A stretch of DNA of 32,732 nucleotides, taken from positions 1 to 32,732 of the IMG/VR virus record IMGVR_UViG_3300043466_000942, one strand, 5' to 3'. This stretch comes from a virus. Shown here one piece after another: positions 1 to 32,732 of this stretch; positions within the stretch are counted from its first letter, which is position 1, and the number at the start of each line of letters is the position of its first letter. The notes under the pieces are model-generated. The model did not search any database and had not been told where the DNA came from. It was given only the letters and a program-made list of their open reading frames with translations. The position numbers and the translations under genes were made by a program.

Positions 1-259
1 TAATCTGATGTATTCTTTGTTCTACTTCAGCTCTCACTTCCGTTCTACTCAACTTAGGGATTGTATATTCTAATAGCTTAAATGCTAATTCTAATGCAGC
101 TTGTGGGTCTTTCTTCTTAATCTCCTCCAAATCTTTCGATAGGGTTGATAAGGTATTATCTACTGCTCTTGCTATTGAAAGCTTAACCATCTCCGTAGAA
201 CGATTAACTGCTCCCTTTGGTCTTCCTTTACTTAGCTTATTTCCTTTTTCAAATGCCAT
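1..259 (-). CDS. Terminase small subunit, copy cut by the left edge
   Basis: This is the 5' 86 codons of the small terminase gene, starting at the ATG at 259 and running off the left edge. The complete copy is at 32057-32359. The one difference in this stretch (base 77) is synonymous. It is the assembly overlap, not a second gene. Confidence 0.85.
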   Translation of the reverse strand, partial: MAFEKGNKLSKGRPKGAVNRSTEMVKLSIARAVDNTLSTLSKDLEEIKKKDPQAALELAFKLLEYTIPKLSRTEVRAEVEQRIHQI

Positions 260-293
260 TGTTATTTCCTGTTATTTAAACATTTACTTATAT

Positions 294-303
294 TTTAACA
301 CTC
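294..303 (-). promoter_or_regulatory. Late-promoter-like element before the terminase genes
   Basis: On the minus strand this reads GAGTGTTAAA, preceded by ATATTTTTATATAT, 35 bases upstream of the small terminase ATG at 259. The element in front of the scaffold gene at 19913 has the same layout (ATATTTTTATATA, then CAATTGTTAAA). I infer a phage-specific late promoter. The same bases recur at 32394-32403 in the terminal overlap. Confidence 0.4.
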
Positions 304-326
304 ATATATAAAAATATATCTAAAGC

Positions 327-863
327 CTATTTAAATGGATTATTTAGGTTATCTTTGAGATGCTTCTTTACCTTCTTACAATTAAGGTAGACTGTGGATT
401 TAGATAGCTTTAGTTCTGCTGCTAACTTCTCAAATGTCATCTCCTTATCAAATGCGTACATCTGATATATTTTAGATGGTGCCCATAAACGAGTTCTTTC
501 TAATCGTTTAAGTTCATCCACTACTTCGTTGTATGTGTTATCTATCTTCTCGTCTGAATCTATATTGTATTCTACTTCTACTTCATCATACGTGTCCGAA
601 ATTTGTACATTCCTTTTGCCGGCTTTAATCCTATTGTAAAACCTACTACTAATAAATGCGTGGCAGTACATTAAGTTGAATGAATCTAAATACCAAATAG
701 CTGGATTACATTTCTCAGCTAAGTAAAGGTATAGTTCACCAATCAACTCATCTGCTACTTCCGTATCTTTACATAAATTGAAAGCAACTGCGATGAGCCA
801 TCCGTGTGATTTCCTATATAGGATGTCTAATCTCTTATTATTTTCGGTTTGTATTTTATTCAC
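327..863 (-). CDS. ECF-like sigma factor / HTH transcription protein
   Basis: This 178-residue protein has the layout of a small sigma-70 family protein. Residues about 15-80 form a helical region-2-like segment (LDILYRKSHGWL, then VADELIGELYLYL), and residues about 140-172 form a region-4-like helix-turn-helix (MTFEKLAAELKLSKSTVYLN). The middle is acidic. Its start overlaps the stop of the upstream gene (856-1113) by 8 bases, and the small terminase follows. The role is probably transcriptional control, but a DNA-binding packaging or replication accessory protein is possible because no core-binding residue is diagnostic. The 3' half is duplicated at the right end of the window, where one residue differs (Val to Ile). 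Confidence 0.6.
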   Translation of the reverse strand: MNKIQTENNKRLDILYRKSHGWLIAVAFNLCKDTEVADELIGELYLYLAEKCNPAIWYLDSFNLMYCHAFISSRFYNRIKAGKRNVQISDTYDEVEVEYNIDSDEKIDNTYNEVVDELKRLERTRLWAPSKIYQMYAFDKEMTFEKLAAELKLSKSTVYLNCKKVKKHLKDNLNNPFK

Positions 864-1113
864 CCTTTTCTTTCACAAATTTTCTTAAGGTCTCCACACA
901 CTCACCCCAATGTCTTGCTGATGATTTGCATGAGCAAGGTTGGTTTATCTTCTCACCTCTGATACGATTACACCAACTCCAAAACGCACCCATTAGATGC
1001 TCAGGTAAATAACTCTTAATACCTTCTAACTGGCCTTTTAATTGTTGAAATTCTTCTAAGTTTAATGGAGTGTATTTACTCTCCCCTACGTTTGGTTTAA
1101 TTTCTTCTGACAT
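856..1113 (-). CDS. Small conserved phage protein with PCSC...HW...C motif
   Basis: This 85-residue protein is of unknown function. Its C-terminal half carries PCSCKSSARHWGECVETL, which looks like a small zinc site (Cys-x-Cys, His, Cys) preceded by an amphipathic helix (LEEFQQLKGQLEGIK). I recognise this pattern from small hypothetical proteins near terminase or sigma-like genes in Bacteroidota phages, but no function is established. It starts 3 bases after the stop of the upstream gene and overlaps the downstream sigma-like gene by 8 bases, so it is translated as part of the same unit. Confidence 0.75.
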   Translation of the reverse strand: MSEEIKPNVGESKYTPLNLEEFQQLKGQLEGIKSYLPEHLMGAFWSWCNRIRGEKINQPCSCKSSARHWGECVETLRKFVKEKGE

Positions 1114-1116
1114 ATA

Positions 1117-1314
1117 TTATAATTTTATTCCGTTACACTCACCATCATAATCCTTATCGGTTAATTGGTTTAGCCATTCTTTTCTTTGGCAACATCCGCA
1201 TGATTTGAATCCTAATAAATCAATTGCTATCCATTCTGATAATCTTTCACCAAACCCTAAAGTAAGGACGTGAATTAAGGCTTCAACGTAATCGCCTATT
1301 TTAATCCATTTCAT
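1117..1314 (-). CDS. Small conserved phage protein with CGCCQRKEWLN motif
   Basis: This 65-residue protein starts at MKWIKIG. I chose the ATG at 1314 because it lies one base after the stop of the HNH gene (TAAAATG); a 10-residue longer form would overlap that gene. The N-terminal half is hydrophobic or amphipathic (GDYVEALIHVLTLGFG), followed by LGFKSCGCCQRKEWLNQL, a Cys motif typical of small phage proteins of unknown function. It may bind metal. The neighbours are the HNH nuclease upstream and the PCSC protein downstream, which suggests a packaging or DNA-processing setting. Confidence 0.7.
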   Translation of the reverse strand: MKWIKIGDYVEALIHVLTLGFGERLSEWIAIDLLGFKSCGCCQRKEWLNQLTDKDYDGECNGIKL

Positions 1315-1315
1315 T

Positions 1316-1675
1316 TTATTTAAGTTTATTTCTTTTTCTTTCAAACATTGCTAACATATTTTGTGAACGATTTATCGCTCTTAGATTAGTTAGGTTATTA
1401 TTATGTTTATTACCGTCTATGTGGTCAATCTCTAATCCTTCATTGATTTTACCAACGTATGATTCATATACTAATCTGTGTCCCCTTCTCCATAATCTCC
1501 TTTTATCTTTACCAGCTCCTACGAATAGTCCGTAGTATAAATATCCACTTGGGTGTGTGCGTGGTTTAACCAATCTTAATTCACCTGTTTTATTATAGCG
1601 TGGTGATACTTTAGTACTCCATATAGTACCATCATCTTTAGCGTAATAATCTTCGATTCCTTTAATTTCTTTCAT
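1316..1675 (-). CDS. HNH endonuclease with NUMOD4-like N-terminus
   Basis: This 119-residue protein has an N-terminal NUMOD4-like segment (GIEDYYAKDDGTIWS at residues 6-20) followed by an HNH module: HRLVYESYVG at 67-76, the DHIDGN catalytic and metal motif at 84-89, and NNLTNLRAI at 93-101. This is the layout of phage-borne homing-type HNH nucleases that cut or nick DNA. It lies just past an intrinsic terminator (1695-1728) and starts the gene group that leads into the terminase genes. It may be a free-standing selfish nuclease, or it may help packaging, as HNH proteins next to terminase do in cos phages. The sequence does not decide between these. Confidence 0.87.
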   Translation of the reverse strand: MKEIKGIEDYYAKDDGTIWSTKVSPRYNKTGELRLVKPRTHPSGYLYYGLFVGAGKDKRRLWRRGHRLVYESYVGKINEGLEIDHIDGNKHNNNLTNLRAINRSQNMLAMFERKRNKLK

Positions 1676-1694
1676 AGTTTTAATTTTGTGACAT

Positions 1695-1728
1695 AAAAAA
1701 GCCAGCCCCTAAATGAAAAAGGGCTGGC
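1695..1728 (-). terminator. Intrinsic terminator at the end of the early operon
   Basis: On the minus strand GCCAGCCC pairs with GGGCTGGC (1721-1728 with 1701-1708) around a 12-base loop, and the stem is followed directly by six T (1695-1700). It lies about 100 bases beyond the stop of the last small early gene (1828-2004) and 20 bases before the HNH start, so it separates the early operon from the HNH group. No clear new promoter is visible in that 20-base gap, so read-through is likely. Confidence 0.85.
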
Positions 1729-1735
1729 ATAATAT

Positions 1736-1829
1736 AAGGTAAACACGCAGCGGAATAAATAAAATGGCAGTTCGATAAAAGACCGCTGCGGTTATACATA
1801 TAACAATTGATTGTGTTTTTGTTTACCTT
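1736..1829 (-). ncRNA. Two-stem structured 3' element, loop-motif family member C
   Basis: Nested inverted repeats lie here. The outer arms are 1736-1744 with 1821-1829 (AAGGTAAAC/GTTTACCTT), and the inner arms are 1746-1753 with 1783-1790 (CGCAGCGG/CCGCTGCG). The inner loop carries TATCGAACTGCCAT on the minus strand, resembling the loops at 3116-3161 and 4687-4721. The outer arm overlaps the stop codon of the gene at 1828-2004, and an intrinsic terminator follows. It is probably a 3' untranslated structure; its function is unknown. Confidence 0.5.
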
Positions 1830-2004
1830 AATTCTTTTGTACATCGTTTACGTTAATAATTTGTGTGTTTATCTTTTCAGTTGCTGCATCTATTAGTGCC
1901 TGCATATCCATATTTTCTAATACGAATAACATTTCTTCGTGAGTTATTTCTGAAGTAGATTTCTTTAATAGTCTTTCCAACTTCTCTTTCTTACTTTCTT
2001 GCAT
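1828..2004 (-). CDS. Small acidic/basic helical protein, unknown
   Basis: This 58-residue ORF (starts MQESKKEKLERLLKK, ends NVNDVQKN) has an ATG 14 bases inside the preceding gene (1991-2326). It is a predicted all-helical protein with a basic first third and a hydrophobic helix around EEMLFVLENMDMQALIDAA. I recognise no family. Tight overlap with its neighbour and a stop exactly at a structured 3' element support it as a real last gene of the early operon. Confidence 0.62.
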   Translation of the reverse strand: MQESKKEKLERLLKKSTSEITHEEMLFVLENMDMQALIDAATEKINTQIINVNDVQKN

Positions 2005-2326
2005 TTTGTTTTAGTTTTACTTTATCAATTATAATTTCTCTACCAATTGGGTCCAGCTCTATTGTTTGCAATTCTTTTTGAATATGCTGGGTAGGTTTAA
2101 TAGTTGCTATGTATTCATTCATACTTTCTTCTAGCTTCCTTTTACTTTGTGAATATTCCCAAGCTTCTCTTACTGCTTTCTCATCTACACCTTTAAACTT
2201 TGGCATCTCTAATGTATCTTCTAACCATTTGTTAAGGTCTGAAACTATTTCCTTTACATCTTCTCTATCTAGCTGTGTAGTAATAGAAAGCAAAATCTTC
2301 TCTTTATCTTTTTGTATTTGTATCAT
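1991..2326 (-). CDS. Hypothetical early protein
   Basis: This 111-residue helical, charged protein has no recognised domain. A central Trp-containing helix (EIVSDLNKWLEDTL) and a lysine/glutamate-rich second half (QSKRKLEESMNEY) suggest a helical bundle or coiled-coil partner. Its ATG follows the stop of the 55-residue upstream gene after a single base (TAAAATG). Position inside the replication-gene operon suggests a replication accessory role, but this is inference from context only. Confidence 0.65.
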   Translation of the reverse strand: MIQIQKDKEKILLSITTQLDREDVKEIVSDLNKWLEDTLEMPKFKGVDEKAVREAWEYSQSKRKLEESMNEYIATIKPTQHIQKELQTIELDPIGREIIIDKVKLKQNARK

Positions 2327-2327
2327 T

Positions 2328-2495
2328 TTATCTTTTTAATATATCTTCAAACATTTTATCAAATTCTTCTTCAGTAACAGGTCCAACCATTTTCTTTGGC
2401 TGTAATACTTGAATACTTTCACTTACAGGTGCTTCAGCTTCTATTGGTTCGCTGAATAATGATTGGTATTTACTATATAATTCTTCTTGTCCCAT
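2328..2495 (-). CDS. Small protein with C-terminal EEFDKMFEDIL motif
   Basis: This 55-residue ORF starts MGQEELYSKY. Its end, TEEEFDKMFEDILKR, resembles the last residues of the upstream initiator-like protein (KEFDEVFAGML). The shared acidic/hydrophobic tail could be a common docking peptide for one partner, for example a helicase or its loader; that is inference. It lies 10 bases after the stop of the initiator gene and one base before the next ATG. Confidence 0.62.
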   Translation of the reverse strand: MGQEELYSKYQSLFSEPIEAEAPVSESIQVLQPKKMVGPVTEEEFDKMFEDILKR

Positions 2496-2505
2496 AACTT
2501 ATTTT

Positions 2506-3018
2506 TTATAACATTCCGGCAAAAACTTCATCAAATTCTTTTTGTCTTTCTTTTACTTTATCTATAACCTGTTCCTGTTCTTGTTCTTTAGCTTTATCCT
2601 TAACTTGTTCTTGTTCTTGTTCCTTGGGGGTATCCATAGGGTATAGATAGGGTATAGATAGGGTAGCGATACCCTTAACATCTTTAATTAAATTTAATCC
2701 ATTTAATGTTTTAATTGCTGACAGAACTGCTTTATTTTTACTTTCTAAGAAATTATCTCCATACTGAATAGTGCAAAACTTATTAACTATCCATTTTTCA
2801 TCAGTAATTTTAGAAAGCTTTCCAGAGAATGTTTCTATTAAATCTTTTTCTGTTATATTAGTATTACAGAAGTAATTAAGATTTTTAATATTACTTAGCC
2901 ATATACCAGCATTATCACAGCTGTCTAATATGTAAATCCAAATTAATTTATAATCATTTGGTAATTGTGAGAACCATACATCGTTCCACTTGTTTGTATC
3001 AGTAAATCTTTTTGCCAT
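2506..3018 (-). CDS. Replication initiator-like protein (winged-helix/DnaD-like N-terminus)
   Basis: This is a 170-residue protein. The N-terminus (FTDTNKWNDVWFSQL, then YKLIWIYILDSCDNAGIW, residues about 5-41) resembles the winged-helix replication proteins of low-GC and Bacteroidota phages. After about residue 115 comes a highly charged linker with an internal duplication (KEQEQEQVKDKA, then KEQEQEQVIDKV), ending in a short acidic tail. Three tandem 11-bp repeats lie in the gene at the domain junction (2636-2668), reminiscent of lambda O, where the origin sits inside the initiator gene. The promoter at 3201-3231 and a structured leader lie upstream. I infer origin binding and helicase recruitment; no catalytic motif is expected or seen. 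Confidence 0.62.
   Translation of the reverse strand: MAKRFTDTNKWNDVWFSQLPNDYKLIWIYILDSCDNAGIWLSNIKNLNYFCNTNITEKDLIETFSGKLSKITDEKWIVNKFCTIQYGDNFLESKNKAVLSAIKTLNGLNLIKDVKGIATLSIPYLYPMDTPKEQEQEQVKDKAKEQEQEQVIDKVKERQKEFDEVFAGML
2636..2668. repeat. Three tandem 11-bp repeats inside the initiator gene (candidate origin iterons)
   Basis: The plus strand shows ATAGGGTATAG at 2636-2646, the same at 2647-2657, and ATAGGGTAGCG at 2658-2668. The array is flanked by inverted GGGTAT (about 2628-2633) and ATACCC (2669-2674). The 11-bp period would put each site on the same face of the helix. The array encodes IATLSIPYLYP, so a purely coding origin is possible, but exact repetition across different codons argues for selection on the DNA. 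Confidence 0.5.
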
Positions 3019-3093
3019 TTCATTTATTGTTTAAGTAGTTGTATATAAATAGTGAGTAGTTTTTCCAAAAAGCAATATTAACTAAAATATTTT

Positions 3094-3194
3094 AAAAAAA
3101 TTAGAAAGGGGAGTATTTTCATGGCAGAAAGTAGATAGAATGTTACAAATATATCGTATCTTACTCCCCTTCTAATAAGCTAATCAACTATGAA
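3094..3194 (-). ncRNA. Candidate small RNA or transcription attenuator, loop-motif family member A
   Basis: A minus-strand promoter at 3201-3231 would start RNA near 3194. Almost at once comes a 14-bp stem (3162-3175 with 3101-3115, one bulged base) enclosing 46 bases, followed by seven T (3094-3100). This is the form of an autonomous RNA of about 95-100 bases ending at an intrinsic terminator, or of an attenuated leader for the initiator gene at 3018. The loop carries TATCTACTTTCTGCCAT on the minus strand, shared with two other intergenic stem-loops. Confidence 0.5.
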
Positions 3195-3200
3195 TTAATA

Positions 3201-3231
3201 CAAAGATACGAAATTAAATTCATATATCCAA
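3201..3231 (-). promoter_or_regulatory. Bacteroidota-type promoter upstream of the initiator gene
   Basis: On the minus strand TTGG (3228-3231) is followed after exactly 19 bases by TATCTTTG (3201-3208). This matches the known Bacteroidota primary-sigma consensus (TTTG near -33, TAnnTTTG near -7). The other two promoters of this type, at 4494-4524 and 5346-5376, have identical elements and identical spacing. Confidence 0.78.
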
Positions 3232-3234
3232 ATA

Positions 3235-3666
3235 TTATTTGTGTTTACAATTGTATCCATGCCATCTTTTATATAGAGGTAGAGATGTTTTAAATCCACA
3301 ATGTTCACATTTTACCATAACATTGTTTGGATGCTTTTTTGATTTAGCAGAAGCTTTACCACCAGCAATTGCATTTTTGATTGTTTCTTTTTTTGATAAT
3401 CCAAATATTCCAAATCCTTCTTCTTTAGAACGAGGACCTACTATATTCCCTATCTCTTTAGAAAGTTTTACTCTATCTTCTTTTTTCATAGAGTGAAATC
3501 CTAATTTATTATCTTTGGCTGTTTTACCACCTTTAGCTCCACCTATTTTTCCACCATTTGAACAACTTTGTTTAGTTCTATTTTCATTGATAGTAATTTT
3601 TTGAATAGTAATAGTATCATCACCTTTCATTGGGATATTACCCCATTGTATTTCTTTCTTAGCCAT
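3235..3666 (-). CDS. NUMOD3-like, zinc-finger DNA-binding protein
   Basis: This 143-residue basic protein starts at MAKKEIQWG; the ATG at 3666 overlaps the stop of the ATPase gene by 8 bases, and a TTG 9 bases upstream is less likely. The middle holds Gly/Lys-rich segments of the nuclease-associated modular type (SNGGKIGGAKGGKTAKDN, residues about 37-54; GGKASAKSKKHPN further on). The C-terminus is a Cys2-His-Cys finger, CEHCGFKTSLPLYKRWHGYNC. These parts are common in phage homing nucleases, but I see no HNH or GIY-YIG catalytic core. It is probably a DNA-binding accessory protein, or a nuclease remnant that lost its catalytic domain. Confidence 0.62.
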   Translation of the reverse strand: MAKKEIQWGNIPMKGDDTITIQKITINENRTKQSCSNGGKIGGAKGGKTAKDNKLGFHSMKKEDRVKLSKEIGNIVGPRSKEEGFGIFGLSKKETIKNAIAGGKASAKSKKHPNNVMVKCEHCGFKTSLPLYKRWHGYNCKHK

Positions 3667-4471
3667 TTTTAACAATTTGATTATTAACTAATGTTTTCCA
3701 CTTTGATGGATAGTTTTCTCTAATATCAGCTATCTTTGTAGCAACACGTGGAGTAATCTCATGTAAAGCTTTGTAATTATCTTTAATAAAATCAATTGTA
3801 TTATCAATAACTGTTTTTGAATAACCACCTTCCTTACCTTCACAATTTGTCCCTAACATCTCACAATCTTCAATTAGATGAATAGTGTACAATAACTTTT
3901 CTTGAGTGTTTAGATACACAGGAATGATATTAAAACGAGAACCAATAGCGTTCCAATGGTTCTTAGCTTTCTTAGCAATATCCTCAACCGTATCGTTTGT
4001 AATCCATATAATAGTACCTTGAAAATCAAAACTCATAGGTACTTCATTCTCTCTCATCAATTGGTTAGCTGATGCTCTTTCCCAACTAATCATTCTTTCA
4101 CCCTTAGTTACATCGGTAGCACCTTTTAACATATCTAATATTGCATTCTTTTCAGCTGGAGATTTATGGATAATATCACAGTCATCCAATACAACAACTC
4201 TACCTTTACCTCTATTTAAATAAAGTTTAACATAAAGTGCTGGTGCTGATATAGATGCACCTTTAATATATTCCACTCTCTTTTCAGCTTTAGCATCTGT
4301 AAATGCTTTTTTAACCCAATAGGTTTTGCCAGTACCAGCATCACCTGATACTAATAAACCTTTAAGGGCTGAATACTTTGGAGAAACGAATGATTTTGTC
4401 ATAGTGTAAACTGTATCGAATTTTTCAATTACATCGTTTACAACAGGGTTGAATTTGTTTGTCTTTTTCAT
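3659..4471 (-). CDS. AAA+ ATPase, probable helicase loader or replication ATPase
   Basis: This 270-residue P-loop ATPase has Walker A GDAGTGKT at residues 43-50, Walker B RVVVLDDCD at 91-99, a sensor-1-like WITND at 156-160, and an arginine-finger candidate in GSRFN (R179). There is no helicase or polymerase domain, and the size fits phage DnaC-like loaders or stand-alone AAA+ proteins. Its place at the head of the operon with the initiator-like gene suggests it loads or remodels a host helicase at the origin. A strong host-type promoter (4494-4524) lies just upstream, so it is probably among the first genes expressed. An untypical AAA+ role, for example in DNA transposition or packaging, is less likely. 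Confidence 0.8.
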   Translation of the reverse strand: MKKTNKFNPVVNDVIEKFDTVYTMTKSFVSPKYSALKGLLVSGDAGTGKTYWVKKAFTDAKAEKRVEYIKGASISAPALYVKLYLNRGKGRVVVLDDCDIIHKSPAEKNAILDMLKGATDVTKGERMISWERASANQLMRENEVPMSFDFQGTIIWITNDTVEDIAKKAKNHWNAIGSRFNIIPVYLNTQEKLLYTIHLIEDCEMLGTNCEGKEGGYSKTVIDNTIDFIKDNYKALHEITPRVATKIADIRENYPSKWKTLVNNQIVKNG

Positions 4472-4493
4472 ATCTTATTTTTTTGATTATACT

Positions 4494-4524
4494 CAAAGAT
4501 ACGAAAAATCTATGGAACTACCAA
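4494..4524 (-). promoter_or_regulatory. Bacteroidota-type promoter of the AAA+ ATPase gene
   Basis: On the minus strand TTGG (4521-4524), 19 bases, then TATCTTTG (4494-4501), the same layout as at 3201 and 5346. The predicted RNA start is about 15 bases before the ATG at 4471, giving a very short leader. Confidence 0.8.
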
Positions 4525-4554
4525 GTGTTTTACCTATTATTTTAGTAGTTTTTG

Positions 4555-4581
4555 CTAACTTGTTGATAATCAATTGGTTAG
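4555..4581. promoter_or_regulatory. Operator-like dyad upstream of the early promoter
   Basis: A 27-base interrupted palindrome lies about 30 bases upstream of the -33 element: CTAAC, TTG, TTGAT, A, ATCAA, TTG, GTTAG. The outer and inner arms are perfect and only the two TTG spacers fail to pair. This is the form of a binding site for a dimeric regulator. No repressor gene was recognised, so the ligand may be a host protein. Confidence 0.35.
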
Positions 4582-4650
4582 TTTTTTAGCTATTTTAAAG
4601 TGTTTTAAGGTGGGTCTAATCGTTTGGTAGGGTAAGTATCCAAAGGACAT

Positions 4651-4673
4651 AAAAAACCCCCTAGAAAGGGGGT
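4651..4673 (-). terminator. Intrinsic terminator after the 4738-5013 gene
   Basis: On the minus strand CCCCC (4668-4672) pairs with GGGGG (4657-4661) around TTTCTA, extended by one A-T pair, and is followed by T6 (4651-4656). It closes the two-gene unit 5338-4738 and insulates it from the early promoter further down. Confidence 0.85.
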
Positions 4674-4675
4674 CT

Positions 4676-4734
4676 ATTGGGTGGTAATTCAAATGAAATA
4701 TATGTCAATGGCAGAAATAGATACCAACCCCAAT
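4676..4734 (-). ncRNA. Structured 3' element, loop-motif family member B
   Basis: Arms 4676-4686 and 4722-4734 form 11 base pairs with two single-base bulges. The 35-base loop and the edge of the arm carry TATCTATTTCTGCCAT on the minus strand, nearly the same as in the stem-loop at 3101-3175. The element starts four bases after the stop codon of the gene at 4738-5013 and is followed by an intrinsic terminator. Confidence 0.5.
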
Positions 4735-4737
4735 ACT

Positions 4738-5013
4738 TTATTCTAATATAATCCACTCATCCTTTTCGGCTGTGGCTTCTTTTAGTTTCCTTTCACTTAG
4801 AAGGAAAGGGTAAATATCTTTAAATTGTGTGAATGATAGTTTCTTATCAGCCTTAGCCTGTTTAACAATACTATCTATTCTATTTTCTAATAAGGTTAGT
4901 TTTTCAGTTTCATCAATGTATCCATCAATTTCACTCAATACTTTATATACTTCCTTACTTCCGGCTTTCATCAACTTATTGAATTCAGCTCTTAATTCAG
5001 TTTCAAAATCCAT
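4738..5013 (-). CDS. Hypothetical protein
   Basis: This 91-residue, strongly charged, helical protein matches no family I know. It opens MDFETELRAEFNKLM, has a central helical stretch (EKLTLLENRIDSIVKQAKA) that could form a coiled coil, and ends in an acidic tail (EKDEWIILE). Its ATG lies 1 base before the upstream stop, in a TTAATATG context. It is the last gene of a two-gene unit closed by a stem-loop and terminator. Confidence 0.65.
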   Translation of the reverse strand: MDFETELRAEFNKLMKAGSKEVYKVLSEIDGYIDETEKLTLLENRIDSIVKQAKADKKLSFTQFKDIYPFLLSERKLKEATAEKDEWIILE

Positions 5014-5014
5014 A

Positions 5015-5338
5015 TTAATCGTTTAAGGGTACGCAGTTTGGAACTTCTCTACCATCTACTGTCTTTGTACCAACCTGTACATAATTTTCCCAACATGGGT
5101 CATTAGGTCCTTTTTCCAAAGGTGCTAGGTTAATACCTCTAAAATTAGTATCGTATTTAATTCTAGCCATCACCTTCTTATCAGTTGATTTAATCTTCTT
5201 CATCTTATCTCTATCGTATGTAGAAATACAAATGGCTGCAGCTTGTTCCACTTCGTATCCAGCTTTAATTTCTGCTGGTATGCAATATTCTAAATACTGC
5301 TCTTTTGTTTCTCCTGCTTTTGGCTTATCTACTGGCAT
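5015..5338 (-). CDS. Conserved small phage protein (PCxxxY...GRxVPNCVP)
   Basis: This 107-residue protein has two recognisable parts. Residues about 7-45 (AGETKEQYLEYCIPAEIKAG, then AAAICISTYD) match a short helical domain common in phage head proteins and portal or protease fusions. The C-terminus has DPCWENYVQVGTK and REVPNCVP, a Cys-containing motif often seen C-terminal to XkdF-type proteases in Bacteroidota phages. The XkdF-like protein of this genome (6583-7956) lies just across the sigma gene. It is likely a head-assembly-related module; the exact role is unknown. A late-promoter-like element lies about 50 bases upstream (5389-5398). Confidence 0.62.
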   Translation of the reverse strand: MPVDKPKAGETKEQYLEYCIPAEIKAGYEVEQAAAICISTYDRDKMKKIKSTDKKVMARIKYDTNFRGINLAPLEKGPNDPCWENYVQVGTKTVDGREVPNCVPLND

Positions 5339-5345
5339 AATCTTT

Positions 5346-5376
5346 TTGGTTTTATCAGTTATTTTTTGTATCTTTG
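5346..5376 (+). promoter_or_regulatory. Bacteroidota-type promoter of the late sigma gene
   Basis: TTGG (5346-5349), 19 bases, TATCTTTG (5369-5376), identical in form to the two minus-strand early promoters. It is the only such promoter I found on the plus strand and lies 52 bases before the ATG at 5429. Host polymerase should therefore make the phage sigma factor early. Confidence 0.8.
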
Positions 5377-5388
5377 TAATACTACTAA

Positions 5389-5398
5389 TTTAACAATC
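5389..5398 (-). promoter_or_regulatory. Late-promoter-like element facing the 5338 gene
   Basis: The minus strand reads GATTGTTAAA followed by TTAG, matching the element at 17482 base for base over TTGTTAAATTAG. It lies inside the leader of the divergent sigma gene. The same bases form one arm of a dyad (5391-5397 with 5403-5409, loop CGAAA), so regulation of the sigma gene through this site is possible. Confidence 0.4.
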
Positions 5399-5428
5399 GA
5401 AAATTGTTATATATTAAACGTGTTATAA

Positions 5429-6274
5429 ATGCCGAAAAAGAAAAACCCTAACAACAATTACTTTAATCAGAATGTAGAAGATGCAGTTTGTATCTATCTA
5501 AATTCAGATGACCAAAGAGAAAGAGAAAATGCTTTCAAATTAATATATCCTGCTCTTTGTAAAATAGCAGAAGTTTGGTTCAACAAACTAAAAGTATCTT
5601 ATATGGATACAGACGCAATTGATATGCAGATGGATTGTGTTGCTCACATAGTAGAAAAGATGCACATGTTTGAATGTGGTAAGGGTACTAAGGCATTCTC
5701 TTACATCACAGTAATGGCTAAGTTCTATTATATGATTCACAACAATAGAAACTACACTCACATTAAAAGATATATTCCTATCAGTTATATGTCTGTCGAA
5801 TTTGATACACCTAATACGGATGCTAGGGATGCGAAAGCTAAGGAAGCTAAAATGTTATTAGAGGCCTTCACAATGTATTTGGAATTGAATATTGAACAAA
5901 TATTACCAAAAGAAAAGTATAGACCTGTTGGTACTTACCTAATTGATTTATTGAATAACTTTGAAACCGTTGAGGATATCAATCGTAGAAAGATTGTAAA
6001 TCAAATGGCTGCCGTAGATGGAATGCCATCTCGTCATCACATTACAAAAATAATGAATTACTTAACATCACAATTTAATCTATTCAAAAAGCAATGGATG
6101 GATGGAAATACATCTCTTAATTTTATTGAGAAAACTGAATTAACAAGGGAGGAACAAATGATTGTAAAACAAAACTTTAAACAAAATTCTATTAAGCTTG
6201 GCATTACACGTTTGGCTAAAGAATTTGGTATAAGTGAACCTGTACTTAGAGAGTATATCAGTACTATTATCTAA
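5429..6274 (+). CDS. Late sigma factor, T4 gp55-like
   Basis: This 281-residue protein is the only gene on the plus strand. The N-terminal half matches the region-2 pattern of T4 gp55-type late sigma factors: an early NVEDAVCIYLNSDD, then AFKLIYPALCKIAEVWFN, a conserved DMQMDCVAHIVEKM helix, and KGTKAFSYITVMAKFYYMIHNN (core-binding and -10-reading segment, about residues 94-116). The C-terminus ends in a helix-turn-helix-like stretch (GITRLAKEFGISEPVLREYI). It would bind host core RNA polymerase and direct it to late promoters. Its own promoter is of host type, and its stop overlaps the convergent gene at 6267 by 8 bases. A gp55-type sigma in a 32-kb siphovirus is unusual. Confidence 0.75.
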   Translation: MPKKKNPNNNYFNQNVEDAVCIYLNSDDQRERENAFKLIYPALCKIAEVWFNKLKVSYMDTDAIDMQMDCVAHIVEKMHMFECGKGTKAFSYITVMAKFYYMIHNNRNYTHIKRYIPISYMSVEFDTPNTDARDAKAKEAKMLLEAFTMYLELNIEQILPKEKYRPVGTYLIDLLNNFETVEDINRRKIVNQMAAVDGMPSRHHITKIMNYLTSQFNLFKKQWMDGNTSLNFIEKTELTREEQMIVKQNFKQNSIKLGITRLAKEFGISEPVLREYISTII

Positions 6275-6590
6275 CTCTATATCTCTTACCTTCCCAACGG
6301 CATTCCGTTACCGTTTGTAAATCTATTGTTCTCCAATCACCACCATTGTCTTGTGATTGTACTACCATATAATCTTTTGCTTCGTAATCGTATATAGCAC
6401 CTCTAGCGATACCATTTAAGAATGGTCCCCAGTTCACATCTCTTGCGAATGTACCACCACTTACCTTAGATGATTTAACAAATATAGGTTTAGATGGAGT
6501 ACTCTCCATTAGGAATGCGTAGAATTGTGTAAATGTAATTTCATCTACAGCGAATTGAACTATCTTACTATATACTTTATTACTAGTCAT
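6267..6590 (-). CDS. Hypothetical protein, last gene of the structural block
   Basis: This 107-residue protein is of unknown family. The C-terminal half has a small beta-rich look (GAIYDYEAKDYMVVQSQ, then WRTIDLQTVTECRW, and GKRYRVR), vaguely like the WYL-type beta-barrel of regulators, but without the WYL triad. The N-terminus is helical (VYSKIVQFAVDEITFTQFYAF). Its ATG overlaps the protease stop by 8 bases, so it belongs to the late unit. It ends convergently with the sigma gene, and no terminator is visible between the two. Confidence 0.62.
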   Translation of the reverse strand: MTSNKVYSKIVQFAVDEITFTQFYAFLMESTPSKPIFVKSSKVSGGTFARDVNWGPFLNGIARGAIYDYEAKDYMVVQSQDNGGDWRTIDLQTVTECRWEGKRYRVR

Positions 6591-7956
6591 TATAATATTC
6601 TTTTACAATTTCTATGTGATTATCCATAAACGAAGTATCATGCTTCATACCAACAATGTTATCTACTTCTTCCATTATATCTTTGAAATCATCTACTAAT
6701 AGTACAACTTCTTCATAATCATGTTGAGATGCTATTCCAGCGTTTACTATTTCTTCTTCTTTTCTGAATACATTATCAGCTGCTTGTGCTGCACTTCTAA
6801 TCATTCCTTTTGTATCTTCATCAACCTGCATTGTTACTAAGTGTTCAAATAATTCACTTGCAGTTGGACACATTTGAAAATATCGTGTATGATAACCAAA
6901 TACGTTTACATTTGGTTTCTCAATAGCTAATAAAGCTTTCGTTTTATATTTGTCCTTTCCTTTAGCTGCTTCTCCAGGGTATGTTGATGATACTGATGGT
7001 TGCTCAGCTTCTTCCAATAATCCTAACTCTCTTAATTTGTTTCTACTCCATGCTAAACCAGCTTTACCACCCCATAATAGGTATGATATAGTTCCACATG
7101 CAGCTGAATCACTTTCATCATAGTATGCTTCAGCTCTACTTAAATAAGAGTACATACGTTTGATTGTTTCTATACTAATAGGTTTTCTTTGTGCTAATTG
7201 TTGCGCTCTTACTTTACCTACTGGTGTGGCACATTTGTTACCATTCTTATCGTTTAATTCAATACCTCTCTTAGCATTATTAGCTACACCATCACCATAA
7301 TCAGAAAATGATTCCATTTCCACTCTTTTCTTCCCCTTGTAGCGATTATCTTTCTTAATTACAGCCCTTATCTCACTTAGGATTAGAATCGCTTCTTGCT
7401 CCTCTAAATCACTTAAATAGGTATCTGCTGAAAATAGAGATTGTTGTACTAAGTTGTGTCCGAAAAGGCCTTCAATAGAGAATCCTTTTACTTCGCCGGT
7501 CTTTACATAATCATTCCAAATCTCATCATTATCAATCTTAAAAGTACCCATCCAAGAACCAACCGGAGCATTAAGACCATATAAAGATGATTTATCTTTA
7601 GTAATGCTTTCTTTAATCCAGCTTTCCACAAGGGTAACTCCATTAATTTTCTTATCATGTTCTAATGTTGAAGAATCAGTATATTTCTTTTTAAGATACA
7701 TTTCAGAAAGTTTCTTAATAGTTTCGGGTTTGAAAAACACATGGTATGGTTTTCCAGCTCCATCTATTCTTAATATTTGCTTATTTGGGATTAATATAGC
7801 ACCCATAACCAAACGTTTCTCATCGTTTAGTGCTGCAAATTGTACCTTCTCTTTTTCAAAGAATACAAAATTTGATTCAATAGCTGGTTCTTCTACTAAA
7901 CTAATAGCAAAAACCTCATCTACATTCTCATCTTCAATTACTAATTCGTATATCAT
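6583..7956 (-). CDS. XkdF-like prohead serine protease with fused C-terminal modules
   Basis: This 457-residue protein has several parts. Residues 1-165 match the putative phage serine protease XkdF family: MGAILIPNKQI at 51-61, LEHDKKINGVTLVESWI at 98-114 (H100 a likely catalytic His), and GEVKGFSIEGLF at 154-165 (S160 the candidate nucleophile). Residues about 219-312 form a second module often found with phage head proteins (ISIETIKRMYSYLSRAEAYY, then CGTISYLLWGGKAGLAW). A helical C-terminus (350-457) is unassigned. It should process scaffold and capsid during head maturation. Unusually, it lies after the tape measure, about 11 kb from the capsid gene, behind its own late-promoter-like element (7962-7971). 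Confidence 0.75.
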   Translation of the reverse strand: MIYELVIEDENVDEVFAISLVEEPAIESNFVFFEKEKVQFAALNDEKRLVMGAILIPNKQILRIDGAGKPYHVFFKPETIKKLSEMYLKKKYTDSSTLEHDKKINGVTLVESWIKESITKDKSSLYGLNAPVGSWMGTFKIDNDEIWNDYVKTGEVKGFSIEGLFGHNLVQQSLFSADTYLSDLEEQEAILILSEIRAVIKKDNRYKGKKRVEMESFSDYGDGVANNAKRGIELNDKNGNKCATPVGKVRAQQLAQRKPISIETIKRMYSYLSRAEAYYDESDSAACGTISYLLWGGKAGLAWSRNKLRELGLLEEAEQPSVSSTYPGEAAKGKDKYKTKALLAIEKPNVNVFGYHTRYFQMCPTASELFEHLVTMQVDEDTKGMIRSAAQAADNVFRKEEEIVNAGIASQHDYEEVVLLVDDFKDIMEEVDNIVGMKHDTSFMDNHIEIVKEYYND

Positions 7957-7961
7957 AATAC

Positions 7962-7971
7962 TTTAACAATT
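7962..7971 (-). promoter_or_regulatory. Late-promoter-like element before the protease gene
   Basis: The minus strand reads AATTGTTAAA, five bases upstream of the ATG at 7956, in the short gap between tape measure and protease. It has the same 10 bases as at 17482, 19913, 21868 and 29089. If it is a -10-type element, the transcript would be leaderless or nearly so. Confidence 0.38.
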
Positions 7972-7973
7972 TA

Positions 7974-10346
7974 TTATCCATTTGTTCCACCACTAAAGGT
8001 AGCTGCTCTAGTTGTTCTACGGTCTAAAGCCTGTTGTGAAGTTACATCTCCACTTACAACATAAGCCTTTACAGGCTTTTCACTTCTAGCTGCAAGTGTT
8101 TGTGCGATTTGTTGACCAGGTGAAGCCTGGCCTTGCGTACCAGTTATTTGTGGTACTGCTGCTCTTTCCAAAGTAGGTGGTACAGGTGCAGTTGATGCTC
8201 CTCCAGCTCCACCAGCACTTCTTGGTAATGAACCACCGGATGTTGGTGCAGTTCCACTATCTGCTGAATTTATTTGTTGAATTGCTTTTATACCAGCTGC
8301 TACTGATGATGCTATACTCAATGCTGCTGAAATGGTATTGATTGCAATCCAAGGTTGTCCAAATGTTAATGGTGATGCTGCTAAGGCTTTAGCGTTAGCA
8401 ATACCTGTATTAACTACTATCTTACCAATTGCTGCTGCCTGTTCTACAATTACACCAGCGATTGCCAATTTCTTATTCTTACCTGCAATCTCTTTTAAGA
8501 ACGAACCAAATTGTCCAGCTAAATCTAAATAAGCATTCTGCATACTTGCTCTTGCTTCCAATTCAGCCATATCAATTGCTGCTCTTTCATCTGCAGCCTG
8601 TTGTTTGATTTGAGTTCTTTGATTTTCAGTTAAACCTTCCTGTTGTAGGAGTTCAGCTTCTTTCTGTCCAATTAATTCTTTTCTTCTATCAAATGAAGTT
8701 GTAAGTAAAGCTAATTCATTCTCAATACCTAATAATTCATCATCAATTCTAGTCTTCTCAATTGCACTTCTTTCAGCTTGTGCATCTAATACTATTTTAG
8801 TTTTCTGAGCTTCTGTAAGTTCAGTATTAGATAATGCTAGCTTCTCTTTTTCATCAATAATTGCAATTAACTCATCATATCTTGCAGTTTGTTGTGTCAA
8901 TCTATCATTAGCTGCAGTTTCTCTTATAGCTTTCTTTTGTTCTTCAGATAGTCCTTCAACTGATAACATCAACTTTTCTTTCTCATTGATTAATGCTATC
9001 TCTTTGTTATATCTTTGTTCTAATGCAGCTGTACGATTCTCATTTGCTAACTGAGCTTCTTCAAATACTAATTTAGCAGTTTCTAATGCTTTTTGTTTCT
9101 TTTCTTCATCTTTCTTCTTCTGCTCCTCATCAAACTTAGTATTGATGGCATCAACATCTCTATTGTATGCTTCTAATACTGCAGTTCTATCGGTAATACC
9201 AGCCTTTTCTAATGCTAATATATCAGCATTAAGTTTCTCACCTCTTTTGTATATTTCTTTATCTCTATCTTCTAATCCAGATAGGTAAGCTTCAGTAAGT
9301 ACTTTATTTGCAGCTTCTAAATCTTTTAATCTTTGTTCTTCTAATTTCTTAGCTTCTGCTGCTGCTTTCTCTCCTCTTTCTTTTCTTTTAGCAGCTGCTT
9401 CTTCTGCTGCTTTCTTTTCAGCTTCAGTTAATCTTTTAGAACCTGCTGTAAATGCTTTAGAACCAGCTTCAAATCCAGTTTGAACACCAGTAACTACCGC
9501 AGTACCAATTCCCTTTGCAGTATTCTTTGCGTTATCTACAAAGGATGTAAAGCCTGTTTTCACTGTATTACCAACTTGTGCTACACCTTCTTTAATTAAA
9601 TCAAAATCAAATGTGAATACACCCTTAAGAACTTTACCAGCTCCACTAGCTACACCAATAAGAGTTTTGAATGCGTTTACAAAGTTGTTAATAATAAATC
9701 CACCTAACTCTTTAGCTACTCCTAATACTGCGGTAAATGTACCTGCTAATACTCCAGCTGTTGTTGAAAGGACTTTCATTACCTTTTCGTTCTCTAACAA
9801 ACTGATAACTAAATCAGCAAACATCATAGCAATAGGCTCAATTACTGCAAATAGACCGTTCATTATTTTTTCAAATGCTTCGGTTATTTTGTTTAATTTA
9901 GCCTGACCTTCTTCCGTTCTACTTAGAGATTCTTTAAATGCTGCGATAGCACCTATGATAAGAACAACTGCTCCTAATGCTAATTTAAATCCTAATGAGA
10001 ATTTATTTAATCCTTCGTTAAAACCCTGAATAGCACCACCCACTTGTCCGATAGGACCAGGCAAAGATGCTAACTGGTCATCAAACTGACCGGCTTGGAA
10101 ATTTACTCTATCTTGCGCATCATTAAGTTCATCTAACTTACTTCTTAGTTTCTCAAATTCAGCAGTACCATCCTTACCTTCATCTGCAAGTTTTTGTAAA
10201 GAAACAGTGGTTTCTCTAATTTGTGATTTTAGAGATTTAAATTTACCATCCGTCTCTTGCGCTTTATCGCCTAAATCACCAACTTGGTCACCTCCTACTA
10301 CTTCGGTTTCAACTACTACATTATATGTTGTTGTATTATCTGCCAT
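7974..10346 (-). CDS. Tail tape measure protein
   Basis: This 790-residue protein is the longest in the tail block. It starts MADNTTTYNVVVETEVVGG, continues with coiled coil (KFKSLKSQIRETTVSLQKLA), a hydrophobic segment (FKLALGAVVLIIGAIAAF, about residues 118-135), further membrane-like stretches to about 310, and a long Lys/Glu/Ala coiled coil. At least three imperfect repeats follow (EKEKLMLSVEGLSEEQKK; EKEKLALSNTELTEAQKT; KEAELLQQEGLTENQRT). The C-terminus is hydrophobic then Gly/Pro-rich. It sets tail length: at about 1.5 angstrom per residue the tail would be near 120 nm. The small gene upstream (10336-10482) overlaps its start by 11 bases. Confidence 0.87.
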   Translation of the reverse strand: MADNTTTYNVVVETEVVGGDQVGDLGDKAQETDGKFKSLKSQIRETTVSLQKLADEGKDGTAEFEKLRSKLDELNDAQDRVNFQAGQFDDQLASLPGPIGQVGGAIQGFNEGLNKFSLGFKLALGAVVLIIGAIAAFKESLSRTEEGQAKLNKITEAFEKIMNGLFAVIEPIAMMFADLVISLLENEKVMKVLSTTAGVLAGTFTAVLGVAKELGGFIINNFVNAFKTLIGVASGAGKVLKGVFTFDFDLIKEGVAQVGNTVKTGFTSFVDNAKNTAKGIGTAVVTGVQTGFEAGSKAFTAGSKRLTEAEKKAAEEAAAKRKERGEKAAAEAKKLEEQRLKDLEAANKVLTEAYLSGLEDRDKEIYKRGEKLNADILALEKAGITDRTAVLEAYNRDVDAINTKFDEEQKKKDEEKKQKALETAKLVFEEAQLANENRTAALEQRYNKEIALINEKEKLMLSVEGLSEEQKKAIRETAANDRLTQQTARYDELIAIIDEKEKLALSNTELTEAQKTKIVLDAQAERSAIEKTRIDDELLGIENELALLTTSFDRRKELIGQKEAELLQQEGLTENQRTQIKQQAADERAAIDMAELEARASMQNAYLDLAGQFGSFLKEIAGKNKKLAIAGVIVEQAAAIGKIVVNTGIANAKALAASPLTFGQPWIAINTISAALSIASSVAAGIKAIQQINSADSGTAPTSGGSLPRSAGGAGGASTAPVPPTLERAAVPQITGTQGQASPGQQIAQTLAARSEKPVKAYVVSGDVTSQQALDRRTTRAATFSGGTNG

Positions 10347-10482
10347 GCCACATGCGTTTTATCAATTGTTTCACTTGTTTCCATGTATAAGGAATCTTTT
10401 TACTACCTTTAGCAAAATCTATATTCTTTGATACACCATAGTATTCTTTAACTACCAACAGGTCTATTATATTCTTTATCAT
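10336..10482 (-). CDS. Small basic protein before the tape measure
   Basis: This 48-residue ORF starts MIKNIIDLLVVKEYYGV and ends WKQVKQLIKRMWHGR. It is basic, with a short hydrophobic N-terminal helix. It overlaps the tape measure ATG by 11 bases and fills an otherwise empty gap, which supports it as real. Its position matches where many phages place tail assembly chaperones, but it is far too short and has no shared sequence; function unknown. Confidence 0.58.
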   Translation of the reverse strand: MIKNIIDLLVVKEYYGVSKNIDFAKGSKKIPYTWKQVKQLIKRMWHGR

Positions 10483-10495
10483 AGTATTATAACAT

Positions 10496-11014
10496 TTAAG
10501 GTTGGATATTTAATGAACCCTCTAATATAGGTCCTAATAACTGAATATTACACTCACCAGTTGATAGGTTGTAATCGTTAATAGCTCTTAGATGGTAATC
10601 ATTTCCTCTAAATTGTACAATATCATTCAGTTCCATCTCAAAGTAATCTGCCAATGGAATAACCGCTGATGCGTTAAGTAAACGAGTTCTAGGATTATAC
10701 AAAAGATTTACATAAGAACTCCAATAGTCTGAATACAAAGATGCAGTTGGTTGAGAACCATAAACAGGTTGCTCATTAAAAAATAGTAATGATTTAGAAC
10801 CTGTTGTAGGGAATTGTGAACCTGATGGTACACTATAATTGTCAAAGTATGGAAATGTAGTTGTTTGATGTGTCACATTAGCAGCATCTACTAAATAATA
10901 TGATTCACAATCAACTTGCCCATTATAATAAAGCAGACGAGGTTGTACTCTGGTTGGATTGTAATTCTGGTCAGAGATGTAAGTGGGTACGAATATTGGT
11001 ATAATTTGTGACAT
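10496..11014 (-). CDS. Tail tip protein, possibly the C-terminal part of a split hub protein
   Basis: This 172-residue protein contains VQPRLLYYNG (22-31), YWSSYVNLLYNPRTRLLNAS (about 95-114) and an end segment FRGNDYHLRAINDYNLSTGE. The pattern is familiar to me from the C-terminal portion of large tail-tip or hub proteins in Bacteroidota phages. It begins 13 bases after the stop of the 676-residue tail protein, in a context suggesting that one long protein in relatives is encoded here by two adjacent genes. The assignment is by pattern and position only. Confidence 0.6.
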   Translation of the reverse strand: MSQIIPIFVPTYISDQNYNPTRVQPRLLYYNGQVDCESYYLVDAANVTHQTTTFPYFDNYSVPSGSQFPTTGSKSLLFFNEQPVYGSQPTASLYSDYWSSYVNLLYNPRTRLLNASAVIPLADYFEMELNDIVQFRGNDYHLRAINDYNLSTGECNIQLLGPILEGSLNIQP

Positions 11015-11027
11015 ATAATATTATTTT

Positions 11028-13058
11028 TTAGATACAAGGTTCTCCGAAATCAGTACATGTTCCCATATAATAACTTATTACAGCGGTTGATGGGTCAATA
11101 CTATATAAATTACAAGTAAATAAATCATATAAAGTTCTATAACCTGTAAATGGTATAGTACCATCAGAATCAAGATATACTACATTACCAATATTAATAG
11201 TTCCATCAATTGTATAAACTGAACTATAATCATATCCTAATTGACAAACTGTTCTTGGATTTCCACTAATAGCCATTCCATATTGTCCAGCAAATATAAC
11301 TGGTTGTGTTGGGTTCAATCCTGCAACTGAACCGGATACGCCTGTACCTGCTACTTGTAATAATTGTGTTGATGCTACGGATGTTTTAACTTCAAACTTA
11401 CCTTGCGAAAAGAAGTTTTGTAAATCCGTATAATATGATTTACCAAATTCTCTATTAGCAGCTTTACTAAATTGTTGTGAAATATAATCCTGGTCTAATG
11501 TATCACCAAAGTTTAATTCGTTTACAGCTAAGTTGTTTGCTGGTATTACTTCTAATCTATCGTTTAAGTTAATATACCTATTAAAATCCCATCTTCTACC
11601 TTTATTATACCATTGGTTAAATGGTTCTATAATAAATGTGTTTATTGAAGTTTTAGATGGATATATTACTAAGTTAAATTTCTTTTGTATAGATGTTATA
11701 AAATCAATCTGCTTAATACCTGATGTACCAAATGGCATATTAAGAGGTATATTGATTATTCTACCATCAGCTGCCTGATTTACTTTTGTTACATTTAAAA
11801 ATGATTTACTTGTACCACCAGGGTCCATAGTTACCGTTGGCAATGTACCAGTAGATACATTCGGTCTTTGTTTAATTTGGAAATAATAATTTCCTACTGG
11901 TAATTGGTCAGTTGTAAATTCACTTTGTAATTGATATGTTGTATTAATACCACCACTTCTACTTTGTTGTAGCTCATCAAAAAATTGTATATACGATTGT
12001 ATGGCTCTTAAAGAATATTGTGTACCACTACCAGTCTCTATTAAACGAAGTTGCCATGTTCCATTTTGAGAAAAAGTACCAGGCATATTGTTTACTGAAC
12101 AACTTACATTAATATTCAAATTTAATATTCCTCTAAGAGAGCTTGATACTTCTACTTTGTATGCACCATTATTATAAAAGTTTTGTGGGTCTTCTAATTT
12201 ATTATACCAAGGTAGAGTAACGAATGTATCAGCAGGTAATTGGACATCTGTCATACCACTGCCAGTGATAGCTCCAACTCTAACAACTCCGTATGTTTCT
12301 AAATTAACATCACTATAAACTGGATAACGAAGTGCTCTATTACATACTAAGTAAATGTCATCTAATCCACCATTATCTATAAATGATGATGAGTATGTAT
12401 ATCCAGCTTCGTTAAATATTGCATCTAAAACTATCTTAGATTTAATTGCAGGTTTGAAATTCTGCGTACTAAGAGCACCATCTATATCATCTACACCAAA
12501 CTGATTTATATTACCTTTTGTAAATTCTAATCTTTGTCCGTATTCTGCTAATGGATAAACAATATCACCATTGAATAGATTACCTGTCCAACTTGCTGAA
12601 ATATTATTATAAGATGATGTGTGATTGTATGCAGATAGTGAAGTTAAATCAGTAAGATAACTTCTATTAATTTCTCTAGCAAAAGAAGATACTGCTCCGT
12701 AGATTGTTACCTCATACGAATCAATAAACTTATTAGCAAATACATTTACTTTGTTTAATTGTAAATACCCTTGTGAAAGATATAATCCACCAAAATCTAA
12801 ATAAGCTGGAACTTTTATGTTAGTAGCAAATGTATCAGGATTAAATACACTAATATCATACACATGCTCAAAGAAAGCATTATTCTTTTTGGAACCTGGC
12901 AACGTAATCTGCCTAGTAAAATCGGCAGGTATAATGCCCAAATCAAATAGACCTGTAACATTATCAGATAGCAATATATCTTCATCTTTAAATAAATCTA
13001 AAATCTGTCCATCTGCAACCAATTGGAATTCTATTCCTTGTGTACTTAATACTCCCAT
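11028..13058 (-). CDS. Tail tip / baseplate hub-like structural protein
   Basis: This 676-residue beta-rich protein has no signal peptide or membrane segment. Its N-terminus carries GLFDLGIIPADFTRQITLPG followed by KKNNAFFEHVYD, a segment I recognise from large tail proteins of uncultured Bacteroidota phages. The rest is Ser/Thr/Asn-rich beta structure. It shares a one-base stop/start junction with the preceding tail gene and is followed by the 10496-11014 protein, which may complete it. It is most likely part of the tail tip or hub that holds the fibres. Low confidence on the exact role. Confidence 0.6.
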   Translation of the reverse strand: MGVLSTQGIEFQLVADGQILDLFKDEDILLSDNVTGLFDLGIIPADFTRQITLPGSKKNNAFFEHVYDISVFNPDTFATNIKVPAYLDFGGLYLSQGYLQLNKVNVFANKFIDSYEVTIYGAVSSFAREINRSYLTDLTSLSAYNHTSSYNNISASWTGNLFNGDIVYPLAEYGQRLEFTKGNINQFGVDDIDGALSTQNFKPAIKSKIVLDAIFNEAGYTYSSSFIDNGGLDDIYLVCNRALRYPVYSDVNLETYGVVRVGAITGSGMTDVQLPADTFVTLPWYNKLEDPQNFYNNGAYKVEVSSSLRGILNLNINVSCSVNNMPGTFSQNGTWQLRLIETGSGTQYSLRAIQSYIQFFDELQQSRSGGINTTYQLQSEFTTDQLPVGNYYFQIKQRPNVSTGTLPTVTMDPGGTSKSFLNVTKVNQAADGRIINIPLNMPFGTSGIKQIDFITSIQKKFNLVIYPSKTSINTFIIEPFNQWYNKGRRWDFNRYINLNDRLEVIPANNLAVNELNFGDTLDQDYISQQFSKAANREFGKSYYTDLQNFFSQGKFEVKTSVASTQLLQVAGTGVSGSVAGLNPTQPVIFAGQYGMAISGNPRTVCQLGYDYSSVYTIDGTINIGNVVYLDSDGTIPFTGYRTLYDLFTCNLYSIDPSTAVISYYMGTCTDFGEPCI

Positions 13059-14212
13059 TATAATATAAGTTTATAACCTTGTCCAAAATCAAAATCAAAT
13101 CCGTATTGAATAACCTTATCAACAACACCTGTTTTGAATGTTACTGAATCAGTAGAAATTGTTAAGGGTGCTAAATCAGTTTGTGATTTAACCCAATATA
13201 TTTCTTCGGAAACTAACAATTGTTTGAATATTTCGTTATAGCTTTCAGGTACCCAATCAGTATTAACTGAAATAGATTGCTTTGAATCTACTATATAATT
13301 TAAGTTTGAGCTATCGTATTGGTTATAAGACAATGTTGGACCACTAAATGTTCCTAATTGTGGTTGATACCCTCTAGCAGTTGTAGAGAATGATTGCCTG
13401 TTCACCATATAGAAATCAAACCAATCGAATTGACCGTATCTATTTTTCCACTTAATTCTTACGTTTGGATACTTCTGCTTACATACCACTTCAAAATTGA
13501 TAGGCGTCCCTAATGCGGTGTTTCCTGCGAAAGCCTGAATAGAATATGATTCTGATAATGTGCTAATCGGGAAGCCACTCTCTTGAGGTGCCTGTGGGTA
13601 TTGTTGAACCTGTTGTGAAGATGATATACTTCCACTTAATGTAAATACACCAGTTCCTAAAGAACCTGAATAAACTAATTTTGTTGGTTGAGATGCGCCA
13701 GTTGTACCAACGAATACTCCAGCTGTTCCAAAATCCTCTGCTAATACTGATTGAGAAACAGGTCCATCGGTCATTAATGGCCAATGTATAGATTTAGATG
13801 TAATTTGTTGTCCAATTGGTTCATCAAATATTGCGTATCCATCTAATGCTTTGTAAACACCACTTTCAGCATGAGAGCCTGTAATAAAAACTGAACCTGA
13901 TTGGTATCTCCAATATCCATCAGCTTTAAAATACTTTATGTTTGAACTATCTGCAGCTGCAGGACTAGTTAGAGTTGAATTTAGTATTCTACCTACATCA
14001 AATATACCAACATCACTTGCGTTTGGATATTTTACTAATGTGTAATTTGCCACCGAACCTGAGTTTGATGGAGTTCCATTCCAATAATATAAATCTAAAT
14101 AGTATTGGAAAGAAGCAGATGTATATACCAGTCCATTCTCCGATAATGTAAATATTGTAGGAGATTGTACTAGCGAACACGTAGCTGGATATTGAGTTAT
14201 GTTAAGGGCCAT
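13058..14212 (-). CDS. Tail structural protein (distal tail-like), conserved in Bacteroidota phages
   Basis: This 384-residue beta-rich protein starts MALNITQYPATCSLVQSPTI. Notable segments are YLDLYYWNG (37-45), VGIFDVGRILNS, and YPNVRIKWKNRYGQFDWFDFY near residue 260. The C-terminus is GFDFDFGQGYKLIL. Its position after the connector and tail-completion genes and directly before the hub-like protein suggests a distal-tail or adaptor role. Family name not certain. Confidence 0.58.
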   Translation of the reverse strand: MALNITQYPATCSLVQSPTIFTLSENGLVYTSASFQYYLDLYYWNGTPSNSGSVANYTLVKYPNASDVGIFDVGRILNSTLTSPAAADSSNIKYFKADGYWRYQSGSVFITGSHAESGVYKALDGYAIFDEPIGQQITSKSIHWPLMTDGPVSQSVLAEDFGTAGVFVGTTGASQPTKLVYSGSLGTGVFTLSGSISSSQQVQQYPQAPQESGFPISTLSESYSIQAFAGNTALGTPINFEVVCKQKYPNVRIKWKNRYGQFDWFDFYMVNRQSFSTTARGYQPQLGTFSGPTLSYNQYDSSNLNYIVDSKQSISVNTDWVPESYNEIFKQLLVSEEIYWVKSQTDLAPLTISTDSVTFKTGVVDKVIQYGFDFDFGQGYKLIL

Positions 14213-14262
14213 CTAAAATCTTTTTATAATTTAACCTTTTTAGAAGGAAAAGTATTTGATGG

Positions 14263-14703
14263 TTATCTACTTGCTCTCTCTGCGGCTAAACCGCGGAAAG
14301 CTCTATCTAAACCTATTTGTATTACAGGTATAAAATCTTTTTCTATATAACCACCTATATAAGCATCTATTGTTTTCTTTAAAAGGGGGTCTTTTGATGC
14401 TTCTTCAGCGAATGGTCTTGGATTACCAGCACCAACGCCTGTACCATTACCCCACTCTACCCATCTACCATACTCTGCTCCCGGAGGTGCAAATTGTAAG
14501 GATACATTAAAAGATATTTGAGGTAGATTTAAACTTGTTACACTTGCAGCCTGTTGCTGTGTAATCATATTAGAAGGTGTGTTGAAAGACTGTACTGTTT
14601 TATATAAGTTACCAGTCTTATAAGCAGGTTTCCAATTGCCACTTATCATATATAAGTTGGCTAGGGATTGATAGGTTTTTGCTACATCTTCTAATGTTTT
14701 CAT
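14263..14703 (-). CDS. Neck/tail-completion protein, HK97 gp10-like
   Basis: This 146-residue protein starts at MKTLEDVAKTY; the ATG shares a base with the upstream stop (TAATG at 14705-14701), which favours it over a TTG two codons upstream. The segment EYGRWVEWGN followed by GNPRPFAEEAS matches the conserved WxE/NPRPF core of HK97 gp10-type tail-completion proteins. It would sit at the head-tail junction with the connector and tail terminator encoded just before it. Confidence 0.68.
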   Translation of the reverse strand: MKTLEDVAKTYQSLANLYMISGNWKPAYKTGNLYKTVQSFNTPSNMITQQQAASVTSLNLPQISFNVSLQFAPPGAEYGRWVEWGNGTGVGAGNPRPFAEEASKDPLLKKTIDAYIGGYIEKDFIPVIQIGLDRAFRGLAAERASR

Positions 14704-15263
14704 TAGCAATCAGTTTGTACTCCTTTAACTTCTAATGCATTACCAGCTAAAACAACACCTGTATCACAAATGTTAGCCTGATTGAATGCTTCTAATTCAA
14801 AGGTACAAACCCATCCTGCTAAACCATTTGGCATTTCGTTTTTGAATGCTACTGCGTTAGGTTCTGATGTGTACTCAAATGCATTCACACCTCTATCAGT
14901 ATATGCTAACAAATCGTTTAGGATAGATAAAGTATTTGCATGAATATCAAATGTATCATCCGTACCATAGAAAGGAACATCTTGCTGATTATATACTCCA
15001 ACACTTTCATTGTTCTTATCTTTTGCTTTATCAGCAATAGTTAATTGAACTTGAAATTTAATTACTTTCTCACCAAAACGAGCAGTTGTAATTAGAATGT
15101 TTCCCAATGGATATTGAGGAAACTCATCATTATCTAAACCAAAATCATCACCATAGCTCACTCTTTGAATAGAGGGATGGTTCTTCATTATAGTTTTGAA
15201 GTAATTTACTATGTTGTAATAGAGTACATAGTTTGTACCAATGTTATTTACTACGTTAGCCAT
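14703..15263 (-). CDS. Tail terminator / head-tail joining-like protein
   Basis: This 186-residue alpha/beta protein has an N-terminal helix (NIVNYFKTIMKNHPSIQRVS), a beta segment with PQYPLGNILITTARFG, and a second half containing HANTLSILNDLLAYTD and LAGWVCTFELEAFN. This order fits tail terminator proteins. It lies between the connector protein and the gp10-like gene, the usual place for head-tail joining genes. Confidence 0.55.
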   Translation of the reverse strand: MANVVNNIGTNYVLYYNIVNYFKTIMKNHPSIQRVSYGDDFGLDNDEFPQYPLGNILITTARFGEKVIKFQVQLTIADKAKDKNNESVGVYNQQDVPFYGTDDTFDIHANTLSILNDLLAYTDRGVNAFEYTSEPNAVAFKNEMPNGLAGWVCTFELEAFNQANICDTGVVLAGNALEVKGVQTDC

Positions 15264-15266
15264 ATA

Positions 15267-15785
15267 TTATAAGTTTATTCCACCAAAATACGCATTACCC
15301 ATATCAGGATAGATTTGAGTTTGATTACCTACTGATTCGTAGTATTCAGGTATTTGATTAGAATATGAAATTAAATAGTTCTGCATTCTAGTTGCATAAT
15401 AATCAGCGTTGTTCATAGATTTTTGTAATAGATAATCTACTTCGTTTTTAGTTACTGATTTTGCTGTTTCTGTCTCATGCTTAACTGCACCTTCACTTTT
15501 GAATTGTACACCAGAGAATGGAAGATATTCCACTACTGCGTACCATATTAGTGTAGGCTTGATATGTTCTTTCATTAAGTCCTGATAAGCAGGTCCTAAT
15601 GTATTGAAAGTTCCATTTGCAATATCCTCTTGCAACTTATAAAATAATACAGTTCCTAATAAGTTAAGAATGTATTTGTCCTGTGCAGTTCTTACAAAGT
15701 TTAATAATCTATCCGCATCAATTGAACCTTGAAGTGGAGTGTTTTTGATTATATCGTTTCTTGTTATAAATAAAGCGTATGCCAT
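15267..15785 (-). CDS. Head-tail connector (adaptor) protein, DUF6712-like
   Basis: This 172-residue helical protein begins MAYALFITRNDIIKNTPLQG. It resembles the head-tail adaptor family of Bacteroidota phages (DUF6712 as I recall it): a short N-terminal beta segment, then long helices (DADRLLNFVRTAQDKYILNL, PTLIWYAVVEYLPF). It directly follows the portal gene, 8 bases after its stop, as expected for the first connector ring. Confidence 0.68.
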   Translation of the reverse strand: MAYALFITRNDIIKNTPLQGSIDADRLLNFVRTAQDKYILNLLGTVLFYKLQEDIANGTFNTLGPAYQDLMKEHIKPTLIWYAVVEYLPFSGVQFKSEGAVKHETETAKSVTKNEVDYLLQKSMNNADYYATRMQNYLISYSNQIPEYYESVGNQTQIYPDMGNAYFGGINL

Positions 15786-15793
15786 ATCGTTAA

Positions 15794-17083
15794 TTATTTT
15801 TTATATGTTTCAAAGTTCTTAGAGAAATTTGGATTAGATTTTGAATAATCCATAAGGGTTTCAGTTTCTATATTAGGGTCTACTGATGATGGGTTATCTT
15901 CAATCTCTGCAGGATTTTCAGCCTGTTCGTTAATATCATCTTGCACTTGCTCTACACTCTGACCTGTTTCTTCTGCTGTTTCTGAAAGAATTACCAATGG
16001 AGTTAATTGTTCAAAATACAATTCACTTTGCTCATATCCACCCACAGTCAAAGCTTCAGATAAGAAGTTTATGATTAGGTTTTGGAATGGAGTAATTGTC
16101 ATTGTTTGTAAAATAGAATAAGCTGTTTTCATTTCCTCTGATTGAGAACTAAATCCGTTAGCTACAGTTCTAATACCAAACAATAATGGAGATGTAATTC
16201 TATGTGCAACTAAGATTCTATCTTGTGCGTAATCTGCTACATATTTGTATTTGTCATGTAGGTTATCAGTAGAGATTATATCCAATGTTGGTTTTCTTTC
16301 TGGGTCATCGTTAAATGAAATCATAAATCTACCAGCGTTTCTAGTGCCTGTAAACTTAGATTCGATTAGGTCTTCGATTGTATCTCTTTCTTCAGGAGCT
16401 GGAATACCATTGTTCATATTAACCATCACTAATGGTAAGAAACCATTCTCAATGTTGTTAAGATGTAAGTTAGATAATTCAGCTTCAGCAAATGAGAATT
16501 GTAATGCAGGAATCCAATCAGGTAATGAATAATAATATTTGCCTGGTGAGTAATTCTTAATCCATAAGATTTCCATCTTTTCAGTAGATGTACCGAATGC
16601 AGGAATCTTCTTCTTATTTCTTTGTGCTTTATGGTCAGTCCAATCTATACAATAGAAGTAATTTTCAATCTTTGGTTTATCATATAATTTCTCAGCTCTG
16701 AAGTTTTGTACTGGAGCATGATACATTTTGATTATCTTACTATGGTCATCGTTCCAATAAACTTGGAAACAAGCATTACCAGTTAGTTTCAAATCAAATG
16801 CTACTCTTTTCATTTCTTCTTGAGGTATTAACTTACCTAAAGTTTCTTCAAATCCTTTGTTCTTAGTGTACAATCCTTTACCATATACCAAATCGGCAAT
16901 ACCCTCAATACAAGCTGCGTTAGTTGTTGAGTTGTTGTATGCATCAATTACGTTTTGGAAGAAATCATCAGGACCAATAACGCCTACTGGCACCCATTGG
17001 TATCTTGTCTTTGTATCTTCCGTTATAACTGGTATATCTTGCTGTGTAAGATTTACTACACTAAAGTTTTGATTTACTTTCAT
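15794..17083 (-). CDS. Portal protein
   Basis: This 429-residue protein has the features of phage portals: an N-terminal region about the wing (IEGIADLVYGKGLY), the central AFDLKLTGNACFQVYW, the HAPVQNFRAEK segment, PDWIPALQFSFAEAELSNLH, and the long helix region RITSPLLFGIRTVANGFSSQ before an acidic C-terminus. It should form the dodecameric ring at one head vertex and dock TerL. The ATG lies in a CTAATATG context. The terminase genes are unusually distant (about 14 kb). Confidence 0.85.
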   Translation of the reverse strand: MKVNQNFSVVNLTQQDIPVITEDTKTRYQWVPVGVIGPDDFFQNVIDAYNNSTTNAACIEGIADLVYGKGLYTKNKGFEETLGKLIPQEEMKRVAFDLKLTGNACFQVYWNDDHSKIIKMYHAPVQNFRAEKLYDKPKIENYFYCIDWTDHKAQRNKKKIPAFGTSTEKMEILWIKNYSPGKYYYSLPDWIPALQFSFAEAELSNLHLNNIENGFLPLVMVNMNNGIPAPEERDTIEDLIESKFTGTRNAGRFMISFNDDPERKPTLDIISTDNLHDKYKYVADYAQDRILVAHRITSPLLFGIRTVANGFSSQSEEMKTAYSILQTMTITPFQNLIINFLSEALTVGGYEQSELYFEQLTPLVILSETAEETGQSVEQVQDDINEQAENPAEIEDNPSSVDPNIETETLMDYSKSNPNFSKNFETYKK

Positions 17084-17084
17084 A

Positions 17085-17459
17085 TTAGTCTAAAATTATA
17101 TATTCATTATCTGTCACGTTACTAATGTACACATCTTCTAATGGTATTTGATTAACGTAATTTGTTTTGTCCAAAGGTTGAGTAGTAAATACATTAATAC
17201 TACCATGCCAAATTGAGCATGTTGTATCTGAAATGTAAGCTCTATATTCATCACCAACACTTGCACTTACTAATGTAGGTACTTGCGAAGCAGTGAATGA
17301 TAACTTACTTTCGTATGCATCATAAGAGTAATTTGACAACGATGCTGATGTATTAACAAGTGTTGTCATATCTTGTAGATATAATCTAAGGTTAGAACTT
17401 CCAGTTGGTTGTGTTCTGAATGTCCATACGTTGTTACTAGATGAGTAGTATGTAAGCAT
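17085..17459 (-). CDS. Hypothetical head/neck protein
   Basis: This 124-residue beta-rich protein (starts MLTYYSSSNNVWTFRTQPTG) has no recognised family. Ser/Thr/Asn-rich strands and the absence of charged helices suggest a structural protein. It is the first gene behind the late-promoter-like element at 17482-17491 and precedes the portal by one base, so a role in head completion is the likely guess. Confidence 0.55.
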   Translation of the reverse strand: MLTYYSSSNNVWTFRTQPTGSSNLRLYLQDMTTLVNTSASLSNYSYDAYESKLSFTASQVPTLVSASVGDEYRAYISDTTCSIWHGSINVFTTQPLDKTNYVNQIPLEDVYISNVTDNEYIILD

Positions 17460-17481
17460 TATCTCGTCTTTATGTTTCTAA

Positions 17482-17491
17482 TTTAACAATT
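17482..17491 (-). promoter_or_regulatory. Late-promoter-like element right after a terminator
   Basis: The minus strand reads AATTGTTAAATTAG, 22 bases upstream of the ATG at 17459 and 26 bases downstream of the terminator T-run (17518-17523). Since the upstream transcript ends at the terminator, a new promoter is needed here for the portal group, which makes this the best single candidate of the set. Confidence 0.5.
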
Positions 17492-17517
17492 TTAGAATTA
17501 ATTATAGTGATAAGCAT

Positions 17518-17545
17518 AAAAAAGGGTAACACCTTGTGCTACCCT
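17518..17545 (-). terminator. Intrinsic terminator after the tail tube gene
   Basis: On the minus strand AGGGTA (17545-17540) pairs with TACCCT (17528-17523), with an inner CAC/GTG extension, followed by T6 (17518-17523). It ends the scaffold-capsid-tube transcript. Confidence 0.82.
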
Positions 17546-17569
17546 CTTAATTATTTCTTTCTATACTGA

Positions 17570-18124
17570 TTAGGAATTTGTTCCTACTACGATAGTTGGA
17601 GGATTACTTACGGCACCGAATGGGTTACCAAAAGTAGAACCAGATACGAATGGAGCTGGGAATTGTTCTTGTCCAGTGAAAGTTACTGAATAACCATAAA
17701 GGTCACCAATAGCCGCACCGGTCTGAATAGTACCTGCTGTTACATCTGCACCTTCTCTTTGTCCTACCAATAGAGTATCACCTGCCATTGTGTGGATAAA
17801 GATTTGAGGTCTACCATAAGCCATCAACTTCAATTGTGTAGTCATTTCGTTGGTTAATTTCTTCAAGTTAAGAACTAATTCTTGAGAGAAGAAAGTTGTA
17901 CCATTATCACGAGATGAGTTTACAGTTTCAGTATAGCTAGAATTTCCTTTCAGGTCATATTGATACACTGTTAAGCCGGATGGTAATGATTCTAATAATG
18001 CATCTGCGTTTGCGCCAGATACTGCACCTAAAGAACCAGTATAGTTCAAAAAGAATACTGAAGCTATACCACCTACCGAATCTTTACAAGGTTCGTTTCT
18101 ACCTGCTGTTAAATTACAAGCCAT
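17570..18124 (-). CDS. Probable major tail tube protein
   Basis: This 184-residue protein starts MACNLTAGRNEPCKDSVGG, an N-terminus I associate with a conserved structural protein of Bacteroidota phages. The core has beta strands (TVYQYDLKGNSSYTETVNSS, then TTFFSQELVLNLKKL) and GYSVTFTGQEQFPAPF near the end, the look of a tail tube fold. Placement right after the capsid protein and its own terminator suggests high-level expression. A head decoration protein is an alternative. Confidence 0.55.
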   Translation of the reverse strand: MACNLTAGRNEPCKDSVGGIASVFFLNYTGSLGAVSGANADALLESLPSGLTVYQYDLKGNSSYTETVNSSRDNGTTFFSQELVLNLKKLTNEMTTQLKLMAYGRPQIFIHTMAGDTLLVGQREGADVTAGTIQTGAAIGDLYGYSVTFTGQEQFPAPFVSGSTFGNPFGAVSNPPTIVVGTNS

Positions 18125-18159
18125 AGTTTTAGTTTTTTTAAGTTAATTTGTTTTTGTTT

Positions 18160-18169
18160 TTTAACATAT
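18160..18169 (-). promoter_or_regulatory. Late-promoter-like element before the tail tube gene
   Basis: The minus strand reads ATATGTTAAA, a variant of AATTGTTAAA, 35 bases upstream of the ATG at 18124 and just beyond a hairpin at the end of the capsid gene. Confidence 0.35.
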
Positions 18170-18173
18170 TGTG

Positions 18174-18202
18174 AATGAGAGAGGGAATTTCACCCTCTCA
18201 TT
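18174..18202 (-). other. Stem-loop after the capsid gene, no T-run
   Basis: GAATAATGAGAGGG and CCCTCTCTCATTC on the minus strand form a stem of about 10 pairs with a two-base bulge and a TGAAATT loop. No T-run follows on either strand, so it is not a standard terminator. It could protect or process the 3' end of the capsid message. Confidence 0.5.
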
Positions 18203-18216
18203 ATTCATTCAATATA

Positions 18217-19170
18217 TTAATAGTTCTTATGGATAGCGATGTCCTCACCGATACCGTATTGAGTACCAGCTGTGTATCTCATAATGATTCTGTAATTTTG
18301 AGAACCATCCAAGTTAGCCATATCTAACACTCTTACTTCGTTGTGGTCAGATAATAAACCTGTTCCGAAGAATAAGTTTGATTTCTGAGCTGCAACTACT
18401 GCAGAAGATGCTAGACCAGGACAAAATGCCATTTCAATACCATTGAAGTTAAGTGGTTTCTCACCAACGTTCATTTGGTTGTTGAAACCATTTGCACCTT
18501 GTGCTCCACCAGCTAATGCTTGTTGATAAGCCTTAACTACGTTAGTTGGAACATAAATCATCAAATCTTCTTTTCCATAAACTTCTTGCGGAATAGCATC
18601 AACTAATGCACTAAGTGCAGTTAATACGTTTGCAGAAGTGATAGAACCAGATACAGATGAAGTTACAGGAGCGTTAGTACCACCTGCTACTACTGAAGAA
18701 CTTAAAGCAGTATAGATACCACCGAATTGTCCGTTAGTTGCAGTTGTACCTCTCCAAATAGATTCTTCAGTAGATTGTGCTACTTTACCACCTACATAAG
18801 AGATTAAGAAATCGTTGAAGTCTTTTGGAATCTCATCAAAAGCTGAATAGCCTAATTGTAGAGCTTCCCAAGAATCTACGAATTCTTGCTTACATAATTC
18901 AAGGTTTACTTGAAGTTCTTTTGGTTCTAAGATTCTCTCTGTAAGAGCTACAGTACCAGAAGTTGTGAAATCACAAGAAGCATCGTTTACAATGCTGTTG
19001 ACATCTATCTTTTGGATAACACTTTTGAACTTCACATTCGGCATGATTGTGATGTATTGGTTATCTAAAGTCTTAGCTGACAACAACGCTGCTGCGATGT
19101 ATTTTCCTGCAAATTCTCCAGCGTAAGTTGTAGTTACTGCTGGTTGTGCGAAATTTTGTTGTTTTCTCAT
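18217..19170 (-). CDS. Major capsid protein (HK97-fold type)
   Basis: This 317-residue protein has the layout of phage major capsid proteins. An N-arm with an AGEFAGKYIAAALLSAKTLD segment leads into a central domain (ISYVGGKVAQSTEESIWRG at about 126-144, IYVPTNVVKAYQQAL). The C-terminus has FNGIEMAFCPGL and ends with RYTAGTQYGIGEDIAIH. It lies directly after the scaffold-like gene (24 bases), the usual order. About 317 residues is short for the HK97 fold but common in small siphoviruses. Confidence 0.82.
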   Translation of the reverse strand: MRKQQNFAQPAVTTTYAGEFAGKYIAAALLSAKTLDNQYITIMPNVKFKSVIQKIDVNSIVNDASCDFTTSGTVALTERILEPKELQVNLELCKQEFVDSWEALQLGYSAFDEIPKDFNDFLISYVGGKVAQSTEESIWRGTTATNGQFGGIYTALSSSVVAGGTNAPVTSSVSGSITSANVLTALSALVDAIPQEVYGKEDLMIYVPTNVVKAYQQALAGGAQGANGFNNQMNVGEKPLNFNGIEMAFCPGLASSAVVAAQKSNLFFGTGLLSDHNEVRVLDMANLDGSQNYRIIMRYTAGTQYGIGEDIAIHKNY

Positions 19171-19194
19171 TGCTAAATGATTTTAAATTTTTTT

Positions 19195-19893
19195 TTATTT
19201 GTATAGTCTTGATAAGAAAGAGTTTTGGGTATTAGCCAAAGTATTCTTCTTACCTAATTTTACTCCGTTTTGTTTTGGTGCGTTTTCATCAATTGGTGCG
19301 CCATCCAATTTAGGAAGTTCTTCATCTTCATCAGGCTCTACTGCTGCCATAGCTACATCACCAGGTAATGGTTCTGCTTTTACTTTCTCAGCTTTCTTTC
19401 CTTCAGAGATTTCTTCTTCCTTAACTTCCATCATACTTTGAATCTTCTTCTCTAATTCTTCAATACGATATGACATGTCTTCCATTACTTTCTTCATGTC
19501 ACCATATTTTTTCATATCTTCTGAAATAGGTTCTGCAGTTTCTTCAGTATCAACTTCCTCGTCATCGCCCATGTCATCACCAGCGATAGATTCCATTTTT
19601 TCTTCTTTCTCGCCTAATTCAACATTCTCTCTTTCAGTGATTTTACCTTCAGCATCCACCATAATCTTAATTCTAACATCGTTACCTTCAGTATCTCTTA
19701 AGATTATTTCATGTTCGCCTTCAGGTGCTGGAGATTTACCATCTTCAGTTACCACATCAACCATTTCACCTACATCAAATGTAGGAGATTCTAAGATTGT
19801 TCCATCAGCAAGTTTTGCGTAAGTAAATAACACTTCTTCTTTTGCAAGAGATAAAGTTGTCATTATCTTTTTTAGTACTTCTGTTGCGTTCAT
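19195..19893 (-). CDS. Scaffolding-like head assembly protein
   Basis: This 232-residue, very acidic protein has three parts: an N-terminal globular segment (YAKLADGTILESPTFDVGEM, about 25-44) seen in Bacteroidota phage head proteins, an acidic linker (GDDMGDDEEVDTEE), and a coiled coil (KVMEDMSYRIEELEKKIQSM, about 134-153) followed by a Lys/Glu-rich end with a basic tip (SFLSRLYK). Acidic linker, coiled coil and basic C-terminus directly before the capsid gene is the layout of a scaffold. An internal ATG (MTTLSLAKEE) is a possible start. Confidence 0.62.
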   Translation of the reverse strand: MNATEVLKKIMTTLSLAKEEVLFTYAKLADGTILESPTFDVGEMVDVVTEDGKSPAPEGEHEIILRDTEGNDVRIKIMVDAEGKITERENVELGEKEEKMESIAGDDMGDDEEVDTEETAEPISEDMKKYGDMKKVMEDMSYRIEELEKKIQSMMEVKEEEISEGKKAEKVKAEPLPGDVAMAAVEPDEDEELPKLDGAPIDENAPKQNGVKLGKKNTLANTQNSFLSRLYK

Positions 19894-19925
19894 ATTATTT
19901 GTATTTTAGTTATTTAACAATTGTA
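19891..19925 (-). promoter_or_regulatory. Late leader with promoter-like element (scaffold-capsid unit)
   Basis: The minus strand has TATACAATTGTTAAATAAC (element 19913-19922), then an A-rich leader ending CAAATAATATG. The whole 35-base block is nearly repeated at 21845-21880. ATATTTTTATATA precedes it, as in front of the small terminase gene. It should serve the scaffold and capsid genes. Confidence 0.45.
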
Positions 19926-19948
19926 TATAAAAATATAGTAATTTTTTA

Positions 19949-21559
19949 TTATTCGCAAGGATTAATATTTGGATTGGTTTCGTTACCAATTACATAAAAA
20001 TCACCGCTTGATGAGTATAAATGATAAGTGTAATGGTCAGTTACAACTATGTTGCCACCTTCTGCTATTGGTGCTCCTTCATATCTTATTGCTACAAATC
20101 CATCACTTCCATCCACACCATTTTGATTATAGTATGTTGCTGCAGCTCCACCGCCTGTATTAGGTATAGGAGTTAAACTACCTGATGATGAGAATAATGC
20201 GTTACCACTACCAACGCCAGGTAAGCCTGATGTAAATAATGAAGATGTATTATCGTTTAATACAAAATCACCACTTTGTGAAAAGAAATGATATGTGTAA
20301 TCGGCAATATCATCGTATCTTATATTTCCACCTGTTGCTTTTGAACCTGTACCAGAGTATCGAATAACTACTGCCCCAGCTTTACCATCCATTTCTTGTG
20401 GGAAATATACGTTACCAAGTTGTGCTCCACCACCTCTACCAACATAGTATCCATATTGCTCTGTAGTAGCTCCGTAGCTTCCATAAGCTGGATTAGCCGG
20501 GTTCAAACTACCAAATCCACCACCAGCGTAATCGAATCCATCTACCCATTGTAATCCATTACCACCATTACCACCACTAAAATTACCACCACCAAGACTA
20601 GAACCTGATGTTCCATTTTGTGCGGCTCCACCACCACCAGCACCTAATGCACTTGTTGGTCCAATAAATGGAGTTAATAATCCCCAACTTCCAGTACCAG
20701 AATTACCTGCTGTATTTGTATTATTAGCTCCTCTACCACCTTGTGCAGATACACCAAATGCAGCTGAAGCAGTTCCGTTTGATGCAAAATCTACAAGACA
20801 ATCATACTTTCCAGCTCCACCACCACCTACACTAATAGGATATGTTTTTACAATTGGTTCTACAATAAATGAGCCAGATATTGCAGCTCCACCTCCACCA
20901 CCATAACCTGTACCACTGTTACAAGTATTAGTGTTTGTCATTGCTCCACCTCCACCACCTACAACGATGTATTCGATTTGTAATGAAGTTACTGAACCTG
21001 ATACAACAATTCCACCTCCACCACCTGAATAGTATGAAGATGAAATTAATTCACCACCATGGCATCCTAGTGTTGGTGGTAAACAACCTGGTAAGTTATA
21101 AGTCCATTGAGAACCCGAACCACCATTAGCTATTGATGCTGATGTAGATGCTCCATTTCCAGCAAATGTAGATGATGTAATGTAAACTTGAGATTTACCA
21201 CCTTCACCACCAAATGCTTCAATATTATAAAAAGCTGAATTTTCGCCTGTACTTCCAGTCCAAGCTAATGATTGTGATGTTGCTATACCACCTTTACCAC
21301 CGTTACCTACCGTAATAGGATATGATACCAATGGTTGTACACAAAAAGAGCCTGATGCAATAACACCACCATTTCCAGCTATACCAACTTTAGGAAGGTC
21401 TGAACCTGAATTAAATGAATTATTACCGGCTGCTGCTCCACCACCTGCAGGAACTATAACATACTGAATTTGAAATGGACGAAATGCCTCATTCTCTTGT
21501 TCAGTAAATTTAGCACGTTCCAAGTTGGAAGCGTTTATATTATAGTTTAAATTAAGCAT
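19949..21559 (-). CDS. Glycine-rich adhesin / receptor-binding protein
   Basis: This 536-residue protein contains many Gly runs (GGGGGAM, YGGGGGAA, AGGGGAA). After a short N-terminal anchor come two related units: IQYVIVPAGGGAA ... VSYPITVGNGGKGG, and IEYIVVGGGGGAM ... KTYPISVGGGGAG. The C-terminus has a second duplication (GGNIRYDDIADYTYHFFSQSG and GGNIVVTDHYTYHLYSSSG). Such glycine-rich sandwich domains occur in phage adhesins such as the T4-type gp38 of S16. It is probably the tip that meets the host surface. Confidence 0.6.
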   Translation of the reverse strand: MLNLNYNINASNLERAKFTEQENEAFRPFQIQYVIVPAGGGAAAGNNSFNSGSDLPKVGIAGNGGVIASGSFCVQPLVSYPITVGNGGKGGIATSQSLAWTGSTGENSAFYNIEAFGGEGGKSQVYITSSTFAGNGASTSASIANGGSGSQWTYNLPGCLPPTLGCHGGELISSSYYSGGGGGIVVSGSVTSLQIEYIVVGGGGGAMTNTNTCNSGTGYGGGGGAAISGSFIVEPIVKTYPISVGGGGAGKYDCLVDFASNGTASAAFGVSAQGGRGANNTNTAGNSGTGSWGLLTPFIGPTSALGAGGGGAAQNGTSGSSLGGGNFSGGNGGNGLQWVDGFDYAGGGFGSLNPANPAYGSYGATTEQYGYYVGRGGGAQLGNVYFPQEMDGKAGAVVIRYSGTGSKATGGNIRYDDIADYTYHFFSQSGDFVLNDNTSSLFTSGLPGVGSGNALFSSSGSLTPIPNTGGGAAATYYNQNGVDGSDGFVAIRYEGAPIAEGGNIVVTDHYTYHLYSSSGDFYVIGNETNPNINPCE

Positions 21560-21565
21560 GTTTTG

Positions 21566-21847
21566 TTATTTTAATGCTACCACACCAAATGCAGTAGAAG
21601 ATGCAGATACCGCTGTAAAGATACCAGGTATGAAACCTGATGCTGATACAAATGATAATACTGAACCATCATAAGTTTTAGCTACCAATGTTCCTTGAGT
21701 TCCGATGTACAATCCACCAGCTACAAATCCAAATGCTGGATTTTCTGAACTAGCAGATGCAAACGCTGAACCAGAAATAGCTATCACTTGTGCTCCACCT
21801 ACGAATTGTGGGTTAGTAATATACGAATTTTGAGTTTCTAATTTCAT
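21566..21847 (-). CDS. Spike-base-like small structural protein
   Basis: This 93-residue protein follows the pattern of small phage structural proteins in which GGLYIGTQGTLVAKTYDGS (about 44-62) is followed by SFVSASGFIPGIFTAVSAS and a hydrophobic end. This matches what I know of the 'spike base protein, RCAP_Rcc01079' type. It sits between two adhesin genes, behind the late-promoter-like block at 21845-21880. It may connect the spike or adhesin to the tail. Confidence 0.55.
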   Translation of the reverse strand: MKLETQNSYITNPQFVGGAQVIAISGSAFASASSENPAFGFVAGGLYIGTQGTLVAKTYDGSVLSFVSASGFIPGIFTAVSASSTAFGVVALK

Positions 21848-21880
21848 ATTATTTGTTTATTTTATTATTTAACAATTGTA
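21845..21880 (-). promoter_or_regulatory. Late leader with promoter-like element (spike-base unit)
   Basis: The minus strand has TTACAATTGTTAAATAAT (element 21868-21877) followed by an A-rich leader ending in CAAATAATATG. It is a near copy of 19891-19925 and serves the spike-base and glycine-rich adhesin genes. Confidence 0.45.
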
Positions 21881-21896
21881 AGTACTTTTTTATTGA

Positions 21897-22718
21897 TTAG
21901 ATATCATTTAGGTTAGGACCTAAATTATATAGTTCTGTAATTTCATTAGATGAAAGTATTCTATTATATAAAAGATATGAAGAAATACTACCAGAGAAAT
22001 ATCCATCAGAAGCCCAGTTAGGGTCATTTAAGAATCTATTACCAATTACAACTTGTAATGAACCAGAGTATGCAATTGGTTGTTGAGTTCCACTAGCGCT
22101 AACTGCATTATTGACGTATAAGATAAGTGAACCCGTTGATGGTCCAGATTGAATTGTTCTACTAACCATAAAATATTCAGTTGTATTCGTAGTTGCAGTA
22201 CCTGCCGTTATTGTTCTAACACCATTTGCAGATTGAGCTCTAAACTTTTGGTCATTTGCTTCATCATAACTAATACCATCAAATGTAATAGTTGGTTGCT
22301 CTACACCAGCTGCTTGGTCTGGAGCACTACCAATATTACTAACACCACTACCAGTAGGTGTATTAGTTGCTAGCTTTAACCAAGTTATTTGTGTTTGATT
22401 TGTTAGACTTGATGTTGTAAATGTTGCAGATACTACATCAGATGTTCCATTAAATACAAATGTTTTATTAGATGAATCAAATGTAGGGAATGTAGAGCCA
22501 CTAACAGGCTTTGCTTGCAATCCCCTTCCACTTATATCATACCATACAGACCCAGATGTTGGGTATGAACTAATGTTTCCTGCATTAAAGTATGCAATTA
22601 ATCCATTTTGATTAAATGGTGGTACTGATATTGGATTAGCTCCTACTTGAGTATCTCCAATGTAATAAAAGGGTATTTGTGTATTCCCTAAAAATATTTG
22701 TGTTGATTGTGTTGGCAT
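21897..22718 (-). CDS. LamG-like adhesin with shared N-terminal anchor
   Basis: This 273-residue protein opens with an anchor (STQIFLGNTQIPFYYIGDTQ) that parallels the start of the neighbouring protein at 22723-23577. The rest looks like a concanavalin/LamG beta-sandwich: GLIAYFNAGNISSYPTSGSV, WYDISGRGLQAKP, FNGTSDVVSA, and a C-terminal ISSYLLYNRILSSNEITEL, which is typical of LamG domains. It probably binds carbohydrate on the host surface. Confidence 0.68.
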   Translation of the reverse strand: MPTQSTQIFLGNTQIPFYYIGDTQVGANPISVPPFNQNGLIAYFNAGNISSYPTSGSVWYDISGRGLQAKPVSGSTFPTFDSSNKTFVFNGTSDVVSATFTTSSLTNQTQITWLKLATNTPTGSGVSNIGSAPDQAAGVEQPTITFDGISYDEANDQKFRAQSANGVRTITAGTATTNTTEYFMVSRTIQSGPSTGSLILYVNNAVSASGTQQPIAYSGSLQVVIGNRFLNDPNWASDGYFSGSISSYLLYNRILSSNEITELYNLGPNLNDI

Positions 22719-22722
22719 ATTA

Positions 22723-23577
22723 TTAATATTGATTTCTTCCTAATTCGGTTTGATATGAGTTTACTATTGTTGATAAGTTAGCTCCATCTAATCCATATCC
22801 TATTGAAGCAAATGAACAACCTCTACTACTATTTCTATATCCAGTTGTACCATCGTTTTGTGCTCCTAAATAAAGTTCTCTTGATGTAAATGCTGCAGTT
22901 CCAGATGACGTATTAACAACCTGTACTGCATTTCTATATCCTAAAGTTGCTGTACCATTTCGTACACCAACCATATATCCATTAGATGCGCCAGGCGCTC
23001 CACCACTTCCACCAATTTTATTTACAAAGACATATTGGTTATTATCACTAAATCTCATTGCTAAAAGAGTTTCACCACCAGCTGCAGCATTTGTTGCACC
23101 AATCTCTACATCATCAGCTCCTGCTGCATTTGTAAATGAATAGTAAGATACGTGGGCATCATTTAATCCTGCAAAATGAGTTTGTGGTACAAAAAATGTA
23201 TTTGCGTATGTACCAGAAACACCATCAGGTTTAGCTCCACTATTATTATGTGTCCATCCTCCAGCAAAACTTAAACGGAATGCTGCATCAGTATCTTGAG
23301 GGTCTTTAAGATTATATTTGTGAGTTGTAGATGTACCACCAATCATAGGGTATATTGCTACCATATCCACCCACATATTTTGATTCTTAAGAGATACTAC
23401 TAAATTATTAATAGCTGTTGCATTTGAACCGGAAATACCAGTAACATTAATAAATGCTTCTGCATCTGGGTCAAATGGAGAAGCTGTAAAAGTATTAATA
23501 CCTACTAAAGAATCTCCGTAGGTTAAATAATCTATTTTTACATCTCCCAAATATAATTGTGTACTAGCTTCAGGCAT
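22723..23577 (-). CDS. Putative adhesin with shared N-terminal anchor
   Basis: This 284-residue protein starts STQLYLGDVKIDYLTYGDSL ... VGINTFTASPF, matching the anchor of 21897-22718. The remainder is different: an early helical piece (NNLVVSLKNQNMWVDMVAIY), then Gly/Asn/Ala-rich beta structure (AAGADDVEIGATN, GYMVGVRNGTATLGYRN) and an end like LamG-type folds (SRELYLGAQN, ASIGYGLDGANLS). Exchange of the C-terminal domain behind a constant anchor would fit host-range diversification. Confidence 0.6.
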   Translation of the reverse strand: MPEASTQLYLGDVKIDYLTYGDSLVGINTFTASPFDPDAEAFINVTGISGSNATAINNLVVSLKNQNMWVDMVAIYPMIGGTSTTHKYNLKDPQDTDAAFRLSFAGGWTHNNSGAKPDGVSGTYANTFFVPQTHFAGLNDAHVSYYSFTNAAGADDVEIGATNAAAGGETLLAMRFSDNNQYVFVNKIGGSGGAPGASNGYMVGVRNGTATLGYRNAVQVVNTSSGTAAFTSRELYLGAQNDGTTGYRNSSRGCSFASIGYGLDGANLSTIVNSYQTELGRNQY

Positions 23578-23579
23578 TA

Positions 23580-23759
23580 TTATTCAAATTTATCTAATTC
23601 GTGATTATATGTTTGTCCAATTATTGCTAACCTTTCTCTAATATCAATAAGTGCACATTCTCCTTCTGGTAATTGATATCCATCTAATGTATTCATATCA
23701 CTTATTGTTATTACATCTATTACAATACTTCTATAATCTACTACTGCGTATTTGTACAT
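23580..23759 (-). CDS. Small conserved phage protein in the fibre cluster
   Basis: This 59-residue ORF starts MYKYAVVDYRSIVIDVI and ends YNHELDKFE. The middle PEGECALIDIRERLAIIG looks like a compact helical unit. It lies 10 bases after the LamG gene and 2 bases before the next ATG, filling the gap. Small genes at this place in fibre clusters often encode assembly or anchoring factors, but no family is recognised. Confidence 0.6.
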   Translation of the reverse strand: MYKYAVVDYRSIVIDVITISDMNTLDGYQLPEGECALIDIRERLAIIGQTYNHELDKFE

Positions 23760-23769
23760 ATATTTTATT

Positions 23770-24615
23770 TTAACTTTTTATTACTATACTATCAGGTGGT
23801 GTTATTGTTGCACCTGTATATCCTCTATTACTTCCTATTGTTACTCTATAATCCTGTATTGAACCTTTTGCTCCATCATTAGCTCCCATATCTCCACCAA
23901 ATACTCTATAAAATAAATTTGATGTAATTGTACCAGATGTACTAGCAGTATTTGTTATTCGTTGTCCAGCCCAATAAGCAGTAATTGTATTTGTTGAGTT
24001 AGTAAATGCAAATGCACAATGATACCAAACATTTAGATTATAAGATTGATTTCCACTAAAATATTGATTTGCGCCTCTAATAAATCTTAAACGAAACAAA
24101 GGAGAGTTAGGCTGATTTGATGGGAATGACATATCTAATGAAAATGTACCATTCGTATTTCTTAAAAGAGATTTATGGAAAGGTGCTGCAGGTGATGCTA
24201 ATCTTTCTTGCATATATAGCCAACACTCAACAACCCAATCGGTAGATGTAAAGTTACTAAATGTACTTCCAAATACAGCTCCAATAGAGCCAGCATCTTC
24301 TTGAAATACTGATGTTGAGTATCCTCCAGCAGCTGAAAAATCATAAGAACCTGAGTTTACTAACGATGATGATGTAATACAAACGTTAGTAGCTGATGAT
24401 GATGTAACAATAAGATTTACATTTGCACCACTACCTCTAACATATTTTGATATATCATTTTGAAAATTAGTTTGTTCAAATACACTTCCAAAGTTTGTAC
24501 CTGGTACAGCCAATTCAACAAAAGAACCGGAAGAATCAGTTCTAACTAAAAAAGCAGGTCCTGCTGCAGAAGGCGGCTGTATATTATAAAACGTTGTTGA
24601 TGAAAATAAACTCAT
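23770..24615 (-). CDS. LamG/concanavalin-like fibre protein
   Basis: This 281-residue protein has an N-terminal segment (QPPSAAGPAFLVRTDSSGSF) followed by a clear LamG-like sandwich: FTSTDWVVECWLYMQE (about 122-137), NVWYHCAFAFTNSTNTITAY (about 196-215) and GSIQDYRVTIGSNRGYTG near the end, all standard LamG signatures. It follows the large fibre gene after one base and is likely a sugar-binding tip or side fibre. Confidence 0.7.
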   Translation of the reverse strand: MSLFSSTTFYNIQPPSAAGPAFLVRTDSSGSFVELAVPGTNFGSVFEQTNFQNDISKYVRGSGANVNLIVTSSSATNVCITSSSLVNSGSYDFSAAGGYSTSVFQEDAGSIGAVFGSTFSNFTSTDWVVECWLYMQERLASPAAPFHKSLLRNTNGTFSLDMSFPSNQPNSPLFRLRFIRGANQYFSGNQSYNLNVWYHCAFAFTNSTNTITAYWAGQRITNTASTSGTITSNLFYRVFGGDMGANDGAKGSIQDYRVTIGSNRGYTGATITPPDSIVIKS

Positions 24616-24616
24616 A

Positions 24617-27600
24617 TTATATAAATCTTTTTGCGTTTACAACATAAGCAGTTGTTGAATTTTCTGCTACAATTGATAACACATCTTTTATTCCACTACC
24701 AGATGATGGTAAGTAGAATGAACCAGATGGTTGTTTAATATTTGAACTAAATGATGCCGATGATACCGTACCAGTTGTTACAAAGATATTTGCATTCTCA
24801 CCAGGGTTTAAGTTAGTTACGTTAAAGTGTGTTGTTGCACTATTTGCTAAAGTTACAGTAAAGAAGTTTCCTGCATTCATATCAATTGATGCTGTGTTAC
24901 TTGCTACTGTTACTGCTACCACATTACCTTGCGCTGAACCAGTTATGATTATTGAACCAGTTATTACTGCAGAGCCTGTGAAAGGGAATTGTGTTAATCC
25001 TGCAACATTACTTCCACTAATAACATATAATGTATTAGGGTCTTTAGGTGTCAGCGATGAGTATGATGCTGAATCTAAAGTTACGATGTTATTAATTCTT
25101 GGTATAGTAGTATAAGTGTCCGTTACGTTACTTACAAATGAGCCACTAAATGTACCGCTTGTATAATAGTTGATAGAATTAAATCCTATTGAACCAGTGA
25201 TTCCTAATGAACCTGTAATCAATGCAGAACCAGTGAATGGGAATCCAGCTCCAGTTCCACCACTTCCACCAGCTAATGTTATAGATGCAGTGTTATCATT
25301 AATTGTAAGGGCTTGTACGGCACTTCCACTAAATAATAGATAAGTTGCTGTTCCTACATTTGTTGAACCAGAAGCAAATCCAAATGGTTGTGCTGATGTT
25401 CCGTTTGTACCATTAACTCCGTTTGTACCATTAATGCCGCTTGTACCATTTACTCCATTAGTTCCATCTAAGCCGCTTGTACCATTTACTCCATTAACAC
25501 CCGATGTTCCATTTACACCACTTGTACCATTTACTCCCGATGTACCATTTACTCCAGATGTACCATTTACTCCAGATGTACCTGATGAACCATTTGTTAC
25601 AGTTGAACCTGATACGATGTATAATGTATTGGGGTCTTTTGGTGATAATGCTGAGTAAGATGCTGAATCTAAAGTTACAATTCTATTTGCAGGTGCTACG
25701 TTTGTATAAATGTCACCTAATGTACTTACAACACTTCCACTTAAAGAAGCTGATGAAATTAATATTGAACCAGTTACACCTAAACTTCCAGTTATTTGTG
25801 CTGAACCAGAGAATGGGAAACCAGCTCCAGCTCCACCTTCAATCTTAATAGATGCTGTTGAGTTAGCTACACTATATGATTGAACTCCGCTTCCACTAAT
25901 TGAAATATATGTTGCAGTTCCAATTATATCACTTCCACTAGCAAATGTAAATGCAGTTGCTGACGTTCCAGATGTTCCCGATACACCGCTTGTTCCACTC
26001 AATCCAGAAGTACCATTCGTTGCGCTCAATCCAGAAGTACCTGATGTACCATTTGTAACCGTAGAACCAGAAACAATATAAAGTGTATTAGGGTCTTTTG
26101 GTGTAAGAGCTGCGTATGAAGCAGAATCTAAAGTTACTATCTTTTCTGCAGCCGGTACGTTTGTGTATGTATCACCTAAGTTTGTTACTACTGATGAACT
26201 AAATGAGCCACTTAATAATGTTAAGCTTCCAGTAACTCCTAATGAACCTGTTATTTGTGCTGAACCAGAGAATGGAAATCCACTACCTACTCCACTTATT
26301 ATAATTGATGCAGTTCCAGAATTTACAGTTGCAGTAACACCACTTCCACTAAAGTTTAAGAATGTTGCTGCTCCTTGCGCTGTACCTTCATCAGCTACCG
26401 TTAATATTGTTGTTAATCCAGATGTACCATTACTTCCATCTGCGCCTGATGTTCCATCAACCCCAGATGTTCCCGATACACCGCTTGTTCCGCTAACACC
26501 ATTAGTACCATTAATACCTGATGTGCCATCTACGCCTGATGTTCCGCTTACTCCGCTAGTACCATTTATTCCAGAAGTTCCATCAACTCCCGATGTGCCA
26601 CTAACACCGCTAGTTCCATCCACACCGCTCGTACCATCTATTCCAGAAGTACCATTACTTCCGTTTACACCGCTCGTACCATCTACGCCTGATGTTCCAT
26701 CAACTCCAGACGTTCCGTTGATTCCTGAGGTTCCTGATACCCCAGAAGTGCCACTAACTCCGCTTGTGCCGCTTACTCCTGATGTTCCTGATACGCCTGA
26801 AGTACCATCTACTCCGTTTGTACCATTCGTACCATCTATTCCAGAAGTGCCGTTAATACCGCTCGTACCATTGATTCCTGATGTGCCGTTTACCCCTGAT
26901 GTTCCATTAACTCCAGAAGTACCTGAAGTACCATTGAATACTAATGAGCCTGAAGGTATTGCTATTGGATAAGAATTTGAATTACCTACCCACACATATC
27001 CTTCTTGTATGTTTGGAAGTGTAGCAGGACCAGGGTTTAAAACTAAACCTTTTCCACCACTACCTTCTTTTGTTACTATTCCTAATAATTGTATAATTGC
27101 TGAACCAGTTGGTCTTATGTTTGTAAAACCACCACCTGCAGCTGCGTATATTTCAGCTCCTTCAGCGTATCCAGTTGTATTAACCGCATCTATCTGTCCT
27201 AATATAATACCTCTACCAGTATTTGCACTATTGATATTATCACCTATAATATATGTTACAGGCATTTTAGCTGGATTAGCAGCATCTGCTCTAAATACTT
27301 TTGGATTTGCTCCTACTGAACCTGATACATAAACAGGCGTTCCTCTTAATAAAGTTGTTGCTTCACCATTATATACCGTATCGTTTGTTGTATTAACATA
27401 TTGTAATGATAGATTACCATTACCATCCGTCTGAATAAAACTAAATTCACCATTGTCAACAGTTGGATATTTCAATCCACTAGCTGTTAATCCACCAACT
27501 AAGTTAGAACCTGATTGTACTGATAAAGAGCCTGTTATTGAAACTTGTCCAAATAGTAATTGTGTATCATTAGCTGCATCACCTAATTGGTTTGAGCCTG

Positions 27601-28621
27601 ATGAGTATATTACACTTGCTGTTTCTATTTGTACTAATAACTTAGATGCAGTTATATCACCTGTTACATTCAAACTACCATTTATTGTTTGGCTACCATT
27701 GAATGTATTAGAACCTGTTGTAGCGTAAGAACCAGTCTTAGCTTCCAAGTTTTGTATTCTACCTGTATTTGAAGATATGTTTCCTTCATCAGTTGTCAAA
27801 CGAGTTGATAGAGATGAAGATAAAGTATTTAATGAAGATGTACTTGCGTATGAGCCTGTTACACTAATTAAAGCGTTTACTTTAGCATCATTAGAAGCAG
27901 TATATGAATTGAATGAAGATGTTGTTGTATATGAGCCACTAACTGCTTGAAGTGAATCTACTTCAGCTATTAGAGTATCTATTTGTGCTTTTACCGAACC
28001 TGATACTACATTAATTCTATTATCAATTGATGTACTAACCGAATTGATTGTATTCACTAATGATTGAGATACAGCTGCAAGAGATGATGTAGTTGCGTAT
28101 GAACCAGTCACCGCTTGTAAAGAATCTACTTCAGCTTCTAATACATTAATCTCATTCGCAACACTTGCACTAAACACATTGTTTGATGCTGTATATTGGT
28201 TAATAGATTGTGTGAAAGCATTTATAGATTGTGTATATGCATTAAACGATGAAGTAGTTACTAAATTACTAATATCTACTGCAGTTGCGTTTACATTAAT
28301 TGTTGCTGTTGCACCTACTAAGGATGCAGTTATACTAGCTCCCACAAAGTTTAATGTAGTTGCTGCTCCTAATGATACACCTTCTTCTTGAATTACAACA
28401 CCACTACCTGATAGTACTAAGTTATCCACTTGAGCTTCTAACATTGCTATACTTCCAGAGAATGATGATGAATCTATATTGTATGAACTCTCATCAACTA
28501 AAGAATCAATCATGTCAGTATTGAATTCTCTTAATATTGTTGGAGTAATAGCACCTACGTTGTTATTAGGAAAACTACTTTGATTTTCAGCTTGTAATTG
28601 CGTTTTATTTAATTGAGACAT
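24617..28621 (-). CDS. Collagen-like modular tail fibre protein
   Basis: This 1334-residue protein is the largest in the genome. Residues 1 to about 340 are helical Ser/Thr-rich heptad units with repeats such as LEAEVDSLQAVTGSYATTSS, then a T4-fibre-like beta region (INGSLNVTGDITASK) and a conserved domain (TTLLRGTPVYVSGSVGANPK). From about residue 562 a collagen-like tract of Gly-Thr-Ser/Gly-Val-Asn triplets runs for about 170 residues. Then come three copies of a unit with FPFSGSAQITGSLGVTGS and LDSASYxALxPKDPNTLYIV, separated by shorter Gly-X-Y tracts. The C-terminal 90 residues form a head domain. It forms a long trimeric fibre. Confidence 0.82.
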   Translation of the reverse strand: MSQLNKTQLQAENQSSFPNNNVGAITPTILREFNTDMIDSLVDESSYNIDSSSFSGSIAMLEAQVDNLVLSGSGVVIQEEGVSLGAATTLNFVGASITASLVGATATINVNATAVDISNLVTTSSFNAYTQSINAFTQSINQYTASNNVFSASVANEINVLEAEVDSLQAVTGSYATTSSLAAVSQSLVNTINSVSTSIDNRINVVSGSVKAQIDTLIAEVDSLQAVSGSYTTTSSFNSYTASNDAKVNALISVTGSYASTSSLNTLSSSLSTRLTTDEGNISSNTGRIQNLEAKTGSYATTGSNTFNGSQTINGSLNVTGDITASKLLVQIETASVIYSSGSNQLGDAANDTQLLFGQVSITGSLSVQSGSNLVGGLTASGLKYPTVDNGEFSFIQTDGNGNLSLQYVNTTNDTVYNGEATTLLRGTPVYVSGSVGANPKVFRADAANPAKMPVTYIIGDNINSANTGRGIILGQIDAVNTTGYAEGAEIYAAAGGGFTNIRPTGSAIIQLLGIVTKEGSGGKGLVLNPGPATLPNIQEGYVWVGNSNSYPIAIPSGSLVFNGTSGTSGVNGTSGVNGTSGINGTSGINGTSGIDGTNGTNGVDGTSGVSGTSGVSGTSGVSGTSGVSGTSGINGTSGVDGTSGVDGTSGVNGSNGTSGIDGTSGVDGTSGVSGTSGVDGTSGINGTSGVSGTSGVDGTSGINGTNGVSGTSGVSGTSGVDGTSGADGSNGTSGLTTILTVADEGTAQGAATFLNFSGSGVTATVNSGTASIIISGVGSGFPFSGSAQITGSLGVTGSLTLLSGSFSSSVVTNLGDTYTNVPAAEKIVTLDSASYAALTPKDPNTLYIVSGSTVTNGTSGTSGLSATNGTSGLSGTSGVSGTSGTSATAFTFASGSDIIGTATYISISGSGVQSYSVANSTASIKIEGGAGAGFPFSGSAQITGSLGVTGSILISSASLSGSVVSTLGDIYTNVAPANRIVTLDSASYSALSPKDPNTLYIVSGSTVTNGSSGTSGVNGTSGVNGTSGVNGTSGVNGTSGVNGVNGTSGLDGTNGVNGTSGINGTNGVNGTNGTSAQPFGFASGSTNVGTATYLLFSGSAVQALTINDNTASITLAGGSGGTGAGFPFTGSALITGSLGITGSIGFNSINYYTSGTFSGSFVSNVTDTYTTIPRINNIVTLDSASYSSLTPKDPNTLYVISGSNVAGLTQFPFTGSAVITGSIIITGSAQGNVVAVTVASNTASIDMNAGNFFTVTLANSATTHFNVTNLNPGENANIFVTTGTVSSASFSSNIKQPSGSFYLPSSGSGIKDVLSIVAENSTTAYVVNAKRFI
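24920..26420 (-). repeat. Three fibre modules with collagen-like spacers
   Basis: Within the fibre gene, three copies of the module encoding SGSAQITGS ... LDSASYSALTPKDPNTLYIV lie at about 24960-25300, 25620-25900 and 26080-26400 (the PKDPNTLY codons are near 25030, 25630 and 26085). Gly-X-Y tracts at about 25395-25596 and 25960-26055 separate them. Boundaries are approximate. Confidence 0.7.
26417..26936 (-). repeat. Long Gly-X-Y (collagen-like) codon tract
   Basis: About 173 codons in which every third residue is Gly, mostly as Gly-Thr-Ser with Gly-Val-Asn, Gly-Val-Ser, Gly-Ile-Asn or Gly-Val-Asp. The DNA repeats are imperfect with mixed synonymous codons, so the tract has been kept at protein level while the DNA diverged. 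It should fold as a collagen-type triple helix in the fibre stalk. Confidence 0.85.
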
Positions 28622-28643
28622 CTCTTTATATATTTATATATTT

Positions 28644-28892
28644 TTATATATTTCCAATATCAAATCCACTACTGAAACCACTACTAAATGCTCCTCTTTG
28701 TACAGGTGCTCTTTGTGTTTGTCCGATAGTTTGATTTTGTAAAGCACCCTCACAACATTCAGTTGTGTAGATATCAGTATCAACACATAAACATCCTCTA
28801 CGTTTTGTCTTACCAGTTGCTTTACCTCTTGTTGGTCCGAAGTAAACACCTGACCACTTTCTCATATTTTGATTATAAGCTGGAGTTGGCAT
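28644..28892 (-). CDS. Small Cys-motif protein, paralogue 1
   Basis: This 82-residue protein begins MPTPAYNQNMRKWSGVYFGP. After a basic stretch it carries GCLCVDTDIYTTECCEG, followed by QNQTIGQTQ and a Ser/Gly/Phe-rich end (SSGFSSGFDIG). The upstream gene has the same Cys pattern in a shorter protein. The four Cys (C-L-C...C-C) may bind metal or form disulphides in the particle. Its ATG lies one base after the upstream stop. I know this pattern from small Bacteroidota phage proteins without assigned function. Confidence 0.68.
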   Translation of the reverse strand: MPTPAYNQNMRKWSGVYFGPTRGKATGKTKRRGCLCVDTDIYTTECCEGALQNQTIGQTQRAPVQRGAFSSGFSSGFDIGNI

Positions 28893-28893
28893 G

Positions 28894-29073
28894 TTATGAT
28901 TTTTTATATATTAGACCGATACCCTGTGAACCTATCTTCTTATCACAACACTTAATATCATATACTGGTTTATTCCAGCATAGACATCCCATGCGATTAC
29001 CTTTCCTCGGAGATGATAATGAATCAACTCTACCTTTCTTTGGTTTGGGCGGATAAGATGTTTTTAGTTTCAT
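28894..29073 (-). CDS. Small Cys-motif protein, paralogue 2
   Basis: This 59-residue ORF begins MKLKTSYPPKPKKG and contains GCLCWNKPVYDIKCCDKKIG then SQGIG. The same spacing occurs in the next gene (GCLC...Y...CC...Q.IG), so the two are paralogues. It overlaps no other gene, and its stop is one base before the next ATG. It begins 15 bases after the late-promoter-like element at 29089-29098. Confidence 0.68.
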   Translation of the reverse strand: MKLKTSYPPKPKKGRVDSLSSPRKGNRMGCLCWNKPVYDIKCCDKKIGSQGIGLIYKKS

Positions 29074-29088
29074 CGGATTACTTTATCT

Positions 29089-29098
29089 TTTAACAATT
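29089..29098 (-). promoter_or_regulatory. Late-promoter-like element before the Cys-motif and fibre genes
   Basis: The minus strand reads AATTGTTAAAAGATAAAG, 15 bases before the ATG at 29073. It shares the ten-base core with the elements at 7962, 17482, 19913 and 21868. Confidence 0.42.
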
Positions 29099-29128
29099 AT
29101 AAACCATAAAGTATTAGAGAGGTATGGA

Positions 29129-29251
29129 TTATGCTGCCTGTATCTTCTTCATCGCCTGTCTGTGTAACAAGTCTTCTAATTGAACTTTATCAGCTTGGTA
29201 TGCTAACCATAGTAAACATTTCTCTAATGGTTCTTCTACTACTGCATTCAT
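29129..29251 (-). CDS. Very small helical protein after the 29254 gene
   Basis: This 40-residue ORF (MNAVVEEPLEKCLLWLAYQA to KKIQAA) starts 2 bases after the stop of the previous gene and is in another frame. It is predicted to be one or two amphipathic helices. It could be a true small gene or the end of a frameshift product of the preceding gene, but I see no slippery site near that stop. Confidence 0.52.
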   Translation of the reverse strand: MNAVVEEPLEKCLLWLAYQADKVQLEDLLHRQAMKKIQAA

Positions 29252-29253
29252 CT

Positions 29254-29901
29254 TTAGGATATCGTTTTGTGCCAATTGGATAATTGATGAGTAAGAACGC
29301 CACTTTTTTCCAAAACGGATTTGATGCTCCGAGGTACTTCCATCGATTCCATCAAAGAGCTCAGGGTATCTTTCTGCAAGTCCTCGAGTAAATTCTTGAA
29401 AAAAAAAAGTGCTCCAAAGTGTACGTCCATAGATACATCCATAAACTTTTCTGCATATAGTGCACCATCATATACTTTTGTATCGTATAAGGCTCCTGTC
29501 TTTTTAATTACAGGTCTATAAAGGATACTCATTATCTCTGCCCACTTCTCATCTACACCAATGGTTTCGTACTTTGATATATCCACATAAGCACCATAAG
29601 CCATATTAGATAGGTTAGGTTCGAATCCATACTCTACACCATCTATCTTTATAAATCTTTTTAATGGATGTTCAGCTTTGTTAAAGAAACTCTCTAAATC
29701 CCTCTTAACCTTTACATAGGTGTCTATATCCATTTGGTTCAAGTACTCCACAGGAAAGTGGCACAGGTGATGAAATAAGCATGCTGTAAGGGCTTCAGGT
29801 TCATCTGCGTATGTTTCCATATCCTTTCTTAATGCTAAGTAATCTTTAAGTGTTACTGCTTCCCAACTTGTTGGTACTTTTAGTATTATCTCTTGTTTCA
29901 T
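29254..29901 (-). CDS. Conserved Bacteroidota phage protein, function unknown
   Basis: This 215-residue protein has a conserved look: SWEAVTLKDYLALRKDME near the start, FEPNLSNMAYGAYVDISKYE (about 93-112), DEKWAEIMSILYRP, and MDVHFGALFFFKNL (about 158-171). Homologues are familiar to me near terminase genes of Bacteroidota phages, but I know no proven role; assembly or tail chaperone activity is a guess. A run of ten T encodes part of LFFF (29399-29408), a site where sequencing or polymerase could slip. The ATG context is ATAATATG. Confidence 0.65.
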   Translation of the reverse strand: MKQEIILKVPTSWEAVTLKDYLALRKDMETYADEPEALTACLFHHLCHFPVEYLNQMDIDTYVKVKRDLESFFNKAEHPLKRFIKIDGVEYGFEPNLSNMAYGAYVDISKYETIGVDEKWAEIMSILYRPVIKKTGALYDTKVYDGALYAEKFMDVSMDVHFGALFFFKNLLEDLQKDTLSSLMESMEVPRSIKSVLEKSGVLTHQLSNWHKTIS

Positions 29902-29902
29902 A

Positions 29903-30559
29903 TTATTTTATTTTCCATAGTTTAACGAAATGAGAATCTCTGCCATCCCCTTCTGAATGTATTTCGGTATGTGTATTCTCTATATGTGTCATCAATTGTT
30001 TTTGTTTTACTCCACCTAAGAAGTTATGTAGCTCCATAACAATATACTTTACTCCACTTAATTCAGCATGGATTAAGAAATCATATTCAGCTCCTTCACA
30101 ATCTATTTTTAACAAACCAACTTCTCTATCTCTTATAAGGTCTTTAAATGAAAGGGTAATACATTCTTCCCATTCTCCTTGCCATCCATGTCCATTTTCT
30201 CCATTAACAAACTCTTGCGTACCAAAGTTGCCTGATAGGGTATCATCCTCACCAGCCATATACTTCATTAATCTTACAACTTGTCCGCTTGTACTTCCAA
30301 CTGCATTTCTACTATACGAACCATCATATCCATTCAATCTTATTTGTTCACAATTGTAAACTGATGGCTCTACTAAATGCCAATTATCAAATCTCCATTT
30401 CCATGCATTCCAAAATCCACCAACGTTAGCTCCAATATCTAATACCAATTCATCCTTTTGGATATCTACTGAATCTATTGGATATGCTTGACATTCTCTT
30501 GTCACAGTATCATACCAGTCAGCTGGTTGATTGTTTGCTATTAACTTTTCTACTTTCAT
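29903..30559 (-). CDS. FkbM-family SAM-dependent methyltransferase
   Basis: This 218-residue protein has the FkbM layout: SAM motif I VLDIGANVGGF at residues 39-49, a later EPS segment after the second strand (HLVEPSVYNC, 61-70), and the FkbM hallmark LLKIDCEGAEYDFL at 149-162, followed by IVMELHNF at 173-180. FkbM enzymes usually O-methylate small molecules or sugars. In a phage the target could be host surface glycan, phage particle glycan or a modified nucleotide. It lies between a coiled-coil gene and the 29254 protein, downstream of the terminase genes. Confidence 0.82.
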   Translation of the reverse strand: MKVEKLIANNQPADWYDTVTRECQAYPIDSVDIQKDELVLDIGANVGGFWNAWKWRFDNWHLVEPSVYNCEQIRLNGYDGSYSRNAVGSTSGQVVRLMKYMAGEDDTLSGNFGTQEFVNGENGHGWQGEWEECITLSFKDLIRDREVGLLKIDCEGAEYDFLIHAELSGVKYIVMELHNFLGGVKQKQLMTHIENTHTEIHSEGDGRDSHFVKLWKIK

Positions 30560-30560
30560 A

Positions 30561-30899
30561 TTATGCTTTATTTGATTTTGGTGTTGTGATTACCTTTCCT
30601 TCAGGTACTGCCCATTGTTCCGGATTAACTAATTCACCTACCATTGTAAACTCTGCATTTTGTACAGGCACATTCGTAATATCAATTGTGTTAATCTGCT
30701 TTTCTAATACTCTCCTCAACTTATTTGTAGCAGAGTTTCTTTGTTGGATAGTGGCAGATAGATAAGCTTTAGAAGCTTTTAGTTCTTCCATTATCTTACC
30801 ATTCTCCGTTTCCAAATGATTGATGTATGCTGCCATTTCCATTATTTGTTCTTCACCTATTAAGGCTTCACCTATTTTAAGGTATTGTTTATCTTCCAT
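30561..30899 (-). CDS. Hypothetical coiled-coil protein
   Basis: This 112-residue protein starts at the ATG at 30899 (MEDKQYLKIGEALIGEEQIM); a GTG seven codons upstream would overlap the TerL stop and is less likely. The first two thirds form a predicted coiled coil (INHLETENGKIMEELKASKA), followed by RNSATNKLRRVLEKQ. The last third is a short extended tail (VVNPEQWAVPEG-like). Function unknown; it is the gene directly after TerL. Confidence 0.62.
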   Translation of the reverse strand: MEDKQYLKIGEALIGEEQIMEMAAYINHLETENGKIMEELKASKAYLSATIQQRNSATNKLRRVLEKQINTIDITNVPVQNAEFTMVGELVNPEQWAVPEGKVITTPKSNKA

Positions 30900-30909
30900 A
30901 TATTTTGTT

Positions 30910-32073
30910 TTATCGTACACTTATTACATATTTTCCTTTAGCCGTAGCTACATTACTTAATCTCATCATTGCTCCATAACGAGCTGCATCTATTAAGTGG
31001 TCCATACCACCTTCGGGGTTATCCGTTACATGCTGATGTTTATCCATAGCCCATTGATACGAATAGAATTCATTAATTAGATTCTGACATGTCTTAGGAA
31101 TAAACAACTTATAGTTTTGTAGAACCTGAATACCAAAACGAATACTATCCTTACCTTTGATTACAGGCTTGGTATTGAATCCTAAACGATACAGCTCCTC
31201 AATCATTCTTGGGTCAGATGAATCGCACCATATCTCCCAACGATTATCACCTACTATTTCTTTTAGCTTATCAGCAATTTCCGTTGTCACCATTCCCTTT
31301 TCGTAGCAGTTCTCAACTAAGTAGATATCATTACCTTTACGGAACAGAGAAACGATTGCAGTAGGGTCTTGTGAGAATCCAAAGTCCATCCCTATACACA
31401 CAAAATCTGCATCATCAGGCACCCATTCACATTGTTCAAATTGGAATATAGCCCTTTCATTACCAACGTATTCACCTAAACCATATACCTTCCATGCTTT
31501 TGGATTAGTATGCCTTAATTCTTCAATGGCTCTCTTTACTGAATCCTCTAAGTAAATGTTGTTCTTATATGTGGTGAAGTAACGTGTACACTCCTGCATC
31601 TGCCTTATCCAATGATATGGTGATATAGTAGGGTTGTAAGATAATATGATTGGACCTGTTGTACGAATTTGTAGCTGGAAATAAGATTCCTCATCTATTT
31701 CGTTTGCTTCCTCTAACCATAAGATACTACTCTTTAATCCTCTTAGCTTCTCTGCATCATCGGTAGATATAAATTGTATTGTACTATCATTATAGAATGT
31801 GTATATCCTATCGGTAATATTAAAATCATTTTCATTCCATACACCAATTAGCTGCATTACATCTTTAAAATCTTTCATAATGGTACGCTTCAAAGATGGT
31901 ATTGTCTTTCGTACAACAGTCACTTCTTGCTTACTCTCTAAAGCCTGTACAATAATCCATTGTAATAATGCGTATGTCTTGCCACTTCGAGTACCACCAA
32001 TGTGATGTGTTACACGTGTTGGTGAATTCTGCTGATTGGAATAAGTGATTGTAGTATTAATCGTTAGTTCCAT
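30910..32073 (-). CDS. terL: Terminase large subunit
   Basis: This 387-residue protein carries both terminase activities. ATPase: Walker A GGTRSGKT at 26-33, Walker B ILWLEEANE at 117-125 with catalytic Glu, and coupling motif PIILSYNPT at 141-149. Nuclease (RNase H fold): GMDFGFSQDP at 228-237 (D230), IWCDSSDP at 281-288 (D284) and GMDHLIDAARYG at 356-367 (D358, D362). It packages DNA into the prohead through the portal and cuts it. The ATG lies 17 bases inside the small terminase gene. It is somewhat short for the family but complete. The long distance to the portal gene is unusual. Confidence 0.95.
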   Translation of the reverse strand: MELTINTTITYSNQQNSPTRVTHHIGGTRSGKTYALLQWIIVQALESKQEVTVVRKTIPSLKRTIMKDFKDVMQLIGVWNENDFNITDRIYTFYNDSTIQFISTDDAEKLRGLKSSILWLEEANEIDEESYFQLQIRTTGPIILSYNPTISPYHWIRQMQECTRYFTTYKNNIYLEDSVKRAIEELRHTNPKAWKVYGLGEYVGNERAIFQFEQCEWVPDDADFVCIGMDFGFSQDPTAIVSLFRKGNDIYLVENCYEKGMVTTEIADKLKEIVGDNRWEIWCDSSDPRMIEELYRLGFNTKPVIKGKDSIRFGIQVLQNYKLFIPKTCQNLINEFYSYQWAMDKHQHVTDNPEGGMDHLIDAARYGAMMRLSNVATAKGKYVISVR

Positions 32074-32359
32074 TACTGCCGGTTTGGTTTATGTTTACTG
32101 TAATCTGATGTATTCTTTGTTCTACTTCAGCTCTCACTTCCGTTCTACTCAACTTAGGGATTGTATATTCTAATAGTTTAAATGCTAATTCTAATGCAGC
32201 TTGTGGGTCTTTCTTCTTAATCTCCTCCAAATCTTTCGATAGGGTTGATAAGGTATTATCTACTGCTCTTGCTATTGAAAGCTTAACCATCTCCGTAGAA
32301 CGATTAACTGCTCCCTTTGGTCTTCCTTTACTTAGCTTATTTCCTTTTTCAAATGCCAT
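32057..32359 (-). CDS. Terminase small subunit (probable)
   Basis: This 100-residue protein starts MAFEKGNKLSKGRPKGAVNR, a basic DNA-binding N-terminus (KGRPKGAVNRST) common in small phage packaging proteins, followed by a helical centre (TLSKDLEEIKKKD, AALELAFKLLEYTIPK) and an oligomerisation-like tail. Its stop overlaps the TerL ATG by 17 bases, which makes small subunit the best reading. The left end of the window holds a second partial copy (1-259) that differs at one synonymous base. Confidence 0.72.
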   Translation of the reverse strand: MAFEKGNKLSKGRPKGAVNRSTEMVKLSIARAVDNTLSTLSKDLEEIKKKDPQAALELAFKLLEYTIPKLSRTEVRAEVEQRIHQITVNINQTGSNGTND

Positions 32360-32732
32360 TGTTATTTCCTGTTATTTAAACATTTACTTATATTTTAACA
32401 CTCATATATAAAAATATATCTAAAGCCTATTTAAATGGATTGTTTAGGTTATCTTTGAGATGCTTCTTTACCTTCTTACAATTAAGGTAGACTGTAGATT
32501 TAGATAGCTTTAGTTCTGCTGCTAACTTCTCAAATGTCATCTCCTTATCAAATGCGTACATCTGATATATCTTAGATGGTGCCCATAAACGAGTTCTTTC
32601 TAATCGTTTAAGTTCATCCACTACTTCGTTATATGTGTTATCTATCTTCTCGTCTGAATCTATATTGTATTCTATTTCTACTTCATCATACGTGTCCGAA
32701 ATTTGTACATTCCTTTTGCCGGCTTTAATCCT
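32101..32732. repeat. Terminal overlap, right copy
   Basis: Same orientation as 1-632, with six transitions between copies (see the left copy). Covers most of the small terminase gene, the late-promoter-like element (32394-32403) and the 3' end of the ECF-like sigma gene. Confidence 0.93.
32427..32732 (-). CDS. ECF-like sigma factor, copy cut by the right edge
   Basis: This is the C-terminal part (from about residue 78) of the protein encoded completely at 327-863. The reading frame stays open to the window edge. The two copies differ at five bases in this stretch, one of which changes a Val to Ile near residue 97. It is an assembly overlap, not a second gene. Confidence 0.8.
   Translation of the reverse strand, partial: RIKAGKRNVQISDTYDEVEIEYNIDSDEKIDNTYNEVVDELKRLERTRLWAPSKIYQMYAFDKEMTFEKLAAELKLSKSTVYLNCKKVKKHLKDNLNNPFK

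Follow-up and report, generated by a model that had tools for sequence, protein, structure and literature searches.

Antisense control of replication initiators is a textbook plasmid device, for example in the CopA/repA system of plasmid R1. The phage version proposed here would be an analogue of it, resembling CopA/repA in that a stem-loop antisense RNA would be aimed at the translation start of an initiator. Unlike plasmid antisense RNAs, which are encoded on the opposite strand and are fully complementary to their targets, the predicted family RNA is encoded elsewhere, in a 3'UTR, and would pair through short blocks; its two representatives at our locus, H1 and H3, are located on the target's own strand and not opposite the target leader. 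The replication of staphylococcal plasmids has been reviewed separately (PMC5703833). Phages also encode antisense RNAs, such as OOP of lambda and sar of P22, the latter interfering with initiation of ant translation; these RNAs target cII and ant, respectively, whereas the target proposed here is a replication initiator (PMC12197685). Similarly, lambda PreS is a trans-acting phage small RNA linked to DNA replication, but it targets host dnaN and not a phage initiator (PMC12197685). In the sections of that review considered here, no phage small RNA is reported to act on the initiator of the same phage (PMC12197685). Another relevant case is CisR, a bacterial small RNA derived from the 3'UTR of prtV that acts on a phage mRNA; the family discussed below resembles it in having a 3'UTR location, a terminator end and predicted pairing in trans, but differs in that both source and target belong to the phage (PMC13250501). 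Judging from sequence comparisons, we consider it likely that the H1/H3 family consists of 3'UTR antisense RNAs which block translation of the initiator in a plasmid-like form of copy control.

Hairpins in the analyzed window

The window is the whole stretch of viral DNA that was analyzed (32,732 nucleotides). An earlier note on this DNA had described three hairpins sharing a loop motif, and its coordinates, strand and motif were correct: TATC-N3-8-CTGCCAT occurred three times in the window, only at the places named, compared with 0.11 expected in shuffles. All three hairpins are real. The loop sequences had been listed in the wrong order, and correspond to TATCGAACTGCCAT (1764-1777), TATCTACTTTCTGCCAT (3121-3137) and TATCTATTTCTGCCAT (4708-4723). 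CTGCCAT alone was found 8 times in the window versus 3.46 expected, which is above the shuffled level, but 8 occurrences were reached in 1 of 100 shuffles and the 7-mer by itself is therefore weak. The hairpins and their surroundings are as follows.

1701-1728, minus strand: intrinsic terminator after H1 (terminator call)
1735-1830, minus strand: element H1 (inverted repeats, fold z-score, relatives)
1735-1745/1820-1830, minus strand: H1 outer stem
1746-1753/1783-1790, minus strand: H1 inner stem, covarying over 18 relatives
1754-1782, minus strand: H1 loop of 29 nt, wholly open in the fold
1828-2004, minus strand: short gene encoding 58 aa, immediately before H1
3100-3176, minus strand: hairpin H2, within the leader that precedes the initiator gene
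4654-4675, minus strand: intrinsic terminator after H3 (terminator call)
4675-4735, minus strand: element H3, a stem with an open 35-nt loop (4687-4721)

H1 had a folding z-score of -7.0 (1700-1831) and, besides its outer and inner stems, holds a small hairpin. It is flanked by a stop codon on one side and an intrinsic terminator on the other; the stop codon, that of the 58-aa gene, falls within the outer stem, and homologues of this gene precede H1-type elements in relatives. For H3 (z-score -2.4, 4650-4737), which has a wholly open loop and is located upstream of the initiator gene, the neighbours are again a stop codon and an intrinsic terminator. The description of all three hairpins as placed between a stop and a T-run or terminator was confirmed for H1 and H3; H2 (z-score -4.3, 3095-3178) has no separate downstream terminator. 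Among the 8 relatives listed as having a hairpin or gene at the H2 site, 6 (L113, L118, L116, L016, L119 and L045) contained short plain hairpins without the motif there; L127 carries CTGCCA at this site. In addition, the H2 loop ranked the initiator start 56th of 225. H2 is probably a leader terminator and not a family member, which reduces the suggested family of three to two members in the window. That these are ordinary terminator-associated hairpins, with loops similar by chance, holds for H2; for H1 and H3 it was refuted by their relatives, in which the loop is kept while stems change in pairs, and as an account of the elements it is hardly credible.

A family of elements in related phages

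The family of H1 and H3 comprised 37 distinct entries gathered from related uncultured phages, which, on the basis of portal and terminase relatives, probably infect Bacteroidota. An intrinsic terminator was located just downstream of 36 of the 37 elements (42 entries initially, 37 once duplicates were removed), compared with 20 of 1200 random positions. In the inner stem of 18 H1-type elements, 139 of 144 pairs were standard, whereas dealing the 3' arms to other elements gave 98.8 standard pairs (sd 5.8, maximum 118). Because the family-wide alignment is poor in the stems, these were counted on their arms and not with a covariance model. Some elements had entered the list for having a stem, and others came from the loop pattern alone; the stem p-values of the former are therefore not independent. 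Between independent contigs the loop was conserved while stems changed in pairs, for example in the H3 homologue of L011, where the stem is changed and the loop retained. This agrees with the earlier proposal that a variable stem with a conserved loop indicates a structured RNA, and the stem co-variation it had suggested looking for was found in H1-type relatives. Across the family the loop core is GCCAT; this was the steadier part of the proposed motif, the TATC half being looser (TATT in L113 and L114, TTAGAA in L124). Matches to the loop pattern in L018, L021/L026/L029, L024 and L030 were not accepted as elements, and L201 was dropped from the newly fetched contigs as it has no such hairpin.

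The position directly before intrinsic terminators, together with the same-strand genes that follow in the window, would also fit nut- or put-type antitermination sites, which allow polymerase to read through the downstream terminator. However, many relatives have a convergent gene next after the element, so that read-through would make antisense RNA, and the match to the initiator start would be left unexplained; we regard this possibility as very improbable.

Complementarity between loops and initiator genes

The preferred reading, antisense control of the initiator, involves the following additional features.

1754-1769, minus strand: putative antisense segment, the part of the H1 loop complementary to 3013-3028
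2506-3018, minus strand: proposed target, a replication-initiator-like protein of 170 aa (MAKRFTD..)
2628-2665: iteron-like tandem repeats of 11 bp within the initiator gene
3013-3028, minus strand: predicted pairing site, -10 to +6 relative to the start codon of the initiator gene
3044-3060, minus strand: ACTACTNNNTATTTATA, seen by eye as a possible phage promoter shortly before the initiator gene

The gene at 2506-3018 is called initiator-like by its position and in-gene repeats only, the protein having no significant profile, PDB or fold match; for other phages, PHROG assigned the targets to several unrelated initiator families. Arrays of 11-bp repeats were also present in L008 and L023. 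A structure model of the target family was weak (pLDDT 66.8), with a best Foldseek match at E 0.037. Candidate promoters resembling ACTACTNNNTATTTATA were noticed by eye ahead of many initiator genes, and with 2 mismatches allowed the sequence was not above chance frequency in the window.

We found that 1754-1769 of the H1 loop and 3013-3028 are complementary over 16 consecutive positions across the AUG (15 of 16 Watson-Crick and one G-U). Among all starts of the window the initiator ranked first of 224 for this loop, and of 400 shuffled H1 loops, 10 gave a run as long at any place in the window. By the same measure the L045 loop was not significant (139/400), nor was the H3 run on its own (234/400); the H3 loop ranked the initiator start 53rd of 225. 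An early candidate for an H3 target was the gene at 856-1113.

An initial swap test with 18 pairs showed that loops fit their own initiators better. It took 18 of 40 listed elements, leaving out H2, L025 (which duplicates L050), L088 and L092 (where a 30% match had an uncertain start) and elements without a recognized or complete initiator at the locus. With one pair from each of 11 lineages, the duplex energy of own loop and initiator was -18.3 versus -14.1 when permuted, and the complementary run was 10.9 versus 8.1 (0/20,000 permutations); identity and reversed controls were flat (p 0.40 and 0.50). With 23 pairs the control runs gave p 0.03 and 0.05, and some shared composition is therefore present. 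The conserved core in many phages, and the many phage genes that begin with ATGGC, could point to a protein-binding site or other RNA signal whose match to the start is a by-product of GCCAT facing ATGGC. A protein-binding site had been among the earlier suggestions. However, loop sequence beyond the core, which is variable, likewise tracked the leader of its own phage (run in -30 to -1, 9.45 own versus 6.85 permuted; 0/20,000). Initiator-start complementarity is the best explanation of the loop, and a protein-binding site or other RNA signal is distinctly unlikely.

Within contigs the results were mixed. Of 19 elements, including H2, the initiator start was first in 6 and second in 2. For L204, L206 and L207, fetched afterwards, it ranked 1/93, 2/117 and 1/48 with the whole loop; with loops cut to 33 nt, it reached fifth place in L207 and ranked lower than that in L204 and L206. 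The rank was 3/43 in L134, and 12/71, 4/23 and 2/34 for H1 elements added later, while in L205 the initiator was absent among the top starts listed. Several element-bearing contigs had no initiator or no loop fit. In whole-contig duplex scans the initiator start came top in L023 alone and took fourth place in L045; these scans were too noisy for target finding because AT-rich loops find G-U-rich coding partners. Alternatively, the loop might be an antisense regulator with a wider range, acting on several early genes of the phage (or of its host) that start with AUGGC, the initiator included. For example, another small gene was the best-fitting start in L044, L130 and L113 H1 (MANTINH.., MAHSVTF.. 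and MANLVTL.., respectively), and for L020 a further gene encoded on the opposite strand fitted slightly better than the initiator. Against this, the initiator was the recurrent target across lineages. The 56 matches of TATCKAAN{0,2}TGCCATN{0,4}TATATTT in a bacterial and archaeal genome collection give this idea little help: when inspected, they lacked the arrangement of hairpin and terminator, and many resemble antisense of gene starts, a type of match favoured by the pattern itself. We consider such a broader role fairly unlikely.

Proposed mechanism

Under the favoured explanation, antisense repression of the initiator, each element would form the 3' end of a transcription unit closed by its intrinsic terminator, with the variable paired stem presenting a single-stranded loop. 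UGCCAU or UUGCCAU of the loop would pair with AUGGCA(A) at the start codon of the main target, the replication-initiator gene, and the part of the loop 3' of UGCCAU with its 5' leader; in some phages, loop AUCU may also pair with AGAU a few codons into the gene. Such pairing, covering about -20 to +13, would block ribosome binding, and the accumulating 3'UTR RNA, if released as a separate small RNA, would lower initiator synthesis. As in trans-acting antisense RNAs, the elements have a conserved single-stranded region complementary to the target and a terminator end, and in L008 and L020 they are encoded away from it. H1, which ends the apparent transcription unit of the initiator, would provide feedback, possibly inside one mRNA; H3, and elements such as the one in L008, close different units and would be trans-acting.

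No minus-strand terminator was called between the initiator gene and the H1 terminator, and therefore both may be on one transcript. Pairing might then occur within one mRNA only, the 3'UTR hairpin folding onto its own 5' leader without any free RNA. However, the L008 element ends another unit, with opposite-strand genes between it and the initiator, and H3 is upstream of the initiator gene, ahead of a terminator; pairing of this kind alone is unlikely.

If antisense control is correct, plasmid-like copy-number control would operate within otherwise ordinary tailed phages, and the family would offer a testable handle on how phages limit or time replication. We lean slightly towards a wider version, in which a widespread family brakes replication, with at least one 3'UTR hairpin RNA made by each phage, and evolution has re-tuned the loop to the current initiator, including non-homologous replacements. 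A family with loops that follow even unrelated initiator types would document, in nature, the coevolution of an RNA with its target.

Database searches

No Rfam match was found in the window at the gathering threshold. Relaxed searches yielded sub-threshold hits only, of which the best was PsrR1 (RF02701) to H3, at 27.7 bits versus a gathering score of 42. Like PsrR1, H3 has an unpaired stretch containing CCAUUGACAU ahead of a terminator hairpin; unlike in PsrR1, GACAU is absent from most family members, and the below-threshold hit is most likely due to chance. BLASTN against named phages gave no match for H1 of the window or one L054 element, nor for window positions 1-8000. The stem-variable, loop-conserved build beside terminators would serve as a search recipe for further such RNAs. 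A reverse search from the initiator start, covering phages without the loop motif, gave antisense stretches of 12 nt right ahead of terminators in L072, L065/L068 and L090; in contigs of this kind such a length is close to the chance level, and we note these stretches as a lead only.

Hairpins of the window and of related phages

The virus record comprises 32.7 kb, and the closest named relatives of its portal and terminase are Bacteroidota phages (Nonlabens, Phocaeicola and Bacteroides; about 34–36% identity). The motif TATC-N-CTGCCAT was present on the minus strand precisely at the three sites claimed in the earlier note (3 occurrences versus 0.11 expected). The features concerned are as follows:

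1735-1830, minus: stem-loop H1; folding z -7.0, open loop of 29 nt
1701-1728: intrinsic terminator after H1
3100-3176, minus: stem-loop H2; folding z -4.3
4675-4735, minus: stem-loop H3; folding z -2.4, open loop of 35 nt
4654-4675: intrinsic terminator after H3
2506-3018, minus: candidate replication-initiator gene (170 aa, MAKRFTD..), the proposed target

The claimed order of stop codon, stem-loop and terminator was found for H1 and H3, each with a stop codon shortly before it, but not for H2, which lacked a separate terminator.

Related uncultured phage contigs (L numbers) were gathered with early-region proteins and two loop patterns, and we refer to a hairpin with an open loop and a GCCAT core as an element. 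L011 contained both H1 and H3, with loops kept and stems changed. Among 18 H1-type elements, the inner stem formed 139 of 144 standard pairs, compared with 98.8 (sd 5.8) when arms were dealt to other elements. L011 and these paired changes support the proposal that stems vary while the loop is conserved. In the 15 loci listed, H1-type elements were located 3' of homologues of one small gene (alignment A2), some with a looser loop (L120, L126). A second type occurred 3' of genes encoding proteins of the 'NCVPIKE' family (alignment A1), and many loci with such a gene had no element at that place. Stem sequences of different element types were unrelated, yet paired. In 33 of 37 distinct elements the stem reached p 0.05 or less when compared with random windows from the same contig, and an intrinsic terminator lay within 110 nt downstream in 36 (versus 20 of 1200 random positions), the sole exception being H2.

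Besides, a second conserved 3'UTR hairpin was observed before a terminator, right after the NCVPIKE-family gene, in L037, L041-L044, L046, L056 and L058. It has the sequence ATACGATAGTTA..GGCGCCTGCCAGCGAAC..TTAACAAACGTAT with CTGCCA in the loop, a variant is found in L005/L040, and it may be another antisense element.

Complementarity of loops to initiator starts

On the sense strand, the longest stretch complementary to the H1 loop was AAUAAAUGAAAUGGCA, the start of gene 2506-3018 (16 pairs, one of them G-U). Because 10 of 400 shuffled H1 loops had an equal run somewhere in the window, this single genome was only suggestive. In other phages, an equivalent match between loop and start was found in different sequence letters. 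For example, 15 nt in L023 paired with the leader of its MAKRLSD.. gene, in addition to UUGCCAU/AUGGCAA, and pairing with the phage's own initiator extended over 13 nt in L045, 12 nt in L055 and L014, 11 nt in L054 and in the L011 H3 loop, and 10 nt in L020. The predicted pairing covers about -20 to +13 relative to the start codon.

With one loop-initiator pair per lineage (11 lineages; 20,000 permutations), mean duplex energy was -18.3 for own pairs versus -14.1 for permuted pairs, and the mean complementary run was 10.9 versus 8.1; neither own value was reached in any permutation. Control runs with identity and reversed sequence gave no signal in these lineages (p 0.40 and 0.50). A 23-pair version was equally strong in the main tests, but its identity and reversed controls reached p 0.03 and 0.05, which points to a degree of common composition or relatedness among the pairs. 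Of 19 element tests that ranked the starts of a contig, 6 placed the initiator first and 2 placed it second. Whole-loop tests of three contigs fetched later ranked it 1/93, 2/117 and 1/48; an earlier attempt with cut loops had missed it. Ranks of 12/71, 4/23 and 2/34 for later-found H1 elements made the H1 subtype less convincing beyond the window and L011.

When whole contigs were scanned by duplex energy, the initiator stood out only in L023 and, in fourth place, L045. H3 of the window matched the initiator in two short blocks only, a match that was not significant alone, and several element-bearing contigs had no recognised initiator or no loop fit. In L044, L130 and H1 of L113 the fit was better to another small ATGGC-start gene, suggesting that the loop may have additional targets besides the initiator.

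The H2 loop did not fit the initiator start (rank 56/225), and short plain hairpins were found at its place, in the leader that precedes the initiator gene, in L113, L118, L116, L016, L119 and L045; L127 had CTGCCA there. The suggested family of three thus probably comprises H1 and H3 only, and H2 is treated as a terminator in the leader whose motif is degenerate or due to chance. Upstream of H2 lies TATCTTTG (3201-3208, minus), which resembles the Bacteroidota -7 promoter element; as several relatives have a similar sequence, H2 may be the end of a short leader RNA.

Phages lacking the motif showed 12-nt stretches that are antisense to the start of the initiator and lie directly before terminators:

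L072, about 8890
L065 and L068, opposite strand
L090, about 8944

In L072 and L065 a hairpin upstream changes in pairs (CCAAT/ATTGG, CCGAT/ATCGG), and GTGCCAT lies inside the terminator loop.

Identity of the target genes

The genes matched by the loops are replication initiators. PHROG profiles assigned those of L033, L054, L137, L102, L050, L113 and L207 to replication initiation, helicase-loader or primosomal families; this naming was independent of pairing, and the gene set was not blind, having been picked after pairing was noticed in several. The L016 gene belonged to DUF6291, for which no function is named. Profile, PDB and fold searches gave no significant match for the MAKRFTD.. family of the window, whose putative initiator role is suggested by its position and its in-gene repeats. 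Repeats inside initiator genes were:

Window, 2628-2665: 11-bp tandem repeats, 3.5 copies
L008, 2791-2862: 11-bp repeats, 6.5 copies
L023, 2541-2642: repeats at 11-bp spacing
L054, 11038-11097: iteron-like tandem repeats

The iteron-like units across these genes were 11 or 15 bp, and the repeats are possibly the replication origin. In lambda the origin is situated inside gene O, and the repeats within the candidate initiator gene of the window resemble this arrangement.

Proposed mechanism and known systems

In the proposed mechanism, the 3'UTR hairpin would expose its loop to the leader of the initiator gene and block translation. No minus-strand terminator was called in the window between the initiator gene and the terminator after H1, and H1 is therefore probably the end of the initiator's own transcription unit, a location that would provide feedback. 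In L008 the element terminates another unit and opposite-strand genes lie between it and the initiator, so that action in trans would be needed there.

Antisense control of a replication initiator is known in kind; what we propose as new is a phage-carried element, encoded elsewhere than its target, whose loop tracks initiator replacement. No Rfam family was matched; the H3 region (4652-4741, minus) gave a sub-threshold match to the cyanobacterial sRNA PsrR1 (27.7 bits; gathering score 42). Passages of a phage-sRNA review (PMC12197685) cover RNAs acting on cII, ant, dnaN and others, and describe none for a phage's own initiator. Searches of an open-licence library on phage-encoded sRNAs and replication initiators, on Flavobacterium phage small RNAs and on related subjects yielded no description of such elements.

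Other genes of the window

An inverted repeat, ATTTAACAAT/ATTGTTATAT (5388-5412), precedes a divergent gene (5429-6274) and is possibly an operator; the 281-aa product had no match in Pfam or PHROG. The gene at 3659-4471 encodes an AAA-type ATPase (phrog_1250) with about 30% identity to T4-like phage proteins, some of which are annotated 'thioredoxin'.

Follow-up and report, generated by a model that had tools for sequence, protein, structure and literature searches.

An origin of replication located within the gene of its own initiator is a layout that is already known. In phage lambda and the lambdoid Stx phages, ori lies in gene O, where binding sites in the middle of the gene adjoin a tract encoding a charged stretch, and each iteron is a pair of inverted half-sites, TCCCT and AGGGA, at a distance of 12 bp; purine-rich DNA containing AAAAGAAAAAAGAAAAG comes after them (PMC7466680). 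The rep gene of plasmid pSK41, of the RepA_N type, encodes a winged-helix N-terminal domain and carries its Rep boxes centrally; its linker is encoded by the origin DNA and is dispensable as protein, and a separate C-terminal domain is present (PMC5703833). In gene 38 of phage SPP1, compared here by description, direct repeats and an unwinding region make up an intragenic origin, oriL, with a second origin, oriR, located elsewhere (PMC6316719).

Here, we analyzed the whole of a 32,732-base virus record, IMGVR_UViG_3300043466_000942 (the window), in which an array of half-sites and an adjoining purine-rich tract lie inside the gene of a predicted initiator. We consider it probable, at roughly 85%, that array and tract form the phage's replication origin and act by the mechanism proposed below. 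As in lambda, candidate binding sites in mid-gene adjoin a tract encoding a charged stretch and, as in pSK41, they are central in a gene whose N-terminal domain is a predicted winged helix. Lambda, however, has four 18-bp iterons 20-24 bp apart, whereas the window has single half-sites every 11 bp, which need not be palindromic. Lambda O matches the Pfam profile Phage_rep_O at 5.7e-36, whereas the window protein matches neither Phage_rep_O nor RepA_N at E≤1, and none of 68 relatives matches either profile (PF04492, PF06970) at E≤0.01; judged by such searches, the initiator family is one with no Pfam profile match. A profile comparison of the window protein with lambda O gave a probability of 0.1, that is, no detectable relation, and no lambda P-like gene was recognised after the initiator gene. 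The first-pass annotation had likened the locus to lambda O, and with no Phage_rep_O match and an empty profile comparison this likeness holds for the layout, with its mid-gene repeats, but not for protein ancestry. The window protein also differs from RepA_N proteins in being phage-borne and in having no recognisable C-terminal domain, and from pSK41 rep in that the putative origins of its relatives can also sit outside the gene. Literature searches in an open-access library brought up no description of this initiator family, nor of any intragenic origin array with an 11-bp step. New to us are the family itself, the pitch of 11 bp with single half-sites, the pairing of repeat word and residue, and the combination of coding and non-coding placements.

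The phage genome and its initiator gene

The record carries portal and terminase genes (profile matches), and its ORFs are coded almost wholly on the minus strand. The ends (1-632 and 32101-32732) form a near-identical 632-base repeat with 6 mismatches at a spacing of 32,100, and the record probably represents a nearly complete phage genome that is circular or terminally redundant. Scanning the window with Rfam and a tRNA search gave no matches, and cumulative GC skew declines almost steadily and does not turn around 2650, which lends an origin there no support, although the measure is uninformative in a genome coded almost wholly on one strand.

The initiator gene (3018..2506, minus strand) encodes a 170-aa protein of the MAKRFTD family, called from its ORF, an AlphaFold model, winged-helix matches, and the PHROG matches of relatives. 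The model (mean pLDDT 75.5, with blocks of 87-95 over residues 11-110) predicts a winged helix at ~20-87, a helix at 96-107, a hairpin at 111-120, and a charged low-confidence tail, the linker probably being disordered; the model of a relative, L092 (a Chitinophaga chungangae locus), shows the same helices. Residues ~20-87 align to winged helices of ORC2, Cdc6, and the CRP type at Z 6.6-7.4, values that common arrangements reach too, and the BFVD matches include replisome organizers, with weak E-values. A sequence-profile search of solved structures returned no relevant match. The C-terminal parts of several relatives match PHROG 'replication initiation protein' profiles, while the window protein has a short tail only, ending EFDEVFAGML. 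This EFDEVF motif (2506-2540) resembles EFDKMF at the end of the next small gene (2330-2360), both on the minus strand; the common motif is found on only those two ORF ends in the window, is kept in several near relatives, and is possibly a shared docking tail.

Upstream of the gene, a promoter-like motif, TTTG-N20-TATCTTTG (3201..3232, minus strand), was read from the sequence and aligns in relatives L003, L013, L005, and L007; it resembles promoters of the Bacteroidota type. Between this motif and the initiator start, a hairpin with arms of ~15 nt and, after it, a T run (3101-3175, minus strand) may be an attenuator in the initiator leader, and near relatives have different G-rich/C-rich inverted repeats at its position. 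An AAA-type ATPase gene (4471..3659, minus strand) matches phrog_1250, of unknown function. This gene and 3663..3235 were considered as a helicase-loader partner and rejected, since each was found only in the window's own locus and their absence from the other fetched loci means that neither is a conserved partner. No recognised helicase or loader lies beside the window's initiator gene, which speaks against an origin here; speaking for one, DnaB-like helicase genes lie downstream of the initiator in two relatives, at 17 bp in L067 and 719 bp in L098. SPP1, in contrast to the window, encodes its own helicase and loader.

An array of half-sites on an 11-bp pitch

The array (2627..2675, no strand assigned) comprises five half-sites in 11-bp steps, namely GGGGT at 2627, AGGGT at 2638, 2649, and 2660, and an inverted ACCCT at 2671, and we propose these as initiator-binding iterons. 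The repeats lie within the initiator gene, between the predicted DNA-binding domain and the remainder, where they would serve as binding sites; the AlphaFold model agrees with the first-pass annotation, which had set them between the winged-helix-like N-terminus and the charged linker. It had also described a repeat present twice exactly and then once with a change, and indeed the window holds two exact copies of ATAGGGTATAG, starting at 2636 and 2647, after which comes ATAGGGTAGCG. Where it counted three iterons, however, the coordinates stand but the number becomes five half-sites on an 11-bp grid. In its coding-strand form, TATNNATACCC, the repeat has three copies in the window, all in the array, with none elsewhere on either strand. 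Self-match of at least 26 positions per 33-nt stretch at lags of 7-25 is found at three places in the window, of which the array is one; the remaining two are 18-bp repeats within the long ORF 28621..24617. Those repeats, at 25400-25600, encode a GTSG-type repeat. None of 2000 protein-preserving codon shuffles of the window gene reached the observed match at lag 11 or lag 22.

The family was sampled as the best 80 of 515 and the best 80 of 568 confirmed viral loci, plus 13 genome loci. After removal of sequences at least 97% identical, 68 of 94 ORFs were kept for the first lag-11 test, in which self-match in the linker DNA exceeded protein-preserving shuffles at z=19, with z=14.8 for the nearer 22 ORFs and z=16.2 for the farther 46; multiples of 11 stand out too. 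A test fixed beforehand was then applied to 37 further loci (<90% identical). For this set, 6 of 80 loci were dropped (contig already in the set), Pan5 (L100) was added to give 75, and 38 of these were removed, being either too short or at least 90% identical across their first 100 residues. Lag 11 again stood out (z=10.5), and 17 of the 37 single loci lay above 95% of their own shuffles (16 in a rerun), whereas 300 control ORFs from the same contigs gave z=-0.1, with 11 of 300 above 95% of shuffles. Because relatives enter these z-values as if they were independent, the figures serve for orientation rather than as exact probabilities. Pairs of half-sites occur directly repeated at 11, 22, and 33 and inverted at 9, 11, and 13; by a pair score defined after seeing the data, 73 of 105 deduplicated loci reached p≤0.05, and the 32 that fail weigh against an origin. 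In the 169-locus set used for period and word counts, which includes near-duplicates, runs of at least three in strict 11-bp steps were found in 62 loci, compared with 6 of 507 shuffled copies. Periods of 7-10 and 13-17 gave 0-5 loci, and periods 6, 12, and 18 were also high (70, 55, and 47 loci), which we put down to the hexamer linker.

Such regularity could in principle come from repeat slippage or functionless drift toward low complexity, and the neighboring KDKD/EQEQ linker is indeed of low complexity with a period of 6. Yet the 11-bp pitch stays constant while the words differ, the inverted copies are in phase, and the 300 control ORFs show none of the features of the array, which leaves this explanation a negligible probability. 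On the evidence of these loci, the array layout is shared by many phages, most of them uncultured. A search of 50,697 phage records gave one clear match, Pseudanabaena phage Pan5 (gene Pan5_50); a scan seeded with L089 alone gained one locus, and a plasmid collection queried with L092 gave no match.

Constraint on the DNA and the adjoining tract

If selection kept the peptide LSIPYxYPIDTPKEQ, the DNA repeat could be a by-product of a repeated peptide; I122, Y124, T130, and P131 are among the residues conserved in 28 near relatives, and longer arrays do yield a repeated peptide at 33-bp steps. However, the shuffles that preserve the protein fall far below the observed match, and rare synonymous codons are frozen. 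Across the 28 near relatives, synonymous identity is 0.887 in the array codons versus 0.645 in the N-domain, and CCC spells P131 in all 26 rows that have Pro there and P123 in 22 of 22, even though it makes up 3% of Pro codons in the 22 ORFs of the window; ACC for threonine is likewise conserved over the array, despite being 7% of Thr codons. The bases free to vary within each unit are the NN of TATNNATACCC. A step of 11 bp shifts the reading frame relative to the repeat, so that these bases occupy different codon positions from unit to unit: in one unit their variation exchanges L/P/G/T/Q, whereas in another it touches third bases with silent or near-silent effect. Together with the occurrence of the element in non-coding DNA, described below, these features make a by-product of the peptide highly improbable. 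As the first-pass annotation had anticipated for an origin, relatives keep the DNA repeats while the encoded residues vary, which is borne out by the synonymous constraint and the NN positions. Synonymous constraint, shuffles, and non-coding copies all indicate that the constraint acts on the DNA and not on the encoded peptide. In L176 (4001-4400), the linker reads QGQG instead of KDKD, with similar AAGGAC-type DNA in another frame, as is expected if the DNA is kept and the peptide is not.

Adjoining the array is a purine-rich hexamer tract (2540..2626, minus strand) of CAAGAA/AAGGAT/GATAAA type, which is 79% purine on the coding strand and encodes the KEQEQEQ...KDK linker. We propose that it is an unwinding or strand-specific loading tract. 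A thermodynamic unwinding element is not supported by a 60-bp stability scan, the window tract being no easier to melt than the genome average, and the linker DNA of 81 relatives, at 68.3% AT, barely exceeds the 67.0% of the 5′ portion of their genes; both results count against an origin. AAGRAY hexamers, a motif chosen after looking, number 172 against 128 expected. Plasmid Rep proteins that have two winged helices attach to a single strand of the repeated DNA in the unwinding region (PMC4081077), and by analogy one-strand binding would suit a hexamer tract with such strand asymmetry better than easy melting as such.

The array and tract are not confined to the coding sequence. In one subclade, the initiator is without both array and charged linker, and six records have the array and a GATAAA-type tract as non-coding DNA, kilobases from the initiator; in three of the records analyzed (L080, L085, and L086), the array is found 2.4-3.7 kb upstream, right after the stop of another ORF, with a GATAAA-type tract immediately behind it. 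Scanning for the tract only in 16 array-less records gave four matches, three of them with an ACCCT/AGGGT array directly before the tract and the fourth (L171, with V95) with a degenerate array, compared with 0 of 16 for a reversed-pattern control; in the other 12 of the 16 the tract pattern was not found, a result that counts against an origin. Another subclade (L142, L148, L149, L154, and L173) has an intergenic copy besides the coding copy, with a shorter one in L066, an arrangement paralleled by the oriL/oriR pair of SPP1 (PMC6316719). ACCCT runs of at least three occur only 7 times in 1.45 Mb outside the initiator genes of 218 loci, and 5 of these adjoin a tract. Given the non-coding and duplicate copies, the most fitting reading of array and tract is a single DNA element, translated in most cases but not in all, and their presence as non-coding DNA appears to be the strongest evidence that they form an origin.

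It is unlikely that the array is instead an operator, through which the initiator or a repressor controls transcription or copy number while replication starts elsewhere. Three AGGGT/ACCCT half-sites without a tract do occur in two relatives (L167, 728-765; L259, 866-903), between a promoter-like motif and a same-strand ORF upstream of the initiator, and these are possibly an operator for autoregulation. In contrast, the window array is intragenic, >500 bp past the promoter-like motif, and arrays are paired with the hexamer tract in both coding and non-coding DNA, when an operator needs no tract.

Repeat word, proposed mechanism, and meaning

The repeat word differs by clade (ACCCT, GCCCC, GCACC in L169, ATGAT in L060, L064, L065, and L067, and AGACT in L095), with the pitch unchanged. 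Of all N-domain columns, 95, 96, and 98 share the most mutual information with the word, and residue 95, where a predicted helix begins, changes together with it. Among loci with His98, all 59 with GCCCC have N95, and 27 of the 29 with ACCCT have S or C95, the exceptions (L079 and L159) having mixed arrays. On the best tree, built without these three columns, there are nine independent word differences, of which residue 95 agrees in seven and opposes in none. Well-supported branches carry only two of the independent word/residue pairs, however, and ancestry confounds word and residue 95, so this covariation is good rather than conclusive evidence. The window protein has V98 and N95 with ACCCT, and the rule of the His98 group therefore does not apply to it. 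The rule was written down before a further scan of 50 new loci, which returned 39 with S95 and ACCCT, none with GCCCC, 8 with S95 and 2 with V95 that have no clear in-gene array, and one that is cut; this is a weak test, because no N95 locus was found and most of the new loci are close to one another.

The covariation also bears on whether the array could be another cis-acting phage site, for packaging, partition, or plasmid-prophage maintenance. A conserved DNA site with intergenic copies would suit such a role, and ORF 2..259, presumably the small terminase from its place beside the large-terminase gene, lies ~2.4 kb away; the array, however, stays with the initiator gene in varied surroundings, and its word changes in step with residue 95 of that initiator, so a site of this kind is very unlikely. 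Comparison among the relatives, at the level of sequence, establishes a DNA-level element with an 11-bp pitch, paired with a tract, placed also in non-coding DNA, and with covariation of word and residue. The interpretation as an intragenic origin, made in the first-pass annotation, gains support from the conservation of DNA over residues, the non-coding copies of array and tract, and the covariation of the word with residue 95.

Binding by the window protein, strand opening, helicase recruitment, and origin activity are what we infer beyond this comparison. In the proposed mechanism, the N-terminal winged-helix region of the initiator would bind the half-sites, which return to one face of the helix at 11-bp intervals and may point either way, and the initiator would coat these phased half-sites by analogy with lambda O, pSK41 Rep, and SPP1 gp38. 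Once bound, the array would act on the hexamer tract beside it, either opening it or loading onto one of its strands, and host helicase would be recruited through the C-terminal part of the protein; that the short tail of the window protein serves for this recruitment is a guess. The charged low-complexity linker would then be largely origin DNA that happens to be translated.

Extended to the relatives, we see about even odds of a large uncharacterised initiator family with a helical-pitch code, in which there is one half-site per 11 bp in free orientation, the word is set by a few residues where one helix begins (95, 96, and 98), the KDKD/EQEQ linkers are mostly translated origin DNA, and the origin can leave the gene or duplicate into non-coding DNA. 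Sequence alone could then suffice to locate the origins of uncultured phages. For a phage group with hardly any cultured members, the analysis identifies a probable replication origin, and the 11-bp array offers a sequence rule for finding further origins. If the claim for the tract is true, a common low-complexity feature of proteins would be explained by the function of DNA and not of protein. Natural pairs of loci, one with the putative origin in the gene and one with it elsewhere, offer a clean separation of the role of the DNA from that of the linker peptide.

Follow-up and report, generated by a model that had tools for sequence, protein, structure and literature searches.

The SIG55 locus and the phage that carries it

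In this study, we analysed the virus record IMGVR_UViG_3300043466_000942 over its full length of 32,732 nucleotides, referred to here as the window. On its plus strand, at positions 5429..6274, lies SIG55, a gene with an ATG start that encodes a gp55-related sigma factor of 281 amino acids. In agreement with the sequence-only reading, this is the only likely plus-strand gene, since the remaining plus-strand ORFs overlap longer minus-strand genes and the SIG55 ORF is kept in relatives. It is oriented divergently from the rest of the genome, whose minus strand carries the terminase (large subunit at 30910..32073; phrog_2, 4.5e-42), portal (15794..17083; phrog_33693, 3.2e-57), tape-measure, protease and fibre genes. 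A second sigma-like protein, SIG2 (178 amino acids; 327..863, minus strand), is encoded directly before TerS. The fibre protein (1334 amino acids, 24617-28621) contains long GTSG-type repeats with an 18-nt unit, and a methyltransferase-like gene (29903-30559), found in some relatives only, directly follows the terminase gene.

The window has a 632-bp direct terminal repeat (1..632, repeated at 32101-32732 with 6 mismatches) and is therefore very likely a complete genome of ~32.1 kb. The mismatches between the two copies suggest that the assembly of the ends combined strain variants; the database record is classed as being without end repeats. Sheath family matches were absent among the window genes in a search in which the myophage immuto, serving as positive control, did match, and the phage is likely a siphovirus, an assignment that rests on this absence. 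The description of a compact 32-kb phage was thus borne out. The window portal is related to those of small flavophages of 35.7 kb. A search of genome contigs for a host or prophage relative found none, so that the assignment to a Bacteroidota host, which is probably correct, rests on the promoter type and on the related phages.

In relatives covering the locus, SIG55 likewise has the opposite orientation and is flanked by g5015 on one side and by g6267 or the protease gene on the other. Both SIG55 and SIG2 are present in near-complete records of 32,467, 31,092, 32,538 and 27,594 bp, and in the first three the terminal repeats are 159, 127 and 99 bp long, respectively. In three related complete genomes of 31-32 kb, SIG55 occupies the same position and is preceded by a host-type promoter that is conserved. 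Further relatives of the protein were identified by tblastn in LR756508 (484 kb), the Flavobacterium immuto phages (160 kb) and the Microcystis phage Mel-JY01 (190 kb), and there are at least 569 in viral contigs. The sequence-only reading assigned late sigma factors of this kind to large myoviruses; this is true of all named relatives, which come from phages of 160-484 kb, but a separate clade exists in ~32-kb phages, whose nine SIG55 sequences are separated from the rest of the tree by a 100/100 branch.

A host-type promoter of the flavobacterial sigma-A kind, TTTG-N20-TATCTTTG (5345..5376, plus strand), precedes SIG55, as had been proposed. Its upstream box fits the flavobacterial consensus TAnnTTTG (PMC9723704) and is kept in 17 of 18 upstream regions of SIG55, as TAnnTTTG in 12 and as TATCTTTA in 5, with L013 differing. 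Between SIG55 and the minus-strand operon lies an inverted repeat, TTTAACAATC...AATTGTTATA (5387..5411), in which the phage -10-like element described below occurs twice, with both copies facing outward; the repeat is conserved between the divergent genes in relatives.

Relationship of SIG55 to T4 gp55

The reference for this comparison was T4 gp55, a late sigma factor (PDB 7D7C chain F; phrog_234). On its own, the SIG55 sequence matches the phrog_234 late sigma family weakly (E 0.012); among the 41 members of the SIG55 family, phrog_234 is matched by 10 and Pfam Sigma70_r2 by 7 (best 2.2e-4). Searches of the PDB by sequence with SIG55, both single and profile, gave no sigma match, and a profile of 10 annotated gp55 proteins (alignment A3) matched nowhere in the whole records. 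When the 41-sequence family alignment (A2) was compared with A3 using hhalign, a Prob of 86 and an E-value of 5e-6 were obtained; a second run, in which match columns were set by the first sequence, gave Prob 94.5, E 7.9e-8 and a score of 56.4, whereas none of 40 controls with shuffled columns scored above 22.2. The region-2 homology spans residues 10-102 of SIG55. The gp55 residues involved in -10 recognition and in binding of the clamp helix and core polymerase are known from cryo-EM work (PMC7892883). The promoter-reading Y97 corresponds to Y92 in SIG55 and is a tyrosine in 41/41 family members, F86 corresponds to F81 (F/Y in 40/41), E70 to D65 (acidic in 38/41) and D74 to D69 (acidic in 39/41); the position of E77 is not kept (A/S/T/C in the family) and that of T99 varies. 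The claim that the N-terminal half follows the region-2 pattern of gp55 was therefore confirmed, and it is well supported that SIG55 is a gp55-related sigma factor.

The AlphaFold model of SIG55 (pLDDT 84.5, pTM 0.53) returned fold matches that are nearly all sigma factors. Foldseek E-values were 0.2 and above, with nothing below E 0.001, and the fold case consequently rests on how uniform this list is, and on the conserved residues and the profile comparison. A structural comparison with sigma-70 region 2, which the sequence-only reading had suggested, was made with VIA-align; the region-2 domain (residues 8-115; 5450..5773, plus strand), which includes Y92, F81, D65 and D69, aligned with sigma2 domains at 2.5-3.1 Å over 88-96 residues with Z 8.2-8.6, middling values of a kind that helical folds easily reach. 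The 7D7C chain F was absent among the best 50 matches of the whole model, which carries no weight either way.

SIG55 is nevertheless not a plain gp55. It is 281 amino acids long compared with 185 in T4 gp55 and, unlike the latter, it has a middle helical part (residues 128-228; 5810..6112, plus strand), which is common to the large-phage relatives. Beyond this, the C-terminal end of T4 gp55 is a sliding-clamp-binding motif, whereas small-phage SIG55 proteins end in a homeodomain-like helix-turn-helix (HTH; residues 234-281; 6128..6271, plus strand), a feature that was not part of the earlier reading. Modelled alone, the C-terminal half has a pTM of 0.77; a search with this model for region 4 (sigma4), whose HTH in sigma-70 factors reads the -35 element and contacts the beta flap, gave no clear match, only weak helical matches and homeodomains, to which residues 234-281 align by VIA-align with Z 5-6 and 2.2-2.9 Å over 45-48 residues. 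According to alignment A4, the HTH occurs only in the small-phage clade and is missing from the large-phage proteins. A search for the sliding clamp (PF02916) gave nothing over the cut-off in either small or large phages, and its absence from the window thus says little.

The large-phage proteins, represented by gp152 of Flavobacterium phage immuto_3-5A and hundreds of relatives (TQETEDAI family), belong to the same family as SIG55 with 23-32% identity. They share its N-terminal and middle parts, lack the HTH and are annotated as hypothetical; in immuto and Mel-JY01 the gene precedes genes for the baseplate or tail lysozyme. In immuto, a single element like that of T4, TATTTATA, is found before 13/66 late versus 8/158 other starts, and a search near it for a fixed upstream element found none. 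It is likely that gp152 is the late sigma factor of this Flavobacterium T4-like phage (L102-L104).

A promoter-like motif and a second sigma-like gene

The sequence-only reading had pointed to AATTGTTAAA sites before structural genes, and this was substantiated: six exact sites are present in the window, all on the minus strand, when 0.24 would be expected. We found that the element is part of a bipartite promoter-like motif, ACTAY-N12-RATTGTTAAA, which, like SIG2, had gone unmentioned before. ACTAY and TTAAAT are 17 bp apart, a spacing like that of -35 and -10 elements. On the minus strand, ACTAT-N12-AATTGTTAAA occurs at 19913..19939, 19 nt before the gene at 19195-19893 and upstream of the capsid gene, and at 17482..17508, 22 nt before the gene at 17085-17459 and the portal block. 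The -10-like AATTGTTAAA occurs on the same strand at 21868..21877 (20 nt before the gene at 21566-21847), at 29089..29098 (15 nt before a small ORF, 28894-29073, and the fibre block) and at 7962..7971, 5 nt before the protease-like gene (6583-7956), where it is found at the same place in 5/5 genomes compared; sites otherwise mostly lie 15-32 nt before structural genes. A -10-like AATTGTTATA (1799..1808, minus strand) lies upstream of the genes for HNH, 856, SIG2, TerS and TerL. The copy of AATTGTTAAA at 3668 is inside a gene and may be due to chance.

A count of RATTGTTAAA over five genomes gave 29 sites on the late strand against 4 on the other, where shuffled sequences had a mean of 2.2 per strand and a maximum of 7. 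In 17 of the 29, the spacer to ACTAY is exactly 12. As the genomes are related, these sites are not independent, although motif and spacing are retained between flanks that vary. The full bipartite motif has 12 late-strand sites and none on the other strand (shuffle mean 0.025, maximum 1). The motif was present in all SIG55-bearing genomes or long contigs examined (the window, G001-G004, G007, G015, G017 and G019). T4 resembles this arrangement in that a TAAAT-like -10 element is found at its late genes. Its late promoters have a lone TATAAATA-type element and no conservation at -35 (PMC2988020), which differs from the bipartite motif of the small phages, if that is the cognate promoter.

The only independent lineage within the group that lacks SIG55 is represented by two contigs, G016 and G020, which are 99.7-99.9% alike over an 8.5-kb overlap and together cover the gene set; only one of nine further contigs searched for a second such lineage covers the locus, and SIG55 is present there. 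G016/G020 retain SIG2, have no late-strand RATTGTTAAA, and lack the full motif as well as the ACTAY element. They do have TTGTTAAATAA before two late-strand genes, which indicates that the -10 core does not need SIG55. As motif and SIG55 are both missing where SIG2 is kept, SIG55 is favoured as the reader of the full motif, on the evidence of this one lineage.

How late transcription may be directed

T4 is the standard example of late transcription by a pared-down sigma factor that depends on a coactivator and the replication clamp. The reading we prefer, with a probability of roughly 0.6, is that SIG55 is a sigma factor of the gp55 kind that is made early and then directs the host core polymerase to phage-specific promoters. 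According to this model, SIG55 would be produced early by the host RNA polymerase from the host-type promoter and would then bind host core polymerase through its region-2 domain. It would direct the core to promoters of the form ACTAY - 17 bp - TTAAAT, with TTAAAT lying within RATTGTTAAA, which precede SIG55 itself, the operon containing SIG2 and the terminase, and the blocks of structural genes. The HTH would read ACTAY and so replace the T4 helpers gp33 and gp45. The computed basis of the model is the homology, the region-2 fold, the promoter-reading residues, the host-type promoter and the bipartite motif with its strand bias; core binding, the timing, the HTH-ACTAY link and the choice of SIG55 over SIG2 as motif reader are what we infer. 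It is likely, judging from the sequence, that SIG55 reads late promoters. The link between HTH and ACTAY is proposed because the large-phage proteins lack the HTH and the immuto motif lacks a fixed upstream element, and is a correlation between two groups.

A serious rival, even if we consider it rather unlikely, is that SIG2 is the late sigma factor that reads the RATTGTTAAA promoters, with SIG55 serving another promoter set or stage. The SIG2 family matches the RNAP sigma factor family phrog_1740 in 11/11 members and Sigma70_r2 in 6/11, its gene stands before TerS-TerL throughout the group, a place also taken by late regulators of other siphophages, and it is SIG2 that remains in the SIG55-less lineage with the TTGTTAAATAA core. 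RinA and Ltr of Gram-positive siphophages are small phage-coded late-gene switches adjoining the terminase genes, in a position like that of SIG2; they have been described as activators dependent on repeats that precede a sigma-A-type promoter, and the late promoter of staphylococcal phages is preceded immediately by the late regulator (PMC13123087). A parallel is also offered by Nonlabens phage P12024S, whose portal, protease, capsid and terminase are related to those of the window and which encodes a Sigma70_r2 protein, gp33, near the terminase; SIG55 was absent from it in a profile search, as was RATTGTTAAA from its late strand, and it has a repeated CGTTAATATA-like element of its own, which immediately precedes the start codon ATG in several structural genes (L223) and is a probable phage promoter. 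However, the full motif and ACTAY are missing where SIG55 is missing, and the phage-type -10 elements before SIG55 and before the SIG2 operon would place SIG2 downstream of SIG55.

It seems more doubtful still that SIG55 is a former sigma factor that now acts as a DNA-binding activator or repressor, mainly of its own divergent region, with the inverted repeat at 5387-5411 as its operator. The conservation of this repeat and the presence of the HTH would fit such a role, but the gp55 residues for holding core and reading the -10 element are conserved, and the motif is also found far from the divergent region in late orientation. That the window represents part of the genome of a large T4-like myovirus, with nothing unusual about it, is barely credible and was rejected on the terminal repeats of the window and of three 31-32-kb relatives; the named relatives of SIG55 do come from large phages, but the portal is akin to that of small flavophages and the sheath match seen in the immuto control is absent.

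Returning to SIG55 as the reader of the late promoters, SIG55 and its motif suggest a very compact on-switch for late genes. The simple early-to-late switch envisaged from the sequence is too strong in its one-factor form, given the second sigma-like gene before TerS-TerL and the related -10 core kept by the SIG55-less sister lineage. A more specific idea, which we put forward tentatively, is that a gp55-type sigma factor gained a C-terminal HTH and with it a -35-like element in ~32-kb siphophages, and may thereby have changed from a late factor dependent on helpers to a self-sufficient two-module sigma that acts beside SIG2 in a two-factor cascade. What the data reveal is a real gp55-related sigma factor in a new arrangement in a compact phage, much smaller than T4, together with its probable target promoters. 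If true, SIG55 would show how a gp55-type factor can become independent through an added DNA-binding domain and promoter element, and it would provide a compact promoter system for Bacteroidota. From the analysis, hundreds of proteins annotated as 'hypothetical' in large aquatic phages also acquire a function that can be tested, as probable late sigma factors.
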